DNA from: a virus | DNA length: 37,219 bases | Virus record (IMG/VR): IMGVR_UViG_3300028794_000190 | Coordinates: 1-37,219 of that record | Direction: 5' to 3' (one strand) | In this document: piece after piece, positions 1-37,219 of the stretch | Position numbering within the stretch: the first letter of the stretch is position 1 | Layout: every line of letters begins with the position of its first letter | Translations under genes and position numbers: made by a program | The notes under the pieces: generated by a model | Told to the model about the DNA's origin: nothing | Seen by the model: only the letters and a program-made list of their open reading frames with translations | Databases searched by the model: none

Positions 1-1173
1 TTGCAGCTCAAGATCAATGACGCAGGCGCCCGGTCCTGGGTCCTGCGTGCAATGGTCGCCGGCAAGCGCCGCGACATGGGGCTCGGCGGCTATCCCGACG
101 TCACGCAGGCGCAGGCGAAGGAGAGGGCGCGTGCCGCGCGCGACCAGATCCATGCCGGCGCCGACCCGATCCAGTCCCGCCGGGAGACGCGCAGCGCCGC
201 TGCGGCAGCAAACGCCAAGTCGAAGAGCTTCGACCAGTGCGTCGAGGCCTTCATGAAGGCCAAATCAGGCGAGTGGCGCAATGCCAAGCATCGGGCGCAA
301 TGGCAGAGCACCTTGGACACCCACGCTTCGCCGGTATTCGGCAAGGTGCTGGTGCAGGACATCGAACTCGCGCAAGTCCTGACCGTTCTCGAGCCCATAT
401 GGCCGAAGACGACGGAGACGGCGTCTCGCCTGCGCGGTCGCATCGAAACGATCCTCGACTGGGCGACGGCGCGCGGTTATCGATCTGGCGAAAACCCTGC
501 GCGCTGGCGCGGACACCTCGACCAACTGCTCGCCAGACCGAGAAAGATCAAGAGGGTGAAGCACCATCCGGCCGTGCAGAGCAAAGACGTCGGCCGCTTC
601 ATGACCGAACTTCGCAAGGTCGAAGGGACGAGCGCTCGAGCCCTGGAGTTCGCCGTCCTGACGGCTGCACGGTCCGGAGAGGTGCGCGGAGCTCGCTGGG
701 GCGAGGTCGATCTGAGGGCGAAGCTTTGGGTTGTGCCTTTAGAGCGAATGAAGGCAAAGAAGGAGCACCGCGTGCCGCTGTCGGAGCAGGCAATCAAGCT
801 ATTGAAGGCGCTGCCGCGGATCGAGGGCACAGATCTGATCTTCCCTGGACGTGACTCGAAACAGCCGCTCAGCGACATGTCTCTTACGGCGTGCATGCGC
901 AGGATGGGTTTTAAGGACACCGGAGGTCGGATGTGTGTGCCGCACGGTTGCCGCAGCACGTTCCGCGATTGGGCGTCGGAACGAACGAACTTTCCAGGTG
1001 ACATGGCAGAGATGGCACTCGCCCACACCATCGACAGCGCCGTCGAGGCAGCGTACCGCCGAGGCGATCTGCTAGCGAAGCGCATGGCCATGATGCAGGC
1101 TTGGGCCGACTTCTGCGAAACGTCGCACCGGGTGCGAGGTTCCAAGGTAGTGGCGCTGTCGCGTGCGGCCTGA
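1..1173 (+). CDS. int: Tyrosine recombinase (phage integrase), 5' end cut by window
   Basis: Site-specific recombinase that would integrate and excise the prophage. The visible 390 residues begin inside the N-terminal arm-binding DUF4102-type domain: the DMGLGGYPDVTQAQAKERA segment is the usual middle of that domain, so about 30-40 residues are probably missing before base 1. A SAM-like core-binding domain follows. The catalytic domain shows Arg in TAARSGEVR (about residue 223), HGCRSTF with the H-x-x-R pair (about 315-318), a second His in LAHTID (about 340) and the nucleophile Tyr in AAYRRGD (about 351). All expected catalytic residues are present, so the enzyme looks intact apart from the window edge. 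P4-type integrases usually target tRNA genes, and the attachment site should lie to the left, outside the window. Confidence 0.95.
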   Translation: MQLKINDAGARSWVLRAMVAGKRRDMGLGGYPDVTQAQAKERARAARDQIHAGADPIQSRRETRSAAAAANAKSKSFDQCVEAFMKAKSGEWRNAKHRAQWQSTLDTHASPVFGKVLVQDIELAQVLTVLEPIWPKTTETASRLRGRIETILDWATARGYRSGENPARWRGHLDQLLARPRKIKRVKHHPAVQSKDVGRFMTELRKVEGTSARALEFAVLTAARSGEVRGARWGEVDLRAKLWVVPLERMKAKKEHRVPLSEQAIKLLKALPRIEGTDLIFPGRDSKQPLSDMSLTACMRRMGFKDTGGRMCVPHGCRSTFRDWASERTNFPGDMAEMALAHTIDSAVEAAYRRGDLLAKRMAMMQAWADFCETSHRVRGSKVVALSRAA

Positions 1174-1200
1174 TGTCGCACCGAGTGGCGACTCGACGAA

Positions 1201-1998
1201 CTAGCCAGGCGCAGGCGACTTCGCTCGGTAGACAACGGTCTTGCCCGGGATCACGAGCAAGAGCTCTTCGGCGACCATATACACCTTGGTGATGACTCGG
1301 TGTTCCTCGATTGGATCGTCGATGGTCGCTTGTTCGATGGAACGGTCGATCGTCGCGAACGGCGGCACCAAGCGCGCGGTAACGACTACGACAGCGCTTG
1401 GCAACATCGCCTGAGCGTCAGCGTTCGACATGGCCATCTCGGCTGCGCAATTCCCCATGTAGGGGCCGGACGGCATCTGCACCTCGACGGCGTGCAGTGT
1501 TTGCCTTCGCGCTCTGACTGTGACCCCGAATGCATTTCGCCCGACGAAGCGCCCCTTCTGGACGACTTCCTCATCGACCCGATACTTGGTCATCTTGGTG
1601 AGCTTGCCGTTGATCTGGGCGTAGTCACGACTGAGAAAGTTCAGGCAGAGGCGGAGTACCCCGCGCTCCGCATCGTATTTGACCTCGACCGGATAGCCGG
1701 CGTCGCGATCGGTCGCCTTGTTCATTGGCACTGAGATCTGGCTGCCGAGCGCGACCGACCCATCAATGCGCGCGCCGCTGAGACCGGCGACCCGCTCGAC
1801 ATAGGAGGCCTGGCTTTCAAAATCGGTCTTCTGCGGCGCCTTCAACGCAGCCACTGCCACTAGGAGCAGGTTGTGTCCTCTGGCAATCGCCGGGTCGTCC
1901 GGCGCGAGCAAGTCCGCGGGAGCATCCAAGAAGGCGGCGGCCTGTGCCGCAGTGCACAGCAATGCCATGCCGAGCAAGGCAGAAAGTCTACGCATCAT
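1201..1998 (-). CDS. Secreted or periplasmic protein of unknown function
   Basis: A 265-residue protein not recognised as a known family. The N-terminus is a clear Sec signal peptide: a short basic start (MMRR), a hydrophobic stretch LSALLGMALLCTAAQA, and a likely cut after AQA. The mature part has no obvious membrane segment and few cysteines. An AGGAG ribosome site lies six bases before the start at 1998; a second ATG follows at once, so MRR is an equally good start. It faces away from the early phage genes and points at the integrase end. This is typical of a lysogenic-conversion (moron) gene expressed from the prophage. No function can be given from sequence. Confidence 0.8.
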   Translation of the reverse strand: MMRRLSALLGMALLCTAAQAAAFLDAPADLLAPDDPAIARGHNLLLVAVAALKAPQKTDFESQASYVERVAGLSGARIDGSVALGSQISVPMNKATDRDAGYPVEVKYDAERGVLRLCLNFLSRDYAQINGKLTKMTKYRVDEEVVQKGRFVGRNAFGVTVRARRQTLHAVEVQMPSGPYMGNCAAEMAMSNADAQAMLPSAVVVVTARLVPPFATIDRSIEQATIDDPIEEHRVITKVYMVAEELLLVIPGKTVVYRAKSPAPG

Positions 1999-2286
1999 CT
2001 TCTCCTGGTGTGCCGCGGATCGTAGGGCTTGCCAGGCCAGCTAGGGATTTCCGAAGGATCGAAGCGATCCCTTCACCGTGAAAAGGTGGCGTCTTCGAAC
2101 GCAATTTGGATGCGCCGGAGGTCGCACGGGGGACAGCGGCACCTGTCCCACGTCTGTCCCATGTCCGTCCCGCGGGGACAACCGCGTGCGTCACGGTGGA
2201 CGCCACCGTGACGGGGTGCGCGAAAAAGCGAAATGCATACTTCCGATTGCTCGGGTTTGTCATCAATAAAAGTGTTGCCTTTACTG

Positions 2287-2315
2287 TTGAGTTGAAACAG
2301 TTTGTGCAATACATT
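2287..2315 (+). promoter_or_regulatory. Possible sigma70 promoter for the RHH gene
   Basis: TTGAGT (2287-2292) and TACATT (2310-2315) are separated by 17 bases, each matching four of six consensus bases. It lies just before the gene at 2342, and its -10 overlaps the palindrome at 2305-2322. The match is weak. Confidence 0.35.
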
Positions 2316-2322
2316 TATTGCA
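2305..2322. promoter_or_regulatory. Palindromic operator candidate
   Basis: TGCAATACATTTATTGCA has two perfect 7-base arms (TGCAATA/TATTGCA) around a 4-base spacer. It overlaps the putative -10 and lies 20 bases before the start of a small ribbon-helix-helix-like protein. RHH regulators commonly repress their own genes through such sites, so this is a candidate operator by inference. Confidence 0.45.
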
Positions 2323-2341
2323 TGCGAACACAGCAATCGAC

Positions 2342-2521
2342 ATGACGAAGAAAGAACTGGAAGAGCTTGCGCGACGACCTGGCAGGCCGGCATTGCCAGA
2401 GGACGAGAAGGCCGTCACTGGGTCGCTTCGGCTGACCCCAACGCGCTGGGCCAAGCTGCGTCGTCTCGGCATGGCCTGGCTTGGCAAGGCGATCGATCGA
2501 GCGAAAGACCCGAAGGAATAG
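2342..2521 (+). CDS. Small ribbon-helix-helix-like DNA-binding protein
   Basis: A 59-residue protein starting MTKKELEELARRPGRPALP. The order is a GRPALP basic hook, a short beta strand (TGSLRLT), then two helices (RWAKLRRLG and AWLGKAIDRA). This is the layout of small phage and plasmid proteins of the ribbon-helix-helix type, which bind DNA as dimers through the beta strand. The ATG at 2342 is preferred over an upstream in-frame ATG at 2318, which lies inside the palindrome. No strong ribosome site is visible. It is the first gene of the rightward early cluster, so a regulatory role is likely but inferred. Confidence 0.65.
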   Translation: MTKKELEELARRPGRPALPEDEKAVTGSLRLTPTRWAKLRRLGMAWLGKAIDRAKDPKE

Positions 2522-2613
2522 ACGCCGCGCCTCACGGCGTTCGATGGCGTTCTCGCCATCGGAAATGTGAGGCACAAAAGGCGACGGCCAAGGTGGTGGA
2601 CACCTCGGCCGTC
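2522..2613. repeat. Three consecutive perfect or near-perfect hairpins
   Basis: Directly after the RHH gene stop are three stem-loops in a row. They are ACGCCG/CGGCGT (2522-2540), CGATGGCG-TTCT-CGCCATCG with eight perfect pairs (2542-2561), and GACGGCC/GGCCGTC with an inner AGGT/ACCT (2583-2613). None is followed by a T-run, so they are not plain terminators. They occupy most of the space before the next gene. Confidence 0.7.
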
Positions 2614-2651
2614 TAACCGAAACGTGCACGACTTAGAAGGAGATGCACATC

Positions 2652-2924
2652 ATGGCTACCCGAAATGTAATACAAACGGCCGCGTCTGCGACCGATCCTC
2701 ATCGAGTTTTCGCCAACGCGCTGACGCTCGACATCTTCCGCCTGCGTTACCAAGCGCGCGCCGCGTTGGCGCTGCTCGAGCGTTGCCCTTCGACTGAAGA
2801 CAGCGACGATCTGATGGGCGTCAGCTTCGCGCTCAGCATGATCGAAGAGCGTTGCAGCGCTCTCTCGACCTTGATTGGCGATGCGGATTTGGCTTCTGTG
2901 CTCAAGGGGGCGTGCAATGGCTAA
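2652..2924 (+). CDS. Hypothetical early phage protein
   Basis: A 90-residue protein, not recognised. The ATG at 2652 is chosen because AAGGAG sits at a normal distance (nine bases) before it; the ATG at 2643 abuts that site and is too close. The protein is mostly helical, with a Leu/Ala-rich centre (IFRLRYQARAALALLERC) and a second helix near the C-terminus. It ends at TAA 2922-2924, overlapping the ATG of the next gene, so the two are probably translated together. No signal peptide or membrane segment is visible. Confidence 0.7.
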   Translation: MATRNVIQTAASATDPHRVFANALTLDIFRLRYQARAALALLERCPSTEDSDDLMGVSFALSMIEERCSALSTLIGDADLASVLKGACNG

Positions 2925-3294
2925 GCGCGTCCGTTCGGGCGGCGAGGTCAACGCCCCGTGCAAAGCGAAGACGAAATGGAAGCACGTCGGGAATGTCGCC
3001 GTGATTCAACGGACTGACTGGCGCATCGAGGCATACGAACGCCCCGTGCATGAGGCATCTCGGCTCCATATTGGCGAAGGCTGTGTGACCCCCGATGGAC
3101 TGCTCGCGCAAATCATTGAAGACTACGGGCCGCACGTTTGGACCGACGACGAGGGAGTGCGCTGGACCGAGTACGGCTACGTCGTATGGTCGCCCAAGCA
3201 GGGAAGGGTGTTTTGCGCGGCGGGGAAACTTCTTAGTCAGACGGGGAAAGTCCGCCATCTGCAACTCGTTCGGCATGGAGTGGCCCATGCCTGA
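2917..3294 (+). CDS. Hypothetical early phage protein
   Basis: A 125-residue protein, not recognised. It starts at ATG 2917 inside the end of the upstream gene, with a GGGGG-type ribosome site a few bases before. An in-frame ATG at 2875 lies deep in the upstream gene and is less likely. The body has a lysine-rich N-terminus and a Trp/Tyr-rich middle (WTDDEGVRWTEYGYVVW) suggesting a small beta-rich fold. The four-base and longer overlaps with both neighbours indicate one early operon. Confidence 0.7.
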   Translation: MAKRVRSGGEVNAPCKAKTKWKHVGNVAVIQRTDWRIEAYERPVHEASRLHIGEGCVTPDGLLAQIIEDYGPHVWTDDEGVRWTEYGYVVWSPKQGRVFCAAGKLLSQTGKVRHLQLVRHGVAHA

Positions 3295-3496
3295 GGTAGA
3301 AATGACCCTCGAGCGAGCGCTCGCGGCCCTGGCGCGAGCCGCGCAGGCCGGCAACGTTGCTCCGCTTGAATATCTGAACGCGATCTGCCGCGGGGCAGCG
3401 TTCGACCCTGCCAAGGCCGCAGCCGCAGCGGCGGGACTCCGCGACAACAGCGACGAGGATGAGGTGCCCTTATGGCCACGATCACCCTCAAGATGA
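3287..3496 (+). CDS. Hypothetical small early protein
   Basis: A 69-residue Ala-rich helical protein (MPEVEMTLERALAALARAAQ...). It overlaps the end of the upstream gene by eight bases and the start of the next by 25. ATG 3287 has GGAG seven bases before it; ATG 3275 and ATG 3302 (after GAGG) are alternatives, and the last would give 64 residues. The family is not recognised. Its place in a tightly overlapping run supports it as real. Confidence 0.6.
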   Translation: MPEVEMTLERALAALARAAQAGNVAPLEYLNAICRGAAFDPAKAAAAAAGLRDNSDEDEVPLWPRSPSR

Positions 3497-3755
3497 TGCA
3501 GAAGACAGGCGCCGTGGCGCTTTCGCGAGCAGGCGGCGATGACGGCGGCGGCTACTCGACCCACGGCCAGACCCGCGCGCAGGAGTTCGATGACCACGTC
3601 GATGTCGTGCTTCTTCAGCCGCGCAACGGCTCGCACATCTACGTCGAAGGCCAGGACTACACGCCATCGAGAAGTACGCCACCGACATCCGCGTCGACCA
3701 GATGCAGATGGTGGGCTTCCACAACATGGACGACGACATTCCGTTCGAAAAGTGA
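3472..3755 (+). pseudogene. Early gene broken by a one-base frameshift
   Basis: The gene starts at ATG 3472 after a GAGGT ribosome site and reads sensibly to ...IYVEGQDY at 3660. In that frame the next codons turn into low-quality Ser/Thr/Arg text. The -1 frame from 3660 instead continues as HAIEKYATDIRVDQMQM... and ...NMDDDIPFEK, ending at TGA 3753-3755. Joined, the product is about 94 residues. A lost C in TAC-CAC near 3660 would explain it. There is no slippery heptamer at the junction, so a real mutation or a sequencing error is more likely than programmed shifting. The function is unknown. Confidence 0.7.
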
Positions 3756-4249
3756 CATGTACACCAACGAGGTCGGCATGGTTGACTGTTTCGATCAGGT
3801 CGAAGTACGGCAAACAAACGCCAACTCCCGCACCGCAGGTACAAGGACAAGGACGGTGGCGAAAACTACCTGGAAAGCTGATGTAGATCAGCCCCCAAGA
3901 GGGGCCATCAATAGGGCGCTTCCCGGCCATACCACAGATGAAGGCAGAACAAAAACCCGGCGGTTTCGGGGGAGGCGGGAGGATTCGGCCGGATGCCGAT
4001 GCGGCACAATCTCCACGTTCCTTCTTCAACCAACTGCGCCGCCTTAGCCTCTATGCAAAACAGTTAGCCGAAAAAAAGGAAACGCCGGGGAGGTACGAGC
4101 TCCCCAGCGTCCTCAACCACTCGGACCGAAGACCAAATGGCACTCTTGGAACAGAGCCGTGAAAGTCTAGCAGATGGCGATAACACCAGTAACGGAACAT
4201 CGCCTGTCAGTATCGGTTCGGGTTTCTAAAACGCTTCTGAAAGCAACAG
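3756..4249. other. Non-coding control region with hairpins
   Basis: No ORF here has convincing composition. The plus-strand frame at 3938-4162 has no ribosome site and odd content. At 3840-3881 a short run reading YKDKDGGENYLES in one frame looks like the end of a decayed gene. The stretch also holds CCCC/GGGG hairpins near 3891-3906 and a strong minus-strand hairpin with a T-run at 4071-4109. In lambda-like phages a repressor and switch would sit about here, and neither is visible. Confidence 0.55.
4071..4109 (-). terminator. Minus-strand terminator-like hairpin with tRNA-like anticodon arm
   Basis: Read on the minus strand, a 10-pair stem (CGCTGGGGAG/CTCCCCGGCG, with one G-T wobble pair) closes a 7-base loop CTCGTAC and is followed by TTTCCTTTTTTT (4082 down to 4071). 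This fits an intrinsic terminator. The bases just before it (4134 to 4110) match the D-arm of a serine-type tRNA (TCC-GAGTGGTTGA-GGA). The loop has U33-CGT-A like a real anticodon loop, but there is no T-arm. No minus-strand gene lies upstream to be terminated. Confidence 0.55.
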
Positions 4250-4453
4250 ATGACCCGAAGTGAAGTTCAACCACAACAGGCGCCAGCAGACAAACTGCTG
4301 CGCCTCCCTGACGTACTTGCTCGCGTTCCCGTGAGCCGCGCCGCTTGGTGGAACGGCGTCCGAGAAGGTCGCTACCCGGCGGCCATCAAGCTCGGCCCGC
4401 GCACGACCTGCTGGCGTGCATCGGAGATCGAGAAGCTCATCCAGTCGCTCTAA
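4250..4453 (+). CDS. AlpA-family DNA-binding regulator
   Basis: A 67-residue protein with the MerR/AlpA-like winged helix: LLRLPDVLARVPVSRAAWWNGVREGRYPAAIKL, then the AlpA hallmark RTTCWRASEIEKLI near the C-terminus. Family members act as phage and prophage regulators or excisionases; the original AlpA activates a prophage integrase. A weak GAAAG element precedes ATG 4250. It is the first gene after the non-coding control region and is followed ten bases later by the Rha/ANT gene, so it probably belongs to the early regulatory operon. Whether it acts as excisionase or activator cannot be told. Confidence 0.85.
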   Translation: MTRSEVQPQQAPADKLLRLPDVLARVPVSRAAWWNGVREGRYPAAIKLGPRTTCWRASEIEKLIQSL

Positions 4454-4462
4454 GGGGCGACC

Positions 4463-5233
4463 ATGGAAAACCCATTGTGCGGCCCAGCGCCGCAGTTGGT
4501 AGCGTTCGCGCGGCCGGAGGAAGTTGTACGCGCGACCATGACCAGTCGGGAGATTGCCGACCTAGTCGAGAAGCGCCACGACAACGTCAAGCGCACGATC
4601 GAGACGCTGGTCGAGCGTGGACTGGTTCATCCTCAAACTGAGGTTGGACAGGAGTCCGATGCCCTGGGAAGGTCGCGCGACGTTTCGGTCTACGTCGTTG
4701 GCAAGCGGGACAGTTACGTCATCGTCGCGCAGCTCTCCCCCGAATTCACCGCTCGCTTGGTTGACCGCTGGCAAGAGTTGGAAGGCCGTCAGGCGACCGC
4801 TTTGCCGCAGACCTTCGCTCAAGCCCTGCGGCTCGCCGCCGAGCAGCAGGAAGAGATTGAACGTCAACAACTTGCGCTTGAAGCCGCGAAGCCCAAATTG
4901 GAGTACGCCGACGCGCTGCTCAATGCAGACGGAACGGCGCTGGTCCGCGATGCCGCCAAGACGCTCGGCGTTGGCCCAAACAAGCTGCACGCAGCGCTGA
5001 AGGTCAAGGGCGTGATTCTGCGCAACAACGCGCCGGCCGCCGAGTACGTGTCGAAGGGGTACTTCAAGGAGGCCATCCACACGCATGAGACGGACACGCG
5101 CGGGGTACAGCTCAGTTACAGCGCGCGCGTCACTGGGCGTGGCGTTGAGTTCCTGCGGCGCTTCATCGCCAAGCACGCGGCGCTCTTGAAGCCGACTACA
5201 AAGTCAGGAGCGAAACAATGTGGCCAAGCGTGA
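4463..5233 (+). CDS. Rha / ANT-domain phage regulatory protein (antirepressor-like)
   Basis: A 256-residue two-domain protein. Residues about 25-100 match the Rha family (MTSREIADLVEKRHDNVKRTI, then VYVVGKRDSYVIV and ARLVDRWQELE). A helical linker rich in Gln/Glu follows. Residues about 145-245 form the ANT or KilAC DNA-binding domain (LLNADGTALVRDAAKTLGV, KGYFKEAIHTHE, TGRGVEFLRRFI). Such proteins are known as phage antirepressors or interference proteins that affect the lysis-lysogeny choice. A GGGGCGACC stretch precedes ATG 4463. The end overlaps the next gene's GTG start by 14 bases. Confidence 0.92.
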   Translation: MENPLCGPAPQLVAFARPEEVVRATMTSREIADLVEKRHDNVKRTIETLVERGLVHPQTEVGQESDALGRSRDVSVYVVGKRDSYVIVAQLSPEFTARLVDRWQELEGRQATALPQTFAQALRLAAEQQEEIERQQLALEAAKPKLEYADALLNADGTALVRDAAKTLGVGPNKLHAALKVKGVILRNNAPAAEYVSKGYFKEAIHTHETDTRGVQLSYSARVTGRGVEFLRRFIAKHAALLKPTTKSGAKQCGQA

Positions 5234-5798
5234 CTACCAACGGGACAAGCTTGATTTCACCTTCGTCCCGCTTCCCTTTGATGTCATCCAGTCGGACGAG
5301 TGGCGGAGCCTCCCACCAAACGCCATCCGCCTGGCCATTGACCTCATGTCGCAGTACACGGGCAAGAACAACGGGCGGCTATGCCCGGCCTGGGTCGTCA
5401 TGGAGCGCTATGGCTGGAAGACCGAGCGCACTCTTATCGACGCCAAACGCGCGCTGCTCGAATGCACCTTCGTCGTTCACACCCGTCAGGGGAAAGCGCC
5501 GAGGACGACCGACTGGGTCGGATTCACATGGTGGCCGCTGCACTGGCACGAATCGATGGATGTTCCGCCACGCGGTTGGCCGAAGAACAACTTCGTGCGC
5601 ATCCAGCCCGTCATGCAGGCAGATCCCTCGACGGGGCGGCTCGAGCCCGTTTCGAAAACACTTCGAGCACTGCAGAAACTACAGGACGGGTCGCAAAAAC
5701 TGGCCGCTGGACCTGCAGAAACTACAGGACACAAGCTATTGGACGCCCTGTCAGTCCTGCAGAAACTGCAGGTCGTGCCCAATGAAACGACGCTTTGA
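5220..5798 (+). CDS. Phage replication initiator-like winged-helix protein
   Basis: A 192-residue protein. The N-terminal 120 residues have the winged-helix layout found in phage O-like proteins: FVPLPFDVIQSDEWRSLPPNAIRLAIDL, then YTGKNNGRLCPAWVVMERYGW, the helix ERTLIDAKRALLE, and a beta pair ending TDWVGFTWWPL. The start is GTG 5220, with AGGAG nine bases upstream. The overlapping ATG at 5218 opens a frame with shadow-like composition. The C-terminal 50 residues repeat LQKLQ because the DNA carries iteron-like repeats. As in lambda O, origin and initiator may share the same DNA. The role is inferred from fold and position. Confidence 0.75.
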   Translation: MAKRDYQRDKLDFTFVPLPFDVIQSDEWRSLPPNAIRLAIDLMSQYTGKNNGRLCPAWVVMERYGWKTERTLIDAKRALLECTFVVHTRQGKAPRTTDWVGFTWWPLHWHESMDVPPRGWPKNNFVRIQPVMQADPSTGRLEPVSKTLRALQKLQDGSQKLAAGPAETTGHKLLDALSVLQKLQVVPNETTL

Positions 5799-5819
5799 CC
5801 CGTCCTGCAGAAACTGCAG
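5670..5819. repeat. Four iteron-like repeats, candidate replication origin
   Basis: Four copies of CTGCAGAAACTRCAG lie at 5670-5684, 5713-5727, 5757-5771 and 5805-5819. The start-to-start spacing is 43, 44 and 48 bases, close to four helical turns for the first three. Copies 1-2 have A and copies 3-4 have G at the variable base. Each copy is a pair of CTGCAG-like palindromes around AAA. A weaker match (GCAAAAACTGG) lies near 5693-5703, midway between copies 1 and 2. The array covers the 3' end of the initiator-like gene and the space after it. Confidence 0.75.
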
Positions 5820-5969
5820 TAGTTCTAGAGAAGCCATCTCCAGTGACGCCTTGATGGGGATTCATCTGCCAAGCAGAGTGTCTTTCTCTCTTCAACGGCA
5901 ACGCCGAACGAATTGGACGCCGCTGCCGTTGTTCTCCCACTTTCCGTGTCAAGCGAAGGATCTGCGGTC

Positions 5970-6284
5970 ATGAAGAACGTTCCGAATCTATCGGTCATCG
6001 AAGAAGCCATGGATGCTCGGCGCCGGCTCCAGTGGATGCAGGCGGCGGTCCTCTTTACTGAGGCCGCTGACACTGAGACCTCACCGGCTGGCGTGCTGGC
6101 GCTGCGCCGTGACGCCTACCTTTGCCTGAATCGCACCGTGCGGTTCATCAACTACCGCACTGAGGCTCGCAAGGCCAACCCGAGGAGCGATTTCATGGGC
6201 GAATGGAAACTACCGAGCGGCGACCTTGTGAAGAAGCTGGCGGCGGCGCCTGCTGTTGAATGGAACCGCCGGAGGGCAGCATGA
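5970..6284 (+). CDS. Hypothetical phage protein
   Basis: A 104-residue protein, not recognised. ATG 5970 is preceded by GAAGGA at nine bases. The middle is helical with repeated Arg and Leu (EEAMDARRRLQWMQAAVLF, then LALRRDAYLCLNRTVRF), and the C-terminus is basic (EWNRRRAA). Its stop overlaps the next start as ATGA, so it is translationally coupled to the DUF3102 gene. It lies just downstream of the candidate origin, within the replication cluster. Confidence 0.7.
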   Translation: MKNVPNLSVIEEAMDARRRLQWMQAAVLFTEAADTETSPAGVLALRRDAYLCLNRTVRFINYRTEARKANPRSDFMGEWKLPSGDLVKKLAAAPAVEWNRRRAA

Positions 6285-6886
6285 CCGAACTCCGACTGAA
6301 TCTCGCATCCGACATCAACCGATTCCACGAACTGGCCTGTCAGCGCGCGGATGAGGCCATCGATCATGCAAAGCAAGCGGGCCTGCTGCTGTTGGAGGCG
6401 AAGGCCGCGCTGCAGCATGGCGAGTGGTTGCCCTGGCTGGAGCAGAACATCTTTGTCAGCGCGCGCCAGGTGCAGCGCTACATGCAGGTTGCGCAAGGTC
6501 GGGCGCTGCCGATCAGATCCATCCGTAGTCCGACTACACAGGACCTTCCCAAAAACGACAGCGCGTCGCATTTGAACTATGCCCTCTTGCCCAAGAAGAC
6601 AGGATTCGCCGCAATCCCGAATCACTACATGATCACCATTCATGACGGCAAGCTGTTCTGTGTCGAGCAGTCAACCACGCCCGGATTCTTCTTCGTGTCG
6701 TGCTTAGAGTTGAAGGCGGAAGACGATGTCATAGTGGACTTCCTGACCAAGCCGATCCGCGGCGACTATGTGGATTGGCCGCTTGCAGATTTCGGCATGC
6801 CAGACCCGGCGAAGGTGCGCTGGCAGTGGGGCGAGATGGAAAAGCCGGTGGCGAGCGCGCTCGAACGTCACGAGGTGGCAGCTTGA
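6281..6886 (+). CDS. DUF3102-like phage protein
   Basis: A 201-residue protein. Residues 10-70 match the phage DUF3102 pattern: INRFHELACQRADEAIDHA, AGLLLLEAKAALQHGEWLPWL, then SARQVQRYMQVA, a helical domain with an HTH-like end often found near phage replication or partition genes. The second half (residues about 95-200) has a different, beta-rich character and is not recognised. GGAGG lies six bases before ATG 6281. The end overlaps the next gene as TTGA. Its biochemical role is not established for the family. Confidence 0.75.
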   Translation: MTELRLNLASDINRFHELACQRADEAIDHAKQAGLLLLEAKAALQHGEWLPWLEQNIFVSARQVQRYMQVAQGRALPIRSIRSPTTQDLPKNDSASHLNYALLPKKTGFAAIPNHYMITIHDGKLFCVEQSTTPGFFFVSCLELKAEDDVIVDFLTKPIRGDYVDWPLADFGMPDPAKVRWQWGEMEKPVASALERHEVAA

Positions 6887-7407
6887 CCAAGGAAACGAAT
6901 GGCGGCTGGATCGAAGAGATTCCTGCGCTGGACTCGATCGAGTTGCTTTCGAACGGGAATGTGCGAGTGACGACCTCTGATCTCCAGGATCAGTACCTGG
7001 TCGACCTCCACCCGATGCACCTTCGCTTCATCGCCGAGAAGCTCGGCCTTGTCCGCGAGATGTCCGCATCGGAAGCGGACGCATTGCGGATGGTGGACAA
7101 GCTGGCCCGTCGCATCCGGCTGCTGGCCGAGCGCATCGGCCATTTGGGCGAGTACCTCGCGCTGTACTCCGATTCGAAGCACGCAGACCTCTCCTACGAG
7201 CAGACCTATGCGACCGCGACCGCCGACCTCGCCGATGAGTTCGTGCGGGAAATCGACGAATCGGGCGCGGTGGTAACGCCGTTGAAACGCTCCGAGCGTC
7301 AGGAAAGTGACGCTGCCAGCGTTACCGCCGCGCAGCCGGCACCGCAGAAGCCCAAGGGCGGCGCCACGCCGAAAGCGGGCCAGCTCCCTCTGGTGGACCC
7401 GTCATGA
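6883..7407 (+). CDS. Hypothetical phage protein
   Basis: A 174-residue protein, not recognised. TTG 6883 is chosen because it overlaps the upstream stop (TTGA) and has GAGG at a good distance; in-frame codons further upstream lie within the previous gene and encode implausible text. The core holds a coiled-coil-like helix (ALRMVDKLARRIRLLAERI) and a tail rich in Pro, Gln and Ala. The tail DNA (7269-7328) already contains the GGTAAC/GTTACC inverted words that continue in the next gene. The ATGA overlap at 7404 couples it to the next ORF. Confidence 0.7.
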   Translation: MTKETNGGWIEEIPALDSIELLSNGNVRVTTSDLQDQYLVDLHPMHLRFIAEKLGLVREMSASEADALRMVDKLARRIRLLAERIGHLGEYLALYSDSKHADLSYEQTYATATADLADEFVREIDESGAVVTPLKRSERQESDAASVTAAQPAPQKPKGGATPKAGQLPLVDPS

Positions 7408-7883
7408 GCGCCGGGGAAAAAGGCAAGCAGTCACGGGGTGGTAATGCGTTACCACAAGGTGAGCAACAGGCGTCACGCGGTGTCACGCAGCGTCACGCGC
7501 ATCCGTCACGGTGCAGGCGTGACAAGTGCGTGACGGATGTCCGCACAGCATGCGGACAGAACCGGGACATCACCGTGACGGACCGAGGACAACAGGCGGT
7601 GTCCCGCGGGACAGCTGCGGGACACCGCCAGGAGTCACGCGTGACGCCACCAGGACGCGCACCAATGCCACCCTTTGGTGAAGCCTTCGCCATAGCCTTC
7701 GGTGAAGGCTTGGGGCAACGCTTGGAGCATGCCAAGAGCAATGCCTCAGGCATCGCCCTCCGATCGCTGTGCCATCGCGGTGCTATCCGCCCGCCGTCGC
7801 TCTGCCATGCGTTTGCCATGGCATTTGCTATCCGTTTGCCATCGCCCTCCGATCGCACCGGCACCTTCAACAAAGAAGCCTGA
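7404..7883 (+). CDS. Unusual low-complexity ORF over a palindrome-dense segment
   Basis: A 159-residue ORF with no recognisable fold, rich in Arg, Gln, Thr, Ala and His. Its reading frame is supported by overlaps at both ends: ATGA with the upstream gene and TGATG with the downstream gene. Much of its DNA is built from inverted words (GTGACG/CGTCAC, TGTCCC/GGGACA) and later from GCCATCGC-like direct repeats, including a 17-base exact repeat at 7751-7767 and 7840-7856. The protein may be incidental to the DNA structure, or it may be a fast-evolving DNA-contact linker. All reading frames here show the repeats, so coding is uncertain. Confidence 0.45.
   Translation: MSAGEKGKQSRGGNALPQGEQQASRGVTQRHAHPSRCRRDKCVTDVRTACGQNRDITVTDRGQQAVSRGTAAGHRQESRVTPPGRAPMPPFGEAFAIAFGEGLGQRLEHAKSNASGIALRSLCHRGAIRPPSLCHAFAMAFAIRLPSPSDRTGTFNKEA
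7438..7645. repeat. Block of palindromes made from different words
   Basis: In order the block contains the following. GTGGTAATGCGTTACCAC (7438-7455) is followed by ATCCGTCACG (7501-7510) with its inverse at 7529-7538. TGTCCGCA/TGCGGACA (7538-7558) comes next. TGTCCCGCGGGACA (7600-7613) is a perfect palindrome nested in a perfect 13-base inverted repeat (7595-7607 and 7617-7629). GTCACGCGTGAC (7634-7645) is a perfect 12-base palindrome. Related words occur at 2120-2216. Confidence 0.8.
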
Positions 7884-8635
7884 TGTCAGAACCTGAAGAC
7901 CGCCCCGCAATCGATGAGCGCCTGGGCCGCGCAATCAACAGCTCCAACCTGGTGCCGACCAAGATGGACGACGACGGCGGCCGGATCGGCACGCTTGAGC
8001 TCCTGGCCGCCGCCGGCTGGACGGGCCGCAGGCTCGAATACGTGCTCGGGCGCGCGCTCATCGCGCTGGAATCGGAATGGGACACGTCGGAGCAGCCGCG
8101 GGTGCCGCGCGAGCACGACATCGAGGCCCTGTTCTCTGTCATGCCCACCACGATCAACGTCTTCGACGACGAGGGCATTCTGGTGAGGGACCATGAGGGC
8201 AAGGTCAAGATCGTGGAAATCAGCGCCAAGGAACGTCGAGCAGCAGCCCGAACTCAGGCGGATGAGTGGTACGAGAACGAGCGCGTGCGTCTGATCGGCC
8301 GCCTACGGTCGTTCCCGATGACGCTCAAGGCGCTGACCACCTGGTGCGACAACCGTTCAATTCGTGCTGCCGAGTCGAAGGCGCGCTCGCTCCTCGCTTG
8401 GTGGCTGGATCACCGATGTCCCAAGTGCTTGGGCACAACGCTGGACCCAGTGCCGTTGGGCGGGCGTGGCGCGGTCCGGGTGTGCAAGTCCTGCTATGGC
8501 TTGGGCGAGCGGCCTCTGCCGTTCGACGACGAGTACAGCCGCGACGGCCGGGAGATCGAGCGCGCCATGATCGACGCCAAACACCGCGCCATGCAGCAAA
8601 TCAAGAGGTTCACTGCGAGTGCACATCGGGGCTGA
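7883..8635 (+). CDS. Zinc-finger protein resembling late antiterminators (Q-like)
   Basis: A 250-residue protein. The N-terminal half contains GRIGTLELLAAAGWTGRRLEYVLG and is not recognised. Residues about 175-215 hold a DnaJ-like zinc finger: CPKCLGT, then about 18 residues later CKSCYGLGERPLP, followed by a basic helix (IERAMIDAKHRAMQQIKRF). Phage Q-type antiterminators often carry such C-x-x-C-x-G pairs. The position also fits, as the last early gene directly before a promoter and a leader terminator. The start at 7883 overlaps the upstream stop (TGATG). The Q assignment is inference from motif and context; another zinc-binding DNA protein is possible. Confidence 0.55.
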   Translation: MSEPEDRPAIDERLGRAINSSNLVPTKMDDDGGRIGTLELLAAAGWTGRRLEYVLGRALIALESEWDTSEQPRVPREHDIEALFSVMPTTINVFDDEGILVRDHEGKVKIVEISAKERRAAARTQADEWYENERVRLIGRLRSFPMTLKALTTWCDNRSIRAAESKARSLLAWWLDHRCPKCLGTTLDPVPLGGRGAVRVCKSCYGLGERPLPFDDEYSRDGREIERAMIDAKHRAMQQIKRFTASAHRG

Positions 8636-8648
8636 CGTGTGGTACAGT
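8620..8648 (+). promoter_or_regulatory. Candidate late promoter (pR'-like)
   Basis: TGCACA (8620-8625), a 17-base spacer, and TACAGT (8643-8648) preceded by TGG as an extended -10. It lies at the very end of the Q-like gene and about 130 bases before a terminator, the same arrangement as pR' and tR' of lambda. A 7-base inverted repeat (AGACGCC/GGCGTCT) follows in the leader. This is inferred from position and partial consensus. Confidence 0.45.
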
Positions 8649-8771
8649 CCGCCCGAGACTGCAGACGCCGAAACGCTGGCGTCTCGCGCTCGACCGCATC
8701 GACGTACAGCTGCCCGAACTTCTCCCAGGTGAAAGCCTGACGAGCCGACCTTGATGGTCTCGCTCGCCCAT

Positions 8772-8800
8772 AAGCCGCCCACGAGGTGGCTTTGTTCATT
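8772..8800 (+). terminator. Leader terminator (tR'-like)
   Basis: AAGCCGCC (8772-8779) pairs with GGTGGCTT (8785-8792), with one G-T pair, around a CACGA loop. It is followed by TGTTCATTT. It ends a leader of about 140 bases with no ORF, consistent with a late-transcription checkpoint. Confidence 0.65.
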
Positions 8801-8866
8801 TCGGCCTATCCACCGCTTCGCTCAGTGACAATGCTCCCGCACCGCTGTTGGTGCGAGGAGACTCCA

Positions 8867-9061
8867 TTGAGCAAGACAGTTCAGGTTTCGACATCACCGA
8901 TCAGCGATACGAGCACTTGCGTCGTTGCGCTGCAAAACGACGGGACGCTTTGGGCTATGACGTTCTATTACGGGGATGCGAGTCCAACCGCCGCGTGGGT
9001 TCAATTGCCACCGATTCCCGCCGCCGGCATTGGCGATGATGAGCCCATGCCAATGGCCTAA
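8867..9061 (+). CDS. Small hypothetical phage protein
   Basis: A 64-residue protein from TTG 8867, chosen because GAGGAG lies seven bases before it; upstream in-frame ATGs lie in or near the terminator. The sequence has a beta-strand pattern, VALQNDGTLWAMTFYYG, then WVQLPPIPA. It resembles the small phage proteins that read like one blade of a propeller (LYALxxDGxxW...WxxLPPIP). It ends at TAA 9059-9061. It is the first gene after the leader terminator. Confidence 0.65.
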   Translation: MSKTVQVSTSPISDTSTCVVALQNDGTLWAMTFYYGDASPTAAWVQLPPIPAAGIGDDEPMPMA

Positions 9062-9225
9062 GCAGGTCGCAGTTGCCTAACCCGGCCGCGCTCCCCGACG
9101 CCGGCTTTTGCCGCCAGAACAGCAGCGGTGCTCCCGCGAGAAACATCTCTGCCAGCAGGCAGTGATGTTGGATTGAGATCGGTTCGCGCCCCCTGGCGCT
9201 CGCGCGCCTTGCGCTCCTCGTAGGG

Positions 9226-9246
9226 CGCCCGTTGAGGCGGCTTTTT
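9226..9246 (+). terminator. Weak terminator before the tRNA-like gene
   Basis: CGCC and GGCG (four pairs) around CGTTGA, followed by GC and TTTTT. The short stem makes it doubtful, but the T-run and its place just before the tRNA-like element suggest a decayed or minimal intrinsic terminator. Confidence 0.35.
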
Positions 9247-9252
9247 CGTTTC

Positions 9253-9338
9253 TGCCGTGTAGCTCAGTGGTTTAGAGCAAGGGCCGCCCCTAAGAAGGCG
9301 GCCTAGGCGTCGCAGGTTCGATTCCTGCCACGGCACCA
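9253..9338 (+). tRNA. tRNA-like gene with an abnormal anticodon arm
   Basis: The parts are as follows. The acceptor is TGCCGTG (9253-9259) with CACGGCA (9329-9335), or six pairs plus discriminator A and encoded CCA at 9336-9338. TA at positions 8-9 is followed by a D-arm GCTC/GAGC (9262-9265, 9275-9278) whose loop contains GTGG. The T-arm is canonical, GCAGG-TTCGATT-CCTGC (9312-9328). Between D and T arms there are 33 bases instead of about 23. They hold a seven-pair stem GGCCGCC/GGCGGCC (9282-9288, 9297-9303) closing an eight-base loop CCTAAGAA. If T33 is the T at 9291 the anticodon would be AAG; reading the eight-base loop differently gives TAA. No ordinary identity can be assigned. Confidence 0.6.
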
Positions 9339-9381
9339 GATGTCTCCTCTATGGGTTCAACTTTCACGGTTGCCTGTAGTT

Positions 9382-9402
9382 GCCCGGTCCGCCGGGCTTT
9401 TT
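9382..9402 (+). terminator. Intrinsic terminator
   Basis: GCCCGG-TCCG-CCGGGC followed at once by TTTTT. It is a perfect six-pair stem, 44 bases after the tRNA-like gene, probably defining its 3' transcript end. Confidence 0.75.
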
Positions 9403-9420
9403 CATTTCAGCGGGTTTAGC

Positions 9421-9816
9421 TCAAACAGTGGAGCGTCGGGACGGAGGGAGCTTCATCCATTTCAAGGTCCTGGGGTCGATCTTGAGATTCTCGAGGCTCG
9501 TGTAAGCCACCGGGTTCCCACTCCTGCCCCAGGCATTTGGAATGGCCAGGGTCGCGTACTCGTTGAACGCAATGATGAAGCGGTCGCCTGATTCCAGAAT
9601 GTCGGAGACCTGCCCGATCATGAACGCTGTGCGGTGGTCGACCCCATCCATGTCCGCATCGCCGTTCACGTTCCGAACGCCAACAACATAGCGGCAGGCG
9701 GATGCGCGGTCTAGGTCCAGTTGCCAGTGTCCAATGCCGCCTTCGCTGAGCATGGTCTCCAGCGACTTGCCAGTAAATACTTTGATGACGCTTTCCACAA
9801 AAGTCCTATGGAGCAT
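9421..9816 (-). CDS. Inverted accessory (moron) gene, hypothetical
   Basis: A 131-residue protein opposite to all neighbours. The longest start is ATG 9816, but a GTG at 9798 with AGGA five bases before it is at least as good (125 residues). The body has a compact mixed pattern (HRTAFMIGQVSDILESGDRFIIAFNEYATLAIPNAWG, NPVAYTSLENLKIDP) seen in hypothetical proteins of phages and plasmids; no function is known. It has no signal peptide or membrane segment. The gene is framed by the 9-base direct repeat TGGAGCGTC (9429-9437 and 9816-9824), and the left copy lies in a tRNA-D-arm-like sequence. This suggests late insertion into the phage. Confidence 0.75.
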   Translation of the reverse strand: MLHRTFVESVIKVFTGKSLETMLSEGGIGHWQLDLDRASACRYVVGVRNVNGDADMDGVDHRTAFMIGQVSDILESGDRFIIAFNEYATLAIPNAWGRSGNPVAYTSLENLKIDPRTLKWMKLPPSRRSTV

Positions 9817-9914
9817 GGAGCGTCACGTTAGCGCTTGCGACGCCGGCTGCCATCCGCCATTTGGCGGAGAGCCTCGGCCTTTTCTCCTCGATCCCTCACC
9901 TTTGGGATCGTTAG

Positions 9915-9955
9915 CCCGCCATGAGCCGTAACCTCGTGGCGGGGCCTTTCTATTT
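9915..9955 (+). terminator. Strong hairpin with T-rich tail
   Basis: CCCGCCATGAG (9915-9925) and CTCGTGGCGGG (9933-9943) form eleven pairs with one G-T around CCGTAAC, followed by GCCTTTCTATTT. It is likely an intrinsic terminator or attenuator in the late leader. Two further short hairpins (TCCGCC/GGCGGA at 9853-9868 and GATCCC/GGGATC near 9891-9910) precede it. Confidence 0.65.
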
Positions 9956-9969
9956 GAGGTGCCGCATGG

Positions 9970-10155
9970 ATGAGCAGTTGATGGCGATTCGCCTTCCTGC
10001 TCGGGTTCTGGCTGGCGGCTCTGGTGACTGGAGCGATCATCCTGCGCATGGAGCGCCGCGAGCAGGGGCGGCAAGCGGATGAGCGCAAGGCCCTGTTCGC
10101 TGCGTACGCCGCACGTCAGCCATACCCGCCAATGGAACAGAGCTACTTCTCGTGA
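9970..10155 (+). pseudogene. Small membrane protein gene with in-frame stop at codon 4
   Basis: From ATG 9970, with GAGGTG upstream, the frame reads M-S-S-stop-W-R and then FAFLLGFWLAALVTGAIILRM, a clear single membrane helix. A basic and acidic tail ERREQGRQADERKALFAAY and a stop at 10153-10155 follow. The TGA at 9979-9981 is most simply a TGG-to-TGA change. No good start codon lies between the stop and the membrane helix, so the gene is probably dead. The intact form (61 residues) would be an N-in type small membrane protein such as a phage accessory or holin-like peptide. Confidence 0.65.
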
Positions 10156-10182
10156 CCTCCGAAGACGTGTTCTTCCCACACC

Positions 10183-10311
10183 ATGCGCAACTACGAACAG
10201 GAGCAGCCTGCCGAGGCGATCAAGGAATGGGCAGCACGGGAAGACAAGGCAGCTCTGCAGCGTGACATGGAGCACCTGGCCAAGGCGCTGGGTAGACCGG
10301 TCAAGCGCTAA
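10183..10311 (+). CDS. Tiny hypothetical phage protein
   Basis: A 42-residue helical, charged peptide (MRNYEQEQPAEAIKEWAARE...KALGRPVKR). The start ATG 10183 lacks a good ribosome site. Codon content and the tight three-base gap to the HNH gene favour a real gene, but it could be part of a decayed one. The function is unknown. Confidence 0.5.
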   Translation: MRNYEQEQPAEAIKEWAAREDKAALQRDMEHLAKALGRPVKR

Positions 10312-10314
10312 GGC

Positions 10315-10614
10315 ATGTGGCCCACCACCTCACGCCATGAACGAGGCTATGGCACCGCATGGGACAAGCTGAGGCTCGAGATCCTCAAGCGCGACAAGTA
10401 CCTCTGCAGGTGCGACGAGTGCAAGAAGACCTATCGCCTACGTGAGGCGACCCAGGTAGACCACCGCATCCCCAAGGCACAGGGTGGGACAGACGACCCG
10501 AGCAACCTGTGTGCGATCAATGAAGAGTGCCACAAGCGCAAGACCGACATCGAGAACGGACGCCGCATCAGGCCCCGAATCGGTGCGGATGGGTGGCCAG
10601 AGGGGAGGGGGTAG
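10315..10614 (+). CDS. HNH endonuclease beside the terminase
   Basis: A 99-residue HNH nuclease. After an RGYGTAWDKLR helix come a Cys pair (CRCDECKK), the core VDHRIPKAQGGTDDPSNL (catalytic His about residue 50) and the closing NEECHKRKT. In HK97-like phages a small HNH protein encoded just before TerS and TerL assists DNA cleavage by the terminase at packaging. AAGG lies a few bases before ATG 10315. The position and order HNH-TerS-TerL-portal match this known set. Confidence 0.93.
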   Translation: MWPTTSRHERGYGTAWDKLRLEILKRDKYLCRCDECKKTYRLREATQVDHRIPKAQGGTDDPSNLCAINEECHKRKTDIENGRRIRPRIGADGWPEGRG

Positions 10615-10705
10615 GTCCAGTCTCTGGGGCTATCTGCCTCAGGACCGGCGCTCGTTCGTTCTGTGCACACCCGCGAATTGAGACTATTTTTTACCCGGAC
10701 AGAAC

Positions 10706-11215
10706 ATGGCAGGAAGAAGGCCCAAACCGACGCATCTGAAGGTGGTCTCTGGGAACCCGGGCAAGCGCGCGGTCAACAAGACGGAACCGAAGCCGAGGCG
10801 GGAAATTCCGTCCTGCCCGACCTACCTGTCAGATGTAGCGAAGGTGTCGTGGGGCCGCCTGAGTGTGTTGCTCGACCGCATGGGAGTGCTCACCGAGGCG
10901 GACGGACCCGCGCTAGAGCGGCTGTGCGATTGCTACGCGGAAATCCTGGAGTGCCGCGAGATCATCGCGCGCGATGGCCGGACGTACAGCAGCGTAACGA
11001 CCCGGACCACAAGCGAAGAGGGCGAAGAGACCACGGTCGAGGAAGTGAAGTCGCTGCTGAAGGCGAACCCTGCCGTCGCGATGCTGGGCGACGCTGACCG
11101 CCGGTTCAAGAGTTACCTGGTCGAGTTCGGCCTGACGCCGGCAGCTCGATCGAAGGTGCACACAAACAACGATGGCAACGACAAAAAAGATCCGCTCGGC
11201 GAGTTCTTCGGCTGA
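10706..11215 (+). CDS. terS: Terminase small subunit (P27 family)
   Basis: A 169-residue protein with the P27/Terminase_4 N-terminus (GRRPKPTHLKVVSGNPGKRAVN), which binds DNA at the start of packaging. It is followed by a helical region (SWGRLSVLLDRMGVLTEAD and ALERLCDCYAEILECREII) and the C-terminal ANPAVAMLGDADRRFKSYLVEFGLTPAARSKV that typically ends the family. Its last 44 bases overlap the start of TerL. It has the usual length for the family. Confidence 0.95.
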   Translation: MAGRRPKPTHLKVVSGNPGKRAVNKTEPKPRREIPSCPTYLSDVAKVSWGRLSVLLDRMGVLTEADGPALERLCDCYAEILECREIIARDGRTYSSVTTRTTSEEGEETTVEEVKSLLKANPAVAMLGDADRRFKSYLVEFGLTPAARSKVHTNNDGNDKKDPLGEFFG

Positions 11216-12893
11216 TCCGGTTACTGCCTACGCGCAGGAAGTCGTCGCCGGGAAGCGAATCGCCGGGCCGCATGTCCGCGATACGTGCGCGCGCCACCTC
11301 CGGGATCTGAAGGAGGGCAAGAAGCGCGGGCTGACTTGGAACGTCGAGGAGTCGAACAAGGCGATCCGGTTCTACGCCAAGGTGCTGAAGCTCAACGGCG
11401 GCGATTACGAGGGGGTTCCTTTCGAGTTGCTGCCCTGGCAGAAGTTTGTCGTCGGCAGCCTGTTCGGCTGGTTCGGGGCCGACACCTACCGCCGATTCCG
11501 AGTGGCCTACGTCGAGACCGCGAAGGGGTCCGGCAAGTCGCCGCTCGCCGCCGGGGTTGGGATGAAGGGCCTGGTCGCAGATGGCGAGGCTCGAGCGGAG
11601 GTGTACAGCGCCGCCACGAAAAAGGATCAGGCAATGATCCTGTTCCGTGACGCCGTTGCGATGGCCGACCAGTCGAAGGAGTTGGGCCAGCGCCTGACGA
11701 AGAGCGGGACCGGCGAGAAGTGCTGGAATCTCGCGTACCTGCAGACCGGATCCTTCTTTCGGCCGATTAGCAGCGACGATGGGCAGTCGGGGCCGCGGCC
11801 TCACATCGGGTTGATCGACGAACTGCACGAGCACAAGACCAACACGGTGGTCGAAATGCTGCGCGCGGGCACGAAGAGCCGGCGCCAGGCGCTGATCTTC
11901 ATGATCACGAACAGCGGGTCGGACAAGAAGGGGCCGTGCTGGGGGTATCACGAGTACGGGTCGCAGATTGCGAGCGGCGAACGGCAGGACGACGCGTTCT
12001 TCAGTTTCATCTGCGCGCTTGACGAGGACGACGATCCTTTCGAGGACGAGAAGTGCTGGCCCAAGGCGAATCCCAGCCTCCAGGACGCGAACCTTCCGGG
12101 CTACAAGTACATCCGGGAGCAGGTCACCGAGGCGAAGGGCATGCCTGGAAAAGAGGCCCTGGTCCGGCGGTTGAACTTCTGCCAGTGGACCGGCGCCGAG
12201 TCGCCATGGCTGAGTCATGAGATCTGGAAAGGCGCGCAGCGCGACTACGACTGGCAGGACTTGCGCGGCCGGCGCGCGGTGGCGGGGCTTGACCTGTCGA
12301 GCACGACCGACCTGACGGGCCTGGTGTTCTTCGTCGAGCCGGTCGAGGAGGGCGAGCCCTGGAAGATGGTGCCGTTCGGCTGGCTGCCCGAGATCGGGCT
12401 GCAGGAAAAGAACGACACAGACGGCGTGCCCTACGTTCAGTGGAAGGCCGAAGGGTTCCTGGACACGACGCCGGGCCGAGCGATCAGCAAGCGGACGATT
12501 CTGCAGAAGCTGAGCGGCATGTGCGACTTCTTCGAGGTGATCGAGGTCGCATACGACCGGTGGCGCATCGAGGATCTGACGTCGCTGGCGAACGATGAGG
12601 GCATCACGCTCCCGCTGATGCGCCCGTTCGGGCAGGGTTTCAAGGACATGAGCCCAGCGGTCGAGAACTTTGAGCGGATGCTGCTGAATGGAGAGTTGGT
12701 GCACCCGGGCCACAAGCTGCTGACCATGTGCGCCGGCAATGCGGTGATCGAACAGGACGGCGCGGAGAACCGCAAGCTGTCAAAAGAAAAAGCGACCGGC
12801 CGGATTGACCTGATGGTCGCCGCCGTCATGGCGGGCGGCATTGTTGCCACCTTGCCCGAACCAACCGAAGCACCCTCAATCCGATGGCTCTGA
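11172..12893 (+). CDS. terL: Terminase large subunit
   Basis: A 573-residue packaging motor and nuclease of the Terminase_1/YmfN type. It has the N-terminal GPHVRDTCARHLRDLKEG segment, Walker A ETAKGSGKS (about residues 115-123) and Walker B-like IGLIDELHEH (about 212-221). The C-terminal RNase-H-like nuclease begins at AVAGLDLSSTTDLTGLV, with further acidic residues in IEVAYDRWRIED. It works with TerS and the HNH protein and docks on the portal. The start at ATG 11172 lies within the terS end, and the stop overlaps the portal start. The length is normal for the family. Confidence 0.96.
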   Translation: MATTKKIRSASSSADPVTAYAQEVVAGKRIAGPHVRDTCARHLRDLKEGKKRGLTWNVEESNKAIRFYAKVLKLNGGDYEGVPFELLPWQKFVVGSLFGWFGADTYRRFRVAYVETAKGSGKSPLAAGVGMKGLVADGEARAEVYSAATKKDQAMILFRDAVAMADQSKELGQRLTKSGTGEKCWNLAYLQTGSFFRPISSDDGQSGPRPHIGLIDELHEHKTNTVVEMLRAGTKSRRQALIFMITNSGSDKKGPCWGYHEYGSQIASGERQDDAFFSFICALDEDDDPFEDEKCWPKANPSLQDANLPGYKYIREQVTEAKGMPGKEALVRRLNFCQWTGAESPWLSHEIWKGAQRDYDWQDLRGRRAVAGLDLSSTTDLTGLVFFVEPVEEGEPWKMVPFGWLPEIGLQEKNDTDGVPYVQWKAEGFLDTTPGRAISKRTILQKLSGMCDFFEVIEVAYDRWRIEDLTSLANDEGITLPLMRPFGQGFKDMSPAVENFERMLLNGELVHPGHKLLTMCAGNAVIEQDGAENRKLSKEKATGRIDLMVAAVMAGGIVATLPEPTEAPSIRWL

Positions 12894-14413
12894 ACCCGAT
12901 CGCCTCGCTGCGCAGCATGTTCGCCTCGGTGCGCGTGCGCCTGGCAAACCCGCAGCGATACACGTATGGGTTCCCCGGCCTGAACAATGCGGGGGTGCGC
13001 GTCACTTCCGAGAACGCCACGCAGGTCGCCGCGGTGTGGGCGTGCATGGACGTGATCGCTTCGGCGGCGTCGTCGAGCGACTGGAATGTCTATGCTGGCG
13101 TGCGCCACGCGACGAACAAGGAGGCGCTGCCGGACGACTCGCTGCAGTACATCCTGAACACCCGGTTCAATCGGGAGATGACTGCCCAGGCCGGCAAGCG
13201 GGCGATGATGCTCGCCGCCGTTGGGTACAAGGACGGCTATGCCGAGATCGAGCGCGATATGGCCGGCCGGATCGTCGCGCTCTGGCCCATCGCGCCGAAC
13301 CGTGTGGATCCGCGGCGCGACCTTGATACGGGGCGCCTCTTCTATCGCGTGACCCAGGAGTACAGCGGCGGCTGGGTGGACATGGAGCCGGACGAGCTTT
13401 TCATCATCCGTGGCGCGAGTCTGGTCGGGTTCTCCGGCGACGACGCGATCGGGCGCGCGATCCAGTCGATCGCCTCGGCCATCGCGATCGACCAGTTCGC
13501 GGCCTCCTACTTCGCCAACGGCACGCAGTTGGGCGGTGTGCTGGAGTATGAGAAGAAGCTCGACGACCCTTCGTTCGAGCGGCTGCAGGGCCAGTGGAAC
13601 GGCAAGCATCAGGGCTCCCGCAACGCATTCAAGACCGCCATTCTGGAGAACGGCGTCAAGTTCAACCCGATCACGACGGACGCCGAAAAGTCGCAGATCG
13701 TCAACGTCAAGCACCTCTCAATCGAGGAAATCTGCCGCTGGTTCCGCGTCCCGCCGCACAAGATCGCGCACCTTCTTCGTGCAACGAACAACAACATCGA
13801 GCACCAAGGGCTCGAGTTCTCGCGCGACACGCTGCGCCCGTGGATCAAGGAGATCGAGCAGGAGGCGGATTACAAGCTGATCGCCTACCGCGGGCCGAAG
13901 AAGTTCGTTGAGATCGACGTCGACTGGGCGGAGCAGGGCGACTACAAGAGCCGGGCGGAGGCCTATGCCACGCTGGCGGGTACGGGCGCATTCAGCCCGA
14001 ACATGATTTTGCAGAAGCTCGGCGAGAACACGATCGGCAAGGATGGCGACATCCACTTCGTGAACGGCGCGGCGATCCCGTTGGACCAGATCGGCGCGGC
14101 CTATGCCCAGTCGCAAGCCAAGCCGCCCGCGTTGCCGGCGCCGGATGCCCCGGCTCAAGAAGACACAGCGCAGGCCTGGCTCACGTCGGTGTACGCGCGG
14201 ATTCAGCGCCGCTTCGACAACCGATCTCGCGCAGACAGCGTGACCGGCGCCCTGGCCGATGCGCGGACCTACGGGCCGGAGCAGGTTGCCGAGCTTGCTG
14301 GTGTTCTCGGCGATCGACTGGAGGCCGCGCAGGCGATGGCCTTCGAAATGGTTAGCGGCGTGCTTCTGCCTGAAGAAGCGGCTGCCAAAGTGTTCGACAA
14401 GGAAGCGGCCTGA
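12884..14413 (+). CDS. Portal protein (HK97 family)
   Basis: A 509-residue portal protein forming the ring through which DNA enters the head. It has the typical AAVWACMDVIASAASSSDWNVY start, the DELFIIRG region, the AIGRAIQSIASAIAIDQFAASYFANG segment, and the strongly conserved ICRWFRVPPHKI and NNNIEHQGLEFSRDTLRPW. The C-terminal 90 residues are Pro/Ala-rich and more variable. ATG 12884 overlaps the TerL stop, and the stop at 14411-14413 overlaps the ATG of the GIY-YIG gene that follows. Confidence 0.96.
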   Translation: MALNPIASLRSMFASVRVRLANPQRYTYGFPGLNNAGVRVTSENATQVAAVWACMDVIASAASSSDWNVYAGVRHATNKEALPDDSLQYILNTRFNREMTAQAGKRAMMLAAVGYKDGYAEIERDMAGRIVALWPIAPNRVDPRRDLDTGRLFYRVTQEYSGGWVDMEPDELFIIRGASLVGFSGDDAIGRAIQSIASAIAIDQFAASYFANGTQLGGVLEYEKKLDDPSFERLQGQWNGKHQGSRNAFKTAILENGVKFNPITTDAEKSQIVNVKHLSIEEICRWFRVPPHKIAHLLRATNNNIEHQGLEFSRDTLRPWIKEIEQEADYKLIAYRGPKKFVEIDVDWAEQGDYKSRAEAYATLAGTGAFSPNMILQKLGENTIGKDGDIHFVNGAAIPLDQIGAAYAQSQAKPPALPAPDAPAQEDTAQAWLTSVYARIQRRFDNRSRADSVTGALADARTYGPEQVAELAGVLGDRLEAAQAMAFEMVSGVLLPEEAAAKVFDKEAA

Positions 14414-14961
14414 TGGGTGCCCTGTATCGGATCGACTTCTCGCACGGGAAAAGCTACATCGGGATCACGGCGAAGACGACGCAGGAGAGGTTTGCGCGTC
14501 ACTGCGCCAATCTCGCGGATCAGGACAAGGCGGATCTTGCTTTGGTGCGTGCCATGAAAAAGTACGGCGTCGATGGATTGACTGTCACGACGCTCGCGAT
14601 CGTCGACGACTGGGAGGCGCTATGCCTCATGGAGGCGAAGGCCATCGTTGCCTATGGCACGAAGTACCCGCACGGCTACAACCTGACGGACGGCGGCGAA
14701 GGGTTGCAGGGCGTCGTGATGGGCAATGGTGTCCGCCAGAAGATGGCGACGAGCGCTCGCGTTGCGTGGGACGCGCCGGGTCACCGAGAAAAGATGTCCG
14801 CAATGCGAACTGGCAAGAAGCAATCAGAGGCCACGAAGAGCAAGAGGAGCGTGGCTGTCGCAGCCGCGTGGAAAGCCCCCGACTACAAGGCTCGTCTCGG
14901 GGCCGCGCATAAGGCCGCATGGGTGCTTCGTCGCGCCAAGAACCAAAAGGAACACGCATGA
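14413..14961 (+). CDS. Free-standing GIY-YIG homing endonuclease
   Basis: A 182-residue protein. The N-terminal nuclease domain has LYRIDFSHGKSYIGIT (the GIY-YIG motif), Arg in TQERFARH, Glu in CLMEAKAIVAYG and Asn in GYNLTDGG, all expected for catalysis. The C-terminal part contains short NUMOD3-like DNA-binding repeats (REKMSAMRTGKKQSEATK and APDYKARLGAAHKAAW). It is slotted between portal and protease with one-base and four-base overlaps at its ends, so it is translated with the head genes. It is not needed for virion assembly; homing endonucleases of this kind spread by cutting phages that lack them. Confidence 0.9.
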   Translation: MGALYRIDFSHGKSYIGITAKTTQERFARHCANLADQDKADLALVRAMKKYGVDGLTVTTLAIVDDWEALCLMEAKAIVAYGTKYPHGYNLTDGGEGLQGVVMGNGVRQKMATSARVAWDAPGHREKMSAMRTGKKQSEATKSKRSVAVAAAWKAPDYKARLGAAHKAAWVLRRAKNQKEHA

Positions 14962-15641
14962 AATTCTGGGCAAAGGCTACGAGCCAAAAGGCCGAGCTCT
15001 ACATCTATGACGCCATCGGCGCCGACTTCTTCGGCGATGGAATCACGGCGAAATCCGTGTCGGACGCGCTCGCGGAGTTCAAGCCGAACGCCGACCTCGA
15101 CGTCTACATGAACTCGCCAGGTGGCAGCGTTTTCGAGGGCATCGCAATCTACAACCAGCTCCTTCGATGGGGCGGCAAGAAGACGGTCCACATCGACGGC
15201 ATTGCGGCGAGCATCGCCAGTGTGATTTCGATGGCCGGCGACGAAGTGAAGATTGCCGACTCCGGCGTTTTCATGATCCATTCGGCTTGGGGTATGACGG
15301 TCGGGAACGCCGCGGACATGCGCAAGTACGCCGACTCGCTGGAGTTGGTTGACGGCGTGATCCTGGACACCTACGTGAAGCGCACGAAAGGCTCGAAAGA
15401 CCAGATCAAGGGATGGATGGCCGCCGAGACATGGATGAATGCCGATGAGGCTGTGGCGCGCGGGTTCGCCAGTTCCAAGACCGGAGAGAAGGCCATCAAG
15501 GCGGAGTTCCCCATGCTTGCCAAATTCAACAATACGCCGGAGCGCCTGCGCCAGCAGTCGTCTTCGCTCGATGCGCGTTTCGCGTCGATGTCCATGTACC
15601 TGACCAAAAAGAATCTCGGGGCCAGCCCCAAGACCGCGTAG
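14958..15641 (+). CDS. Head maturation protease (ClpP-like)
   Basis: A 227-residue ClpP-fold protease that trims the capsid scaffold. Motifs seen are the NSPGGSVFEGIAIYNQL oxyanion region, the catalytic Ser in IDGIAASIAS (about residue 84) and His in FMIHSAW (about 107), with an acidic residue later. AAAGGA precedes ATG 14958, which overlaps the stop of the GIY-YIG gene. The C-terminal tail after residue 190 is probably a linker. It is followed by a terminator and the capsid gene, as usual in HK97-like head modules. Confidence 0.94.
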   Translation: MKFWAKATSQKAELYIYDAIGADFFGDGITAKSVSDALAEFKPNADLDVYMNSPGGSVFEGIAIYNQLLRWGGKKTVHIDGIAASIASVISMAGDEVKIADSGVFMIHSAWGMTVGNAADMRKYADSLELVDGVILDTYVKRTKGSKDQIKGWMAAETWMNADEAVARGFASSKTGEKAIKAEFPMLAKFNNTPERLRQQSSSLDARFASMSMYLTKKNLGASPKTA

Positions 15642-15665
15642 GGCCAGCCCTTCGCACCACTAGCA

Positions 15666-15687
15666 AGCCGCCTCCGGGCGGCTTTTT
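15666..15687 (+). terminator. Terminator or attenuator before the capsid gene
   Basis: AGCCGCC-TCCG-GGCGGCT followed by TTTT. It is a perfect seven-pair stem lying 28 bases before the capsid start. It may set the ratio of capsid to protease transcripts or serve as an RNA 5' end. Confidence 0.75.
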
Positions 15688-15714
15688 CGTTCCCGCTTCA
15701 CAAAGGAAATCGCA

Positions 15715-17175
15715 ATGAAGAAGCACTCGCTGGCCCTGACCGCTATGGCTGTGGCCCTCTCCCTCGGCTTTGCCGAATCCGCCGTCGTCCGCAATGACGC
15801 CGCCTCGCTCGACCAGATGCAGAACCGTCTGATCGAGCTCAACGCCGAAGCCAACAACATCAAGGCTCGTGCCGCGGCCGAAAGTCGCGACCTCAACGAC
15901 GACGAACGCAAGGATCTCGACCAGATCTTCGCTTCGTTCGAAGAGCTGTCCGCCGACATCGAGCGCCTCGAACGCCTCGACACCATGAACGCTTCCGTCG
16001 CTGCGCCCCAGGGTCGCCGCACCGAAGCCGATGGTGGTGGCGATCCGCAGGCCGCCGCCAATCCGAACGCATCGCGCGCCCAAGCCGAGGCCGGCCGCGC
16101 TCGCGCATCGGTTCCGGCTCAGCCGCGCGACAACCGCGAAACCGGCAAGTGGGGCTTTCGCTCGCAAGGCGAATACTTCTCGGCCGTGGTCAAGGCCTCG
16201 CAGCGCGGCGCCGCTCCCGATCCTCGCCTGATCGCCAACGCACCGACCACCTACGGCTCGGAAGGCGTCGGCGTCGATGGTGGCTTCGCGGTGCCGCCGG
16301 ACTTCCGCACGGCCATCGTTCAGAAGGTCATGGCCGAAGACTCGCTTCTGGGTCGCACCGACCAGATGACGACCAGCACGAACAGCATCACGGTTCCGAC
16401 CGACGAGACCACGCCTTGGCAAGCCACTGGCGGCATCCAGGCCTACTGGGAGTCGGAAGGCGGCCAAAAGCAGCAGTCCAAGCCGCAACTGACCGAGAAG
16501 ACGGTCAAGGCGAACAAGATCATCGCCCTGGTGCCGATGACCGACGAGTTGCTGCAGGACGCGCCTTCGATGGCCGCCTACGTGGCGAGCAAGGCGCCCG
16601 TCAAGATCGACTTCAAGGTCAATTCGGCGCTGATTAGCGGCACGGGCGCGGGCCAGCCTCTGGGCTTCCTGAACTCTGGCGCGCTGGTGACGGTTGCGGC
16701 CGAGTCGGCGCAGACGGCCGATACGGTGAACTTCACCAACATCGTGAAGATGTACACCCGCATGCCGGCCTCGGCCAAGCGCACCGCGGTGTGGCTCATC
16801 AACGAGGACGTCGAGCAGCAACTGATGACGATGCAGTTCCCCGGCACCGGCACCGCCGTCCCGGCGTACCTGCCGCCTGGTGGCCTGTCGGCTGCGCCTT
16901 ACGGCACGCTGCTGGGTCGCCCGGTGATCACGTCGGAAGCCGCTCCGGCGCTCGGCGATGTCGGTGACATCTCGTTCGTGGACTTCTCGCAGTACATGAG
17001 CGTGGTCAAGGCCGGCGGCGTGAAGCAGGACGTGTCGATCCACCTGTTCTTCGACTACGACATCACGGCCTTCCGGTTCGTGCTGCGTGTCGGCGGCATG
17101 CCGTGGTGGAACACCCCGATCACGCGTGCCAACGGCGCCAGCCGCAGCCCGTTCGTGACGCTCGCCGCCCGCTGA
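15715..17175 (+). CDS. Major capsid protein (HK97 fold)
   Basis: A 486-residue capsid protein. Residues about 27-100 form a helical scaffold-like delta domain (LDQMQNRLIELNAEANNIKARA, DLDQIFASFEELSADIERLERL). A linker follows, then the HK97-fold body beginning near GVDGGFAVPPDFRTAIVQKV, with LLGRTDQMTTSTNSITVP, LVPMTDELLQDAPSMAAYV and the C-terminal FVLRVGGMPWW. AAAGGA lies before ATG 15715. The first 25 residues are unusual: MKKHSLALTAMAVALSLGF-AESA looks like a Sec signal peptide, which capsid proteins do not normally have. The protease gene just upstream would remove this part with the delta domain. Confidence 0.95.
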   Translation: MKKHSLALTAMAVALSLGFAESAVVRNDAASLDQMQNRLIELNAEANNIKARAAAESRDLNDDERKDLDQIFASFEELSADIERLERLDTMNASVAAPQGRRTEADGGGDPQAAANPNASRAQAEAGRARASVPAQPRDNRETGKWGFRSQGEYFSAVVKASQRGAAPDPRLIANAPTTYGSEGVGVDGGFAVPPDFRTAIVQKVMAEDSLLGRTDQMTTSTNSITVPTDETTPWQATGGIQAYWESEGGQKQQSKPQLTEKTVKANKIIALVPMTDELLQDAPSMAAYVASKAPVKIDFKVNSALISGTGAGQPLGFLNSGALVTVAAESAQTADTVNFTNIVKMYTRMPASAKRTAVWLINEDVEQQLMTMQFPGTGTAVPAYLPPGGLSAAPYGTLLGRPVITSEAAPALGDVGDISFVDFSQYMSVVKAGGVKQDVSIHLFFDYDITAFRFVLRVGGMPWWNTPITRANGASRSPFVTLAAR

Positions 17176-17182
17176 TCCAGAT

Positions 17183-17196
17183 GGCCCTTCGGGGCC
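17183..17196 (+). terminator. Short UUCG hairpin after the capsid gene
   Basis: GGCCC-TTCG-GGGCC followed by TTCCCTC. It is a stable UUCG tetraloop but lacks a T-run, so it is more likely an RNA-stabilising hairpin or weak terminator. Confidence 0.45.
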
Positions 17197-17224
17197 TTCC
17201 CTCATCACATTTCAAGGAATCACC

Positions 17225-17674
17225 ATGAACAAGACCCCTTCCGAAGTCGCCGCGATTGTCGGCAACATCGACCCGGACGCTTACGCGGCTTCCACTGTCG
17301 CGACGAACGAGTACATCCCTCTCAAGTTCTTTCGCCGCTTCATGGCGATCGTTCAAGCGGGTGACATCGTTTCGACCGGCACCATCGACGCCAAACTGAT
17401 CTCGTACACGAACGGCAGCGGCGGCGGTGCGGCCGACATCACCGGCGCGGCGATCACGCAGCTCACCCAGGCGGGCACCGACAGCAACAAGCAGGTCATC
17501 ATCAACCTGAACACCGACTTGCTGGCCGGCAGCACGGCGACGCACTTCAAGCTGTCCGTGACCATGGGCACCGCTGGCGCCGACCTGAGCGCGATCGTGC
17601 TCGGCTTCGATCCGCTGTACTGCCCGGCGTCCGACAACGACGTGGCTACGGTCGACGAGATCGTCAGCGTCTGA
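17225..17674 (+). CDS. Small head protein following the capsid (decoration-like)
   Basis: A 149-residue protein of a family commonly found right after the capsid gene in betaproteobacterial phages. Features are DPDAYAASTVATNEYIPLKFF, FMAIVQAGDIVSTGTIDAKLI, DITGAAITQLTQAGTDSNKQVII and the ending IVLGFDPLYCPASDNDVATVDEIV. It is beta-rich with no cysteine motif or membrane segment. The position suggests a head decoration or stabilising protein, but I know of no direct proof for the family. CAAGGAATCACC lies before ATG 17225. It is flanked by UUCG hairpins on both sides, so its mRNA may be separately stabilised. Confidence 0.7.
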   Translation: MNKTPSEVAAIVGNIDPDAYAASTVATNEYIPLKFFRRFMAIVQAGDIVSTGTIDAKLISYTNGSGGGAADITGAAITQLTQAGTDSNKQVIINLNTDLLAGSTATHFKLSVTMGTAGADLSAIVLGFDPLYCPASDNDVATVDEIVSV

Positions 17675-17681
17675 TGAAACG

Positions 17682-17699
17682 GGAGCCCTTCGGGGCTCC
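17682..17699 (+). terminator. UUCG hairpin terminator
   Basis: GGAGCCC-TTCG-GGGCTCC followed by TGTCTTCTC. It is a seven-pair perfect stem with a moderately T-rich tail, placed between the decoration-like gene and the next head gene. Confidence 0.55.
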
Positions 17700-17708
17700 T
17701 GTCTTCTC

Positions 17709-18020
17709 ATGAAAACGATCAAGTTCACCGAAGAGCGTGAGTTCGACTACGGCGACGGCGTCGTTCTCCATAAGGTCGGCGACGTCGTCTCGCTGCGGGA
17801 TGACAAGGCGCAGCGCTGGATCACCCGCGGCGTCGCGTTCCAACTGACGGACAAAGAGATCAAGGTGGAGCGCGATGACAAGCCCGTGGTCAGTTCCGCC
17901 GATGTGGCAGGGGAAGACAGTAGCGGTGATGGCGAGCGGGCCGTCGATGTCCCCGCTTCTGGCGACGCGCCTTCGCGTTTTGCATCACCGGCAAAGCATA
18001 AAGGCGGCCGTCACAAATGA
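17709..18020 (+). CDS. Hypothetical head-module protein
   Basis: A 103-residue protein. Residues 1-55 form a compact beta-type domain (MKTIKFTEEREFDYGDG, VVLHKVGDVVSLRDDKAQRWITRGVA) like small head-module proteins that sit between capsid and connector genes. The last 47 residues are low-complexity (Asp/Ser/Ala-rich, ending KHKGGRHK). This tail shares its DNA, in another frame, with the first 146 bases of the next gene. The tail was probably gained or shaped by that overlap. The function is unknown. Confidence 0.65.
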   Translation: MKTIKFTEEREFDYGDGVVLHKVGDVVSLRDDKAQRWITRGVAFQLTDKEIKVERDDKPVVSSADVAGEDSSGDGERAVDVPASGDAPSRFASPAKHKGGRHK

Positions 18021-18468
18021 CACCTACCGCTTGGCGCCGTGGGCAGATCTGCTCTACGGCGCCGATGCGGACTGGTGGAGGCGCAACCCTGACGCGCGGC
18101 AATTCGCTGGCGTCAAGGTGTGCTCCGACGATTCTCTCCAGTGGTCCGAGGTGATGAGCCTTCGGCACACGGGAAAAATCGGGTTCGATGCGGACCCGGC
18201 ATGTATCCGAAGCGGGGGGAACTCCGGCTATCAGGCGGTCCATGTGGCCGCCCAGGCCGGCGCCGCCCGCATCCTGCTCTGTGGTTTCGACATGGGCGGC
18301 GCGCACTGGCACGACGCCCCTGCGCCGGCCGCGCACCTGTTCGCGACCTGGATCGAGCGCTTTGAGACGCTGGCCGATGCACTGCGCGGCCAGGTCGAGA
18401 TATTGAACTGCACTCCGGGAAGCGCGCTGAAGTGCTTCCCGATGGCAACCCTGGAATCCATTCAATGA
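17875..18468 (+). CDS. Rossmann-like protein of phage head module, function unknown
   Basis: A 197-residue protein. A nucleotide-binding-like start GKTVAVMASGPSM is followed by VTNDTYRLAPWADLLYGADADWW, a repeated pattern SGGNSGYQAVHVAAQAGAARILLCGFDMGG, and HLFATWIERFETLADAL. This resembles proteins with a Rossmann-type fold sometimes compared with the MptE/DUF115 (glycosyl- or pyrophosphate-transfer) group and is recurrent in phage head operons. No substrate can be named. ATG 17875 has GGTGGAG five bases before it and is preferred; it overlaps the previous gene out of frame. The end overlaps the connector gene as ATGA. Confidence 0.7.
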   Translation: MTSPWSVPPMWQGKTVAVMASGPSMSPLLATRLRVLHHRQSIKAAVTNDTYRLAPWADLLYGADADWWRRNPDARQFAGVKVCSDDSLQWSEVMSLRHTGKIGFDADPACIRSGGNSGYQAVHVAAQAGAARILLCGFDMGGAHWHDAPAPAAHLFATWIERFETLADALRGQVEILNCTPGSALKCFPMATLESIQ

Positions 18469-19130
18469 ACGTCGTCGTCGTCACGCCGCCACCAGTTGAA
18501 CCTGTCCTCATCGAGGAGGCGTTCGTCCATCTTCGGCTGGATGACCCGACCATCGCGAACCCGGATTACGCGGCGGTGCTTGCCCAGATCACCAGCGCGC
18601 GCGAGCAGTGCGAGCAGATCACCCGCCGCGCGTTCGTGCAGCAGACCCTTCGCCTGATTCAAGGGCCGGCGCGCGACGGCGAGCGGCGCGGCTGGGCGTG
18701 GTTCATCAACGGTGGCGCGTGTTCATGGGGTTCGATCGAGCTTCTCCGGCCGCCGCTGATCTCGGTCACGTCGGTTGAGTATTACGACGACGAAAACGTT
18801 CTGCAGACCGTCGACGACGAGGAATACTTCGTCACCGCCGATCTGGTTCCGAAACTCCGCTTCGTGAGCGGCTTCTCAGCTCCGTCCACCTACCTTCGGG
18901 ACGACGCGCTGCAGGTTGAGTACATCGCCGGGTATGCCCCGGTGCCGGCCGATCCTGAAGCGGACCCGCCAGTCGCGATCGACTATCGCGCGAACGTGCC
19001 ATCGAGCATCAAACAGGCGATTCTCCTGGCGGTGCAGCTTCAGTACGACGAACTGAGCCCGGAGAAGCGCAAGGCCCTGGAGAACGCGCGCGACGCGCTT
19101 CTTTCGAGCTTCCGCATCCACACGTACTGA
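18465..19130 (+). CDS. Head-tail connector protein (gp6-like)
   Basis: A 221-residue adaptor protein of the phage gp6 type, forming a ring under the portal. Visible parts are EEAFVHLRLDD and the helix YAAVLAQITSAREQCEQITRRAFVQQTLRLI, the conserved IELLRPPLISVTSVEYYDDENV, LQVEYIAGYAP, and the closing helices VPSSIKQAILLAVQLQYDE. The start ATG 18465 overlaps the upstream stop. An in-frame ATG at 18432 is possible but lies within the upstream gene. The next gene begins two bases after the stop. Confidence 0.92.
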   Translation: MNVVVVTPPPVEPVLIEEAFVHLRLDDPTIANPDYAAVLAQITSAREQCEQITRRAFVQQTLRLIQGPARDGERRGWAWFINGGACSWGSIELLRPPLISVTSVEYYDDENVLQTVDDEEYFVTADLVPKLRFVSGFSAPSTYLRDDALQVEYIAGYAPVPADPEADPPVAIDYRANVPSSIKQAILLAVQLQYDELSPEKRKALENARDALLSSFRIHTY

Positions 19131-19132
19131 CC

Positions 19133-19507
19133 ATGAGCATCCGAAGCAACGTCGACGCCCGCGAGTTCGACCAGCGGGTGGCGTTCGAACGTCGCGTCAC
19201 CACGCAGACGGGCACGGGCGGCGAGACGGTCACATGGACGCGCCTGGGCGGCTCGCCAACGGCGATGTACTGGGCGAAGGTGGACGGAGCGAAGGCTTCA
19301 GGTGAGCCCTACATCGCTGACGGCATCCGCTCGCCGGCCGACTACACGTTCTGGATTCGCGCCGATGTGTTCGCGCGGCTGGGCCTGGTGCTGACGGACC
19401 GGATCGTCTGGAAGGGCGAGAACTTCGACATCAGCGACATGCCCGACCAGCAATTGCGCGGCCGAAAGATCGCGTTGATTGCCCGCACGGGCCTGAATCA
19501 GGGCTGA
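19133..19507 (+). CDS. Head-tail joining / head closure protein
   Basis: A 124-residue protein of the phage head-tail joining (SPP1 gp16-like) family. It has FDQRVAFERRVTTQTGTGGETVTWTRLG and YWAKVDG, then a beta-barrel body with TFWIRADVF and DRIVWKGENFDISDMPD. These small proteins close the connector channel. The gene starts two bases after the connector stop and ends three bases before the next gene, in the standard order. Confidence 0.88.
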   Translation: MSIRSNVDAREFDQRVAFERRVTTQTGTGGETVTWTRLGGSPTAMYWAKVDGAKASGEPYIADGIRSPADYTFWIRADVFARLGLVLTDRIVWKGENFDISDMPDQQLRGRKIALIARTGLNQG

Positions 19508-19509
19508 CC

Positions 19510-19947
19510 ATGGCAAAGAGCGTGACCGTCAAGGTGGAAGGCCTGCAGGAGCTCGGGATGCGCATGAAGAGCCTGTCCGAGGACGTGAACAAGCGCATCG
19601 CGCGCGCGGCGACGGCAGCCGGCGCGGTGGTGATTCGGAATTCGGCTCAGGCCAAGGTGCCGGTCGATACCGGGAACCTCAAGAAAAACATCATTGTCAA
19701 GCGTCTGCCGAAGGGCGAGTCGTCGCTGACCAGCGAGCACATCGTCACGGTGCGCAAGGGCAAGTTGACCGCAAAGCAAAAAGGCTCGGGCCTGAAAGAC
19801 GCCTACTACGGTCAGTTCGTCGAGTTCGGCACGGCCAAGATGCCGGCGCGCCCCTACCTGCGGCCGGCGTTCGATCAGGACAAGGAGCGCGCGGTCGAAG
19901 CGATCAAGAGCCGTATCGCGGCGCGCCTGAAGAAAGCCGGAGCATGA
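19510..19947 (+). CDS. HK97 gp10-like tail completion protein
   Basis: A 145-residue protein of the HK97 gp10 family: VEGLQELGMRMKSLSEDVNKRIARAATAAGAVVIRNSAQAKVPVDTGNLKKNI near the start, and EFGTAKMPARPYLRPAFDQ near the end. Both are the family's conserved blocks. It acts where head and tail join. The stop overlaps the following ATG by four bases. Confidence 0.93.
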   Translation: MAKSVTVKVEGLQELGMRMKSLSEDVNKRIARAATAAGAVVIRNSAQAKVPVDTGNLKKNIIVKRLPKGESSLTSEHIVTVRKGKLTAKQKGSGLKDAYYGQFVEFGTAKMPARPYLRPAFDQDKERAVEAIKSRIAARLKKAGA

Positions 19948-20309
19948 GCCTCGAAACGAAGATCGTGACGGCGCTGACGTCGCTGGTCGGAGGGCGAGTC
20001 TATGCGAGCACCTTCCCGCAGCAGCCAGCAACGCCGATCACGCCGGCCATCCTGTTCACGTTCGTCAGCAGCGAGATCAATGCGGACATCTGCGGTGACG
20101 GCGGCGACGCCACGGCGAACACCCGCATCCAGGTTGACGTGTATTCGGCCACCTTCGATTCGGCCCGCGCGCTGCGCCTCCAGGTTCTCACCGCAATGGC
20201 CCTTATCACGCCGCCGACCCTCTGGGAGGGCGGCTTCGGCAGTTACGAACCCGACCTGAAACTCCATCGCTGTTCGATGGATTTCATTCACTACCCCAGC
20301 TCGACCTAG
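19944..20309 (+). CDS. DUF3168 tail completion/terminator protein
   Basis: A 121-residue protein with the DUF3168 pattern: short N-terminal helix, GGRVYASTFPQQPATPITPAILF, then ANTRIQVDVYSATFDSARALRLQVL and the ending CSMDFIHY. Members cap the tail tube at the head-proximal end in HK97-like phages. It is followed by an intrinsic terminator before the tail tube gene. Confidence 0.88.
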   Translation: MSLETKIVTALTSLVGGRVYASTFPQQPATPITPAILFTFVSSEINADICGDGGDATANTRIQVDVYSATFDSARALRLQVLTAMALITPPTLWEGGFGSYEPDLKLHRCSMDFIHYPSST

Positions 20310-20330
20310 AGCAACCAGTTCCCCAGCCGA

Positions 20331-20355
20331 AGGCCCGCCATGTGCGGGCCTTTTT
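20331..20355 (+). terminator. Intrinsic terminator
   Basis: AGGCCCGC-CATGT-GCGGGCCT followed by TTTTCTTTG. It is a perfect eight-pair stem, between the tail completion gene and the major tail gene. Confidence 0.8.
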
Positions 20356-20390
20356 CTTTGTCAGCACGTCAGTAAGAAAGAGGTTTCATC

Positions 20391-21038
20391 ATGTCCAGCG
20401 GTCAGCGTTTCAAGTTCAACGGCTCCACCATCCAAGTCTCGACCGGCAACGCCTCGGCGAAGACGATCACCGACATCACCGAAGCCGATCCGGCGGTCGT
20501 GTCCTCGACGGCTCACGGCCTGTCGCTCGGCACTGTCGGCCGTATCGCTGCCGTCGTCGGCATGACCGAACTCAATGGCAACCTGTATGTCGTGGACAAC
20601 CCCGATACCGGCGACTTCGAACTCGCTGGCGTGGATGCCTCGGCCTACACGCCCTACGTTAGCGGCGGCACCTTCACCCCCCTGACCTACACGGCGTTCT
20701 GCGAACTCACCGGCATCGACCAGCAAGACGGCACGACCGACGAGATCGACGTCACGACCGTCTGCTCGACCGCCAAGGAATTCGAAGTCGGCCTGTCGGA
20801 CAGCGGCACCCTGACCCTGAACTACAACTACGCGCCGAACAGCACGGTCCAAGCCGCATTTGCCGCGGCCAAGGTATCCGGCGACGAGATCGCCGTGCGC
20901 GTGGTCATGCCCAACAGCGGCGGCACGATCGTGATGATCGGCTCGGTGCAGCAGTCCAGCTTCACGGGCGCTGTCGGTGCGGTCTATACCGGCTCGACGC
21001 AGCTCAAGCTCACGGGTGAAATTTTCGTCCTGGCTTGA
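20391..21038 (+). CDS. Major tail tube protein with FCCH-like insert
   Basis: A 215-residue tail tube protein. The first part reads GQRFKFNGSTIQVS. Residues about 30-85 form an inserted domain of the E1_FCCH type (ADPAVVSSTAHGLSLGTVGRIAAV, GMTELNGNLYVVDNPDTGDFELAGVD). After that come the tail-tube blocks TAFCELTGIDQQDGTTDEIDVTTVCS, EFEVGLSDSGTLTLNYNY and the C-terminal beta strands. Such inserts may face outward on the tail. AAAGAGG precedes ATG 20391. Its position before the chaperone pair is standard. Confidence 0.9.
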   Translation: MSSGQRFKFNGSTIQVSTGNASAKTITDITEADPAVVSSTAHGLSLGTVGRIAAVVGMTELNGNLYVVDNPDTGDFELAGVDASAYTPYVSGGTFTPLTYTAFCELTGIDQQDGTTDEIDVTTVCSTAKEFEVGLSDSGTLTLNYNYAPNSTVQAAFAAAKVSGDEIAVRVVMPNSGGTIVMIGSVQQSSFTGAVGAVYTGSTQLKLTGEIFVLA

Positions 21039-21040
21039 TC

Positions 21041-21409
21041 ATGAACAAGCAGGAACTCCGCGCGAAGATCCTCGCGACAGCCAACCCCAAGCCATCGCCC
21101 ATCGAGGTCGACGGCTGGGGCACGGTCTACATCAAGCCTCTCTTGGTGGGCGACATCGAGTCTTTCAGCAGCGACACCGACCCCGCCCTCAAGGCCGCGC
21201 GCTCTATCGCGCGCGTCCTGTGCGACGAGTCGGGCGAACTGCTGTTCGATCCGAGCAACGTCGAAGACCTGTTCGCGATCAACCGCCTGCCCCTCGATGC
21301 CATCAGTGTGATCAACGCCGCCGTCGAAAAGACGAACGCGAGCGCCACCTCTGAGGCCATCGACCTGGGAAACGTCTCACTCCCCGCGACCGATTCAAGC
21401 TCGACTTAG
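21041..21409 (+). CDS. Tail assembly chaperone G
   Basis: A 122-residue chaperone, the unshifted product of the G/GT pair that coats the tape measure during tail assembly. It has NKQELRAKILATANPKPSPIEV, WGTVYIKPLLVGDIESF and a regular helical body. ATG 21041 is chosen; a TTG six bases upstream is in frame. The last 12 residues after GN are junk-like (VSLPATDSSST), as expected if the ribosome normally either stops here or shifts at 21367. Confidence 0.88.
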   Translation: MNKQELRAKILATANPKPSPIEVDGWGTVYIKPLLVGDIESFSSDTDPALKAARSIARVLCDESGELLFDPSNVEDLFAINRLPLDAISVINAAVEKTNASATSEAIDLGNVSLPATDSSST

Positions 21410-21684
21410 CCGAGTCGATGGGGTGGCCGCTTTCGGCGGTCAATGAGATGACGGAATACGAACTGTCCCTGTGGATGGTTCGTGGCCCGCTCTGGCCGCG
21501 AAGGCTTGAGCTGCTACTGATCCAGATGACGAACGTCCTGGCGCAGGTACACGGCAACAAAACCACCATGAGCAAGTTCGACATGTTCAACAAGCGTCAA
21601 GAGCAAGAACTCGACGAAGCCGCCCATGAAGTGGCCGCGCTCGCGGGCGCTGGCGTGCGCAAGCTCGGGCAGGGGCGCAAGTAA
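21041..21684 (+). CDS. Tail assembly chaperone GT made by -1 frameshift
   Basis: Shifting back one base at GGGAAAC (21367-21373) joins G to the overlapping -1 frame. That frame continues RLTPRDRFKLDLAESMGWPL, then EMTEYELSLWMVRGPLW, and a charged tail to TAA 21682-21684, about 214 residues in total. The sequence across the junction (RFKLDLAESMGWPL) is natural protein, whereas the zero frame there is not. There is no good independent start for the T part except an ATG at 21418 without a ribosome site. Lambda gpG/gpGT uses the same kind of site (GGGAAAG). Tape measure starts one base into the stop codon. Confidence 0.88.
21367..21423 (+). promoter_or_regulatory. -1 ribosomal frameshift site and possible stimulatory stem
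   Basis: G-GGA-AAC fits the X-XXY-YYZ slippery rule in the zero frame. Downstream, TCGACT (21401-21406) pairs perfectly with AGTCGA (21413-21418), and CCCC (21382-21385) can pair with GGGG (21420-21423). The zero-frame stop TAG lies inside the loop at 21407-21409. Confidence 0.88.
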
Positions 21685-24272
21685 TGGCACTCGGTCAACT
21701 CGTCGTCAAGCTCGGGCTGGATGCAGCCGAGTACACCCAAGGCCTGAGCAAGGCGGAACTGCAGGCGCGGCGCTTCGGCGAGGCGATCGGCGACAACATC
21801 CGCACCGCTGCTCAGGTTTCCGCTGGTGCACTCGTCGCGCTGGGTGCAGCCGCGCTTGCCGCCAATGCGGCGTTCAACAAGCTGCTGGATGGGGCTGCCA
21901 AGTTCCAGGATCTCGCCGAAGAGACTGGGGCGAGTGCGGCCAGCATCGCGGGCCTGTCAGTTGCTGCGGCAACCGCTGGCGTGCAGATCGAATCCGTTGC
22001 CGGCGCGATGAACAAGCTGACCAAGAACCTGGTCGGCGTGGACGACGAGTCGAAGGCGGCGGGCGCCGCGCTCGCGGCCATCGGCATCAGCATCAAGGAC
22101 TTCAAGGCACTCGCGCCCGCGGAACAGTACAAGACCGTCGCCAATGCGCTCGATGGGTTTGCAGACGGCGCCGGGAAAACGGCTGTCGCGATGGGGCTTT
22201 GGGGCAAGGCCGGCGCCGAACAGTTGAAGGTCGCGAAAGCGATCGTCGAGCAGGGCGGGGCGACCAACATCCTCACGGAACGGCAGATCGAACTTGCCGA
22301 CCAGTACCGCGACGCGCAGGCAAAGCTGACCGCAGAGATTGGTCTGTATGCGAGCGCTCTCGCTACGAACTTCATCGAGCCGATGAACGCCCTCAAGACC
22401 GTTCTGGTCGAGGCGATCAAGCAGTTCGCGGACACCAGCACCGCCGTGACCGCGCTGGGTGCCAACACGGGGGTGCAGGCCTTCGCCGAGAACGCCGGGC
22501 GGGCGCTCGCCGGCATGATCGACTACGTCACGCAGTCGGTCAAGGAACTCCGCGTCCTCACCGATTTCGTCTCCAGCAGCGCCCAGGCGCTCGGTCAGGT
22601 GGCGTCCTTCGACTTTGACGGCGCGCGCGCCACCGCCAAAGAGTTCCAGAACCGCTACGGCCTGGATGAACTGGGGCGCAAGGTCGCCGCGGGGGCCGGC
22701 GAGCAAGCCGCCAAGACCTTCGTCCAGTCGTACAACGAGACGCTGGCCGCATCGAAGCGCGCGGTATTCAACGCGACCGACCCGCGGCGCGTCGATCTGG
22801 TCAACGGCAAGGTTCCGGGCAAGCCTCAGTTGAACTTCGGTGGCGCAGTAAAGAGCGGACCGAAGGGGAAGGACACCGCTGGGCAAGAGGCCAAGGCGCA
22901 ACTCGCTTCGGACCTAGACGCGATCAAGAACGCGCAGGAGGCCATCACCAACAGTTTCGCCAATCAGGAGAAGATTCTCGAGGCGCTGCGCTCGGCTGGA
23001 CTGAAGGACGAGACCGCCTACTACCAAGAGAAGCAGCGCCTGCTCGCGCAGACCACGACCGCGCAGGAAGACAGCCTGCAGAAGCAGATCGCTCGCCTCA
23101 AGCAGGAGCAACTGAGCGGCAAGGACGCGATCGATAACGCGAAGAAGATCGCCGACGCCGAAGCGGCGCTTGCGAAGATCCGCGAGAATTCGGCCACGCA
23201 GGCCCAGGTGCTCGGCATCCAGCAAGCCGCGGCCTACGCCAAGATCAAGGGCGCGATCCTTTCCGCGCAGCAGGCCGCGCAGGACTTCTTCGACACGACG
23301 AACCGCGGGTACGCGCGCGAACTCGCCGGCATCGGCCAGGGCGACAAGAACCGGAACATGAATTCCGGCATCACGCAGATCGAAGACAAGTACCGTCAGC
23401 AGCGCCAAGACCTCCAGAACCAGCGCGCGCAGGCCGAACTCGCCGGCACGTTCACGCCCGATGCTCAGAAGCAGTTCGACGCGCAGCTCGGCATCATCAA
23501 CGAGTTCCAGACCAAGGCGATCGATTCCTACAAGACCTACTACAGCGCGATCAACGACGCGCAGAAGAGCTGGCTGAACGGCGCGACCGAGGCGCTGCAC
23601 AACTACGCCGACGAGGCCGACAACGTCGCCAAGCACACGCAGGAGGCGGTCGGGAATGCGTTCAAGGGGCTGGAGGACCAGCTCACCAACTTGTTCACCG
23701 GGAAGAAGTTCGACGTCAAGGCGTTGATCGGATCGGTTGGCGCCGACCTGGCGCGGAACATGGTGAAGGAGAACATCACCGGGCCGCTCGCGAGCCTCGG
23801 GCTTGACTTCCTGGGCGGCGGCAAGGGCGGCGCGACCGGTGCGGCAGGAAATGCGGCGCTCGCTGCCTCGACGACTGCGACCTCGGTCGCCATGACGGCG
23901 CTGACCGCCGCCGCTACCACGGCCGCTACCGCGCTTGCTTCCATCTCGTTGACCAGCTCGCTCGGCGGTGGTGGCGGCGACATCTTGGGCGACTTCATTT
24001 CCGGGCTTGGCGGCATGGCGAGCGGCGGCAACGTCTCGCCTTGGGGTATGACCCGCGTCAACGAGAACGGCCCTGAACTGCTCGACGTCAATGGCAAGCA
24101 GTACCTGATGAACGGCAGCCGGAACGCGCAGATCACCGCGAACCACAAGATGGGCGGCGGCATGAGCGCGAACATCTATCAGTCGTTCGCTCCTGGCACG
24201 GATCGCAGGACCACCGATCAGGCCGCAAAGTCTGCTGGCGCCGCGCTTCAACGCGCGCAGAGGATCTCATGA
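21684..24272 (+). CDS. Tape measure protein
   Basis: An 862-residue tail length ruler. The N-terminus reads LGQLVVKLGLDAAEYTQGLSKA, with an early Ala/Leu-rich hydrophobic stretch (SAGALVALGAAALAANAAF). A long helical and coiled-coil middle (about residues 400-540) is rich in Lys, Gln and Glu. A small-residue region AMTALTAAATTAATALASISL lies near 750-780. The end has the typical MASGGNVSPWGMTRVNENGPELL and a Gly-rich tail. By the known rule of about 1.5 angstrom per residue, the tail would be roughly 130 nm. ATG 21684 overlaps the GT stop, so the genes are coupled. Confidence 0.95.
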   Translation: MALGQLVVKLGLDAAEYTQGLSKAELQARRFGEAIGDNIRTAAQVSAGALVALGAAALAANAAFNKLLDGAAKFQDLAEETGASAASIAGLSVAAATAGVQIESVAGAMNKLTKNLVGVDDESKAAGAALAAIGISIKDFKALAPAEQYKTVANALDGFADGAGKTAVAMGLWGKAGAEQLKVAKAIVEQGGATNILTERQIELADQYRDAQAKLTAEIGLYASALATNFIEPMNALKTVLVEAIKQFADTSTAVTALGANTGVQAFAENAGRALAGMIDYVTQSVKELRVLTDFVSSSAQALGQVASFDFDGARATAKEFQNRYGLDELGRKVAAGAGEQAAKTFVQSYNETLAASKRAVFNATDPRRVDLVNGKVPGKPQLNFGGAVKSGPKGKDTAGQEAKAQLASDLDAIKNAQEAITNSFANQEKILEALRSAGLKDETAYYQEKQRLLAQTTTAQEDSLQKQIARLKQEQLSGKDAIDNAKKIADAEAALAKIRENSATQAQVLGIQQAAAYAKIKGAILSAQQAAQDFFDTTNRGYARELAGIGQGDKNRNMNSGITQIEDKYRQQRQDLQNQRAQAELAGTFTPDAQKQFDAQLGIINEFQTKAIDSYKTYYSAINDAQKSWLNGATEALHNYADEADNVAKHTQEAVGNAFKGLEDQLTNLFTGKKFDVKALIGSVGADLARNMVKENITGPLASLGLDFLGGGKGGATGAAGNAALAASTTATSVAMTALTAAATTAATALASISLTSSLGGGGGDILGDFISGLGGMASGGNVSPWGMTRVNENGPELLDVNGKQYLMNGSRNAQITANHKMGGGMSANIYQSFAPGTDRRTTDQAAKSAGAALQRAQRIS

Positions 24273-25186
24273 GCATCGTCGTCTACGGGGATGTGATCCT
24301 CCCGAAGCGCGTCGTCCTTGCTGGCGTCACTGGCCGGCAGACGCGCCAGAACATCCGGGTCGTGAATCAGGGCGGCTATGCGAACGCTACCGTCGTGCGC
24401 GACGCCACGATTCGCGAATACACCATCGGCATCAAGGCGATGGCAAAGGCGAGGTGGGACACGATCGAAGGCATCTGGGAAGTGACCGACTCCGGCGCCT
24501 ATGGGTTCCTGATCGAAGACCCCAAGGATTCAGTCGTCACTGAAGGCGCGCTGCAGGGCTACATGCTGGGCGTCGAGTTCGGTGCGCCCGGCTTCGGCAA
24601 CGGCGGCCCGCTGTACGGCCTGCGCCAGATCAAGCGGCCGGTCGCGGGATCGCGGTTTGTCGATCGAGTAGTGACTCGGCCGAACGGCGCGCCGGTCATG
24701 TTGCGCGATGTCACCCCTATTGTTGTCGGCGCCTCGCCTGGGAATGTGGCGTTGAGCGATGCCCCGGTCTACGTGACTTTCGTTGCCGATTCCTCGCAGA
24801 GCGTTGTCTCTGTGACGGTGGGCGCGACCACTCAGGTTGAACTCGGGTCGGCGCTGTCGGGCCTGGCCGTCGATGGCCGGCTGTGGCTCCAAGACCTGAC
24901 CGGCGCGGACGCAGCGCTCCTGAACAACCAGAGTCACGAGATCGACTCTATTGCCGGCGCCGTCTACACGCTCAACACGAACACCGCTGGCAAGACGATC
25001 ACGGCCGCTGGCACGGGCAAGAAGTACCCGCAACCGGACGAAGCGCTGAGCTGGACTGGACCCTTCTACGTCCCGGTGCAGTTCGCCGAAGACTTCATCG
25101 AGTGGTCGCTTGTGCGGCCTGGCGATATTGACGACCGGCTTTTCACCGGCCCTTCTATTCCGCTGATCGAGGTCCGGGAAGCGTGA
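24269..25186 (+). CDS. DUF2460 distal tail protein with FCCH-like insert
   Basis: A 305-residue protein of the DUF2460 (GTA TIGR02217-like) family. The start is VVYGDVILPKRVVLAGVTGRQTRQNIRVVNQGGYAN, with IREYTIGIKAM, the conserved GAYGFLIEDPKD and LYGLRQIKRPVAGSRF. The end is PFYVPVQFAEDFIEWSL. Between residues about 155 and 260 an E1_FCCH-like module is inserted (VDGRLWLQDLTGADAALLNN, then VYTLNTNTAGKTITAAGTG). It acts at the tail tip. The start overlaps the tape measure stop, and the end overlaps the next gene (GTGA). Confidence 0.9.
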   Translation: MSIVVYGDVILPKRVVLAGVTGRQTRQNIRVVNQGGYANATVVRDATIREYTIGIKAMAKARWDTIEGIWEVTDSGAYGFLIEDPKDSVVTEGALQGYMLGVEFGAPGFGNGGPLYGLRQIKRPVAGSRFVDRVVTRPNGAPVMLRDVTPIVVGASPGNVALSDAPVYVTFVADSSQSVVSVTVGATTQVELGSALSGLAVDGRLWLQDLTGADAALLNNQSHEIDSIAGAVYTLNTNTAGKTITAAGTGKKYPQPDEALSWTGPFYVPVQFAEDFIEWSLVRPGDIDDRLFTGPSIPLIEVREA

Positions 25187-26073
25187 AGACGATCCCCATT
25201 GCACTTCGCACCGAGTTTGCGAAGGGCTCAGCCGCGCGCGCGTGGTGCTGGTATTTCGAGCGAGCAGACAGCACGGTCAAGACGGTTACGACCTGGTCGC
25301 GGAATCTCTTGATCGACGGCTACGTCTACGGGGTCAAGGACGGCGTGAACCCCATGGCGATCGAAAGCAGTGCTGATGGCTCTGTTTCGAATTCCGAGAT
25401 CACGGGTGCTCTTGCCGACGACTTTGTCACCGAGGCGCAGATCGAAGGCGGCATCTGGGACAACTGCTTTGTCACGGTCTTCGAGGTCAATCCGCGCGAC
25501 CTGACCATGGGCCGTATGGCGCTCACGTCCGGCTGGCTGGGCGAGTTGTCCTGCGGGCGCACCACGTTCAAGGCCGAGTTGAGAAGCCTCGCGCAAGCCT
25601 TGCAGCAGCCGATCGGCGACCTATATCAGCCGATGTGCCGTGCCGTCTTGGGCGACTCGATGTGCAAGGTGCCCATCGAGACGATGCGCGTCACAAGCGC
25701 CCTGACAGGCATCTCGACCCGCCGCATGTTCGCCGATGTCTCTCGCGGCGAAGTCTCGGACTGGTTCGGCGCAGGCCTGTTTCGCGTACTGGACGGACCT
25801 TATGCAGGGATGCAAACGGAGGTTCACGCCTTCGAAACCGGCGTGTTCGCGCTCTCTCTTCCGCTCCCCTTCGACCCCTACATCGGCATGAACTATTCGG
25901 TCATCCCGGGGTGCCGCAAGAGGCACGAGCGCGGCGGTCTATTTCCCTTCGCAGTTTCCGACTGCCGGGACAAGTTCAGCAACGCCATCAATTTTCAGGG
26001 CGAGTGGCCTGCGGGCTTCCCTGGCAACAACCGAATCCTGGGCCTCGGCAGCTTGCAGGGGCAGCAGTCATGA
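25183..26073 (+). CDS. DUF2163 tail tip protein (BR0599-like)
   Basis: A 296-residue protein of the DUF2163/TIGR02218 family. It has WCWYFERADSTVKTVT, DDFVTEAQIEGGIWDNC, VTVFEVNPRDLTMGRMALTSGWLGEL, the Cys-containing CRAVLGDSMCKVPIE, and the C-terminal PGCRKRHERGGLFPF-SDCRDKFSNAINFQGEW. Conserved cysteines suggest a metal site; gene transfer agent homologues bind iron-sulfur or zinc clusters at the hub. The start is GTG 25183, overlapping the upstream stop. Confidence 0.9.
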   Translation: MKTIPIALRTEFAKGSAARAWCWYFERADSTVKTVTTWSRNLLIDGYVYGVKDGVNPMAIESSADGSVSNSEITGALADDFVTEAQIEGGIWDNCFVTVFEVNPRDLTMGRMALTSGWLGELSCGRTTFKAELRSLAQALQQPIGDLYQPMCRAVLGDSMCKVPIETMRVTSALTGISTRRMFADVSRGEVSDWFGAGLFRVLDGPYAGMQTEVHAFETGVFALSLPLPFDPYIGMNYSVIPGCRKRHERGGLFPFAVSDCRDKFSNAINFQGEWPAGFPGNNRILGLGSLQGQQS

Positions 26074-26513
26074 CACAGCAACAAGAAATCGTCGCATCGG
26101 CGCGCAGCCTGCTCGGAATTCGTTGGAAGCATCAAGCGCGTGACGGCGGAAGCCTCGACTGCGCTGGCGTCGTGCTCCACGCGGCCAAGGCGCAGGGGTT
26201 CGTCGATTGGGACATCCCAGCCGACTACGAACGCGAAGCGCCGCCGGAAGCGATGCTGTCCGTCTGCCGAGAGCATCTGATCGAGATCCCCCGCGCCGAG
26301 TTGAGCCCTGGCGACATGGTCGTCCTGCGCTACGCCAAGACCAACCACATCGGCGTGATCGGCGACTACCCGGTTGATGGGCACGTCTCCATCATCCACG
26401 CGCAGGCCACGAGCCCGCGCTGCGTCGTCGAGAACCGCTTCTGTGATGAGTGGCTGACCATGGTCAGGGCCAAGGTTATCGGCTGCTTCCGCTTTCCGGA
26501 GCGTGTTCGATGA
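26070..26513 (+). CDS. NlpC/P60 cell-wall peptidase of the tail tip
   Basis: A 147-residue NlpC/P60 enzyme. The nucleophile Cys lies in SLDCAGVVLHAA (about residue 31), the catalytic His in TNHIGVIGDYPV (about 92), with a third polar residue in IIHAQA. It probably cuts peptidoglycan cross-peptides during DNA entry. The start ATG 26070 overlaps the stop of the DUF2163 gene, and the end overlaps the hub gene. The group DUF2460-DUF2163-NlpC-hub is the conserved distal tail set also found in gene transfer agents. Confidence 0.93.
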   Translation: MTQQQEIVASARSLLGIRWKHQARDGGSLDCAGVVLHAAKAQGFVDWDIPADYEREAPPEAMLSVCREHLIEIPRAELSPGDMVVLRYAKTNHIGVIGDYPVDGHVSIIHAQATSPRCVVENRFCDEWLTMVRAKVIGCFRFPERVR

Positions 26514-29500
26514 GTGACGGCCGCACCTGGGGCGCCGTAGTTGGCGCTGTCGCTGGCTATTTCACTGGCGGCCTGAGCTATATCGGCACGGGCATCGCTG
26601 TCGGCTCCGCTGTCGGCGGCTTGCTCGAGCCGAAGAAGCACACCGAGACCGGCCGCGTTGACGACATCAAGGTCTCGCTGAGCAAGTACGGCGACGGCAT
26701 CCCGGAGACTGTCGGGAACAACATCCCCTCGGCTACGTGCGTCTGGTCGACCTTCATCATTGAACTGCCCGAGGAAGAGCAGGGCGGCAAGGGCGGCGGC
26801 GGGACCGCGAACACCAACTACCGGCAGTTCATCGAGAGCATGTGGTGCCTGGGCAAGACGCCTCCTCCTGGAACCACGATCACGCTCCGTAAGGCATGGA
26901 TCGACGGGAAGCTGAACTACGACTCTTCGCAAGGCCTCTCAGCAAGTCAGGCGCTGGCGACCGAAGAGAACCCATGGGCATCGATCGCCCTGCTTCCTGG
27001 CTTCGATGACCAGCTACCGGTGCCCATGATCGAGACCTATGAGGGTGTGGGCAACGTCCCGGCCTTCCGCGGTCGTATCTGCCTGTTCATCTTCGGCTTG
27101 GAATGCCCTGGTGGTCGTGTCCCTCAACTTCAGTTCGAGCTTTGCTTCAATGCCGAACTGGTCGACGACATCCATTTGGGTGAAGAAGTCGTCATCGAGA
27201 CGGGCGAGCAGATCAGCGCAAGCCGCATGGCGAGCGACGGGAACACCAGCACGTTCTTTGCAGAATATGCCGATGGGACAGTGGGCCACCAGACTAAGCG
27301 CGTTGCTGTCTATTCCTTGGGCCTCGAAGGCGCGACTCTCCTCAACGAGTTCGCGATGGGCGACGAGTACTGGGGCATTTACACGTCTCTTTTCGGGGAT
27401 GCCGACATCGATGCGATCTGCTTCCGCAGGGTCTCGTCGGTCGACAACGTCGACAGCGAATACAACGTTGTTGTCGACACTGAAGGGGTCGTTCTCAAGT
27501 CATTTCTCGTCGGCGCTGACTGCCTGGCTTTCGGTCAAGGGCTATCGAGTTGGTCAAAGCGCGGGGAGTTTTTCCTCATCAGCGGCGACAACTTGACGCC
27601 GGATCGTGTGAAGCTATTTGGGTGGGATTCAACGACGGAGATCGCCGCCACGGATATTGCGGGCCAGGCCAAGGTGCTGCTGACCGATGCAGCCGCCTGG
27701 GTTCTCGTCGGCGGGACATCCCCCAACACGCTGCAGGCGCACGAGCTGGAGCCGGCGTTCACCCTCATTGACGGCGTCAGCCTTCCAGCGGAGACGGCAG
27801 GACTTCAGTTGCGATTGACATCGCGCGATGGAGACACGTTGATTCTGTGGGCGGCGAATGAATCGACGGGCAATCTCCTTTACGTCTACACAGTATCTCT
27901 CGAAGCCTCGAGCATCGTCTTCACGGTGCGCAATGAAACGGTGCGCCTGGATGGAGCGATCCCGCATCCGATCGAGGAGAACATCGGAGCGGGTACGAAC
28001 TCCGTCCTCGGCTGGGAGCGGTTGAGCGTTGGCGTCGACACGAATCTGCGCGCCTTCATGATCGTGTTCGATCGCGTACAGCCGGCCCCTGCCAGCGTTG
28101 CCGATTTCATCGAGAGCCAAAATCTTCGCGCCGGCCTGGCCGCGGACCAATTCGACGTATCCACCATCGACGATTCGTTCTGGGGCCTGACCCTCAAGAA
28201 CCCCGCAAGCGCGCGCGCGAACATCACTCCGGTGATGACCTATTCGGCTCTTGGCGTGGTCGAAGAAGACGGGATGCTCAAGTACTTCAACCGGGCCGAC
28301 AAGACCTCGGTTGTGACGATCCCCTATGAGGAACTGGGATGTGCTGAAGACGGCAGTGAGTCGGGCGATCCGTTCCCGTTGCTGCATACGAATTCTCAAG
28401 AACTGTCCAAAAGCCTGACGCTCACCTTCAACGATCGGAACTTCGACTACCAACAGAGCACGGTCAAGGCGTTCTTTCCGTCTGTCTCGGTGGGTGCAGA
28501 CGATTCGGAAGTGTTGGACATGGCGATCGATGGCGGGCGCGCGGCAACCATCTGCCGTCGAATTCTTCTTGAGCGCCGTCGCTCGCAGAACACCCGGTCC
28601 TTTTCCATCTCGCGTGCGTATGCATACCTGAGTGCTGGGGATGTCGCGACCTTCCTTTCGCGAGATGGCAGCTACGGCGATTGGATGATCAGCAAGCTCA
28701 CGGACACCGGGGCGAAGATCGAAGGCGAGTGCTTCCCGGCCGATTCTGACCTGCTCATCCAGACTGTTCCTGGCCCGAGTGCCTACCGGGCGCAACAGAT
28801 CGAACCTCTTGCACCGCAAACGCGGATGGTGATCGGCGACTGGCCTCTCTTGAGGGACGCGGACAACAATCCCGGTATCTATACCGCGTTCGATCGCTTG
28901 GGGACTGGCGGGAGGGGCGCAACGCTGTTCGTCGGGCCTGACGACAGCAGCCTCGAGGATCGCGGTACGGTGTTCGCGTACACGACCATTGCGACGGCTA
29001 TGAGCGTCCTTGGTGACTGGTCGTTGAACATCTTCGATCAGTCCAACACGATCACAGTGAACGCTCCCTCGGATGCGTTTGCCAGCGTGACCTATGACGC
29101 CTTGATTGCGGACAGCACGCTCAACGCCTGTGCATTCGGCAAGCCGGGCCGCTGGGAGATTCTGCAGTTCGGGACCGCCTCCTATCTGGGCGACAACGTC
29201 TGGCTGATCTATGACTTCCTGCGAGGCCAGAGGGGCACCGAGCACAACCGCGGCAACCACCAGTCAGGCGACCAACTCGTCTTCCTGAGGTCGTCCGCAA
29301 TGCTGCGCCCGAACATGGACGTAGGCGGGTTGAATCAGAGCAAGAAGTACCGCGCGGTCTCGCTCGGCCGGTCGATCAACTCGGCGGCGTCTCAGAGCTA
29401 CGTGAACACGGGCGAGCGCTTGCGCCCATTCAGCCCGGTCAACCTGCTGCACGAATTCGACGGAACAGACGTCGCCTTCACCTGGAATCGTCGCACGCGC

Positions 29501-29752
29501 CTGTCGAACAACTGGCTCGCTGGCGTGGTGCCCCTTGGTGAAGCAGCCGAGGCCTACGCGTTGACGCTCTACACGGACAACACCTTCTCGACGGTACAGC
29601 GCGTCTTGCCGCCGATCTCCAGCCCGACCGCTACCTACACCGCCGCGCAGATGGCCGCGGACAGCTACACCCCCGGCGACCCGCTCTATGTGCGAGTCCA
29701 ACAGATCAGCGACACGGTCGGCGCCGGCCACGAACTTGAGGAAACGCTATGA
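26510..29752 (+). CDS. Tail hub / tip attachment protein (J-like)
   Basis: A 1080-residue protein. The N-terminus WGAVVGAVAGYFTGGLSYIGTGIAVGSAVGGLLEPKK is Gly/Ala-rich and hydrophobic, typical for tail-tip proteins. The core contains LSKYGDGIPETVGNN and WCLGKTPPPGTTITLRKAWIDG. The middle has DRNFDYQQSTVKAFFP and RRILLERRRSQNTRSFSISRAYAYLSAGD, a phage-tail_3-type domain. The C-terminal third holds YDFLRGQRGTEHNRGNHQSGD and fibronectin-like text (VNLLHEFDGTDVAFTWNRRTR). It builds the tail hub and binds the fibre. The start at 26510 overlaps the NlpC stop; the in-frame ATG at 26450 lies inside that gene. Confidence 0.9.
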   Translation: MSDGRTWGAVVGAVAGYFTGGLSYIGTGIAVGSAVGGLLEPKKHTETGRVDDIKVSLSKYGDGIPETVGNNIPSATCVWSTFIIELPEEEQGGKGGGGTANTNYRQFIESMWCLGKTPPPGTTITLRKAWIDGKLNYDSSQGLSASQALATEENPWASIALLPGFDDQLPVPMIETYEGVGNVPAFRGRICLFIFGLECPGGRVPQLQFELCFNAELVDDIHLGEEVVIETGEQISASRMASDGNTSTFFAEYADGTVGHQTKRVAVYSLGLEGATLLNEFAMGDEYWGIYTSLFGDADIDAICFRRVSSVDNVDSEYNVVVDTEGVVLKSFLVGADCLAFGQGLSSWSKRGEFFLISGDNLTPDRVKLFGWDSTTEIAATDIAGQAKVLLTDAAAWVLVGGTSPNTLQAHELEPAFTLIDGVSLPAETAGLQLRLTSRDGDTLILWAANESTGNLLYVYTVSLEASSIVFTVRNETVRLDGAIPHPIEENIGAGTNSVLGWERLSVGVDTNLRAFMIVFDRVQPAPASVADFIESQNLRAGLAADQFDVSTIDDSFWGLTLKNPASARANITPVMTYSALGVVEEDGMLKYFNRADKTSVVTIPYEELGCAEDGSESGDPFPLLHTNSQELSKSLTLTFNDRNFDYQQSTVKAFFPSVSVGADDSEVLDMAIDGGRAATICRRILLERRRSQNTRSFSISRAYAYLSAGDVATFLSRDGSYGDWMISKLTDTGAKIEGECFPADSDLLIQTVPGPSAYRAQQIEPLAPQTRMVIGDWPLLRDADNNPGIYTAFDRLGTGGRGATLFVGPDDSSLEDRGTVFAYTTIATAMSVLGDWSLNIFDQSNTITVNAPSDAFASVTYDALIADSTLNACAFGKPGRWEILQFGTASYLGDNVWLIYDFLRGQRGTEHNRGNHQSGDQLVFLRSSAMLRPNMDVGGLNQSKKYRAVSLGRSINSAASQSYVNTGERLRPFSPVNLLHEFDGTDVAFTWNRRTRLSNNWLAGVVPLGEAAEAYALTLYTDNTFSTVQRVLPPISSPTATYTAAQMAADSYTPGDPLYVRVQQISDTVGAGHELEETL

Positions 29753-31770
29753 CATCACCGACTCTCACGCAGATCACCGCGGCCGCCGGCCAGGACGTTC
29801 CGATCAATGCGAACTTCCAGACGGTAAGCCCTGGGGCACTCTTCGCGCGCCGATACGGCTCCGGCATCTCCGGCCTGGTGCTGGGCTACTACGGCGGCAC
29901 GTTCGAAGGCAACGACATCGCAGACGGCACGACGACCTTGGCGGCGAGCCAAGTCACGATTTACGTTGTTGCGCTGAAGTCCACGGGTGTCGTTTCGTCG
30001 AGCACGTCGAACAGCAATTGGAACGACACGACCAACTACTTTCGAATCGGTATCGCTACGACAGGCCCGGCAACGATCACCGCGCTACTCGACAAGCGGC
30101 AAGCCTATTCGGCGCAGGCCGGCTCGTCTTTCTCTGGCGGCACATTGGTCAGTGCCTTGAACGAGGCGCCAACTGTGACGCTGGCGTCTGCCGCCACGGT
30201 CAACATTGGCGCGGCGGCGGCGAACACCATCAATGTGACAGGCACGACAACGATCACAGCATTCGACACGATCGCTGCAAGTGCTATGCGGCGCGTTGTC
30301 TTCGCCGGCATCCTCACGCTGACGCACAATGGAACTTCGCTGATCCTTCCTACCGCCGCGAACATCACCACGGCAGCGGGCGACGTTGCAGAGTTCGTCT
30401 CGCTCGGCTCTGGAAACTGGCGTTGTGTGAACTACATGCGTGCCAGTGGGAACGCAGTCGCCGGCTCGTCGTTCACTGGCGGTACGCTGACAAGCGCGCT
30501 CAATGAAGCGCCGGCTGTCGCGCTCGCATCGGCCGCCACGGTCAACATCGGGGCCGCAGCAGCGAACACAGTCACCGTCAGCGGCACCACCACAATCACC
30601 GCGTTCGATACGATCGCAGCCAGCGCGATCCGCCGGGTTCGTTTCCTGGGCATCCTCGCGCTGACGCACAACGCGACATCTCTGATCCTGCCAGGATCGG
30701 CGAACATCACGACGGCGGCGGGTGACGTCGCCACCATGGAGTCGCTCGGTTCGGGCAACTGGCGGTGCATCAACTATTCGAAGGCAGACGGCACTTCCGT
30801 GGTGGGCGCTGGCCTTTCGAATTGGACGGAGGCTGTCAACACCTCCACTCCGAACGCCACGGTTCCAGTTGTCAGCTTCAAAGCCTCCAACGCAGCAACC
30901 AATGTCGACATAGTCCTTGGCGCCAAAGGGAACGGCGCAACCGCCACGCAGGTCGCCGACAACACCACGAGCGGCGGCAACAAGCGCGGCGGCTATGCAT
31001 TCGACTGGCAGAGCATTCGCTCCTCGACGGGTCAAGTTGCGACCGGCTCGTATTCTGTCCTGCTCGGTACTAACAACTGCACGGCCAACGGCACACGCGC
31101 CGGCATCTACAACTCGGACGGATCGACCTGTGCTGGCACCAGTTCGGCGGTAGTCGCATCGGACGGTTCTACGTGCGCAGGTAACAACAGCGTTGTAGCA
31201 GGTGGAACGTCGAGCACTTCGGCTGGCGCGAACAACGCAACCCTAGGCGGACAGAACCACGCCAATAGCGGCACCTTCTCGGGGATTCTTGGTGGAGATG
31301 GTGCGTCGAGTCGAGGCCTTCGATCTGTCTTGGCCTTCGCCTCTGGCTCGATCTCCAACGCAGGCGATCAGCAGCGCATGGAATTCATCCAGCGCGTTGC
31401 CACAAGTAACGCGACGCCGACCGCAATGGCTGCGACTGGCGGCGTCCCGGCGGCGACGACTGCGATGGTCCTGCAGGCGAACTCCTCGGTGAAGTACCGC
31501 GCGGAAATCGTCGCCCGGGACGGCTCCACAGGCGACACGAAGGGCTGGATCGTCACCGGGACGATCAAGCGCCGCGCCTCGGCCGCGCTCACATCGCTTG
31601 TGGGAACGCCAACCGTGACCGTCGATGGCGCGGATGCTGCCGCAGCCGCATGGACTGTTGCTGCCGTCGCCAACACCACGCTGGGCAGTCTCGAGCTTCA
31701 AGTGACAGGCGCCGCCGCCACGGTGATTCGCTGGACCGCCAGCGTCTGGCTCGTCGAGAACGCGGGCTGA
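29749..31770 (+). CDS. Tail fibre with tandem repeats and collagen/YadA-like head
   Basis: A 673-residue fibre. Residues 1-124 form an attachment domain. Residues 125-238 and 239-352 are two copies of a 114-residue unit (each with SALNEAP, TVNIGAAAANT, TTTITAFDTIAAS and SLGSGNWRC). Residues about 420-520 contain short repeats (GTNNCTANGTRAGIYNSDGSTCAGTSS...) like the trimeric beta-roll of YadA-type adhesin heads. The C-terminus (about 530-673) is a beta-rich domain likely to bind the host receptor. The start overlaps the hub stop. No separate fibre assembly gene was seen. Confidence 0.85.
   Translation: MTSPTLTQITAAAGQDVPINANFQTVSPGALFARRYGSGISGLVLGYYGGTFEGNDIADGTTTLAASQVTIYVVALKSTGVVSSSTSNSNWNDTTNYFRIGIATTGPATITALLDKRQAYSAQAGSSFSGGTLVSALNEAPTVTLASAATVNIGAAAANTINVTGTTTITAFDTIAASAMRRVVFAGILTLTHNGTSLILPTAANITTAAGDVAEFVSLGSGNWRCVNYMRASGNAVAGSSFTGGTLTSALNEAPAVALASAATVNIGAAAANTVTVSGTTTITAFDTIAASAIRRVRFLGILALTHNATSLILPGSANITTAAGDVATMESLGSGNWRCINYSKADGTSVVGAGLSNWTEAVNTSTPNATVPVVSFKASNAATNVDIVLGAKGNGATATQVADNTTSGGNKRGGYAFDWQSIRSSTGQVATGSYSVLLGTNNCTANGTRAGIYNSDGSTCAGTSSAVVASDGSTCAGNNSVVAGGTSSTSAGANNATLGGQNHANSGTFSGILGGDGASSRGLRSVLAFASGSISNAGDQQRMEFIQRVATSNATPTAMAATGGVPAATTAMVLQANSSVKYRAEIVARDGSTGDTKGWIVTGTIKRRASAALTSLVGTPTVTVDGADAAAAAWTVAAVANTTLGSLELQVTGAAATVIRWTASVWLVENAG
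30121..30804 (+). repeat. Tandem 342-base duplication in the fibre gene
   Basis: Unit 1 at 30121-30462 and unit 2 at 30463-30804 both begin GGCTCGTCNTTC and encode the same 114-residue fold with scattered changes. The third unit is replaced by a different domain, so the fibre could change length by recombination between the copies. Confidence 0.8.
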
Positions 31771-31795
31771 CCGAAGACCACCATGAAAACCATCC

Positions 31796-31820
31796 AACCC
31801 GCTACGGCGGGTTTTCTTTT
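31796..31820 (+). terminator. Intrinsic terminator before the lysis genes
   Basis: AACCCGC-TACG-GCGGGTT followed by TTCTTTT. The stem has seven perfect pairs. It separates the fibre gene from the lysis genes. Confidence 0.8.
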
Positions 31821-31832
31821 GCCTGGAGAACT

Positions 31833-32063
31833 ATGAAGCAGGAACTCAAAGACATCGCCGTCGAACTCGCGGTACGCACGGCCCCCGCTGGCGGCATCGC
31901 CTGGTACTCGCAGATTAGTTGGACGGCGTTCTTCACCGGCGTGCTTGTCGTGCTGCAGATCGCCTATCTGGTGCGCAAGTGGTGGCGCGAGGAGTCCGAG
32001 TGGGGTGTCCGCATCAAGCGGTGGACACAAGGCCAGTTCACGAAGCCCGGAGATCTCCAATGA
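31833..32063 (+). CDS. Small single-span membrane protein, probable holin
   Basis: A 76-residue protein with one membrane helix (WTAFFTGVLVVLQIAYLV), an N-terminal helix of charged residues and a basic tail (RKWWREESEWGVRIKRW). GGAG lies just before ATG 31833. It is directly followed by the endolysin, so a holin role is likely: forming holes in the inner membrane at lysis. The 201-residue membrane protein after the endolysin could be the holin instead, with this one as partner or antiholin. Confidence 0.65.
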   Translation: MKQELKDIAVELAVRTAPAGGIAWYSQISWTAFFTGVLVVLQIAYLVRKWWREESEWGVRIKRWTQGQFTKPGDLQ

Positions 32064-32575
32064 CGCTCGCTCAAATCATCGCCCAGATCCTGAACCCGGG
32101 GCTGGCGCTGCTGCCGATCTCGATGGACTCGACGAAGGCGCGCGTCATGCTGCTCGCCATCGGCCTGCAGGAGTCGGAGTTCACCCATCGCGCTCAGGTG
32201 CTCAATGGTGGCGGCAAAGGGCCGGCGCGCGGCTTCTGGCAGTTCGAGCGCGGCGGCGGCGTGAAGGGCATCATGGGGCACCACGCGACGACCGGACATG
32301 CACACCGCATCTGCGCGGAGCGTGACGTGGCCTGGGATCCGGCCGTCGTGTGGGCGAAGCTCGAAACCGATGATCTGCTGGCCTGCTGCTTCGCGCGGCT
32401 GCTGCTGTTCTCCGACCCGCACGCACTGCCCGCCGTCGACGACGTGATCGACATCGACGCGCCCGAGGACTCGGCCTCGTGGCGCTACTACGTCAACAAC
32501 TGGCGGCCGGGCAAACCGCATCCGGAGAAGTGGAAGGCCAACCATGAGGCGGCGCGGCGCGCGCTGGGCGTCTGA
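32060..32575 (+). CDS. Endolysin (lysozyme-like muramidase)
   Basis: A 171-residue enzyme with a lysozyme or transglycosylase-type fold: the probable catalytic Glu in LAIGLQESEFTHRAQVL (about residue 36), then GPARGFWQFERGGGVKGI. The C-terminal part has YYVNNWRPGKPHPEKW. It has no signal peptide and thus needs a holin. It overlaps the putative holin by four bases and the next membrane gene by one. Confidence 0.85.
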   Translation: MTLAQIIAQILNPGLALLPISMDSTKARVMLLAIGLQESEFTHRAQVLNGGGKGPARGFWQFERGGGVKGIMGHHATTGHAHRICAERDVAWDPAVVWAKLETDDLLACCFARLLLFSDPHALPAVDDVIDIDAPEDSASWRYYVNNWRPGKPHPEKWKANHEAARRALGV

Positions 32576-33180
32576 TGGCTGACTTCGACTGGAAGAGGCT
32601 CGTCGGCGGCATCGCCCCGGTGCTCGGCACGGTGCTGGCTGGCCCGCTGGCCGGCGCGGCGATCTCGGAGCTGGCAAGCGCTCTGCTGGGCAACCCTGAC
32701 GCGCCAGAGGCCGATGTCGCGGCCGTGCTGTCGACGGGCCGACTGAGCGGTGAGCAGGTGGTCGCGATCAAGCAGGCCGGGAATGCGCTGACCGTTCGCC
32801 TGCGCGAGTTGGACATCGACGTGCTGAAGATCAACCAAGCAGCCGACGCCGCGCTGATCGCCGACACGTCCGACGCTCGGCATACCTTCGGCAAGGATGA
32901 GAACGTGTTCGTGCTGGGCTGCATCATCCTGGGCGCGTTCGCCGTGCTGATGGGGCTGGTGCTCACGGGGCTGTTCTACCTGATGACCGGTAAGGTGGAC
33001 GTCAACCCAGGCGTCATGACCGCGTGCGGCACGCTCATTGGCACGATCGTCGGCTACGTGGCCGCCAATGCCCAGCAGGTGGTCTCGTTCTTCTATGGAT
33101 CGAGCAAGGGCAGCAAGGACAATGGCCAGGCGATCGGCGCAGCGCTGACCGAGTCGATCAAGCAGGCCTCATCTCGTTGA
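32575..33180 (+). CDS. Two-span membrane protein of the lysis cluster
   Basis: A 201-residue protein. It starts ADFDWKRLVGGIAPVLGTVLAGPLAGAAISELASALLG, with a helical cytoplasmic part (EQVVAIKQAGNALTVRLREL), then two membrane spans VFVLGCIILGAFAVLMGLVLTGLFYL and TACGTLIGTIVGYVAANA. The end contains YGSSKGSKDNG. Proteins of this shape follow the endolysin in many phages and may be a holin or a spanin-like accessory. No recognisable spanin lipoprotein was found nearby. Confidence 0.65.
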   Translation: MADFDWKRLVGGIAPVLGTVLAGPLAGAAISELASALLGNPDAPEADVAAVLSTGRLSGEQVVAIKQAGNALTVRLRELDIDVLKINQAADAALIADTSDARHTFGKDENVFVLGCIILGAFAVLMGLVLTGLFYLMTGKVDVNPGVMTACGTLIGTIVGYVAANAQQVVSFFYGSSKGSKDNGQAIGAALTESIKQASSR

Positions 33181-33205
33181 TGCGCGATTGCGAGGGTCCA
33201 TTGCC

Positions 33206-33568
33206 TCATAGACCCTGCTGCTTCAAGAACTCGTAGCGCACTCTCAATCTCTGACGGTGAACCTTCAGGGCTAGTATTCGGGCCTCAATCTCAACTTCCC
33301 CCTTGCTCTCTGCCAGCATCTTCATGATGTCAAAGACTGGGCTGCCGAATCCGTAGGCGGTGACAAGCAGAGCCAGAAGTCCAGCGGGGCCGCCCAGGAA
33401 CGCAAGACCAATAACGCCGACGAGCAAGTCCCCGCCCGGTTTGACGAACGACATAGGCTTGCGTTCGAGCGGGATTAGTGCCAGTTGTTGAATCTCGAGA
33501 TCTACGTCATAGATCTGTCTGAGGGCTTCGATCGATGTGGTGGGCCACGGTTGGTCGAACAAGCCCAC
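33206..33568 (-). CDS. Small membrane protein, unknown
   Basis: A 120-residue protein with a GTG start at 33568. It has an N-terminal soluble segment, one long hydrophobic region (GDLLVGVIGLAFLGGPAGLLALLVTAYGF) and a charged helical C-terminus (EVEIEARILALKVHRQRLRVRYEFL). It is convergent to the lysis cluster and lies 12 bases after the upstream minus-strand gene, so the two probably form one transcript. The function is unknown; the location after the lysis genes is typical for lysogeny-expressed accessory genes. Confidence 0.65.
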   Translation of the reverse strand: MGLFDQPWPTTSIEALRQIYDVDLEIQQLALIPLERKPMSFVKPGGDLLVGVIGLAFLGGPAGLLALLVTAYGFGSPVFDIMKMLAESKGEVEIEARILALKVHRQRLRVRYEFLKQQGL

Positions 33569-33580
33569 CTTAGCGCTCGC

Positions 33581-33964
33581 CTATTGCCCTGCGATCACTA
33601 CCGACTTTGGCCGAGATTCGACCAACGAGTCCTCTTGCATGCGAGTGGCTGTCGCGACCTTGTCTGCTTCAGCCTCTTCCCAGTACTCATAAAAGCGGCG
33701 CTGCATATCTGCGCGTGATTCGATTCGACGGCGCAACACCGCAAAATAGCATCCCCAAATTGCAGCAAGCAGTACCCCCAGCGTGAGCACTGTGGCGGGC
33801 CCAAAAGTCACTGAAGAGATGGACCCACCGTAGAGGACCAAAAGGGCGGCCACACCGAGACATGGCACGGCCGCACCTACGATGGTGTAGACCAGCGCCT
33901 TCTTTCGCTGCGAGGCCTCGTAGGCTTCAATCTCTTGTGCGACGGTAGGTGACAGGGGGTCCAT
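33581..33964 (-). CDS. Two-span membrane protein, unknown
   Basis: A 127-residue protein. A short helix (VAQEIEAYEASQRKKALV) precedes two membrane spans (VYTIVGAAVPCLGVAALLVLYGG and VLTLGVLLAAIWGCYFAVL), followed by a basic, helical tail (RRRIESRADMQRRFYEYWEEAE). Pairs of small membrane proteins at prophage ends are sometimes superinfection-exclusion or defence genes, but nothing in the sequence proves that. It is 5' of the other membrane gene in the same transcript. Confidence 0.65.
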   Translation of the reverse strand: MDPLSPTVAQEIEAYEASQRKKALVYTIVGAAVPCLGVAALLVLYGGSISSVTFGPATVLTLGVLLAAIWGCYFAVLRRRIESRADMQRRFYEYWEEAEADKVATATRMQEDSLVESRPKSVVIAGQ

Positions 33965-34003
33965 TTCGCGATTTCATATCATGGTGCGGCGGGGTGGATT
34001 TCC

Positions 34004-34033
34004 ATCATACGCTTGGCGAGTCCATCCCGTCAT
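34004..34033 (-). promoter_or_regulatory. Possible promoter for the membrane gene pair
   Basis: On the minus strand ATGACG (34033-34028) and TATGAT (34009-34004) lie 18 bases apart, matching four and five of six consensus bases. The -10 ends 40 bases before the start at 33964. Confidence 0.4.
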
Positions 34034-34050
34034 TCTGCCCCGAGGCTGAT

Positions 34051-34239
34051 TCATTCCCACGCCTCCCGCGCCGCCTCAACAGGATCACGGTTCGGGTTCT
34101 GGTCGTAGAGCTCGATCGCCAGGTCCGAGACTTGATGGGGGTCGGCGTTTCCTTCGGCCAGGCGGCACCACTCGGCCAAGAAGGCGTGTTGCCACCTGAA
34201 CCAAGGGTCGTTCGCCAACTGCTCCAAGACGTTGTTCAT
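34051..34239 (-). CDS. Small hypothetical protein of the SOS-linked unit
   Basis: A 62-residue protein (MNNVLEQLANDPWFRWQHAF..., ending DPVEAAREAWE), acidic and helical. Its ATG overlaps the stop of the upstream gene by four bases (ATGA), so it is translated with it. It has Trp and Glu repeats but no recognised family. It is the second gene of a minus-strand pair starting at the LexA-type palindrome. Confidence 0.6.
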   Translation of the reverse strand: MNNVLEQLANDPWFRWQHAFLAEWCRLAEGNADPHQVSDLAIELYDQNPNRDPVEAAREAWE

Positions 34240-34514
34240 TTCAAAATCTCCATCTGCCATTCCTGCAGTACCCATGCCTGCTCGTGCCTCTCCAGGCCCA
34301 CGATCCGGATCTCGTCGCCGAGCACGGAGGTGACACGCGGCTCATAGAGTTCAGGGCTTCCCCCGTTCTCCGGCCCGGCGAGGAACAGGACCACCACCAT
34401 GCGGTCATCGTTCGTCTTTCGCGTGCTCAGCAGCGTGCCCAGGTACTCCTTGGGTTTTTGGTTCCACGTCAGGGACCGTCCACCAATCCGCCGCGGGGAA
34501 ACTCGAACTCTCAT
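34236..34514 (-). CDS. Hypothetical protein of the SOS-linked unit
   Basis: A 92-residue protein. A longer frame from 34550 would run across the LexA-type palindrome, so ATG 34514 is preferred, though it has no ribosome site and may give a nearly leaderless message. The middle is beta-rich (DRMVVVLFLAGPENGGSPELYEPRVTSV), followed by GDEIRIVGLERHEQAWVLQEW. Similar small proteins are found next to SRAP genes in Burkholderiales phages; the function is not known. The position directly at the palindrome suggests SOS control. Confidence 0.65.
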   Translation of the reverse strand: MRVRVSPRRIGGRSLTWNQKPKEYLGTLLSTRKTNDDRMVVVLFLAGPENGGSPELYEPRVTSVLGDEIRIVGLERHEQAWVLQEWQMEILK

Positions 34515-34515
34515 A

Positions 34516-34531
34516 CTGTATAAATATACAG
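34516..34531. promoter_or_regulatory. LexA-type SOS box
   Basis: CTGTATAAATATACAG fits CTG-N10-CAG, the LexA consensus known for gamma- and betaproteobacteria, with seven-base perfect arms. It lies between divergent genes, two bases before the minus start and nine bases before the plus start. TATAAA/TATATT -10-like elements overlap it on both strands, so LexA binding would repress both directions. Confidence 0.85.
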
Positions 34532-34540
34532 CTTTTTGGT

Positions 34541-34744
34541 ATGCTTTCAAGCATGGACGACACCCCGGCAGACCTCTGGATAGCCGCTTGCGCGCACCGG
34601 CTGCAGCAGCGGTGGCGCACCGTGGATCCGCTGCAGTTGGAGGAGGTCGCCGGCGAGCTGTGGCGTGATGAGCGCCTGCGTGAGATGGCGCCCAGCGCCG
34701 CAGCGGTGGCCTGGCTGGGTCCGGTGAGGGCGCTGCCCTTTTGA
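34541..34744 (+). CDS. Small hypothetical protein, divergent SOS-linked gene
   Basis: A 67-residue protein (DDTPADLWIAACAHRLQQRW, LQLEEVAGELWRDERLRE, then AAAVAWLGPVRALPF). This pattern recurs as a small gene near SRAP and SOS-regulated genes in Burkholderiales prophages. ATG 34541 and ATG 34553 are both possible; the second starts MDDTPADLW and agrees better with the family as I recall it. It runs convergent with the KilA-N gene and is probably repressed by LexA through the box just upstream. Confidence 0.65.
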   Translation: MLSSMDDTPADLWIAACAHRLQQRWRTVDPLQLEEVAGELWRDERLREMAPSAAAVAWLGPVRALPF

Positions 34745-34791
34745 CCGTGCTGAAGAGAGCCCGCGTCGCGGCGGGCTTGGTGGGCGGGCGG

Positions 34792-35628
34792 CTAGGCAGC
34801 TCGCGGGCGACGAGGCGGCATGAGGCGCGCCTTGTTCGCCGGCGGCGTATTTCCGATCATCAGCAACTGATCCAGCATCGGCAAGGCAAGGGGATCGCGT
34901 TCGCTGAAGTAGCCAGCCGCCCGCTCAGGCATCCAAACCTGGTTGATGTAGTTGCGAAACTCAACCAGAAATTCGATGGGGTAAAGCTTCGCCTCGACAC
35001 TCGCGCGTCCTTCGAACTCGTGGGTGTACGTCGGCAATGCGTCAGTATCGATTCCGAGCTGATCGCGAAGGAACTTGCAAAACATTCGGCCCTGGGAGAT
35101 GTCGGGCATCATCGATTCAGGCAACGTGTACCCCCGAACCTCCAACGGCGCGATGAGGGTATTCGTCATCTCCTGCAGAATCGAAAAGTGGGTGGGCGGA
35201 ATTTTGCCGATGTTGAGCATGTGCCGGCGCAGGTGATACGGAAGCGTGATCTCCCGCGGCTGTTGCTTGTTCCCCGACATCCAGTCGTAGATCCACTCGG
35301 ATACTTGCACCGCGAAATCCGCGGACAACCACTGCGCCAGATGAATCGCGACCTTTGGGTGGACCCAGGTGCTATGCACACCTTCAGAAGACGTAACCTG
35401 TTGATTTAAAAGCAGAACGCTAATCTGAGTTTTGGCAGAGAGGGCGCGCAAGAAGTGCCCCGTCGTCTCGTTTCTCAGGTAGTTGTACCAACGCTTTCCA
35501 GCTGCGTTGCAGAGATCGGTAGCGTTGATGTAGCCGTCCTCTGTGCGCTGCTGGATGATCGAATTCGCAACTTTGTGCGAGATCAAGTTGAGGGAGGACT
35601 GATGGGTCGGGGGGAGGGGAGCGGGCAT
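34792..35628 (-). CDS. KilA-N domain protein, possibly BstA-like
   Basis: A 278-residue protein. The start ATG 35628 has AAGGA five bases before it and is preferred over GTG 35649. The KilA-N DNA-binding domain spans about residues 10-110 (QRTEDGYINATDLCNAAGKRW, YNYLRNETTGHFLRAL, STWVHPKVAIHLAQWLSADFAVQVSEWIYDWM). The second half (ITLPYHLRRHMLNIGKIPPTHFSILQEM, then GRMFCKFLRDQLGI, YTHEFEGR and YFSERDPLALPML) is a C-terminal domain of unknown role. Prophage BstA abortive-infection proteins share an N-terminal KilA-N domain and similar size. The match to BstA is from memory of architecture, not an alignment, so an ordinary KilA-N regulator remains possible. Confidence 0.7.
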   Translation of the reverse strand: MPAPLPPTHQSSLNLISHKVANSIIQQRTEDGYINATDLCNAAGKRWYNYLRNETTGHFLRALSAKTQISVLLLNQQVTSSEGVHSTWVHPKVAIHLAQWLSADFAVQVSEWIYDWMSGNKQQPREITLPYHLRRHMLNIGKIPPTHFSILQEMTNTLIAPLEVRGYTLPESMMPDISQGRMFCKFLRDQLGIDTDALPTYTHEFEGRASVEAKLYPIEFLVEFRNYINQVWMPERAAGYFSERDPLALPMLDQLLMIGNTPPANKARLMPPRRPRAA

Positions 35629-35679
35629 ATATTCCTTTTTGGATGCCACGCGGCAGGGATGTCTGTTACGAATCTGCGC

Positions 35680-35709
35680 TTGATACGCAGAGTGAACGCA
35701 ACATAGAAT
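35680..35709 (+). promoter_or_regulatory. Strong sigma70-like promoter facing a short non-coding cassette
   Basis: TTGATA (35680-35685) and TAGAAT (35704-35709) have 18 bases between them, each matching five of six consensus bases. It points away from the KilA-N gene. No ORF follows; a terminator lies about 70 bases downstream. Confidence 0.6.
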
Positions 35710-35715
35710 CCCCTT

Positions 35716-35804
35716 CGCTCGTTACAAATTTCCGAAGTCGGTCCGCCAAGACTATTGACCTCGGGATTGAGCCTAATGCCGGCCCCTAGGGGTCGGTTTT
35801 TTTT
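35716..35804 (+). ncRNA. Candidate small RNA of about 90 nt
   Basis: A promoter at 35680-35709 and a strong terminator ending at 35804 define a transcript of roughly 89 nt with no reasonable ORF. Within it, CCGAAGTCGG-type and CCTCGGGATTGAGC segments can fold. It is divergent from the KilA-N gene, sits upstream of its start, and is not antisense to it. Exact ends are estimates. It could be a lysogeny-expressed regulatory RNA or, less likely, the remains of a gene. Confidence 0.45.
35779..35804 (+). terminator. Intrinsic terminator with eight T's
   Basis: CCGGCCC-CTAG-GGGTCGG (one G-T pair) followed at once by TTTTTTTT. It is one of the strongest terminators in the window, yet no coding gene is upstream on this strand. 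Confidence 0.88.
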
Positions 35805-36084
35805 GGCCTCTTGAATCGAGGCCACTATTTATGCGGCAGAGGATTCACCACGCACTATAGCTGCACCACAAATCGGCGTCACTGGATAAGTCTGTGGATA
35901 AACGGTGTTTTTTCGGTGTCAGATGAAGCGTAATTCGCCCTGGAAGCCGCATGCTGTGGCGGTTTGATTAGATCTGTCGTTTTCATGGAACAGGCCTGCA
36001 CACGAAAAAAACATTCGACTGTGGTCAAGCGACTGCCTTGGCGTCTCAAGTCGTGGGATGCGGCAGGCGGTAGCATGGTCGGCC
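35805..36084. other. Intergenic region upstream of SRAP with a DnaA-box match
   Basis: These 280 bases have no gene. TGTGGATAA at 35893-35901 is a perfect DnaA box (reverse orientation), with a second TGGATAA at 35883-35889. An A-run occurs near 36005-36011. No LexA-type box was found here. The SRAP promoter must lie here, but no good -35/-10 pair stands out. Confidence 0.5.
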
Positions 36085-36843
36085 ATGTGCTCTCACTACA
36101 TCAGCGAACGTCGCCGGGCCTACTACCGCAAGCACTACGGCATCGAGCTGCCGCCAGACTGGGAGGCGCCGCGCGGCTCCAGCCACGTCTACCCGACCCA
36201 GGTGGCGCCGATCGTTCGCCGGCCTCCGGAGCGCGAGTCAGGCGATGAGGCTGTGCCGGAATTCGAGATGGTCATGGCGCACTTCGGCCTGCTGCCGGGC
36301 TTCGCGAAGGATGTGAAGTACGGCGTGCGCACGTACAACGCGCGCACCGAGACCGTGGCGAGCCTGGCCAGCTTCAAGAACGCCTGGGCGAAGGGCCGGC
36401 GCTGCATCGTGCCCTGCGAGGCAATCTTCGAGCCCGATTGGCGTACCGGCACGCACATCCCCACCCGTTTCACCGCCGCCAACGACGAGACGCTAGGCGT
36501 GGCCGGGATCTGGTCGCCCTGGAAAGCGCCGACGGGCGAGTGGGTCGACAGCTTCGCAATGCTGACGATCAACGCCGACGACCACCCGGTGATGAAGCAC
36601 ATGCACAGACCGGATCCCAAGCGCCCAATAGTGATGCAAGACAAGCGGATGGTGGTGATCCTGCCCGAGGCGCAGTACGAGGAATGGCTCGACGCGCCGG
36701 CCGAGCGCTCGATGAACTTCATGAACCAGTACCCGGCCGAGCGTCTGGTGATGACGCCGGAGTCGCTGCCGCCGAAGGAAGTAACGCTCAAGGCGACGCG
36801 GGCGAAGCAGGAGCCGCCGCCTGAACAATCAACACTGTTCTAA
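36085..36843 (+). CDS. SRAP / YedK-HMCES-type DNA-protein crosslink enzyme
   Basis: A 252-residue SOS response-associated peptidase family protein. The start at ATG 36085 puts the catalytic Cys at position 2 (MCSHY), which must be exposed by loss of Met; an in-frame ATG 27 bases upstream would bury it. Other conserved parts are YNARTETVAS (Asn), the CEAIFEPDW block (Glu) and LTINADDHPVMKHMHRP (His). The family forms stable links with abasic sites in single-stranded DNA and protects them. Its presence near a LexA box fits a DNA damage role. The stop TAA is at 36841-36843. Confidence 0.93.
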   Translation: MCSHYISERRRAYYRKHYGIELPPDWEAPRGSSHVYPTQVAPIVRRPPERESGDEAVPEFEMVMAHFGLLPGFAKDVKYGVRTYNARTETVASLASFKNAWAKGRRCIVPCEAIFEPDWRTGTHIPTRFTAANDETLGVAGIWSPWKAPTGEWVDSFAMLTINADDHPVMKHMHRPDPKRPIVMQDKRMVVILPEAQYEEWLDAPAERSMNFMNQYPAERLVMTPESLPPKEVTLKATRAKQEPPPEQSTLF

Positions 36844-36898
36844 GCCGGACTACGGCGTCCCTGTGGCCAAGCGATTCAGTAATCTCTGACTTGCTGCA

Positions 36899-37219
36899 TC
36901 ACTCAAGTGGGATGCCAGATTGCGTCGACACTTGGTCAAGCATGCGGTCGTGCTGGCGAGCCAACTCTGCTGCCTTTGCATCGGCCTGGGATTGCGCCAA
37001 TGCAAAAGCTTCGTTCAGCCCTTCGATTGTCCTGGGCATGATCCCGCCATTCGTCCCGTTGTCGGGAAAACTGCAATGCAAGACGTTGCCCTCAAGGCGG
37101 AGTTTCATCACCCCGTACCTAACCATTCTGAAAACATCGGATGCGAGTGGCTCGTCCACATTGAAGGCCACCTGGTTCCAGGCTTTGGTTTTTTCTCGGT
37201 TAATGGTCAGGATCTTCAT
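36899..37219 (-). CDS. Hypothetical protein at the window edge
   Basis: A 106-residue protein beginning with Met at the last bases of the window, so the start and promoter are not fully visible and it could extend further. It has KILTINREKTKAWNQVAFNV, a beta-rich part (VMKLRLEGNVLHCSFPDNG) and a helical C-terminus (LNEAFALAQSQADAKAAELARQHDRM). The family is not recognised. It is convergent with the SRAP gene, 55 bases apart. Whether it is phage or host is unclear. Confidence 0.55.
   Translation of the reverse strand: MKILTINREKTKAWNQVAFNVDEPLASDVFRMVRYGVMKLRLEGNVLHCSFPDNGTNGGIMPRTIEGLNEAFALAQSQADAKAAELARQHDRMLDQVSTQSGIPLE

Follow-up and report, generated by a model that had tools for sequence, protein, structure and literature searches.

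A tRNA-like gene with an extended hairpin at the anticodon-arm position in a temperate phage: a possible non-decoding tRNA mimic

Upstream of its terminase genes a temperate phage carries a gene that has the body of a tRNA and, at the position of the anticodon arm, a hairpin of a different build. This raises the question whether the gene encodes a tRNA with unusual decoding properties, the remnant of a tRNA, or an RNA that resembles a tRNA without decoding. The window, meaning the whole stretch of 37,219 nucleotides analyzed here, is the virus record of this phage, which encodes an integrase and whose terminase belongs to the TerL_ATPase/TerL_nuclease family. The coordinates of the element and of its surroundings are collected in Table 1.

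The acceptor, D and T stems of the element are perfect, and the usual tRNA tertiary-contact bases are present in its body according to the sequence and the Rfam alignment. The preliminary description had proposed a comparison with covariance models, and Rfam family RF00005 (tRNA) scores the element with 46.8 bits (E 4.4e-7 for the window). The D and T arms are separated by 33 nucleotides compared to approximately 23 in a normal tRNA. Within this spacer, GGGCCGCC and GGCGGCCT form a helix of eight base pairs, seven of them Watson-Crick pairs and one a G-U pair, that is closed by the eight-base loop CCUAAGAA. Taken alone, the helix is modestly better than those of dinucleotide shuffles of the 33-nucleotide spacer (p = 0.036). 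As the CCA follows directly after the acceptor strand, the element lacks either a discriminator base or one pair of its acceptor stem. The preliminary description had already listed the three arms with an encoded CCA, a seven-pair anticodon arm with an eight-base loop, the 33-base spacing and the shortage of one base or one pair at the acceptor, and sequence and fold agree with it on each of these points, the seven pairs being the Watson-Crick ones. ARAGORN calls the element a tRNA-Pro(GGG) with the anticodon at 9281-9283. This isotype is not credible because the proposed anticodon falls inside the extended helix.

Table 1. Position of the tRNA-like gene, its parts and neighboring features in the window.
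Feature	Position	Strand	Evidence
tRNA-like gene, whole element including encoded CCA	9253..9338	+	Rfam RF00005 46.8 bits, E 4.4e-7; fold
Acceptor stem, 5' strand TGCCGTG	9253..9259	+	pairs with CACGGCA 9329-9335
D arm GCTC-AGTGGTTTA-GAGC	9262..9278	+	sequence; Rfam alignment
Spacer between D arm and T arm, 33 nt	9279..9311	+	
Extended hairpin replacing the anticodon arm: GGGCCGCC 9281-9288, loop CCTAAGAA 9289-9296, GGCGGCCT 9297-9304	9281..9304	+	MFE structure; shuffle p = 0.036
T arm GCAGG-TTCGATT-CCTGC	9312..9328	+	sequence; Rfam alignment
Acceptor 3' strand CACGGCA (9329-9335), then CCA (9336-9338), no discriminator base between	9329..9338	+	sequence
Intrinsic terminator downstream of the element	9382..9403	+	terminator scan
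HNH endonuclease gene, late leader, downstream of the element	10315..10614	+	Pfam PF01844
Terminase small and large subunit genes, defining the late-leader slot	10706..12893	+	Pfam PF05119, PF03354, PF20441

With a canonical tRNA the element shares the acceptor, D and T arms with their canonical contact bases, as reflected by its RF00005 score. It has neither a five-base-pair anticodon stem with a seven-base loop and U33 nor a seven-base-pair acceptor stem with a discriminator base ahead of the CCA, and a canonical decoding tRNA is excluded by the anticodon arm and the absent discriminator base. A selenocysteine tRNA would have an eight-base-pair acceptor and a six-base-pair D stem, whereas the element has six to seven and four base pairs, respectively. 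A class II tRNA combines a long variable arm with a normal anticodon arm, whereas the additional bases of the element sit in the anticodon arm itself. The loop CCUAAGAA resembles the type I-F crRNA handle, with only seven matching bases and without the repeat hairpin. What the element fits is the set of odd phage elements defined in this study, which possess intact acceptor, D and T arms, a spacer longer than that of class I tRNAs and a hairpin that lacks the arrangement of five pairs and seven loop bases.

The Y RNA YrlA (Rfam RF02553) is comparable in that it is non-decoding, contains the acceptor, D and T arms of a tRNA and has an extended helix at the anticodon position. It differs by its circular permutation, with the T arm ahead of the D arm and an outer helix that closes the whole, by a loop-capped acceptor and by a Ro/Rsr-binding stem. 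The window element keeps the normal tRNA order and open acceptor ends and gives no RF02553 match at E values up to 1, and was thus not classified as YrlA. Among tRNA mimics that do not decode, YrlA is the best known. The tRNA-like domain of this permuted mimic receives modifications from DusA and TruB and is bound to PNPase (PMC8394870). As a possible role of this domain, competitive inhibition of an anticodon nuclease was suggested in "An RNA Repair Operon Regulated by Damaged tRNAs" (PMC7790460). Another comparison is with phage tRNAs whose changed anticodon loops let them escape tRNA-cleaving defences (van den Berg et al. 2023, PMC10264068; Azam et al. 2024, PMC11555353). Here, too, phages carry tRNA genes in which the anticodon region is altered, and a role against defences that target tRNAs is proposed or shown for them. 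They are proposed or shown to be decoding replacements, whereas the window element has no usable anticodon arm.

YrlA-type RNAs are also carried by phages in divergent copies, since permuted elements of the Xanthomonas phage 10KY502B (L037) match RF02553 at 1e-11. This phage contains three tandem permuted tRNA-like units that are not annotated as such (2981-3089, 3219-3324 and 3437-3541; 55.9, 46.7 and 25.0 bits against RF02553, below the gathering score). The first unit has an 80%-identical copy in phage Olaya (L468) and in five other Xanthomonas phages. Further circularly permuted tRNA-like units occur in the viral contigs L410 (near 5735, minus strand), L457 (4431 and 4710), L273, L277, L371, L409 and L465, and their acceptor stems are capped by a short linker such as ATACGA, TTCG or TAAG. 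They are probably divergent YrlA-type RNAs as well; the comparison with Rfam covered L037 only.

The element precedes the gene of the large terminase subunit by approximately 1.9 kb, with the HNH and small terminase genes in between. It had been described as framed by terminators. This holds for the downstream side, where a clear terminator is present (Table 1), but the upstream side offers only the T-run GGCTTTTTCGTTTC with a weak stem. Upstream sequence of at least 3 kb was available for 80 terminase relatives. A tRNA or tRNA-like gene was scored 0.3-5 kb upstream in five of these loci, one of them (L089) probably a chance match, and the slot is usually empty. The loci L039 and L047 contain a canonical tRNA-Gly(UCC) in the same leader, and L052 contains another odd tRNA-like gene right after the same kind of T-run (GGCTTTTTCGTTTC), for which the tRNA-Sec call of ARAGORN was not accepted. 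Other phages with this terminase family (L326, L352) possess an initiator-like tRNA, and in Bordetella phage PHB09, where the genes follow the same order, it is a tRNA-Met. We therefore regard the slot as a place in which tRNA genes are optional cargo and the window element as an unusual occupant. A comparison with related prophages, as proposed in the preliminary description, thus yields tRNAs or an odd tRNA-like gene in the same slot, but none with the arm of the element. In a pattern search for loop-conserved homologues no homologue of this arm was found; the sole match (L315) has no T arm and was rejected as a chance match. The extended stem of the element has no covariation support because no homologue of the exact arm was found.

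Several additional observations were made in these leaders and in the window. The initiator-like tRNAs (L326:1610-1683 and L352:2264-2337) lie in late leaders and have a C1-A72 mismatch and CAT in the anticodon loop; the former has a GGG/CCC anticodon stem, the latter A54 in the T loop. Weak matches to RF02278 (Betaproteobacteria toxic small RNA) were obtained at 9341-9405, directly 3' of the tRNA-like gene, and at 9881-9952 (E 0.89 and 0.13, below gathering). Both contain TCTCCTC and end in a terminator-like hairpin. On the opposite strand within the late leader, 9421-9816 (minus strand) encodes a 131-residue protein of unknown function (phrog_37247, E 1.3e-23), and the corresponding position in PHB09 is occupied by a BrnT toxin gene pair. 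A BstA-like protein is encoded at 34792-35649 on the minus strand (PHROG 6287, E 2.8e-54; PADLOC BstA, E 3.2e-17), BstA being a family of abortive-infection replication inhibitors of prophages.

Viral contigs were searched with a pattern in which only the D arm and the T loop were fixed and the spacer was longer than normal, and matches with normal anticodon arms were removed. Among the matches listed there were 210 distinct odd elements. The acceptor stem was outside the search pattern and is hence independent of the selection. It is completely paired (7/7) in 156 of the 210 odd elements listed and paired at six or more positions in 194, and C48 is present in 189; if strands are swapped between odd elements, only 0.7% of the acceptors are fully paired. 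Since acceptors that were not selected for stay paired and C48 is kept, these sequences indicate that the body of the odd elements as a class is maintained and not decaying. A helix closing the arm near 27:43 is present in 113 of the 162 non-redundant elements among the matches listed, compared to 54 +/- 7 in shuffles. No arm sequence or payload motif shared across these 162 exceeded the shuffles, and tetraloops are the most frequent terminal loops. As the arm is closed by a helix but has no common motif, the body is the common part of the set. A recurrent downstream gene partner was not found for the odd elements, whose neighbors are HNH, terminase, exonuclease and other genes.

The patterns for odd elements gave no match in bacteria (399 and 60 Pseudomonadota genomes), while a canonical-length version used as a control gave ten matches in 16 Pseudomonadota genomes. 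For one T-stem sequence in viral contigs, a complete count of 35 odd-length elements faces at least 120 of canonical length, so that odd elements form a minority without being rare. Two recurring forms were seen. Three different tRNA-like genes (L368, L391, L425) share the insertion CATTTGCG at the 5' side of their anticodon loops, which resembles a tiny intron or a common insert, and L024, L215, L285 and similar ones carry a recurring five-base-pair stem with the nine-base loop (A/C)GTAATGNN instead of the anticodon loop.

A homologous element is present in the Streptomyces phages phiC31, Vash, Euratis, Lilbooboo, Samora, Heather, Sebastisaurus and RemusLoopin. The phiC31 copy (31424-31509) is unannotated and lies between gp13 and gp14. 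In the alignment of this family 99.5% of the cells pair, compared to 91.2% in shuffles. Pairs that have changed on both sides are present in the acceptor and T helices, in the helix at the anticodon position and in the inner hairpin, which is a direct sign of selection in this family. The D stem is invariant, and the inner hairpin alternates between GNRA and UUCG loops. In phiBT1 the phiC31 body is kept with an unrelated, shorter hairpin as arm. On account of the covariation, the switching of the loop and the phiBT1 body with its other arm, the alignment indicates that the body is conserved in the phiC31 family and that the arm is a real structure which is not an anticodon arm. The window element resembles this family in its tRNA body, its structured non-anticodon arm and its missing or wrong annotation. 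It differs in that the phiC31 family has another arm, whose inner hairpin ends in a GNRA or UUCG loop, and does not encode the CCA, and in that covariation is shown for the phiC31 family but not for the window element.

With a body that is kept and an arm that varies, the simplest common reading would be a tRNA mimic which is unable to decode. We tentatively propose that the window element is such a phage-borne mimic, with somewhat less than even confidence. Its transcript would fold as a tRNA, would be trimmed by tRNA-processing enzymes and would be modified in its D and T loops. Unable to read a codon, the RNA could occupy host proteins that recognize the tRNA body, and perhaps compete for host enzymes that act on tRNAs, a role that has also been proposed for YrlA. 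The most plausible targets would be tRNA-cleaving or tRNA-modifying enzymes of defence or toxin systems, although their nature is a guess; for such enzymes the mimic would represent a ligand without a cleavable anticodon loop. The usually empty slot and the lack of a homologue of the exact arm are points against this proposal, and the window copy, in which the discriminator base is missing, may already be damaged. A mimic or decoy had been among the initial suggestions; it is the best remaining reading, with support from the class of elements, and for the window element itself it stays a proposal.

The element could also be a decaying tRNA of the slot that was inactivated when its anticodon arm took up insertions and its 3' end lost one base, and that is now functionless. 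The canonical tRNA-Gly(UCC) in the same leader of two relatives and the modest significance of the helix agree with this. For the window copy such a decay is almost as likely as a mimic because there is no discriminator base and no homologue with the same arm, and we consider it a realistic possibility, if below an even chance. Against it, the change is confined to the arm, the acceptor, D and T arms all being perfect; the altered arm is itself a stable perfect helix; and the elements of this class generally retain their bodies and covary where this can be assessed. The suggestion of frameshift or nonstandard decoding has fared worse. A working tRNA with an eight-base loop could draw on the loop CCUAAGAA, where a U is followed by AAG, readable as an anticodon for Leu codons. 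Yet by established tRNA geometry a stem of eight base pairs would hold the loop at too great a distance from the decoding site, a C occupies the position where U33 is usual, and the discriminator base is absent. On these grounds we rejected a decoding tRNA or frameshift suppressor and consider it very improbable; the loops of the relatives are moreover unrelated and mostly tetraloops.

Replacing the anticodon arm of a tRNA body by another RNA is the principle of the engineered tRNA scaffold for recombinant RNA. It is the same replacement as in the window element, the one being engineered and the other natural. A natural scaffold, in which the body merely folds and protects a regulatory or protein-binding payload hairpin, would be in agreement with the phiC31 family, where in most members the inner hairpin is flanked by conserved unpaired AACCCGGGA and (T/C)GCA, which suggest a specific payload there. 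But phiBT1 has swapped the payload on the same body and no payload motif is common across phages, so that we regard a scaffold as improbable. We give a little less credit to the idea that the tRNA fold only serves to direct the cleavage of the late leader transcript by RNase P and 3' enzymes. While the position between T-run and terminator, as in L052, would suit such a punctuation, an ordinary tRNA would do equally, many odd elements such as that of phiC31 lie outside late leaders, and the slot is without a tRNA in most terminase relatives.

Returning to the tRNA mimic, a more general proposal can be made, which we regard as doubtful at present: phages would carry a widespread and unrecognised class of non-permuted tRNA bodies, the window element included, with exchangeable hairpins for the anticodon arm, which inhibit host enzymes that recognize the tRNA body. 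None of the openly licensed papers searched describes a class of phage tRNA-like RNAs that are not permuted, which is weak evidence of novelty, and the novelty of the odd phage set is provisional. Such genes either receive a false isotype from annotation tools, namely tRNA-Pro(GGG) here, "tRNA-Gly" in Lilbooboo and "tRNA-OTHER" in AbbeyMikolon, or escape them, as in phiC31 and Vash. If they are indeed tRNA mimics, a part of the tRNA repertoire of phages would be unrelated to decoding. The old question why phages carry tRNAs could then be put to a direct test, for which phiC31 and phiBT1 would serve as laboratory models.
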